In this document: positions 1 to 30,044 of the stretch, one piece after another
Layout: every line of letters starts with the position of its first letter
How positions within the stretch are numbered: the first letter of the stretch is position 1
Virus record (IMG/VR): IMGVR_UViG_3300020378_000027
Span: 1-30,044 of that record
Reading direction: 5' to 3' (one strand)
From: a virus
DNA: 30,044 nucleotides
Notes under the pieces: model-generated
What the model was told of the DNA's origin: nothing
The model's input: only the letters and a program-made list of their open reading frames with translations
The model's database searches: none
Program-made: the position numbers and the translations under genes

Positions 1-97
1 CCCCCCCCGTATAAAAACGCCCTACTTCCCTAAGCTATAAACGACCCAAAGCGAGAGAGTGATATCACTTGAATTCAAATTTTTTTTCGCAAATTTT

Positions 98-126
98 TTG
101 AAGGTCTCAGGATTTGATAGTATAGT
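98..126 (+). promoter_or_regulatory. Candidate sigma70-type promoter P1
   Basis: TTGAAG (98-103) and TATAGT (121-126) are separated by exactly 17 nt. The -35 box matches TTGACA at 4 of 6 positions and the -10 box matches TATAAT at 5 of 6. Transcription would start near 133 and give a leader of about 45 nt before the ATG at 178. T4-like cyanophages are thought to use host-type sigma70 promoters for early genes, so this would fit early expression of the first cluster. This is inference from sequence only. Confidence 0.45.
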
Positions 127-128
127 AC

Positions 129-157
129 TTTACTAAAACTTGGTTTTGATATATAAT
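129..157 (+). promoter_or_regulatory. Candidate sigma70-type promoter P2, overlapping P1's start region
   Basis: TTTACT (129-134) and a perfect TATAAT (152-157) are separated by 17 nt. The -35 box is moderate (4 of 6). Its likely start, near 164, would leave a leader of only about 14 nt before the ATG at 178, enough for the GTAGGGA-type ribosome binding stretch at 162-168. P1 and P2 could act as tandem promoters, or only one may be real. Confidence 0.4.
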
Positions 158-177
158 CCCAGTAGGGAATTTAATAT

Positions 178-348
178 ATGAGAAAAAATTTTTCCGAACT
201 TAAAAGCACCATAGAGGTTGATCCAGTCACTGGAGAATACTACACAAGAATTCCCGAATGTGTTATCAATGACCAGGGATGGTTTGAAGATACAGAATTA
301 GGATGGCAAGTTGAAGGCGATGAAATTATCATTACGGAGATTGGATGA
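178..348 (+). CDS. 56-aa small protein, AbrB-like in appearance
   Basis: A 56-codon reading frame runs from ATG 178 to TGA 346-348. It is preceded by a purine stretch (AGTAGGGAA) at suitable distance. The product is acidic. Its middle reads TRIPECVINDQGW, and it ends with VEGDEIIITEIG. The order IPE, then a GW turn, then WxVEGDxIIIT resembles the swapped-hairpin SpoVT/AbrB pattern of small DNA-binding proteins, but no full match can be claimed. The stop overlaps the next start (ATGA at 345-348), so the two genes are probably translationally coupled. Small proteins of this look are common in T4-like cyanophages. Function is unknown; a transcriptional regulator is one possibility. Confidence 0.7.
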   Translation: MRKNFSELKSTIEVDPVTGEYYTRIPECVINDQGWFEDTELGWQVEGDEIIITEIG

Positions 349-545
349 GTACTAAGGAACTAGCGATCTATCATGTATATCTAAGAGGAGATGTACTTTT
401 CAAGTGTTTAGAGGAAGAAGACTTCAAGGTTATATGGGATAAGATTCATCATGAATTTTTCAAAGAAGAGTTATCATATGAGAGAGTATGTTTAGATGCA
501 TATGGTAATGAGATACCTTGTTTAATTGGGGAGAATAGTTTTTGA
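345..545 (+). CDS. 66-aa conserved-looking hypothetical protein
   Basis: The gene starts at the ATG inside the ATGA overlap with the upstream gene, with a GGAG-like stretch (336-339) as ribosome binding site. The 66-aa product is soluble and acidic, with no signal peptide or membrane segment. It is rich in Glu, Lys and aromatic residues (VIWDKIHHEFFKEEL), which suggests a small helical fold. The reading frame is tightly packed and its stop (543-545) overlaps the TTG start of the following oxygenase gene. I do not recognise the family. The overlaps on both sides indicate a real cistron in a coupled early-type operon. Confidence 0.65.
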   Translation: MSTKELAIYHVYLRGDVLFKCLEEEDFKVIWDKIHHEFFKEELSYERVCLDAYGNEIPCLIGENSF

Positions 546-1081
546 ACTATAGAGTCATTGATAATTTTGCCCCTGAGGAATACTTTACAGAGCTGTATGA
601 TTCTGTAATGGATAATAGTTTTCCATGGTCATTTCAACAGAAAGTAGCAACTGAGGAAGATGATCCAAATGGAGAACAGTTTTATTTCATACATGAAACA
701 TACCATCAATTAACGGAGAAGTCTCTATTTCATCATAGGTTAATACCTATGTTTGAGAATATAGAGATGAAGGCATTGATTAGATGTCGAGTTATCATGT
801 ATATGAATCAAGGTAAGAGAATTATTCATGCACCACATGTTGACACAGGATATAGTCATAAGAGTGGATTATTGTATTTGAATACATGTAATGGATATAC
901 TCGTCTTGCAAATAATGATTGGAAACCAGAGGATGGGCAAGGTGAGGAAGTATTCAGTGAAGGCAATAAGGTTATGAGTGTTCGTAATCGATTATTGTTA
1001 CATGATGGAAGCATACCGCATTGTAGTACGACATGTACAGATCAACGGATGCGTATCCTAATTGCATTCAATTATTTTTAA
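542..1081 (+). CDS. 2OG-Fe(II) oxygenase superfamily protein (179 aa)
   Basis: This predicted Fe(II)/2-oxoglutarate-dependent oxygenase should couple 2-oxoglutarate decarboxylation to hydroxylation of an unknown substrate. The metal triad is visible as H99-x-D101 (APHVDTG), followed by LLYLN on the next strand, and distal H160 (IPHCSTT). R169 or R171 sits where the 2-oxoglutarate carboxylate is usually bound, in RMRILIAFNYF at the C-terminus. The TTG start is chosen because it overlaps the upstream stop (TTGA) and has GGGGAG at 528-533, 8 nt before it; the first internal ATG (residue 23) would remove part of the fold. At 179 aa it has the compact size of phage members. Several such enzymes per genome are typical of T4-like cyanophages, but their targets are not known. 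Confidence 0.82.
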   Translation: MNYRVIDNFAPEEYFTELYDSVMDNSFPWSFQQKVATEEDDPNGEQFYFIHETYHQLTEKSLFHHRLIPMFENIEMKALIRCRVIMYMNQGKRIIHAPHVDTGYSHKSGLLYLNTCNGYTRLANNDWKPEDGQGEEVFSEGNKVMSVRNRLLLHDGSIPHCSTTCTDQRMRILIAFNYF

Positions 1082-1090
1082 AGTCTTCTA

Positions 1091-1119
1091 TTGACTTTTA
1101 GTTGAATGTAGATTAAAAT
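1091..1119 (+). promoter_or_regulatory. Candidate sigma70-type promoter before the glycosyltransferase
   Basis: TTGACT (1091-1096, 5 of 6 to TTGACA) and TAAAAT (1114-1119, 5 of 6 to TATAAT) are separated by exactly 17 nt in the only gap of the first cluster, between the 2OG oxygenase stop (1081) and the ATG at 1145. Transcription would begin near 1126. A small AT-rich hairpin (AAAGTC 1080-1085 with GACTTT 1093-1098) overlaps the -35 box; it is too weak to call a terminator. Confidence 0.55.
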
Positions 1120-1144
1120 ACTCTTGTAATTACAAAACACATTA

Positions 1145-1903
1145 ATGGGAAAAGGATTTACAGTCAAAGCGAAATCCCCTGTTGCAAAACCAAAAGAACC
1201 CGAATGGGATTATGATAAAGCACGGGAGATGATTCGCAATAAAACAGTGGTATTCTGCCTACCAGGGCGCGGAGTATCCTATGCTTTCCTGAAGAGCTTT
1301 GTACAGCTATGCTTTGATCTGGTACAAAGTGGAGCAAGTATCCAAATCTCTCAGGATTATTCATCAATGGTCAACTTTGCTCGATGCAAGTGCCTCGGTG
1401 CTAACGTCCTTCGTGGTCCAGATCAAAAACCATGGGATGGTAAACTTGATTATGATTATCAACTATGGATTGATAGTGATATCGTCTTTAACTCGGAGAA
1501 GTTCTGGCAACTAATCCTCATGGATCAAGATATTGCTGCTGGTTGGTATTGCACTGAAGATGGGCGTACAACCTCGGTTGCACACTGGATGGAAGAAGAT
1601 GATTTCCGTAATAATGGCGGTGTCATGAATCATGAAACGCTTGAAAGTATTGCAAAGCGTAAGAAACCATTCACTGTTGATTACACTGGTTTTGGTTGGG
1701 TACTAATCAAGCATGGTGTATTTGAACACGAAGGTCTACCTTATCCTTGGTTTGCACCTAAGATGCAGGTATTTGAATCTGGTGAAGTTCAAGACATGTG
1801 TGGTGAAGATGTATCATTCTGCTTAGATGCAAAAGAAGCAGGTTTTGAAATCTGGTGTGATCCACGCATTCGAGTTGGTCATGAAAAACAACGAATTATT
1901 TGA
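1145..1903 (+). CDS. GT-A fold glycosyltransferase (GT2-like)
   Basis: This is a predicted nucleotide-sugar-dependent glycosyltransferase of 252 aa. Characteristic positions are the first beta strand TVVFCLPGRGVSY (34-46), the MVNFARCKCLGANVLRG stretch (75-91), the metal-binding D110-S-D112 motif in LWIDSDIVF, the E221-D222 pair in CGEDVSFC and H246 in RVGHEK, which usually completes the metal site in GT-A enzymes. There is no membrane anchor, so it should act in the cytoplasm. The first 25 residues are Lys/Pro-rich and probably flexible. No clear ribosome binding site precedes the ATG, but it follows its own sigma70-type promoter. Possible acceptors are phage structural proteins, phage DNA bases or host surface precursors; the sequence does not say which. 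The 3' end overlaps the next gene by 23 nt. Confidence 0.8.
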   Translation: MGKGFTVKAKSPVAKPKEPEWDYDKAREMIRNKTVVFCLPGRGVSYAFLKSFVQLCFDLVQSGASIQISQDYSSMVNFARCKCLGANVLRGPDQKPWDGKLDYDYQLWIDSDIVFNSEKFWQLILMDQDIAAGWYCTEDGRTTSVAHWMEEDDFRNNGGVMNHETLESIAKRKKPFTVDYTGFGWVLIKHGVFEHEGLPYPWFAPKMQVFESGEVQDMCGEDVSFCLDAKEAGFEIWCDPRIRVGHEKQRII

Positions 1904-2051
1904 TATACTAGATGGGGATAAAGTTCTTTATGAGAACCTAACCCAAGATCAATACTTTGATACGATAGAAGATCTTGCTCAAGACTTCTATCAAAATGGT
2001 GGAAAGAATCCACAAAATTTGAAAACCGTTATTAAAAAAGGTGAACCCTAA
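1881..2051 (+). CDS. 56-aa acidic hypothetical protein
   Basis: The ATG at 1881 lies inside the last codons of the glycosyltransferase, in another frame, and the gene ends at TAA 2049-2051. The frame is open further upstream, but that part lies entirely within the glycosyltransferase and has no better start. The product begins MKNNELFDILDGDKVLYENL and continues with acidic helical sequence (TIEDLAQDFYQNGG) before a basic tail (VIKKGEP). It is probably a two- or three-helix protein. The stop TAA shares its last A with the ATG of the next gene, another sign of coupled translation. Function is unrecognised. Confidence 0.62.
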   Translation: MKNNELFDILDGDKVLYENLTQDQYFDTIEDLAQDFYQNGGKNPQNLKTVIKKGEP

Positions 2052-2197
2052 TGGCACGATCTAAAATTGGACTCGGTGGTGAGGCATTTGTTGAGTCACA
2101 ACCGAAAAAATCTCGTCAAGGCAACGGTAAGCATACCAAATATGCCGCAACTTCTCGTAATAAAGCACGGAAGCGTTATCGTGGACAAGGTAAGTGA
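2051..2197 (+). CDS. 48-aa strongly basic protein
   Basis: A short frame starts at ATG 2051, sharing an A with the previous stop (TAATG), and ends at TGA 2195-2197. AAGGTG (2039-2044) is a good ribosome binding site. The product starts MARSKIGLGGEAFVES and its remaining two thirds are rich in Lys and Arg (QPKKSRQGNGKHTKY, then NKARKRYRGQGK). It is probably unstructured or nucleic-acid binding. To my recollection, proteins with this pattern recur in T4-like cyanophages as very small conserved genes. The other long frame over the same DNA (from ATG 2067) gives less protein-like sequence in this stretch, so I treat this small gene as the real coding frame here. Confidence 0.68.
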   Translation: MARSKIGLGGEAFVESQPKKSRQGNGKHTKYAATSRNKARKRYRGQGK

Positions 2198-2825
2198 ATT
2201 AAAACTTTTAAATCATCGCCATCATGATAACTTCATATCTGAATTCTTATTTGATCCATCAGAACTGAATTTAGATGTAGTTATTGATTACTTTGAAGCA
2301 CTTCATGAGAATGGTGCTGCTGTTGTTCCAAGGAATAATGTAGCAAAAGATGATCAATTGTTTTTATCTGGTGTTATAGGTGGACTTTACGGTCCATCTG
2401 TTTCAGAACTTACGATTAGTGATAATAATATCTTTGCCATTTACCGTCATTGGCAAAATATATCTAAAATTTGCTTTGATTTGTACTTTGATAAGTATGA
2501 AATCTTTAAAACTAAGCAATTAGAACATGTAAATGCCAAAATTCAACGAACAAAACCATCTGGTGGGTTTCATCTTTGGCATCATGATGGTGGATCACCA
2601 CTTTGGCATCGTCAATTAGTAACTTTACTCTATCTAAATGATGATTATGATGCAGGTGAAACAGAATTCTTATATCAATCAGTAAGAATTAAACCACAAG
2701 CAGGTAAATTTATCATATTTCCTGCTCAATGGACTCATATGCACCGTGGAAACCCTCCAATTGGCGGTACAAAATACATTTTAACATCGTGGGTAACTGA
2801 ATTTCCCACTGCAGCGTCAAAATAA
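2181..2825 (+). CDS. 2OG-Fe(II) oxygenase, second copy (about 214 aa)
   Basis: This is a predicted Fe(II)/2-oxoglutarate dioxygenase similar to prolyl-4-hydroxylase-type enzymes. Numbered from the GTG at 2181, the metal motif is H134-H-D136 in LWHHDGG, followed by QLVTLLYLNDDYDAGETEF, the usual H-x-D strand and the G-E-T-E-F lid. The distal histidine is H188 (or H186) in THMHRG, and K198 in GGTKYILTSWV is the likely 2-oxoglutarate ligand. The start is uncertain. The frame is open back to ATG 2067, but that region is better explained by the 48-aa gene, so GTG 2181, overlapping it by 17 nt, is preferred. It is not closely similar to the 179-aa oxygenase upstream, so the two are not recent duplicates. 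A terminator follows directly. Confidence 0.8.
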   Translation: MDKVSELKLLNHRHHDNFISEFLFDPSELNLDVVIDYFEALHENGAAVVPRNNVAKDDQLFLSGVIGGLYGPSVSELTISDNNIFAIYRHWQNISKICFDLYFDKYEIFKTKQLEHVNAKIQRTKPSGGFHLWHHDGGSPLWHRQLVTLLYLNDDYDAGETEFLYQSVRIKPQAGKFIIFPAQWTHMHRGNPPIGGTKYILTSWVTEFPTAASK

Positions 2826-2857
2826 GACTCGGATTTCTTAATCTGGGTCTTTTTTTT
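2826..2857 (+). terminator. Rho-independent terminator after the small-gene cluster
   Basis: GACTCGGATT (2826-2835) pairs with AATCTGGGTC (2840-2849), giving a 10-bp stem with two G-T wobble pairs and a TCTT loop. Eight T residues follow (2850-2857). It begins immediately after the oxygenase stop and ends about 10 nt before the late promoter of gene 25, so it separates the accessory unit from the structural unit. Confidence 0.8.
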
Positions 2858-2867
2858 GTCTAACCTC

Positions 2868-2875
2868 TATAAATA
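2868..2875 (+). promoter_or_regulatory. T4-type late promoter for gene 25
   Basis: A perfect TATAAATA, the T4 late-promoter -10 consensus read by the phage sigma factor gp55, lies 40 nt (start to start) before the ATG of gene 25 and just after the terminator. T4-like cyanophages keep this consensus. The downstream leader is AT-rich and shows no Shine-Dalgarno sequence. Confidence 0.8.
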
Positions 2876-2907
2876 ACCAGAGCAATACTATTAAATAAAC
2901 CTTTTAG

Positions 2908-3309
2908 ATGGCAATAAAGCGCACATCTCAGTCGTTTAAAGACATTAGTTTCTCTTTTGTACCACATCCTGTTACAAAAGATCTACCTGTCTTGGTAAAT
3001 GAACGCGCAATTACAAGAGCAGTACGGAATTTAGTTGAAACAATTCCAACAGAAAGGTTTTTTAACTCTGATTTAGGTACTGATATACGCGGAAGTCTAT
3101 TTGCAAACTACACTCCAAGTCTTCCACGCATTATTGAGAACCAAATTAATGAAACTGTCAATCGTTATGAACCTAGAGTCGCAAACTTAAGGGTTAATCT
3201 TGATTCATATATTGATCAAAATGCATTTAATGTGACTGTAACCTTTGATATTGTTGGACTTGATGCTCCAACTCAAGAATTTACCTTCCTCTTAGAGCCT
3301 ACCAGATAA
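2908..3309 (+). CDS. 25: Baseplate wedge subunit gp25
   Basis: This is the small gpW/gp25-family wedge protein that sits at the baseplate/sheath junction and primes sheath polymerisation. The length, 133 aa, is close to T4 gp25 (132 aa). Visible family features are the N-terminal NERAITRAVRNLVETIPTER stretch (31-50), where GER/TER-type residues precede the FFNSDLGTDIRG turn, and the hallmark E88-P89-R90 motif (YEPRVANLRV) before the last beta hairpin. It is the first gene behind the late promoter at 2868 and is followed after 4 nt by gene 6, so the two are cotranscribed. No Shine-Dalgarno sequence is seen before the ATG. Confidence 0.93.
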   Translation: MAIKRTSQSFKDISFSFVPHPVTKDLPVLVNERAITRAVRNLVETIPTERFFNSDLGTDIRGSLFANYTPSLPRIIENQINETVNRYEPRVANLRVNLDSYIDQNAFNVTVTFDIVGLDAPTQEFTFLLEPTR

Positions 3310-3313
3310 TAAT

Positions 3314-5281
3314 ATGCCATTTACACAGTACACAAGTTTAGATTTTGAGGAAATAAAAGCCCAGATACGGGATTTTCTTCGTGCAAACAGCAATTTTACT
3401 GATTTTGACTTTGAAGGGTCCAACTTTTCGGTTCTAATTGACACTTTAGCGTACAATACTTACATTAATGCCTTTAATGCGAACCTAGTTGCTAATGAAT
3501 CGTTCTTAGATTCTGCTTCAATTCGTGAAAATGTGGTTTCATTAGCACGAAACATTGGTTATGTACCTACATCAAGGACTGCAGCACATGCTGAAGTGCA
3601 TTTTGAGGTTGAAACAGACACTTCTGAACCTATCATCTACTTGAATCCAGGTTTAGTCACTGTTGGAGTGTCTGATGGCAGTACTTTTACCTTCTCAACC
3701 ACTGAAGAATATCATGCTTCAGTAAAAGTTGTTGGAAAAAACACTGATGGTACTGATAAAAAGGTTGCAACCTTTGGAAGTGTTGAAAATCCAATTCAAA
3801 TTCATCAAGGAACCTTCCTACAAAGCAGATTTAGGGCAAACAATGGGAAAGATCAACGCTTTATACTTTCTAACCCCAATATTGACACCTCAACCATTAA
3901 AGTTTTTGTTTCTACTGAAGCAGGAGTGTTGGGAAGAGAATGGCAAATGGTTGACAACATCTTAAATATTGAAAAAACCTCCGAAATCTTCTTTATTCAA
4001 GAAATTGGTGATGAAAATTTTGAAATTCTCTTCGGTGATGGTATTTTTGGCAAAAAATTAGAGAATGGAAGCATCATTACAGTCAGATATATCGTAACTG
4101 ACGGTAAAGACGGCAATGGAGCAAGGGAATTTAGTTTCCAAGGTTCATTTAGTGATAAACCCCAGAGTCAAGTGGGTGGTAAAGTTGTTTTACCTGCTGC
4201 TGGAGTGGTTGTTAACACCGTCAATGGCGCTAGAAATGGCGCTGAGATAGAGGATGTACGCTCTATCAAGTACTTTGCCCCTAGACTGTACTCTTCGCAG
4301 TACAGAGCGGTTACAGGGCGTGACTATGAGGCGATTATTCAGTCAATCTTCCCTCAAACTGAGTCTGTTGCTGTAATTGGTGGTGAAGAATTAAGTCCAC
4401 CACAGTTTGGTAAGGTGCAAATCAGCATCAAACCAAAAAATGGTACTTATGTTTCTGATTTTGATAAGCAACAAATCAAAAACAAGTTAAAAAATTATGC
4501 AATTGCTGGAATTAACTCAGAAATTGTAGATCTTAAGGTTCTTTATGTTGAACTTGATTCAACGATCTACTATGATACCTCAAAAGTATCAAATCCTGAT
4601 CAGTTAAGTGCAAGTATTACAGATACCTTATCAACTTATTCAAAAACTGTAGACATCAATAAGTTTGGTGGAAGATTCAAGTACAGTAAGATCCTACAAT
4701 TGATCGATAGAGTTGATAATGCAATTACTTCAAACATTACTAAGGTCAAGATCAGAAGAGATCTAAAGGCATTGAAGAATCAGTTTGCACAGTATGAACT
4801 ATGCTTCGGTAATAAATTCCACATCAACCCCGAAGGATATAATATCAAGAGTACTGGATTCACTGTAGGAGGTTCTTCTGATTTGGTATTCTTAACTGAT
4901 GTTCCCAATAAGACTGCTGATGGTAAATTAGATGGCAGTAATAAGGGTATTATCAGTGCGGTTTCTCGTAATGAAAAGGATGAACTAAAAGTTATTGTGA
5001 AATCTGTAGGAACTGTTGACTACCACAAGGGTGAAATATTACTGAATACTATCAATATCACCTCAACTGTTGCAGATAATGATCTTATTGAGATCCAGGC
5101 GTTCCCAGAATCTAATGATGTTATTGGATTGAAGGATTTGTACATCACATTTGATGTTTCAAATTCTAGAATAAATATGGTTAAAGATGTAATTGCTTCT
5201 GGAGAAGATGTTTCTGGCGTCATATTCTCAAGAGACTATTACACATCAAGCTACTCTAACGGAGAACTAGAGAGGAAATAA
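3314..5281 (+). CDS. 6: Baseplate wedge subunit gp6
   Basis: In T4, gp6 forms the continuous inner ring of the baseplate and links the wedges. This product has 655 aa, essentially the T4 length (660). The N-terminus carries the diagnostic gp6 signature: NFSVLIDTLAYNTYINAFNA (residues 35-54), then NESFLDSASIRENVVSLA and IGYVP. A beta-rich central region includes FEILFGDGIFGKKLENG, and it is followed by a baseplate-J-like segment (YFAPRLYSSQYRAVTGRDYE, about 327-346). The C-terminal part is less conserved and beta-rich. Its stop TAA directly abuts the ATG of the giant gp7-like gene, for which the GAGAGGAAA at its 3' end serves as ribosome binding site. Confidence 0.93.
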   Translation: MPFTQYTSLDFEEIKAQIRDFLRANSNFTDFDFEGSNFSVLIDTLAYNTYINAFNANLVANESFLDSASIRENVVSLARNIGYVPTSRTAAHAEVHFEVETDTSEPIIYLNPGLVTVGVSDGSTFTFSTTEEYHASVKVVGKNTDGTDKKVATFGSVENPIQIHQGTFLQSRFRANNGKDQRFILSNPNIDTSTIKVFVSTEAGVLGREWQMVDNILNIEKTSEIFFIQEIGDENFEILFGDGIFGKKLENGSIITVRYIVTDGKDGNGAREFSFQGSFSDKPQSQVGGKVVLPAAGVVVNTVNGARNGAEIEDVRSIKYFAPRLYSSQYRAVTGRDYEAIIQSIFPQTESVAVIGGEELSPPQFGKVQISIKPKNGTYVSDFDKQQIKNKLKNYAIAGINSEIVDLKVLYVELDSTIYYDTSKVSNPDQLSASITDTLSTYSKTVDINKFGGRFKYSKILQLIDRVDNAITSNITKVKIRRDLKALKNQFAQYELCFGNKFHINPEGYNIKSTGFTVGGSSDLVFLTDVPNKTADGKLDGSNKGIISAVSRNEKDELKVIVKSVGTVDYHKGEILLNTINITSTVADNDLIEIQAFPESNDVIGLKDLYITFDVSNSRINMVKDVIASGEDVSGVIFSRDYYTSSYSNGELERK

Positions 5282-8200
5282 ATGACCATAGGGATTGACA
5301 AAAGAGTTCAAATTAACAAAATCATAGAGAGTCAATTACCTGAATTTGTCAGGTCTGATTTTGAGAATGCGACTGAATTTTTCAAACAATATTATATTTC
5401 TCAAGAATTTCAGGGTGGACCTTCAGATTTAATTGATAATCTGGATCAATATCTTAAGTCTGACAATCTTGTACCTGAGGTTGTTTATGGAAAAACAACT
5501 CTCTCCTCAGATATTGATGCATCATCTACCACTCTAAGTGTTACTTCAACAAAGGGGTATCCTGATGAGTATGGTCTCCTTAAGATTGATGATGAAATCA
5601 TCTCTTATACTGGTAAAACTGACACTGAGTTTACTGGTCTCATCCGTGGTTTCAGTGGTGTCACTGGTTACAATGTTGGAATTGCAACTTCTTTCGATTA
5701 TGTCAATCGTCAAAATCTAAAATTTGAAGATACCAGTTCAGCAAGTCATGCTTCTGGTGCAGAAGTAACTAATTTAAGTGTACTTTTCATTCAAGAGTTT
5801 TATAAAAAACTCAAGAAAACCTTTCTCCCTGGATTGGAGAACAATGATTTTACCAAAGACTTAGATGTTGGTAACTTTATAAAGCACGCTAGATCTTTCT
5901 ATCAATCTAAAGGTATTGAAGAATCCATCAGAATCCTCATGAAGGTTCTGTTTGGTGAGCCTGCAGTTATTCTTGATCTAGAAGAAAGACTCATTAAACC
6001 TTCTAGTGCAGAATATATCCGCAGAGAAGTTATTGTTGCTGATAGAATCAGTGGTGATCCTCAGAAGTTGGTTGGTCAAACGATTACAAAATCAACTGAC
6101 ACATCTACCACTGCATCTGTATCTGAAGTTGAAATTTTTACCAGATCTGGTATTAGCACTTCAGAACTTAAGTCTTACTTTAAGATTTCACTATTCGTTG
6201 GATACAATGATAGAGATCTAATTGAAGGAACATTTACTATTCCTGGCAAAACTAAAGTTCAAGAACCCGTATCTACTGGTTCTTCAATCATCACTGTTGA
6301 CTCTACTATTGGATTTGGGCAAACAGGATATGTCTTAGTTGGTGATAATACTGTAACTTATGGGTCAAAATCTGTTAATCAGTTCTTTGACTGTGAAGGT
6401 ATATCCACCAATATTGGTATTGGATCTGATGTGAGATCTGATGAAGTTATTTTTGGATATGAAGATGGTGATATTACAAAGAGAGTTGAATTAAGAATCA
6501 CTGGTGTACTCTCTGAATTTGAAACTGTCTCTGATATTTCTCTAGTTAATGAAGGACAGAGAATATATGTCAAGAATGTTGGTGAAAAGATTCTTAATCC
6601 AACTAATGAACCAACATATAAGCAAATTTTTGCCAATTCCTGGATTTACAATACTAGTTCCAGATATCAAATTAGAGAAGTAAGTGGTTCTACTCTTGCA
6701 TTGATATCTCCAATTGATAAGTCTAGTTTGAAAGTTGGTGATAGTGTTGAGATTCTTCAGCGTAATTCTGATAATGTAGTTGCACCATTCGCATTAATTA
6801 CAAATATTGATGTAACTAGAAATGAAATCATTGTAAATGGTCTTTCTGCATTTACTCCTCTGCAAGGTCTATACTATGATATTAGAAGAAAACTAAACAA
6901 AGCATCTAGTAACTATATTGAAATCAAAGGTGGTAATGATCAGGTCTTATCAGATGTACTCAATCTCTACAGTGAGACTGATAAGAATGCATATGTTGCA
7001 TCTAATTCCCTACCATCATATGATCTTCCAGAAGAAGTAAAGATACAAACCACTATTTCTGATGATATTCAGAATGAATTGGAAGGGTATGTAGCAACAA
7101 CCTTTGATTATGATACTATTATTGATGGTACTGGAAAAGAAATTCCATTTATTACTGGAGATGAGGTTGTTTATGATGCTGGCGGACATCCTCTTACTGG
7201 TTTAACTGAAGGAAATACTTATTTTATTGAGGTTATTAACAAAAACCCTGGTAAAATTAGATTATATCTTTCAAGAGGTCTAATCGGTCATAGTGCTAGT
7301 GCGGTTAGATTCAAACCAGATGGATTAGCATTTACCGCTACTCACAAATTCCTCAGGAAATCTCAGTTTGGTCAGAAGTTAGCTGCTAATGACATTCTAA
7401 GAAAGTTCCCACTTACTCAGAATTTATTCGTTTCTGGGACTGGTGAGACTGTAACTAACCAGGTTGGTATGCTTATTGATGGTGTCGAAATTACTACACC
7501 AATCTCAGGCGATGCGATTTACTATGGTCCAATCGATCAAGTTCAAGTTTTCAATGAAGGTGAGGGTTATGATGTTATCAATCCTCCTAATATTAAGTTA
7601 GACAGAAGCACTAATGGTGGAGTAGATGCTGTTGCAGAAGCAGTTGTTGAAGGTTCTGTTGATCAAATCTTAGTTGACCCACATCGTTTTGATATTGATG
7701 ATGTTGTTTCAATATCACTAGTTGGTGGTAATGGAACAGGATGTAAACTTGAACCCGTTATGGGTACTAGATTTAGAGAATTAAATTTTGATAGTAGAGA
7801 CATCTTCTTCTCTGGTGGATTATCCAAAGATGATGAAACTATTACTTTTAAAGAACCCCACTTCCTATCAAATGGACAAGTTGTTTTCTACAACAGTAAC
7901 GGAAATAGCCCAATCGGCACTGGTCCATTTAAATCAAACAGTAATGTATCCACTGGATCACTTGCAACTGGTGCCCCATACAATGTAAGAGTTGTCAACT
8001 CTAGAACAGTTCAACTTTATGAGACTCGTAGTGATGCTCTCAGTGGTATCAATACCATTGGTATTTCAACCGCAACTAATGCATCTGGTATTCATAAATT
8101 CAGAACCGCTTCAAGAAGGGTACTCCAGTCTGTTAGAGTTATTGAACCTGGATCTGGATACTCTAATAGAAAGGTAAGAGCACTTCCAAAAGATGTTTCT

Positions 8201-11200
8201 CTCGCTTATGACACCATTCATTCCAAAAATCATGGATTCGGTCATGGTGATTTGGTAGAATATTCGATTAGTAATACTGGCACTACCAATAATTCTTCGT
8301 CAGTATACTATACAATCGGTCTTGAAAGTTGGACTAGCACACACAATGCACCAATATTGTTCACCCAGGCATTAAATGATGGAACAGGTGGTGGAAATCA
8401 AGCAGTGTGGTTACAAGATTACTATGATGATATTGTCGCAAATGGTGCTAATGCTACAGCAACTATTAAAACAGTTGATGCTGCAGGACATGCAGAATTT
8501 GCACAGCAAACTGCAGAGGGTGCCATACTTCAATCAGAAATAAGAAGCTTTATTGGTTCAAGTAATCCATCTGGTCCTATTGCAAACGCACAGTTCCCTA
8601 TCGTCCCAGCAGATGGTGAAACTCATACCATTGATGGTACATCTTATCCAGTTATGGGTAAATTGTATGTACCCACAGGTGTCGCAGCAAGTTCTCTTGA
8701 TGTTGTAGTTGTATTCCATGGCACAGTCGGATCTGGAAGCATTGCAGACGCAGCACAAACTGCACTTGATACTTTCCTGAATACAACCACTCTTAATGTA
8801 AGAGATAAGATCATCTTCGCTGCTGCATATCCTCAAGACCATATTTCTAGTTCACTCCAGTTTAATTTACCTGGTGTTGGTACAGAGACACCAACATTCC
8901 TAATGGGTGATAACCTTCCTTATGCAAGAGCGGCAGTTGGTTGGGTTCAAAATTCTTTGAATGCTTATATTGCATCCCAAGGTGGCACTAAAACTATCAA
9001 CAATGTTTATCTGTTCGGTCACTCTCAAGGTGGTAAATTAGTCGCTAAGATTAACACTTTAGATACTGGAATTGCTGGTGTTATTTCAAATGCTCCTGGT
9101 CCTATTCAGTTTGACCAAACTTGCTCGACAGCAACTAACAACTATACCTGTGACAAAGTTGCTGCAATTCATGGTGCTCCTGGTGGTATTGGTGGATTAA
9201 ATCTTAATAATCAATACTATGTAATTAAGATTGATGACGATTCATTCCGCTTAGCAGATGCTGGAACTACACAAAATATTGATAATTTTAAGAGAAATAA
9301 TTATATAAACTTTACATCTCAAGGAACCGAACAGCATACATTTGCATATCCAGAAATTAAAGTAGAAGCAGAAGTTTCATTTAGTTCGACTGTTTCTGGT
9401 ACTCTTAATTTTACTCCTGTTGTTACTGGTAAAATTGCGGATGTAAAACTATCCAACTCTGGAACAAAATATGGTTCTACAATTCTTAACCACACCAAAA
9501 CTCCATCAGTATCTGTTGAAACTGGTGATGGTGGTGTTGTACGACTTATCATTGTCGATGGTAGAATTGATCAAGCTCAAGTTTTAAACAAAGGAAGAAA
9601 TTATTTCTCAGTTCCAGATATCGTAGTTACTTCAACCGATGGTAAAACTGGAAATGGTGCGATTCTAAGAGCAGTAATAAATGATCTGCATCAATTGGAG
9701 GGCGTTAGAGTCATCAATCCTGGTATTGGATATGTTGATGCCCTTACAGAGGCAACTGTCGTATCTAGAGGTAAGAATTGTGTTCTTAATCCTAGAATCA
9801 GAAAACTTACTGTTGATTCTAGAATCAAAAATGGAAATTATGATGTAAGTTCTGCAGAAGACGGTCTAGCGTTAAGATCTATTGGTTATACCCCAACTAT
9901 AGCAGATAGTTTTGATGATGTTGAATCAAGACATTCACCAATCATTGGATGGGCATACGATGGCAACCCAATTTATGGTCCTTTCGGATTTACCAATCCA
10001 TCTGAGTTAGGTCCTAATGTAAAAATACTAAGCTCAGGATACTCACTAGATGCTTCTAATGTTGTTGATCGTCCTTCTACCAATGAATTTGCGGAAGGTT
10101 ATTTTGTTGATGATTGGTCTTTTACTGGAAATGGCGATCTTGATATTCATAATGGCAGATTCTGCAAAACTAATGAATTCCCTAACGGAGTTTATGCATA
10201 CTTTGCTTCCGTAACTAGAAGTACACAATCTAATGTGCTTGAACCTTCTTTCCCATACTATATCGGAAAGACTTACAGATCACCATATATCAGCGATAAT
10301 TCTTCATTGAATCAGAAGTTTGATTTTAATAACTCTAAGTTGTCGAGAAATACTTTCCCATATAAGGTAGGTGATCAAAATGCTGATAATGACTTTATTA
10401 TTGAATCAAATGAAACCCTAAGACAATTATCAACTATTGAAGCAATTACTGTTGGTGAGATTGATGATATTGTTGTATTAGATGGTGGTTCTTCTTATAA
10501 AGTTGGTGATGTAACCAGTTTTGATGATACTAATACCAATGGAACAGGTCTCCGTGCTCAAGTTAAATCATTAGTTGGTTTTGCAGTAACTGCACTTGAG
10601 ACTGATCTTGATAGATATGAGAATGCAGTATTTAAGTGGATTGATGATCAAACTGTTGAAGCAACCTATCACCCATACTATGATTTCTTAGATGAAACTA
10701 CCGTTAATATTTCTGGTTTAAACAAAACAGTAGTTCACCTGCAAGATACTTTTACGGTTGGTGTAAAGACTGAAACTATTGGTCTTGCAAAATCAATGAC
10801 TGCTAATCCAGTAGTTACTGGAAGAGTTGAGGACATATATGTTGATAGGATTCCATCTACTGTTTCTGTAGGATCTACAATTAAGATCAATGATGATGAG
10901 TTAATCAGTGTTCTTAACATTTACCCAATTGGATCTATACTAAGAGTTAAGAGATTTGGTGTTGGTATTGCCCACACTTATGGATCCAAATTAGATCCAT
11001 TAGCAAGAACTATTAGTATTCCAGTTCAGACTAAGAAATTCGAGTCTTCTATACAAGATAAGATATTCTTTAATGCACATCAATCTGTTGGTGTTGGAAC
11101 CACTGCTGGTGGTGGTATTAGTGTTGAATATGTTGTTGGTGAGAGTAAATCTATCGTACCTATTCCTACAAGGCAGATTTATCTACCAAATCATCCATTC

Positions 11201-14200
11201 ACTCATGGTCAAGAATTAAAGTTTGTTAAGAATGGCACTGCAACATCATTGCTAGTTGGTCCTGAGAGTGGTCCAAATGGTCTATTCAACATTCCAAATG
11301 TAACCACTGACATCTCAACAGTATATGTTGTCGATAAGGGACAGGATTATATTGGTATTACAACTATTAAATCTGGTATTGGTACTGTATCTGAAGGTTT
11401 GTTCTTCCATAGTAATGGTAGTGATGACTTTGAATATTATTTTGAATCTAAAAAACCACAAGTAATTGGTGATGTAGATTCTATCACCACAAAAGTATTC
11501 ACTACTGTTGATGGTATCATCGCAGATACTCATGGTTTGGAAAACGGTGATAAAATTTCATTAAATGTTGTTCCTAGTACTATTGTTGGACTAGGAAGCA
11601 CTGCACCTATATCATTATCATTTAATGAAGAACATCAGAAACTTCTAATAAACAAAACCGACTTTGCAGATTCTGACATCAACATTGTTGATTCTTCAAT
11701 TTCTATCAATAACCATGGATATAGTACTGGTGATAGAGTTTTCTATACTGGAAATGCTGCAGGACTAATTCAAGGATCATATTACATTTACGAAATAAAT
11801 TCCAATAAGTTTAGTTTTGGTCAAACTTTATCTGATGTAACTGCAGAACCAGCAAACTTGATTAATATTACATCTCAAGGATCTGGAACTCATAGTGTAG
11901 CATTAATCAACCCAAGACTAACTTCAACTAAAAATGGTTCTCTTGCTTTTGACTTAACCGATACTACATTACAGGGATATGAACTTAAGTTCTTCTATGA
12001 TGAAGAATTCAAGAACGAATTTACTAGTACCAAAGATAATGATGTATTCAATGTAAGTGGTGTTGGTACTGCAGGTATTGGAACAGATGGAAGAGCATCT
12101 ATTAAGTATAGTGGTTCATCTCCAACCAAGATTTACTATGGATTAGAAAAAGCAGGATATATTAGTACTGCAGATAATCTAGTACAAAACAATTCTCAAA
12201 TTCAATTTGTTGAGAGTGCTTATAATGGTGACTATTCTATCTTTGGTATTACTACTAATACCTTTAATGTTTCTCCTAGAAACATGCCCGAACTTCTTTC
12301 TTATGTTGAAGATCAGTGCGAAACTATTGAATACTCCACAGAATCAACTGCAGTTTCTGGTGCAATCAAAGATCTAAGAATTATCTCTAAAGGTCAAAAT
12401 TATAAGCAAGTTCCTAGATTTGAAGAAGTAGTCAGTGTAAATGGAAATAATGCTAACATTGTTGCACTTTCAACTTCTATTGGTAGAATTGATAGAGTAA
12501 GAATTGTTGATGTAGGATTTGAATATCCATCAGATAAAACTCTAAGTCCAGAAGCATTTGTTTCACCTACCGTTAGAATTGACGATGTAGATGTTATTAA
12601 AGAAATCAATGTCATTGATGGTGGTAGAGAATATCTATCTGCACCAGATCTAATTGTATATGATCCAGAGAAGAATGAAATCGTAGATGAGTCATCACTA
12701 CTTGCTATTACACCTAACCAAGCGGTTTCTGAAGTTGAAATTATTGCACCTATTCAAGGTTTGAATTCGGTTAACCATAGAGTAATTGCAATTAATAACT
12801 CAAATGGTGTTGGTATTTCTTCCATGGAAGGCGGTGTTGGTATTGTTACTTGTAATCTAGAAACACCAATCAATGGATTTGCCATTCAACCTTTTGCAGT
12901 TGGTGATGAAATCTTTGTAGAGGGTATTGAACTTTATGGTGAAGATGGTCTTGGAATTGTAGGAAATACAAATCCTGGTGGTATAACCACTGGAACTGGT
13001 TTCAACTCTGAAAATTATAACTATCAATTCTTTAAAGTTACTGAATATACTCCATCAAATCCAGCTATTCTTAAGTTTAGTATTGCAGGACTAACTACTA
13101 ACCCTGGTATTGCTAAGACTTTCCAGTCTGGTTACGCAACCATCGTTAATAAGAAAAATTATCCTCAGTTTAATGTTGTTCAGGAAAGAGGTTTATTCTT
13201 ACTTAAAGAAAAACTATATGTACTGAAAGACACTGGTAAGTTTGAACTTACCGATTTAGAAGTTGTTAATAGTAGAGATGACTTCATTAAGATTGATGGT
13301 ATCTTCCCAATAAGAGCAGGTGACAGAGTTAGAGGTGCTAATAGTAATGTTAGCGCAACAATTACTGATATTGTTGATAATCAAGCAAAATTCATTGTTG
13401 ATTATGCAAGTCGCCAGGAAATTGGATGGGCAGATAATGTCGGTAAACTAAGTGAAGATTTCCAAGTTGTTCCCGATAACAACTACTTCCAGAATCTATC
13501 TTATTCTATCAAGAGTCCAATCACTTGGGATCAATTAGTAAATCCAGTTAACAGACTTGTACACCCAGCTGGTTTAAAGAACTTTGCTGATGTTGGTATT
13601 ACATCATCCATTGATGCTGGATTTAGGAATGTACCAGAAACTGATCCTGTTATCGTAATCGATGTTATTGGTGATAAGAGAGTTGATACTATCAATAACT
13701 TTGACTTTGCTAGAGATTATGATGCTCGCCCAGATGTCAATCCAACGAAATCTAAGTTTGCTACTTTTGATAACATTAAGTTAACCGACTTTACTCTATG
13801 TAAGAGTAATAGAGTTCTAATACATGATGATATTAGCGGATCTTTTGCAAGTAAAGGTTTCCAAGATGTCTTTACTGAAATTGAAGAAGTTGAGAAGAAC
13901 TACGCCAAGTATCTGGTTCAGATTGTAGATGCCGATACTTTAAATGTTCAAATATCTGAACTTGTAGTTCTAACTACAACCAATGATGCTATCTTAATTG
14001 ATAGAACCAGTGATTTCTCTTCAATTGAGTTAGGTGAATTTGAAGCAACTTCTGACTCTTTCTCCAGAAAAGCACTTAACTTTAAACCAGTTGAAAAATA
14101 CAATAGAGATCATGACATCAAAGTATTAAAAACCGACTATTCTTCAAATGCACTCATCAATGGTGAAAAGAATATTGGTAATGTCAAATTATTTGCTGCT

Positions 14201-17200
14201 AATGTAAAAGTTGCAATTGCACAAACCGATACTAATGATGATATAGTTGGATTTACTACAACTACTATCGCATCATTTAACGATACTGAATTCCGTGGTT
14301 TTGTTGCTGATGTTCTAGTACAGGATGATATCACTAGAAAGTTCAGTTATGCTGAAGTTACCGTAGACTTTGATGGTACTGATGTTTACTATGCAGAATC
14401 CTATGTTGACTCTTCAAATGAAGGTTATAGTGCATCTAGAGTTGGTGTTCTAACTGCACGATATGATTCAAATGCTGGTAAAGTATTCTTTGAATGTGAA
14501 AACCAGACAAAGAGAATTATCAATCTTAATTCCAATATAGTTGGATTAGCAAACACCTCTGTTGGTGTTGGTACTCATAGATTTGCAGTTCCTGGTCAAC
14601 CAATTGGTGCAGAAAGAAGTGCTAGATTAGAATCTACAAACTTTAAGTCACCCAATGGTGATAAAGTTCTCATCAGTAGAATCGATAACACAAAAGATAG
14701 TTCAGTTAAATCAATCTTTAAAGTTAGTACTGCATCTGGTGAGTCTTCAATTCATCAGGCAATCTTCCTACAGAATGATGGTGCAGTAACTTCTATTCAG
14801 TATCCGTTTACTGGTAAAGATAGCACTGGTATTGGCACGGTCGGTTCTCAGATTGTTGGTGATTTTAGTGAATTATATTTCTACCCAGATATTGCAGTTA
14901 CTGATGAGGTAGAAGTACAGGCATACAACACTATATTCAATACAATTCCAGACTTCTTCAATACTCCAGATCCAATTACTATTGGTCCTGCTGAAACAAG
15001 ACTGTTCTTATCCGCTTATGATGGTGTAAATGGCACTAGAGCAAATAAGATCAACTTCCCAATTACCCATAAGGGAGATCCTGTTTATGGTAAGTTCTGG
15101 AATCCAAATGATACAAATCAAGTAAATTATGAAACTGGTGAGATCACCATACCCAATCACTTCTTTAATACAAATGAAGAACTTGTTTACACGCCTGGTT
15201 CTACATTCGTTGGTGTCGGTTCTACTGCAGTTTCTATTGGTTCTACTACTAATCACGCTGGTATTGTAACTGATATTATGCCTGAAAAGGTATATGTCAA
15301 AGTATTCAATGAGAACAAATTCTTCCTCTACAGTAGACCAGAATATATTAATACTGGAGTAGCAATTACTTTCACTGGAACAGGTGAGGGCAATGCTCAT
15401 AAGTTTGATATGACCCAGAAACTAACCAAAACGGTTATTGGACTGGATGGTATTGTTCAGCAACCCATCACATTTACTTCAATCAAACATAGTATAAGAG
15501 ATTCTATTGGAATTGGAGTTTCTCAGTTTGTTCTAAGTGGTATTAGTTCTGTTCAACCAAGAGATGTACTTAAGGTTGGTCCTGAGTACATGAAGATTGA
15601 ACAGGTTGGATTCTCCAGTCTACCCCAAGGAACTATTAATGATTCTGATGATGTAGCTGCTGGTATATGCACCCTACCAGTGGTTAGAGTGAGAAGAGGA
15701 TCTTTGGGTATCGCAGCAACAACACACCTTGCTGGTGCCGATGCTAGGGTGCATAGAGGATCCTTTAACATCGTTGATAGTACCGTATGGTTCCTAGATC
15801 CACCAAAGGGTAATTCAAGAGCCAGAAGAGATGATAGTAATCTCCCTTATGTCAAGGCAGAGTTCTCTGGAAGAACTTTCTTAAGACAGGATTATACTAC
15901 CAATATGATATTTGATGATATTTCTGATACCTTCACTGGTGTTGGAAAGACTTATACAATGACTGTTGGTGGCGCTAATACCGAAAGCGGTGTTGCAATT
16001 GGTAACGGTATTGTATTCATCAATGGTGTATTCCAAACTCCACTAACTCTGAATAATGCAGGTAACAATTACGAACTAATAACCACACCCGCAGGTGGAA
16101 GTGGAATTTCAAGTGTTGTATTCACTGGTATTAGTTCTGAAAATGGACAACCAATGCAGTCTCAGTTTGATATTAACCAGAATCAACTACCAAGAGGTGG
16201 TCTGATTGTTTCTCTAGGATCAACTCCTGGATTGGGTTATGCACCTCTAGTTGGTGCAAATGTCAAAGCAAATCTTGAGGAAAATCCTTCCAATAAGTTT
16301 GCTGCTAATTCAATTACTAGCATTACAGGTATTCCAACTACTTCAAATGTTAAGTTAGGCATTCAAACTGCGGCATATGATTTTAGAACTGGTATTATCA
16401 CAGTTACAACAAATGCTGTACATGGATTTGCTCTTCAGCAACCATCCACTGTTCAATTGGATAGATTAGAGTTCTCCTGCTCTTCAGAACATGCTGGTGT
16501 TACTACTACATTCTTCCAGGATCATGATAGAGCACTTCCAATTGTTGGAATTATTTCCGCAACCACCTTTGAAGTTAATGCGGGAGTTTGTACAATTAAT
16601 CATGTCTATGAAGGTGGTGGAGATGTAATTCCATTCTTCAACGATCTAACTTTCGGTTCTGGTTATAGAGATCCAGTTGGTATTGGACTAACTGATATTG
16701 AATTTGAACATAAGTTCATTAAGTCCGTAGGAAATGCCATTACAATCAATGGATCTATAAATTATTCTCCAACAAAAGTTGATTACAGATCATCTACTGG
16801 TGAACTAATCGTAACTGTCAATGATAATCATACTATTGCTAAGGCAACTGAGCATACTGTTACTTTCTCAACTTATGATCCAGTTGCTGGTACTGCAACA
16901 TTCACTGTAGGAAATCATGGTTTCTCCAACGGAGATTTTGTAAAAATCAAGGATAACAGCATCAGATATAAGTGTACTATGGATGCAGACATCCTTAACC
17001 CAGGTGGTGTTTCTGTTCATGCTTATCCTAGAGTTACTGATCCTATCAGTGGTAGATGGGTTCCTATTTCTAATGTTACTGCAAATGAATTTACAGTAAC
17101 CGTTGGAACATCTCCATTGGTGTCATTCACTCCAACTAACGCATTCTATGACGAAAACACTGGAATGGTTGAGTTGCAAATTGGTCAGCACAACTTAAAA

Positions 17201-20200
17201 CCAGGAACTAATATTAAACTTGCAAATGGTTCCATATTGTTTACTTCTGATAAGGATGACAATACTACCACAGAAGCATATCCTAGAGTTGGTGACCCTT
17301 CAAGAGACACTTCAATTCTAATTGAATCGGTAACTCCAACTACAATTGTAGTTAAACTAACAAATCCAGTACCAGTTGGTATTAACAAAATCAGATACAC
17401 TTTTGCAAGTGCCTCTGCAGATTCAGTTTCTACTGGTGGTGACTATGCTCACTCATTCTTCACCGCAGATACTAATGGTTTACTAAGAGCAGTAGATACC
17501 GCTACTATTGCAACCAATTCACTGGTATTCACCTGTGATAGAGATGATCACGAATCTGAGCATCCATATCCTCGTTCCACTGATCCAGCTGCAGGTGTAA
17601 CATTAGGTATTGAAGATACTTCATTCAACACCATTACCTTAAATGTTGGTACTGGTGGTGGCGGTGGTACTGGAGCAATCTTAGATGCCGAAGTCGGTAC
17701 TAATAAGCATAGATTTGTAAGTGCTGATCCTAATTCTGTTTCTATCGATGGTGGTGGCAATCTCAGCCCAACTGATGCAACTTATGATCCAGCAACTGGA
17801 GAACTAGTTGTCACTGCAGCATCTCATGGTGTTGGTAGTGCAACAACTGTAACTCCAACTGCAGCAACTTATGTAAGAAACACTGGTAATTTAACCCTCA
17901 CTGTAGCAAATCATGGTTTCCAAGTTGGAGATAAGATTCTAATTGAAGATAACAGTTTGGTATTTACCTGCACTAAGGACTTTAATCAAACTGAACATTC
18001 TTATCCAAGATCCACTGATTATGCAAGTGGTAAGTGGTTGACAATTGCTAATGCAACTACAAATACTTTCAGAGTTAATGTAAATCCATCACCATCTGCT
18101 GAACAGTATACTCATACATTTGTAAAGGCACAATATAATGGTTCTGTTCTTAAATCTAATGGTGCTGTTACTATTGCTGGTGGTTCTATGGTATTCACCT
18201 GTGCTCAGGATGCATATCAAACCCTACATCCATATCCAAGAACCACTGATCCAGCATATAACACTCTATTACCTGTAGGTAAGACTACAACGAATACTAT
18301 TCGTTTAATGGTTGGTAAGTCACCCGCAGGAACTGGTGGAGCACTTGAATTTACTCTCAAGGGATATGGTGCTAGATTTGTGAACCCAGATATCACAACT
18401 CCTGAACCAAATTATGAAAATATGCCTATTGTAGGTATTTCTAGACTTGGTGTTGGTAAAACCACTGATACTGGAAGCAACTTACTCATGAATCTGGATG
18501 TAACTCAAGGATCAACTAATGTTGGTACTGGTAGAAGTTTCTTTGAAATATCTAAGTTCCAAATCGCAAGAGAAGGTCATTCTTTTGCAATCGGAGATAA
18601 GTTTACTCCTGTTGGTTTAGTAGTTGATAAGAGACTACAAAAACCACTTGATAGATTTGAATTAGAAGTTGTCAATACTTTCAACGACTTCTTCTCCGCT
18701 TGGCAGTTTGGTGAACTTGATTTTATTGATGATATTGCACAATTACAAACTGGATCTAGAAAGAGATTCCCACTATTCCGCAATGGACAACTTCTAAGTT
18801 TTGAAGTTGATGAAGAATCTCCACTAGGAGAAAGCATTGATTTGAATGCTGTTCTAGTAATCTTTGTAAATGGTGTTCTACAGACTCCAAACTATGCATA
18901 TCAATTTGAAGGTGGCACCACATTCCAGTTTACTGAAGCTCCTTCAACAAAAGATAAGGTTGATGTATTCTTCTATAAAGGTACTGACGGTGTTGATGTT
19001 GAAATTGTTAACATCAATGAAACTATTAAAGTTGGTGATGATATTAGAATTAGAAGAAGTGATACTGAAACTAACACTCAAGAACAGATTACTGACAGAA
19101 TAATTAAAGATATTAGAGGATCTGACCTGGTAGAAACTACCATGTATAGAGGTCCTGGTATCACTGAAACCATTTCAAGACCTGTTGACTGGACTAAACA
19201 GAAAGAAGATAGAATTATTAAGGGCGATCTAATCTCTAAAGCAAGAGAAGTTATCGAACCCCAAATCTATCCAACTGCTAAAGTTATTGGTGATATTAAA
19301 GTTGATACTGGTATTGGTCTAAATGGTGGTATTTTCGTTGATGATGCTGAAGCATTCTTCTATGAGGATCTTGCAAACCCAGCATTAGAATCTGAAGATC
19401 GTTATGGTGTAAATATCACTGCTGTTGATGCTATTCTATTCGCCCATTCTGAATTTGAACCAGCAGTAATTAGACCTGAAGTTAACTTCACAGGTCAAGT
19501 TGATAATTATGTGATTGATAATGCTGGAAATGGTTATGTCGGTGCAGCAGTTACCTTACACATTGGAGCACCAATTGGTGTTGGTATTGGAACCACCGTT
19601 AGAGATCAGTTTGCAGTTGCTGGTGTTTCTACCTTTGCTGCCGCAACAGCAAATATTGTTAATGGAAAAGTTGATAGTGTTACTATTGATAATGTTGGAT
19701 TTGGATATACCAATACAAGTCTACCAGGTGTAACATTAACCAGAACACCAGTTAAGTATGAAAAACTACTATCTTACAACAATGTTGAAGGATATACTGG
19801 AATCATCACTGGTATTGGTACTGCAGTTGGATCTGCAGGTGCTGGATCACTTGCATTGAAGTTCTTCTATACTTCACTAAAATCCAATGCCAATAAACTA
19901 CAAGTTGGTTATCCAATACTAATTAAAGATACTACTATCTCTGTTGGTGCTGGATTGACCAGTGTTGATGGTGCTGATAGCAATATTGTTGCCATTGGAT
20001 CTACTTTCTTAGATAATATCTACAAAGTATCTTCCTTTGTTCAGGCAACTGACTTCCGCGCAGAAATTACTTGCGATATTCTTAGCAATACAGAAGAAGC
20101 AGTTGGTCTCGCATCTACTGGTTTCTATAATCCAACCAATATTGGATTAACAACTTCTCTAGGTACTATATCTTGGGGAAGAATATATAACGGTGAAAGA

Positions 20201-20353
20201 GATTCTAATCCAATCTCTATTGGAGTAACTGGACTAACTGTTGACGCTGGTTTATCAACTTTCCCAACAATTCAGAGAAGATACTTCCAAGGTCTCAACT
20301 CTGAGTTTGGATTGAGAAACAGTGGATCAATTAGAGTGGTTACTGGACTATAG
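5282..20353 (+). CDS. 7: Giant gp7-like baseplate wedge protein (5023 aa), mosaic of repeated modules
   Basis: This single uninterrupted frame occupies the position of T4 gene 7 (1032 aa in T4) and is nearly five times longer. The gp7 relationship rests on R204-SFYQSKGIEES and VLFGEP followed by LVGQT (263-267), which parallel the gp7 stretch around STKGIEASYKFLFKVLY as I recall it. A second match is NRLVHPAGLKNF around V2760, similar to gp7's RFVHPVG. Between and after these lie repeated beta-type modules: twelve G-x-x-Y modules (residues 760-4809), 'RG..G' turns near 122 and 3472, FINGVFQTP/FVNGVLQTP motifs near 3581 and 4530, and a PYPR array (3870-4360). Passenger domains are an alpha/beta-hydrolase-like insert (about 1000-1300) and a YHYH-like domain (about 1535-1665). 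It has no signal peptide or membrane segment. The product is probably a wedge scaffold with long surface-exposed extensions. The C-terminal half is not functionally assignable. Confidence 0.8.
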   Translation: MTIGIDKRVQINKIIESQLPEFVRSDFENATEFFKQYYISQEFQGGPSDLIDNLDQYLKSDNLVPEVVYGKTTLSSDIDASSTTLSVTSTKGYPDEYGLLKIDDEIISYTGKTDTEFTGLIRGFSGVTGYNVGIATSFDYVNRQNLKFEDTSSASHASGAEVTNLSVLFIQEFYKKLKKTFLPGLENNDFTKDLDVGNFIKHARSFYQSKGIEESIRILMKVLFGEPAVILDLEERLIKPSSAEYIRREVIVADRISGDPQKLVGQTITKSTDTSTTASVSEVEIFTRSGISTSELKSYFKISLFVGYNDRDLIEGTFTIPGKTKVQEPVSTGSSIITVDSTIGFGQTGYVLVGDNTVTYGSKSVNQFFDCEGISTNIGIGSDVRSDEVIFGYEDGDITKRVELRITGVLSEFETVSDISLVNEGQRIYVKNVGEKILNPTNEPTYKQIFANSWIYNTSSRYQIREVSGSTLALISPIDKSSLKVGDSVEILQRNSDNVVAPFALITNIDVTRNEIIVNGLSAFTPLQGLYYDIRRKLNKASSNYIEIKGGNDQVLSDVLNLYSETDKNAYVASNSLPSYDLPEEVKIQTTISDDIQNELEGYVATTFDYDTIIDGTGKEIPFITGDEVVYDAGGHPLTGLTEGNTYFIEVINKNPGKIRLYLSRGLIGHSASAVRFKPDGLAFTATHKFLRKSQFGQKLAANDILRKFPLTQNLFVSGTGETVTNQVGMLIDGVEITTPISGDAIYYGPIDQVQVFNEGEGYDVINPPNIKLDRSTNGGVDAVAEAVVEGSVDQILVDPHRFDIDDVVSISLVGGNGTGCKLEPVMGTRFRELNFDSRDIFFSGGLSKDDETITFKEPHFLSNGQVVFYNSNGNSPIGTGPFKSNSNVSTGSLATGAPYNVRVVNSRTVQLYETRSDALSGINTIGISTATNASGIHKFRTASRRVLQSVRVIEPGSGYSNRKVRALPKDVSLAYDTIHSKNHGFGHGDLVEYSISNTGTTNNSSSVYYTIGLESWTSTHNAPILFTQALNDGTGGGNQAVWLQDYYDDIVANGANATATIKTVDAAGHAEFAQQTAEGAILQSEIRSFIGSSNPSGPIANAQFPIVPADGETHTIDGTSYPVMGKLYVPTGVAASSLDVVVVFHGTVGSGSIADAAQTALDTFLNTTTLNVRDKIIFAAAYPQDHISSSLQFNLPGVGTETPTFLMGDNLPYARAAVGWVQNSLNAYIASQGGTKTINNVYLFGHSQGGKLVAKINTLDTGIAGVISNAPGPIQFDQTCSTATNNYTCDKVAAIHGAPGGIGGLNLNNQYYVIKIDDDSFRLADAGTTQNIDNFKRNNYINFTSQGTEQHTFAYPEIKVEAEVSFSSTVSGTLNFTPVVTGKIADVKLSNSGTKYGSTILNHTKTPSVSVETGDGGVVRLIIVDGRIDQAQVLNKGRNYFSVPDIVVTSTDGKTGNGAILRAVINDLHQLEGVRVINPGIGYVDALTEATVVSRGKNCVLNPRIRKLTVDSRIKNGNYDVSSAEDGLALRSIGYTPTIADSFDDVESRHSPIIGWAYDGNPIYGPFGFTNPSELGPNVKILSSGYSLDASNVVDRPSTNEFAEGYFVDDWSFTGNGDLDIHNGRFCKTNEFPNGVYAYFASVTRSTQSNVLEPSFPYYIGKTYRSPYISDNSSLNQKFDFNNSKLSRNTFPYKVGDQNADNDFIIESNETLRQLSTIEAITVGEIDDIVVLDGGSSYKVGDVTSFDDTNTNGTGLRAQVKSLVGFAVTALETDLDRYENAVFKWIDDQTVEATYHPYYDFLDETTVNISGLNKTVVHLQDTFTVGVKTETIGLAKSMTANPVVTGRVEDIYVDRIPSTVSVGSTIKINDDELISVLNIYPIGSILRVKRFGVGIAHTYGSKLDPLARTISIPVQTKKFESSIQDKIFFNAHQSVGVGTTAGGGISVEYVVGESKSIVPIPTRQIYLPNHPFTHGQELKFVKNGTATSLLVGPESGPNGLFNIPNVTTDISTVYVVDKGQDYIGITTIKSGIGTVSEGLFFHSNGSDDFEYYFESKKPQVIGDVDSITTKVFTTVDGIIADTHGLENGDKISLNVVPSTIVGLGSTAPISLSFNEEHQKLLINKTDFADSDINIVDSSISINNHGYSTGDRVFYTGNAAGLIQGSYYIYEINSNKFSFGQTLSDVTAEPANLINITSQGSGTHSVALINPRLTSTKNGSLAFDLTDTTLQGYELKFFYDEEFKNEFTSTKDNDVFNVSGVGTAGIGTDGRASIKYSGSSPTKIYYGLEKAGYISTADNLVQNNSQIQFVESAYNGDYSIFGITTNTFNVSPRNMPELLSYVEDQCETIEYSTESTAVSGAIKDLRIISKGQNYKQVPRFEEVVSVNGNNANIVALSTSIGRIDRVRIVDVGFEYPSDKTLSPEAFVSPTVRIDDVDVIKEINVIDGGREYLSAPDLIVYDPEKNEIVDESSLLAITPNQAVSEVEIIAPIQGLNSVNHRVIAINNSNGVGISSMEGGVGIVTCNLETPINGFAIQPFAVGDEIFVEGIELYGEDGLGIVGNTNPGGITTGTGFNSENYNYQFFKVTEYTPSNPAILKFSIAGLTTNPGIAKTFQSGYATIVNKKNYPQFNVVQERGLFLLKEKLYVLKDTGKFELTDLEVVNSRDDFIKIDGIFPIRAGDRVRGANSNVSATITDIVDNQAKFIVDYASRQEIGWADNVGKLSEDFQVVPDNNYFQNLSYSIKSPITWDQLVNPVNRLVHPAGLKNFADVGITSSIDAGFRNVPETDPVIVIDVIGDKRVDTINNFDFARDYDARPDVNPTKSKFATFDNIKLTDFTLCKSNRVLIHDDISGSFASKGFQDVFTEIEEVEKNYAKYLVQIVDADTLNVQISELVVLTTTNDAILIDRTSDFSSIELGEFEATSDSFSRKALNFKPVEKYNRDHDIKVLKTDYSSNALINGEKNIGNVKLFAANVKVAIAQTDTNDDIVGFTTTTIASFNDTEFRGFVADVLVQDDITRKFSYAEVTVDFDGTDVYYAESYVDSSNEGYSASRVGVLTARYDSNAGKVFFECENQTKRIINLNSNIVGLANTSVGVGTHRFAVPGQPIGAERSARLESTNFKSPNGDKVLISRIDNTKDSSVKSIFKVSTASGESSIHQAIFLQNDGAVTSIQYPFTGKDSTGIGTVGSQIVGDFSELYFYPDIAVTDEVEVQAYNTIFNTIPDFFNTPDPITIGPAETRLFLSAYDGVNGTRANKINFPITHKGDPVYGKFWNPNDTNQVNYETGEITIPNHFFNTNEELVYTPGSTFVGVGSTAVSIGSTTNHAGIVTDIMPEKVYVKVFNENKFFLYSRPEYINTGVAITFTGTGEGNAHKFDMTQKLTKTVIGLDGIVQQPITFTSIKHSIRDSIGIGVSQFVLSGISSVQPRDVLKVGPEYMKIEQVGFSSLPQGTINDSDDVAAGICTLPVVRVRRGSLGIAATTHLAGADARVHRGSFNIVDSTVWFLDPPKGNSRARRDDSNLPYVKAEFSGRTFLRQDYTTNMIFDDISDTFTGVGKTYTMTVGGANTESGVAIGNGIVFINGVFQTPLTLNNAGNNYELITTPAGGSGISSVVFTGISSENGQPMQSQFDINQNQLPRGGLIVSLGSTPGLGYAPLVGANVKANLEENPSNKFAANSITSITGIPTTSNVKLGIQTAAYDFRTGIITVTTNAVHGFALQQPSTVQLDRLEFSCSSEHAGVTTTFFQDHDRALPIVGIISATTFEVNAGVCTINHVYEGGGDVIPFFNDLTFGSGYRDPVGIGLTDIEFEHKFIKSVGNAITINGSINYSPTKVDYRSSTGELIVTVNDNHTIAKATEHTVTFSTYDPVAGTATFTVGNHGFSNGDFVKIKDNSIRYKCTMDADILNPGGVSVHAYPRVTDPISGRWVPISNVTANEFTVTVGTSPLVSFTPTNAFYDENTGMVELQIGQHNLKPGTNIKLANGSILFTSDKDDNTTTEAYPRVGDPSRDTSILIESVTPTTIVVKLTNPVPVGINKIRYTFASASADSVSTGGDYAHSFFTADTNGLLRAVDTATIATNSLVFTCDRDDHESEHPYPRSTDPAAGVTLGIEDTSFNTITLNVGTGGGGGTGAILDAEVGTNKHRFVSADPNSVSIDGGGNLSPTDATYDPATGELVVTAASHGVGSATTVTPTAATYVRNTGNLTLTVANHGFQVGDKILIEDNSLVFTCTKDFNQTEHSYPRSTDYASGKWLTIANATTNTFRVNVNPSPSAEQYTHTFVKAQYNGSVLKSNGAVTIAGGSMVFTCAQDAYQTLHPYPRTTDPAYNTLLPVGKTTTNTIRLMVGKSPAGTGGALEFTLKGYGARFVNPDITTPEPNYENMPIVGISRLGVGKTTDTGSNLLMNLDVTQGSTNVGTGRSFFEISKFQIAREGHSFAIGDKFTPVGLVVDKRLQKPLDRFELEVVNTFNDFFSAWQFGELDFIDDIAQLQTGSRKRFPLFRNGQLLSFEVDEESPLGESIDLNAVLVIFVNGVLQTPNYAYQFEGGTTFQFTEAPSTKDKVDVFFYKGTDGVDVEIVNINETIKVGDDIRIRRSDTETNTQEQITDRIIKDIRGSDLVETTMYRGPGITETISRPVDWTKQKEDRIIKGDLISKAREVIEPQIYPTAKVIGDIKVDTGIGLNGGIFVDDAEAFFYEDLANPALESEDRYGVNITAVDAILFAHSEFEPAVIRPEVNFTGQVDNYVIDNAGNGYVGAAVTLHIGAPIGVGIGTTVRDQFAVAGVSTFAAATANIVNGKVDSVTIDNVGFGYTNTSLPGVTLTRTPVKYEKLLSYNNVEGYTGIITGIGTAVGSAGAGSLALKFFYTSLKSNANKLQVGYPILIKDTTISVGAGLTSVDGADSNIVAIGSTFLDNIYKVSSFVQATDFRAEITCDILSNTEEAVGLASTGFYNPTNIGLTTSLGTISWGRIYNGERDSNPISIGVTGLTVDAGLSTFPTIQRRYFQGLNSEFGLRNSGSIRVVTGL
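8279..9180 (+). other. Alpha/beta-hydrolase-like insert in the giant protein (residues about 1000-1300)
   Basis: The flanking text is a recurrent structural module: HGFGHGDLVEYSIS before, GGLNLNNQYYVIKIDDDSF after. In between lie about 300 unrelated residues. They contain MGKLYVPTG (1125-1133), strand VVVVFHGT with the oxyanion-type H1146-G1147, KIIFAAAYPQ, NVYLFGHSQGG with nucleophile elbow G1246-H-S1248-Q-G1250, a GVISNAPGP strand, and VAAIHG (1293-1298), which resembles the strand that normally precedes the catalytic Asp. C1281 and C1290 flank a short loop. No convincing Asp and His follow before the structural module resumes, so catalytic competence is uncertain. The family is probably esterase/lipase-like; the substrate is unknown. 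Confidence 0.7.
9884..10280 (+). other. YHYH-like domain in the giant protein (residues about 1535-1665)
   Basis: GWAYDGNPIYGPFGF (from G1556) followed by LDIHNGRF (D1621-F1627), EFPNGVYAYF (1632-1641) and FPYYIGK has the order of YHYH-family proteins: IG.A.DG.PIYGP, then the LD.CNG segment, then P.G.YHYH, then FPY..G. The eponymous YHYH is YAYF here, so both histidines are lost. The function of the family is unknown; here it is one passenger module of a structural protein. Confidence 0.6.
16870..18360 (+). repeat. Five divergent protein-level repeats (PYPR type) in the giant protein
   Basis: Five copies share the pattern of a strand like SLVFTCDRD, then E.YPR.TDP, then a TxNTxxVxVG strand. 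The YPR tyrosines fall at residues 3915, 4000, 4096, 4241 and 4318, so spacing varies from 77 to 145 residues, the longer gaps containing glycine-rich linkers (for example GTGGGGGTG). A degenerate sixth copy may precede them near 16460-16600 (LEFSCSSEHAG). The DNA itself has diverged, so this is an old duplication. The repeats are probably beta-sandwich or beta-prism units of an extended appendage. Confidence 0.7.
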
Positions 20354-20362
20354 TATTTCGTC

Positions 20363-20370
20363 TATAAATA
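20363..20370 (+). promoter_or_regulatory. T4-type late promoter for gene 8
   Basis: A perfect TATAAATA lies 41 nt (start to start) before the ATG of gene 8 and 10 nt after the stop of the giant gene. It gives gene 8 and the 2500-aa gene an entry point independent of the 15-kb upstream gene. The leader again lacks a Shine-Dalgarno sequence. Confidence 0.8.
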
Positions 20371-20403
20371 AAGAAAAATTGTCAAAAGACTAAGTTAATA
20401 ATC

Positions 20404-22002
20404 ATGCCAGCAATTGTTACTGATCAGTTTAGGATCCTAAACGCAAATAATTTTGTAGAATCAGTAGAGTCTGATCAAAATTCTTACTATGTCTTTATTG
20501 GATTACCAAACCCAACTGGTTTACCAGAACCTAGTAGTTTAGTAGGGTATGGTAGATCTGAGGGGTGGAACGATACTGGAACTACTCCTTCACCTATTGA
20601 TAGTTTCTCTGATATTGCCCATGTTGGTGATACCATGATGTATGGTAAGAGGATTGCCTCTGCCAACATTAGAAGAATCATTAAAAGAGTTGATTGGACC
20701 GCAGGTACAAAGTATGAAATGTATCGTGATGATTATTCAACCAAGAATACTAGTCCTATCAAAGATTCTAGTAGATTATATGGTGCAAATTACTATGTAA
20801 TGAATTCTGACTTCAAAGTATATGTTTGCATTTCTAATGGTTCAACTGGAGATAATCCAACTGGTAATATTTCTCAAGATGAACCAACTTTCTCAGATTT
20901 AGAACCATCTAGAGCTGGTACTAGTGGTGATGGATATCTTTGGAAGTATTTGTATAGTGTATCTCCATCTGATATTATCAAGTTTGATTCTACTGAGTAT
21001 ATTACAGTTCCAAATGATTGGGCAACTACAAATGATGCTCAAATAAAGGCAATCAGAGAGAATGCAGATTCAACTGTAAACAACAATCAAATCAAGCATG
21101 TTTATATTGATAAACCAGGTGGTTTATATGCTGATGGATTAGGTCAAGAAGTTGACATCATAGGTGATGGAACTGGGGGTAAAGCTAGAGTTGATATTGT
21201 TGGTGGAAAGATCATCAATGTCATCGTTAGTTCTGGTGGACAAGGATATAGTTATGCAATGGTTGATCTTGGTGCATTACAAAATGCTCAGCACCCTGCA
21301 CACTTGAGAGCAAAACTAGTTCCAATTATCCCACCTAGTTTGGGTCATGGTCATGATATCTACAAAGAATTGGGAACTGATAGAGTTCTAATTTATGCAA
21401 GATTTGACGATTCTACTAAAGACTTCCCCTCTGATACCAAATTTTCCCAAGTTGGTATTGTGAAGAATCCAACTAAAGTTGGTACTGCAATCACTTATGT
21501 AGATCCTACTTTCTCTTCCTTGGAAGCATTTATGTTCACAGAAGATTCTGTGGGATCCAACATCCCCAAAATTGGTGAGCGTATTACTCAGACATTAACC
21601 AGTGGCAGAATTGCTCAAGGTTATGTTGCTTCATATGATAAAGAAACTAAGGTGATGAAGTATTTTAGAGATCGTTCTCTAAACTACTCAACACCTAATA
21701 ATGATCAAACTGATTATGCTGGCATTTCAACTGCTGGTAGAATCTATGCGTTTGAATCTAGTGGAAGTAGTATCAAAGGTGATCAATCCAGTTTTACTGC
21801 GACTATTAATACCAATTTCTCAGGTATTACTACAAATCCAACTGGAACTAAATTGATTAATTTGGGAATATCATTCTCTGGTGGGTTATCAAATAATGAG
21901 ATAAATAAAGGATCAGGGGAAATTGTTTACATTGACAATAGACCCATTATTGCTCGTAATGAGCGCCAAAAAGAAGACGTTAAAATCATCCTGGAATTCT
22001 AA
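20404..22002 (+). CDS. 8: Baseplate wedge subunit gp8 (532 aa, enlarged)
   Basis: T4 gp8 (334 aa) is a dimeric wedge protein contacting gp6, gp7 and gp10. Matching landmarks, compared with T4 gp8 as I recall it, are YGRSEGW (49-55), RRIIKRVDW (90-98), SGDGYLWKYLYSV (174-186), TEYITVP (197-203), FSQVGIVKNP (347-356) and the C-terminal GEIVYIDNRPIIARN...KIILEF. The protein is about 200 residues longer than T4 gp8. Much of the excess lies between TEYITVP and FSQVGIV, where two G-x-x-Y modules occur (KPGGLYADG near 239 and SSGGQGYSY near 279), the same module that recurs in the giant protein. It is first behind the late promoter at 20363 and is followed after 3 nt by the next gene. Confidence 0.9.
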   Translation: MPAIVTDQFRILNANNFVESVESDQNSYYVFIGLPNPTGLPEPSSLVGYGRSEGWNDTGTTPSPIDSFSDIAHVGDTMMYGKRIASANIRRIIKRVDWTAGTKYEMYRDDYSTKNTSPIKDSSRLYGANYYVMNSDFKVYVCISNGSTGDNPTGNISQDEPTFSDLEPSRAGTSGDGYLWKYLYSVSPSDIIKFDSTEYITVPNDWATTNDAQIKAIRENADSTVNNNQIKHVYIDKPGGLYADGLGQEVDIIGDGTGGKARVDIVGGKIINVIVSSGGQGYSYAMVDLGALQNAQHPAHLRAKLVPIIPPSLGHGHDIYKELGTDRVLIYARFDDSTKDFPSDTKFSQVGIVKNPTKVGTAITYVDPTFSSLEAFMFTEDSVGSNIPKIGERITQTLTSGRIAQGYVASYDKETKVMKYFRDRSLNYSTPNNDQTDYAGISTAGRIYAFESSGSSIKGDQSSFTATINTNFSGITTNPTGTKLINLGISFSGGLSNNEINKGSGEIVYIDNRPIIARNERQKEDVKIILEF

Positions 22003-22005
22003 AAA

Positions 22006-25000
22006 ATGCCACAAAAGACTAATTTAAATATAAGTCCTTATTACGATGATTTTGATAAGGCGGATAATTTTTATAAGGTTCTTTTTAAACCTGGGTTCCC
22101 TGTTCAAGCTAGAGAACTAACTGGTTTACAATCGATTCTTCAAAATCAAATAGAATCGTTCGGTAGTCATATTTTTAAAGAAGGATCCATGGTTATTCCA
22201 GGATCTGTTACTTATGATAGTACATATTTTTCCGCAAAGGTAAATCCAGATCATCTCGGCATTGATGTCACGATTTATCTTGATGCATTAATTAATAATA
22301 ACAATGGTAAGGGAACCAAGATTGTTGGTCAAAGGTCCCAAATTGAAGCAACTATTAAAAATTATATCCTCCCACCAGATGAGGGTGTTGATGATATCAC
22401 TATTTTCCTTAAGTATACTTCATCAGGAAAAGACGGTGAAAGCGTACAATTCCCTAATGATGAAATCATAGTTCTCAAAGAAAATGTTACCTATGGTAAC
22501 ACTACAATTAATGAGGGAGAAACTATATTAACACTTCTTGCACAAGAAGCAACTGCTATTGGTTCTGCAGTTGGTGTTGATAATGGTGTATATTTTATGA
22601 GAGGAACCTTTGTAGATGTCACTAAGGATTTGGTTGTCTTAGAACCATATTCCAATAAACCATCATACAGGGTTGGATTTGAAATTTCAGAAACTATTGT
22701 ATCATCAAATGATGATCCAGATTTGAATGATAACGCTAGAGGTTTTACTAACTATGCAGCACCTGGTGCTGATAGATTTAAGATTTCAGTAAAACTCGCA
22801 AAGAGACCTCTTTCGGATTTTGAAGATACGAACTTTATTGAGCTAGTTCGTGTTAGAGATGGTGAGATTAAGAAATTACAGAATACTTCTGTCTATAGTG
22901 AAATTGACAAGTATCTTGCTAAGAGAACATATGAAGAATCTGGCAACTATGCTATCAACCCATTCAATGTTAGAGTTCAAAACTCATTAAACGATTTAAT
23001 TGGATCTAACGGTTTATACACTGAAGATGAGAAGACGGATCAGGGAAATGATCCCAGTGAAGATCTTATGTGTATCAAACTCTCTCCAGGTAGAGCATAT
23101 GTGAGAGGATTTGGTGTTGATATTACTGGAAATAAAGTTTTAGATGTTGAAAAACCAAGAGATACTAAAACTGTTGATAATAAGTCAGTCCCATTTAGAA
23201 TGGGAAGTTTGCTCCAAGTAAACAATGTACAAGGAACTCCTTGGATCAACATTGGCGGAGTAAATGCAAATACAATTGATCTGTACAGTCAAAGAAAAGG
23301 TGGAGCTACTGGTAATCCAACCAATGGTCCTTCAGGATCTAAGATTGGTGAGGCGCGTGTATATTCATTTAGTGTAACTGACGCTTCTTATACTAACGAA
23401 TCTACTATTTGGGATTTACATTTATATGATGTTCAACTATATCAAAATATAACAGTTAGTAAGTATAATAATATTTCTGCACCCATAGGAAGTCGTGTTA
23501 GAGGTCTAAGTAGTGGTGCAATTGGTTATATTGCATCAAATCCAAACCCAGATGAACTTGATATTACCCAGACTACTGGAACTTTCATTCAAGGTGAACG
23601 ACTAATCTTTAACGAAGAGGAAAAATCCGAAAAAGCATCTGTAATATCAGTTCGTGTATATGATGTATCTTCAATCAAATCTGTTTATCAGAATTCAAAT
23701 TCACTTAATTCAAGTTTGAATGCATTTAGTGCAGACTCTGTTCTACATGACAGAGTTCTACCAAACTTCTCACTAACTGACATTATTAATGTCACCAATA
23801 ATGGAGGAAATACTACTGCTACTTCACCTCGTAGAAGATTTTCTGGTGCTAGTGTTGGTTTAACTACTGATTCAATTATTGGATATACTGATAAAGCTGG
23901 TGGCACTTCATTAGAAACTTTCCATAGAGTTTCTGGTATTTCTGAAGATGGTGTTACTCTATCTGTAGTTGATGTACCTGGAGTTCAGGATGTCAACCTT
24001 GGTGATCTCCCATCTACAGGTGCTGAACTATCTGGTATCTTTAGAGTAAAAGTACCCAAGATTATTAATTATAATAATTCTGGTCTATACAGCTTACTAC
24101 CAAAAACTAATGTAGCATCTGTTGATCTATCCAATTCCAATTTAGTTATCAACAAACAACTAACAGATAAAACTGTTTCTGCTACTGGTACTTTATCTTT
24201 TAGGACTGAAGAATTACTAGATGCTCAAGTTGGAGTTACTAGTGCTTTCTTTGAACCATTTGACGCTGAAAGATATTCAATTCACTATACTGATGGTACA
24301 ATTGAACCACTAACTGCAGATAAAGTTATTATCACCAATGGTGGTAACGATATTGCATTCACTGGACTTGATGGTATAAACAAATCTTGTACTGTTAACT
24401 GCACTCTAAAGAAAGTTGGTCTCAAATCCAGATCAAAAGATTATGCTAGAAGTGTAAAAGTAGATGTAACTAGAACTGTTGGTGTCTCTACAAACTCTGG
24501 TCTATCTACTAGTAAGTATTATGGTTTGAGAATTGAAGATAAAGAGATTTCACTCAATGTACCAGATGTTGTTAAAGTTCGTGCAATTTATGAATCTAAA
24601 GACAATGGTGCAGTCACACTAGATCGTTTAACTTTTGTTTCTGGATTATCACTAGATGTAAATTCAGTTGTTGGTGAGAAAATTGTAGGTAAAAATAGTA
24701 GAGCAATTGGACAGATTGTCAATAGACTATCTGGTGGCACTGAAATTGAATTTGTTTATTTAAATGCAAACAGATTTGAAAAGGGAGAATCTGTTGAATT
24801 TAAAGAATCCAATATTAAAGCAAATCTGCAGAATATTACCACAGGTAATTTTACTGATAGAACAAATAACTATGATTTGGATAAGGGTCACAGAAAACAA
24901 TATTGTGATTATTCCAGAATCATTAGAAAAGAAGGTTCTGCGGTCCCATCAAATAGACTTCTAGTTATTTTTGACCACTATGTAACTCAGAGTACAACCA

Positions 25001-28000
25001 CTGGAGATGTATTCACTGTCAATTCATATACTAAGGAAAGATACACGAAAGATATTCCAAGAGTAGGTGGTTCAAGAGCGTCTGATATTATTGATTTCCG
25101 CCCAAGAGTGAAGGAATATGTTCCTGGTGCTCCTGGTGTAGATAAATCACCATTCCACTTCGATTCAAGAACATTTGAATCCGATAGTAGATATGTTGTT
25201 GCCCCAGGAGAATCTTCAGTCTTAGGTCTAAGTTTCTATCTACCTAGAATCGATAAACTTGTTATCAATAAGTTTGAACAAGCAAAACTAATCAAAGGTG
25301 TTTCTGCAGAAAATCCTGCTCCTCCAACTGAGATTGGTGATAGCATGGAGGTTGCTGAAATCACTCTTCCACCATATCTTTATGATCCAGTATTTGATCC
25401 AAATATTAGATTATATGACAATCGCCGCTATACAATGCGCGATATTGGAAAACTTGAAAAAAGAATTGACAATCTAGAAACATTTACTTCACTATCTTCT
25501 CTCGAATTAGATACTAAATCACTGCAAATTACTGATGCAGATGGATTAGATAGATTCAAAACTGGATTTGTTGCCAATGATTTCAAAGATAGGAAGTTCA
25601 TTGATTTCAACCAAGCAGAAGGATCTAGATGTGATGTCGATGTAGTCAACAAAGAGTTAATTAGTGCTGTTGATTTTTGGTCAATCAAGGCAGATTTAGC
25701 ATTTGATCCTTCAATTGATACTGAAACTGCAGATACTAATGCAAACCTAAAACTACTTGATGCAAATTGCCAAAAAACTGGTGACTTGATTACTCTTAAG
25801 TATAAAGAAGTTAAGAGTGAGCTCAAGAACTTACAAGCAACTAGGGTAGAAAATATTAACCCATTCAATGTTCTTGTTTTTGCTGGTAGTGTTGTTCTAG
25901 ATCCACCAACTGATAACTGGGTAAGAACCATTTATCATAATGATTATAGAATAGAATCTAGTGGTGCAAAATGGGTTGAACGCTCTAATGTTATTTCTGA
26001 TACGACTAATGTTGATGTTGATAGAGACAGATCTGAAAGAGAAGTTATCGCTGATCAAGATGTCTTTAGAGGAAATCATACTGACATAACCAGAACCAAA
26101 ACGACTACAACTACCAGAAGAGTAGAAACTGAATTCACTAGTAATCTTAAAGGACCTACCAGAGAATTTGATTATGTAGAAAGTGTTAAGATAAGTGGTC
26201 AGACTGATCCATTCATGCGTTCTAGAAATGTTGCCTTTAGTGCAAATGGTCTAAAAGCAGCAACTAAGCACTATGCTTATCTTGATAGTGGTATCCCCGA
26301 TCTCTTCCCCAAATTGATTGAAATCAATATGGTTTCTGGTACTTTTAGTAATAGAGAACCAATTCAAGTTCTTGATGCAACCACAGGTAGAAGAATCGCT
26401 AGAGCAAAACTACAAGCACCTGCTCATAAGTATCATGATACTAGTCCAGAAGCAGTTCCTATTGGACAAGCAAATGGTAGTGCTGAAAAGTATCAAGTAG
26501 ATCCCTTTGATAGAGATAGACCAGCACCTTCATTTAACTATTCATCTACTTCTAAGTTGTTGAATATTGATATTATTGCTCTAGCAAATGATGAATCTTA
26601 CTCTGGTTATGTAGTCAAGGGTGCAAAGATTGTTGGTGAGCAAAGTGGTGCTTGTGCAACGGTTTCTAATGTTGATCTAATATCAGATAACTGGGGAGAT
26701 ATCTTAGGTACTTTCTTCTTGAGAGATGCTAATCAAAATCCACAACCACCAGTTCTATTCTATGCTGGTACTAAGACTTTCAAAGTAACTGCAGCACCTG
26801 CAGGAACTAAAGTTCTTCCTGGTAGTACTGCACTTGCTTCCGATGCAACTGCTACTTACACTGCAACAGGTACTATTCTAGAACAAGAAACCAGCACTGT
26901 TGGAGTTAGAAATCCACCCCCACCAGCTGCAAGACCAAATGAAGTTACTACTAGTGTTTCAGTAAATGTTGAATCTAAGACTGAAAGAATTGAAGCACCT
27001 TATAGAGATCCTTTAGCACAATCTTTTAGAGTTGGTGAAACTGGTATGTTCCTGACATCAATTGATGTCTACTTTGGAACTAAAGATCCTAGTCAAAAGG
27101 TCTTTGTTGAAGTTAGAGATGTTGAACTAGGAACTCCAACTAACTTCCTAGTACAGGATTATGCACAAACTTTCTTAAATCCCGATGATATTGTAACCTC
27201 TGAAGATGCTTCTGTTGCAACAAATGTTAAATTCCCATCACCAATCTTCTTAGAAGGTGGAAAGGAATATGCAGTTGTATTCTTATGCCCAGCATCCGAT
27301 TTATATGAGATGTGGTGTTCCACAATGGGTGAGAAAACTGTTCTAACTAAAAATCTACCTGATGCTGAGGCTGTCCTCCATACTAAGCAGTATACTGGTG
27401 GTTCACTATTTAAATCACAAAATGGTACGATCTGGACTGCTAGCCAGTACCAAGATTTAACATTCCAACTATATCAAGCAGAGTTTGAGAGGAGTGGTAC
27501 TGTAACATTCTATAACAGCCCAGTTGAAGGTGGCAGTGAGAATGTCCAAAGACTTGCTGATAATCCAATTAGAACTCTTCCCAGAAAACTAAAAGTTAAG
27601 GTTTCTAACCTTTCTATTAGTGATGCACCTGTTGGAAGAAAAGTCAGTACTGGACACCCAGATGATCCTGAAGATGGAAGTGTAACTGGTATTGTAGAAC
27701 AGGTTGCAGGATCTATTGATACTAATGAACAACCTAAGATTGTATCTGGTGGTACTGGATATCAATTTGCAAATGAAACTGCTTCTGGTGGAAACTTTGT
27801 TGCTACTGCTGTTCCTCTAAAATCAAGTAATGGTGATGGATCTGGAGCAACCGCAACTCTCACAAGAGATGCTTCAGGTAAAATTATTAATATCGGATCT
27901 ATTACTACTGGTAGTAGATATGTAGTTGGTGATGAAATCATTATTGACAATTCAACTAATATCTTAAAAAGAGGTGCTGGTGCCAAATTTGCTGTGAATA

Positions 28001-29508
28001 GTATTTCAAGTACTTTGGATACTATCTACTTGACAGATGTTCAAGGTGCTACATTTAAGGCAGGACAACCAATTATTCATTATGGAGTAAATAATGATAT
28101 AAGACAGACAGCAAGTGGTGCTGCAACTGTTGACATTACTGATTCTGAAGTTCTAGGTGATCTCTACACTGGTAATGTAATTGAAATTATTCAACCAAAT
28201 CATGCACACCATGCACCAAATAACTTGGTTAGAATCAATAACATTAAACCAGATTCTGTAGCAACTCAAATTACTGGTGATCTCGCCGTTAGTGGAACTA
28301 CTGTATCTGTGGCGAGTACTTCACCATTTGTAAATTTTGCAGGTGTTAGTACTGATCGCGGAGAAGCACTAATTGGAAGTGAAGTTGTTTCTTATATTGT
28401 TGGTTCTGGTACACTTTCCATCTCTGGCAGAGGACTAGAAGGAACATCCGCTTCTTCTCACTCCACTGGAGCAAATATTCAATCTTATCAATTAAATGGT
28501 TTCCCCTTGGCAGGTATTAACACTGTAACTGAGTTGCCAGTTAATACTACTCTAAGAAATGAATCAAATATTGATAATTACTTTATTGAGATTGATAGAG
28601 GAACTGGTCCAAGATCTGATAATGTTGCTGATAATCCTGCTTTACTTTGCTTCCAAAGCGAAAAAGCAGTAGGTGGAAATGAGGCACACATTTCACAAAA
28701 TCATCAGTTTAGATCTTTATCTCCACAATTTAATGTCATCACACCAGGTTCTGGTACATTTGCATCTGCTTCAATCAGAACTATTAGTGGAACAAGTGCT
28801 GGTGGAAATGAAATTTCTTTCCAAGATCAAGGATTTGAACCAACTATTCTAAATGAAACGACCTTCTTCCCAACTCCAAGAATGGTTGCATCTGTTGATA
28901 ATGAGGCACAGCGCCTTGATGGTATGCCTAAGAACAAGTCACTTGCATTGAAAGTTGACATGACTTCTACTGATAAGAATCTCTCACCTGTTCTTGATGT
29001 TAAGAATGCAACTTTTGTTATGGGTAGAAGTAAAATTAATGCACCTGTTGATAATTATGTTACTGATACTAGATCTACCAGAATTGATAATGATCCCCAC
29101 GGATCTATCTTTGTCACAAATCAGGTAAATCTAAGTCAACCAGCAACTTCACTCAAAGTTTTACTTGGTGCAAATGTACAATCTGAAGCTGACTTTAGAG
29201 TTTATTACAGATTGTTCTCCTCAAGTTCTAGTGAAGTTTCTTCAACTTATAGATTATTCCCAGGTCATAAGAATCTACTAGATACTGATGGTGACGGATT
29301 TGGTGATCAGATCATTGATCCCGCAATGAACGATGGATCTGCAGATGCTCTTGTTAGTAAGAATGGTGCAGATGATTTCTCAGAATATCAATTCACTGTA
29401 GATAATTTAGAACCATTTGATGGATTTACTATCAAAGTTGTAATGTCATCTACTAATGAATGTGTTCCCGTTAGACTTAAGGACTTTAGAGCGATTTCAC
29501 TAGCATGA
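22006..29508 (+). CDS. Large virion structural protein with DUF4815-like N-terminus (2500 aa)
   Basis: The N-terminus (FYKVLFKPGFPVQARELTGL, LQNQIESFGSHIFKEGS within the first 65 residues) has the DUF4815 pattern found in large tail proteins of T4-like marine phages. A GRAYVRGF motif follows at 362-369. A short coiled coil starts near R1144 (DIGKLEKRIDNLE). The second half contains YRDPLAQSFRV (1666-1676) with TSIDVYF and a following jelly-roll-like region ending in YAVVFLCP, two G-x-x-Y modules (1916-1919, 1969-1972), a 'VVSY...RGLEGT' module near 2126-2152 and a Ca-loop-like DTDGDGFGD (2426-2434). It stands where T4 has genes 9 and 10 and is probably a peripheral baseplate or fibre protein. 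Direct gp9 or gp10 homology is not visible, so no symbol is given. Confidence 0.85.
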   Translation: MPQKTNLNISPYYDDFDKADNFYKVLFKPGFPVQARELTGLQSILQNQIESFGSHIFKEGSMVIPGSVTYDSTYFSAKVNPDHLGIDVTIYLDALINNNNGKGTKIVGQRSQIEATIKNYILPPDEGVDDITIFLKYTSSGKDGESVQFPNDEIIVLKENVTYGNTTINEGETILTLLAQEATAIGSAVGVDNGVYFMRGTFVDVTKDLVVLEPYSNKPSYRVGFEISETIVSSNDDPDLNDNARGFTNYAAPGADRFKISVKLAKRPLSDFEDTNFIELVRVRDGEIKKLQNTSVYSEIDKYLAKRTYEESGNYAINPFNVRVQNSLNDLIGSNGLYTEDEKTDQGNDPSEDLMCIKLSPGRAYVRGFGVDITGNKVLDVEKPRDTKTVDNKSVPFRMGSLLQVNNVQGTPWINIGGVNANTIDLYSQRKGGATGNPTNGPSGSKIGEARVYSFSVTDASYTNESTIWDLHLYDVQLYQNITVSKYNNISAPIGSRVRGLSSGAIGYIASNPNPDELDITQTTGTFIQGERLIFNEEEKSEKASVISVRVYDVSSIKSVYQNSNSLNSSLNAFSADSVLHDRVLPNFSLTDIINVTNNGGNTTATSPRRRFSGASVGLTTDSIIGYTDKAGGTSLETFHRVSGISEDGVTLSVVDVPGVQDVNLGDLPSTGAELSGIFRVKVPKIINYNNSGLYSLLPKTNVASVDLSNSNLVINKQLTDKTVSATGTLSFRTEELLDAQVGVTSAFFEPFDAERYSIHYTDGTIEPLTADKVIITNGGNDIAFTGLDGINKSCTVNCTLKKVGLKSRSKDYARSVKVDVTRTVGVSTNSGLSTSKYYGLRIEDKEISLNVPDVVKVRAIYESKDNGAVTLDRLTFVSGLSLDVNSVVGEKIVGKNSRAIGQIVNRLSGGTEIEFVYLNANRFEKGESVEFKESNIKANLQNITTGNFTDRTNNYDLDKGHRKQYCDYSRIIRKEGSAVPSNRLLVIFDHYVTQSTTTGDVFTVNSYTKERYTKDIPRVGGSRASDIIDFRPRVKEYVPGAPGVDKSPFHFDSRTFESDSRYVVAPGESSVLGLSFYLPRIDKLVINKFEQAKLIKGVSAENPAPPTEIGDSMEVAEITLPPYLYDPVFDPNIRLYDNRRYTMRDIGKLEKRIDNLETFTSLSSLELDTKSLQITDADGLDRFKTGFVANDFKDRKFIDFNQAEGSRCDVDVVNKELISAVDFWSIKADLAFDPSIDTETADTNANLKLLDANCQKTGDLITLKYKEVKSELKNLQATRVENINPFNVLVFAGSVVLDPPTDNWVRTIYHNDYRIESSGAKWVERSNVISDTTNVDVDRDRSEREVIADQDVFRGNHTDITRTKTTTTTRRVETEFTSNLKGPTREFDYVESVKISGQTDPFMRSRNVAFSANGLKAATKHYAYLDSGIPDLFPKLIEINMVSGTFSNREPIQVLDATTGRRIARAKLQAPAHKYHDTSPEAVPIGQANGSAEKYQVDPFDRDRPAPSFNYSSTSKLLNIDIIALANDESYSGYVVKGAKIVGEQSGACATVSNVDLISDNWGDILGTFFLRDANQNPQPPVLFYAGTKTFKVTAAPAGTKVLPGSTALASDATATYTATGTILEQETSTVGVRNPPPPAARPNEVTTSVSVNVESKTERIEAPYRDPLAQSFRVGETGMFLTSIDVYFGTKDPSQKVFVEVRDVELGTPTNFLVQDYAQTFLNPDDIVTSEDASVATNVKFPSPIFLEGGKEYAVVFLCPASDLYEMWCSTMGEKTVLTKNLPDAEAVLHTKQYTGGSLFKSQNGTIWTASQYQDLTFQLYQAEFERSGTVTFYNSPVEGGSENVQRLADNPIRTLPRKLKVKVSNLSISDAPVGRKVSTGHPDDPEDGSVTGIVEQVAGSIDTNEQPKIVSGGTGYQFANETASGGNFVATAVPLKSSNGDGSGATATLTRDASGKIINIGSITTGSRYVVGDEIIIDNSTNILKRGAGAKFAVNSISSTLDTIYLTDVQGATFKAGQPIIHYGVNNDIRQTASGAATVDITDSEVLGDLYTGNVIEIIQPNHAHHAPNNLVRINNIKPDSVATQITGDLAVSGTTVSVASTSPFVNFAGVSTDRGEALIGSEVVSYIVGSGTLSISGRGLEGTSASSHSTGANIQSYQLNGFPLAGINTVTELPVNTTLRNESNIDNYFIEIDRGTGPRSDNVADNPALLCFQSEKAVGGNEAHISQNHQFRSLSPQFNVITPGSGTFASASIRTISGTSAGGNEISFQDQGFEPTILNETTFFPTPRMVASVDNEAQRLDGMPKNKSLALKVDMTSTDKNLSPVLDVKNATFVMGRSKINAPVDNYVTDTRSTRIDNDPHGSIFVTNQVNLSQPATSLKVLLGANVQSEADFRVYYRLFSSSSSEVSSTYRLFPGHKNLLDTDGDGFGDQIIDPAMNDGSADALVSKNGADDFSEYQFTVDNLEPFDGFTIKVVMSSTNECVPVRLKDFRAISLA

Positions 29509-29705
29509 TACCAGTTAATGGACACAAAGACCTGTTTCGAGATCCAAAAACAGGTGCTATTTTAGATACCAATACTTCTGGATACTCAGCATATGTATCC
29601 AGAAGGAACAAAAAATTGGACGAAAGAGCCGAACTAGATGAAATGAGGAAAGATATCGATGAGATTAAATCTTTACTTCAACAGTTGGTTAATCACAAAC
29701 TATAA
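29505..29705 (+). CDS. 66-aa protein with C-terminal coiled coil
   Basis: The start ATG overlaps the stop of the 2500-aa gene (ATGA, 29505-29508), which suggests translational coupling. The first half has YSAYVSRRNKK; the second half is a charged heptad-like helix (ERAELDEMRKDIDEIKSLL) likely to form a coiled coil. The N-terminal DLFRDPKTGAILDTN resembles short sequences found in small structural or chaperone-like genes of T4-like marine phages, but no function is established. Its stop codon lies inside the next late promoter. Confidence 0.72.
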   Translation: MIPVNGHKDLFRDPKTGAILDTNTSGYSAYVSRRNKKLDERAELDEMRKDIDEIKSLLQQLVNHKL

Positions 29706-29708
29706 ATA
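29701..29708 (+). promoter_or_regulatory. T4-type late promoter overlapping a stop codon
   Basis: A perfect TATAAATA begins 38 nt before the ATG at 29739. The TAA stop of the 66-aa gene (29703-29705) lies within it. A second, weaker copy (TATAAATG, 29734-29741) overlaps the start codon and cannot serve that gene. Confidence 0.75.
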
Positions 29709-29738
29709 ATAGATAGATTCTTGAATTGCTTTTTATAA

Positions 29739-29966
29739 ATGGCAGATATTAAGGTCAGAGTTGGGCAACAAAACGCAGTAAAAGTTATTTCATCGCTTGC
29801 TGGTGCTCAAGGTTTGTCCTTAGCCGAATTAAGCGATGTTAATGCATCGAATTTGCTCAATGGGATGGTTTTAGTTTACAATGCGGCAACCCAAAAATGG
29901 GATGCGACACTTACCCTCACGCCTGGCGCGACACAGAATTTAGACATTAACGGAGGAAATTTCTGA
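29739..29966 (+). CDS. 75-aa probable structural protein
   Basis: The product starts MADIKVRVGQQNAVKVISSL and contains LAELSDVNASNLLNGMVLVY followed by NAATQKWDATLTL. The pattern 'LSDVN...L..GMVLVYN..TQKWD' is a recurrent motif of phage tail-fibre and appendage proteins, where the strand-rich unit mediates assembly or trimerisation. At 75 aa the gene may be an adaptor or a separated N-terminal domain of the following gene. No Shine-Dalgarno sequence is visible; it is the first cistron behind the late promoter at 29701. The stop (29964-29966) is 1 nt before the next ATG. Confidence 0.75.
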   Translation: MADIKVRVGQQNAVKVISSLAGAQGLSLAELSDVNASNLLNGMVLVYNAATQKWDATLTLTPGATQNLDINGGNF

Positions 29967-29967
29967 A

Positions 29968-30044
29968 ATGGCAAGTATTATCAGGATTAAAAGATCCTCT
30001 GGTACTAACAAACCCGCCAGTCTAAACTGGGGTGAAATGGGTTA
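29968..30044 (+). CDS. Start of a probable virion appendage protein (cut by window end)
   Basis: Only the first 25 codons are present, beginning MASIIRIKRSSGTNKPASLN and continuing WGEMG; the frame runs open to the window end. A strong ribosome binding site (GGAGGA, 29952-29957) precedes the ATG. The 'IIRIKRS.G...P..L..GE.' opening is typical of T4-like phage tail-fibre or hyaluronidase-type appendage proteins, where it precedes a large repetitive body. The gene probably continues well beyond the window. Confidence 0.65.
   Translation, partial: MASIIRIKRSSGTNKPASLNWGEMG

Follow-up and report, generated by a model that had tools for sequence, protein, structure and literature searches.

Cyanophages can carry many 2-oxoglutarate (2OG) oxygenases. 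Two reports describe numerous such genes in 14 of 16 cyanophage genomes, with NtcA sites in all (PMC3037559), and 24 in phage S-SCSM1 (PMC9602691), the latter stating that their functions in cyanophages have not been specifically investigated. Our own count in P-SSM2 (Kyanoviridae, Salacisavirus) gives 24 oxygenase-like ORFs spread genome-wide, and three of them lie within 1.5 kb of a single glycosyltransferase gene, the maximum density in that genome at this radius (1.2% of positions). This region of P-SSM2, PSSM2_102 to PSSM2_110, has the same gene order as the window, the 30,044-nucleotide stretch of viral DNA analysed here. The window is a fragment of a P-SSM2-like cyanomyovirus in which two dissimilar 2OG-Fe(II) oxygenases, oxy1 and oxy2, surround a GT-A-like glycosyltransferase (GT) directly upstream of gp25 (Table 1), and the layout proposed in the initial annotation, two oxygenases, a GT and two small ORFs ahead of the baseplate genes, is present as ORFs. 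The P-SSM2 counterparts are PSSM2_104 for oxy1 (40% identical), PSSM2_106 for GT (91%), PSSM2_107 for s3252 and PSSM2_108 for oxy2 (55%), followed by gp25, gp6 and gp7. P-SSM2 differs by an additional oxygenase, PSSM2_105, which lies between its oxy1 and GT counterparts, and the window gp7 has an extra insert of about 300 aa.

Table 1. Genes at the start of the window
Feature	Coordinates	Strand	Assignment
Small ORF	178..348	+	phrog_661; upstream of GT in most loci
Small ORF	345..545	+	phrog_2626
oxy1, 179 aa	542..1081	+	2OG-Fe(II) oxygenase; phrog_274 ('DNA endonuclease V', misnamed)
GT, 252 aa	1145..1903	+	GT-A-like glycosyltransferase; phrog_1574
s3252, about 55 aa	about 1881..2051	+	phrog_3252; overlaps the end of GT
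s516, 48 aa, basic	2051..2197	+	phrog_516
oxy2	2181..2825	+	Prolyl-4-hydroxylase-like 2OG-Fe(II) oxygenase; PF13640
gp25	2908..3309	+	Baseplate wedge subunit; PF04965; neighbour and anchor
gp6	3314..5281	+	Baseplate wedge subunit; neighbour and anchor
gp7, 5023 aa	5282..20353	+	Baseplate protein; synteny with P-SSM2 gp7

Enzyme families of the oxygenases and the glycosyltransferase

oxy1 matches phrog_274 (E = 8.4e-43) and has no Pfam oxygenase match, and a PDB profile search with it returned nothing meaningful. Its predicted structure (pLDDT 93) has a prolyl-hydroxylase fold, with Z-scores of 14–16 (up to 16.1) to the HIF prolyl hydroxylase PHD2/EGLN1, Pseudomonas putida prolyl 4-hydroxylase (P4H) and a Burkholderia 2OG oxygenase; the likeness to PHD2 and the P. 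putida enzyme extends over about 150 residues, although sequence identity is only about 16–22%. Residues H99, D101, H160 and R171 are invariant among 49 relatives and, together with the modelled double-stranded beta-helix, give oxy1 the fold and the HxD...H...R motif of the 2OG-Fe(II) oxygenase superfamily. Identity with T4 endonuclease V was rejected, as neither oxy1 nor PSSM2_104 has such a Pfam match (E up to 1) and the fold of the model also contradicts it. PSSM4_077 and PSSM2_163, likewise named denV, match PF13640 above the cut-off. What many cyanophage annotations call 'DNA endonuclease V' is an oxygenase, which alters the tally of cyanophage repair functions.

oxy2 belongs to the same superfamily through a curated profile match (PF13640, E = 6.4e-12, 46.7 bits against a cut-off of 27) and its HxD...H iron ligands. 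H134, D136, H188 and K198 are conserved, the first three being invariant in the A2 family alignment. Numbering starts from GTG 2181, a more likely start than the listed TTG 2067, which overlaps the 48-aa gene; the HxD positions, 99/101 in oxy1 and 134/136 in oxy2, agree with those first annotated. Among solved structures, those most closely related to oxy2 are prolyl 4-hydroxylases and LH3, a procollagen lysyl hydroxylase/glycosyltransferase; the oxy2 profile lies closest to P4H 6iuq (1e-10), followed by Bacillus anthracis-type P4H (1.6e-6). In HMMER alignments to 3itq and 5hv0, H188 and K198 fall on the distal histidine and lysine of P4H, the lysine serving 2OG, and by this catalytic-domain signature oxy2 is a putative P4H-like enzyme.

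GT matches phrog_1574 (E = 2.8e-121), a family annotated as 'unknown function'; a second, weak match (E = 1.2e-4) is to a phrog called glycosyltransferase. D110-S-D112, which supplies the DxD motif, and G220-E-D222 are invariant in 42 sequences. GT itself lacks a Pfam match; L243, a relative with 37% identity, exceeds the PF00535 cut-off by a small margin, and L244, a phrog_1574 member, matches Anp1 below the cut-off. The AlphaFold model of GT (pLDDT 43) is too low in confidence for a fold search, and a PDB profile search with GT gave nothing meaningful. Together, these assignments support the enzyme types originally proposed, namely oxygenases, here of protein-hydroxylase type, and a glycosyltransferase. 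A cellular origin of GT was considered and rejected: a scan of genome_contigs returned 10 contigs, all belonging to metagenome-assembled genomes from unrelated phyla, and these are most likely phage contigs binned with those genomes.

Distribution of the trio across relatives

The initial annotation had pointed to hydroxylation followed by glycosylation as a possible logic of the cluster, to be checked by whether its three genes stay together. Within the P-SSM2-like clade oxygenases do stand beside GT: at least one is present in 12 of 13 clade loci from the GT scan (counted by eye) and in 29 of 30 tree rows, although oxygenase scans contributed many of these rows. Outside this clade the same holds for only 2 of 49 tree rows. 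On the gp6 tree the oxygenase set turns over 10 times or more, and in some relatives other families occupy the positions around the same GT, such as OX19 with OX18 in locus L009 and OX8 with OX9 in L043. A fixed cassette is not what these loci describe. Of the 52 GT-scan loci that extend 2.5 kb or more upstream of gp25, 42 have no oxygenase near GT, and an oxygenase upstream of gp25 is present in 10 of the 52 GT-positive loci versus 20 of 70 GT-less loci (p = 0.29), with the caveat that our home-made oxygenase profiles may miss distant oxygenases in both classes. Oxygenases and GT thus do not co-occur across relatives as a dedicated cassette would, and oxygenases stand before gp25 without GT in the isolates P-SSM4 and S-CAM4 as well. 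For these counts, rows with less than 2.5 kb upstream of gp25 were left out, retaining 53 of 66 gp25-anchored loci from the GT scan, from which L015 was also left out (GT more than 4 kb off), and 41 of 79 and 29 of 76 loci from the P-SSM4 and S-CAM4 scans for the GT-less set. Single-protein scans returned one locus for oxy1 and two for oxy2, so family alignments were used instead; the loci they yielded, having been selected for oxygenases, did not enter the 2x2 test. The contigs are fragments, and removal of near-identical ones was limited to the tree, where identity of the gp6 proteins was the criterion.

The real partner of GT is s3252, its constant companion: the two occur together in 78 of 78 loci, and s3252 is present in 0 of 72 GT-less loci, the one apparent exception being L015 with its distant GT. 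s516 also occurs before gp25 in GT-less phages. GT is 85–91% identical between phages with and without oxygenases, so its acceptor seems independent of them.

We consider it fairly probable, taking all parts jointly, that the region upstream of gp25 is a hot-spot that combines the GT pair with interchangeable P4H/PHD-type protein hydroxylases, with GT acting independently. The fixed cargo before gp25 would be GT, made together with the tiny overlapping s3252, plus s516, and the clade would fill the slots before GT and between s516 and gp25 with interchangeable 2OG-Fe(II) protein hydroxylases. oxy1, with its predicted PHD/P4H-like fold, and oxy2, with a lysine ten residues past the distal histidine for binding 2OG, would each most likely hydroxylate a residue of a phage or host protein using Fe(II), O2 and 2-oxoglutarate. 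We infer that this residue is probably proline and that GT would act on an acceptor of its own, the neighbouring oxygenases not being needed.

Candidate substrates and alternative roles

Collagen-like tail fibres of the same lineage would make the most attractive substrate for its P4H-type enzymes, and their locus is also the better candidate for virion-protein modification. Scanning all six frames of the window revealed no collagen-like substrate, and gp25, gp6, gp7, gp8 and a 2500-aa protein contain 2.6–6.8% proline. Elsewhere in P-SSM2, an oxygenase related to the P4H lead adjoins collagen-like tail-fibre genes, and a collagen-like gene stands beside this oxygenase in 44 of 78 loci of its relatives versus 1 of 417 controls. 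Homologous tail-fibre loci contain collagen-like genes in 21 of 40 cases with the oxygenase and 0 of 14 without, a comparison in which the P4H loci had been found by their P4H and collagen without P4H was searchable only in the 14 controls, two of which (S-SCSM1 and S-SSM7) have distant P4H-profile matches of 36 and 46 bits. For a genome-by-genome pairing of oxy2 at gp25 with collagen-like fibres, the sample is two viruses, P-SSM2 and the single-cell virus AG-345-F15. In ACG-2014f, genes for collagen, a glycosyltransferase and P4H lie close to one another, and in both ACG-2014f and S-CAM7 a glycosyltransferase lies at most two genes from the P4H-type oxygenase, in the vicinity of collagen-like genes. 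The constant position of one oxygenase subfamily next to such genes offers a concrete candidate protein substrate, and prolyl hydroxylation of collagen-like tail fibres by phages is plausible. Lysyl hydroxylation of this collagen was set aside, as the triplets at the nine loci examined have no lysine at X or Y; an LH3-like enzyme was rejected for the same reason and for want of a domain fusion. More tentatively, and with odds somewhat against the whole, P4H-type oxygenases of marine cyanophages may hydroxylate proline of collagen-like (Gly-Pro-X) tail fibres and so stabilise or tune the triple helix, a neighbouring glycosyltransferase may decorate them in some lineages, oxy2 may be a second, baseplate-side member of the group, and the P-SSM2-like trio may be a rotating virion-protein enzyme kit.

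A direct relay, in which oxy1 and/or oxy2 would hydroxylate a virion protein and GT would then glycosylate the new hydroxyl by analogy with collagen lysine, appears unlikely. Persistence in the clade and the local oxygenase density in P-SSM2 would fit a functional oxygenase–GT link there. In favour of the relay are also the tight packing of the trio, the retention of the same GT while oxygenase sets change, the kinship of oxy2 with LH3 and the tail-fibre loci of ACG-2014f and S-CAM7. Against it stand the near-constancy of GT with or without oxygenases, their absence near most GT loci and equal frequency at gp25 without GT, the lysine-free triplets, and the membership of the tail-fibre-locus glycosyltransferases in another family, PF00534.

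Comparably improbable is a role in which the oxygenases act on the 2OG pool or host nitrogen metabolism and not on a specific macromolecule (proposed by Sullivan et al. 2010). The abundance of oxygenases across cyanophages, S-SCSM1 and P-SSM2 included, and the NtcA sites agree with such a role; the number of divergent families, whose folds are of protein-hydroxylase type, and the constant position of one P4H next to collagen-like genes point instead to specific protein targets, and a single enzyme should suffice to drain 2OG. We regard action together with GT on host-envelope sugars or lipids as more doubtful still: the P-SSM2 oxygenase PSSM2_262 does lie inside a glycosyltransferase/epimerase island, but the closest relatives of oxy1 and oxy2 are peptide hydroxylases, and the window has no recognisable sugar-nucleotide gene. 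DNA modification, also suggested in the initial annotation, would follow the hydroxymethyl-base-then-glucosylation logic known in T-even and TET-encoding phages and is scarcely credible here, since neither oxygenase has a Tet_JBP match (E up to 1), their nearest structures are protein hydroxylases, and the T4 DNA glucosyltransferases are GT-B whereas relatives of GT match GT2/Anp1.

Comparison with known hydroxylase systems

Hydroxylated collagen is associated chiefly with animals, besides a few bacteria and giant viruses, and the tail-fibre hydroxylation proposed above, if true, would mean that phages make it too. oxy2 shares the aligned distal histidine and lysine of the bacterial P4H enzymes (B. 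anthracis type 3itq/5hv0; 6iuq), although identity is low and the match is confined to the catalytic domain. The hydroxylase domain of LH3 resembles oxy2 (E = 7e-5) and has the logic of hydroxylase plus glycosyltransferase in common with the window, but LH3 is a single protein acting on lysine whereas the window has separate genes. The ACG-2014f/S-CAM7 locus occupies another genome position and its glycosyltransferase is of the PF00534 family, unlike the window trio, but like the window it places a glycosyltransferase close to a P4H-type oxygenase, there together with a collagen-like protein.

Gene content beside the baseplate genes

The 30,044-base record derives from a T4-like cyanophage, and its left end shares 74% DNA identity and gene order with Prochlorococcus phage P-SSM2. 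The initial annotation was right as a whole in its observation of two oxygenases (oxy1 and oxy2), a glycosyltransferase (GT) and two tiny genes: all five lie where it placed them, with the oxygenase HxD motifs at the expected positions. Downstream are the baseplate genes gp25, gp6 and then gp7 (5023 aa). An insert of ~300 aa in gp7 (residues about 1000–1302) is absent from P-SSM2 gp7, is 63.5% identical to part of an S-SCSM1 tail fiber protein and contains GHSQGG, with weak alpha/beta-hydrolase matches.

Locations of features in the window and in related loci (L-numbers)
Feature	Location	Strand
oxy1	542–1081	+
GT	1145–1903	+
GT with s3252	1145–2051	
oxy2	2181–2825	+
gp7 insert	8279–9190	
S-SKS1 GT ORFs	L003:4416–5114	
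P-SSM2 collagen-like tail-fibre genes with neighbouring P4H-type oxygenase	L238:19000–28500	
S-SCSM1 tryptophan halogenase slot	L410:3512–4678	
ACG-2014f tail-fibre locus, PF00534 glycosyltransferase close to P4H	L508:7106–12594	
S-CAM7 tail-fibre locus, likewise	L509	

The oxy1 family, phrog_274, is labelled 'DNA endonuclease V' and its P-SSM2 orthologue denV. This name is wrong, because residues H99, D101, H160 and R171 are invariant across 49 relatives, the predicted structure (pLDDT 93.1) resembles a Burkholderia 2OG oxygenase (Z 16.1, 2.4 Å over 156 residues), PHD2 (Z 14–16) and P. putida prolyl 4-hydroxylase (P4H; Z 14.5), and other denV-labelled genes match PF13640 above cut-off (PSSM4_077, 2.3e-7; PSSM2_163, 7.3e-6). 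The denV members examined in this analysis are oxygenase-like, and excerpts of Sullivan et al. 2010 (PMC3037559) include denV in a gene list of 13 cyanophage genomes. Oxygenase-like proteins match phrog_274, phrog_2297, phrog_3531 and phrog_1644, a set whose names include 'DNA endonuclease V', 'DNA endonuclease', 'ferrochelatase' and 'minor coat protein'; of these labels, that of phrog_274 at least is incorrect. oxy2 is a P4H-like oxygenase: it matches PF13640 above the curated cut-off, and a profile of six relatives ranks P4Hs first among solved structures and LH3 after them (E-values of 1e-10 for 6iuq and 1.6e-6 for 3itq and 5hv0). In 3itq and 5hv0, the corresponding P4H residues align with its distal histidine H188 and lysine K198.

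The GT family (phrog_1574, 'unknown function') is likely of the GT-A type because of its invariant DSD and its GED motif, a weak match to a phrog named glycosyltransferase, and relatives that match either PF00535, at 24.0 bits (cut-off 23.3), or Anp1, below cut-off. Present in 103 of 50,697 phage records, GT is better conserved than its baseplate neighbours: across 60 loci selected by GT similarity, median identity is 86.9% for GT compared with 57.9% for gp25 and 60.4% for gp6, GT exceeds gp6 in all 60, and the contrast recurs in isolates S-SKS1 and Sf-CH5 (87 and 84% versus 55–61%). In S-SKS1 the annotated GT is start-shortened and overlaps another ORF that likewise matches GT, which suggests a frameshift or an error in sequencing. 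Ten MAG contigs named Flavobacteriales, Euryarchaeota, Woesearchaeota and others (L412–L421) carry the GT gene and are probably phage contigs binned with those genomes. The real partner of GT is the ~55-aa protein s3252 (phrog_3252), from which it is inseparable: of the gp25-anchored loci that extend 2.5 kb or more upstream, 78 carry both and 72 neither, the one apparent exception (L015) has its GT >4 kb distant, and s3252 lies within 800 nt of GT in 110 of 111 GT loci. The other tiny protein, s516, also occurs in GT-less phages.

Oxygenases in the gp25 neighbourhood

Joint action of the trio, hydroxylation followed by glycosylation of virion proteins or DNA, had been proposed. Among 53 gp25-anchored loci from the GT scan with at least 2.5 kb upstream, GT lies within 4 kb of gp25 in 52, and 10 of these carry an oxygenase. 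Scans anchored on gp6 of phages lacking GT yielded 41 P-SSM4-like and 29 S-CAM4-like loci of this kind, none of which has GT, and oxygenases occur in 14 and 6 of them, giving 10/52 with GT versus 20/70 without (p=0.29). Isolates P-SSM4 and S-CAM4 likewise encode an oxygenase two or three genes upstream of gp25 and lack GT. The oxygenases therefore go with the gp25 neighbourhood and not with GT; the trio persists in a single clade, with varying oxygenase sets, and the results give no support to the suggested cascade as such. Excerpts of Sullivan et al. describe a hot-spot of 'small genes between gp46 and gp25' (PMC3037559). In S-SCSM1, for which an excerpt of PMC9602691 counts 24 oxygenases, a tryptophan halogenase fills the slot between s3252 and gp25.

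A quick-method gp6 tree of 79 GT loci places 30 in a P-SSM2-like clade, where 29 carry an oxygenase versus 2 of 49 outside; many of the 30 came from oxygenase scans, and those from the GT scan alone give 12 of 13 (counted by eye). The clade's oxygenase kinds (OXY1, OXY2, OX105, OX13, OX18, OX19 and an OX8/OX9 pair) occur at most four at once, and at least 10 changes of the set are seen across the tree. By Pfam or PHROG the scanned representatives are oxygenase-like; for OX18, OX8 and OXY1 the match is to PHROG alone, and for OX9 it is to DUF6445, together with a weak PHROG hit. In three loci (L032, L037, L043), from phages whose gp6 proteins are distant from one another on the tree, the OX8/OX9 pair lies after GT and before s516, suggesting that it was transferred as a block. 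P-SSM2 has 24 oxygenase-like ORFs by profile search; three within 1.5 kb of GT form a local maximum (1.2% of positions), and at 3 and 5 kb other stretches exceed the GT neighbourhood.

Collagen-like tail fibres beside a P4H-type oxygenase

Array scans found many collagen-like Gly-X-Y arrays in P-SSM2 tail-fibre genes and none in the window, a fragment that ends short of the tail-fibre genes. Searching the DNA for a strict (GPX)4 pattern gives 50 forward hits for P-SSM2 and zero for 16 other cyanophage records. Adjoining the P-SSM2 fibre genes is PSSM2_031 (annotated piuC/ferrochelatase); among solved structures, B. anthracis-type P4Hs ('procollagen-proline dioxygenase', 8e-11) come closest to it. 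Viral-contig loci of PSSM2_031 relatives hold at least 10 Gly-X-Y triplets in 44 of 78 cases versus 1 of 417 control loci. Of the relatives' loci, 62 extend 2.5 kb or more upstream; that stretch contains at least five triplets in 38, and the closest relatives reach this in 14 of 14 (random windows, 3 of 3000). A collagen-like fibre followed by a tail-assembly chaperone (PF16778), P4H and a large tail fibre is a recurrent arrangement. When the large tail fibre serves as anchor and 6 kb upstream of it are considered, at least 10 triplets occur in 21 of 40 loci with this P4H versus 0 of 14 without it (p=3.0e-4; the loci are not independent), leaving 19 of 40 P4H-bearing loci without such arrays. 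GPP, GPT and GPA predominate in P-SSM2-like loci, and no triplet contains lysine across nine loci checked.

In ACG-2014f a gene for a collagen triple helix protein (PF01391, 3.4e-41) and two hypothetical genes are followed, in order, by a PF00534 glycosyltransferase, P4H, a small gene and a tail fibre. S-CAM7 has two proteins that are collagen-like judged by their number of triplets, next a PF00534 glycosyltransferase and a further, weak one, and then P4H; both phages also carry the gp25-side GT. oxy2 is related to the collagen-side P4H: a widened oxy2 profile matches PSSM2_031 at 9.5e-20. oxy2 and collagen-like fibres co-occur in other viruses, namely P-SSM2 and single-cell virus AG-345-F15 (two contigs); in the latter, oxy2 but not oxy1 adjoins GT.

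Judged by titles and abstract openings, we found no open-licence paper that connects a phage P4H with collagen-like fibres of cyanophages. That cyanophages carry 2OG oxygenases is well established (excerpts of PMC3037559 and PMC9602691), and a 2026 paper described the EGLN-like fold of these enzymes (PMC12774648, in excerpt). The initial annotation's idea of hydroxylation serving the virion may still hold at another locus, with collagen-like fibres as candidate substrate.
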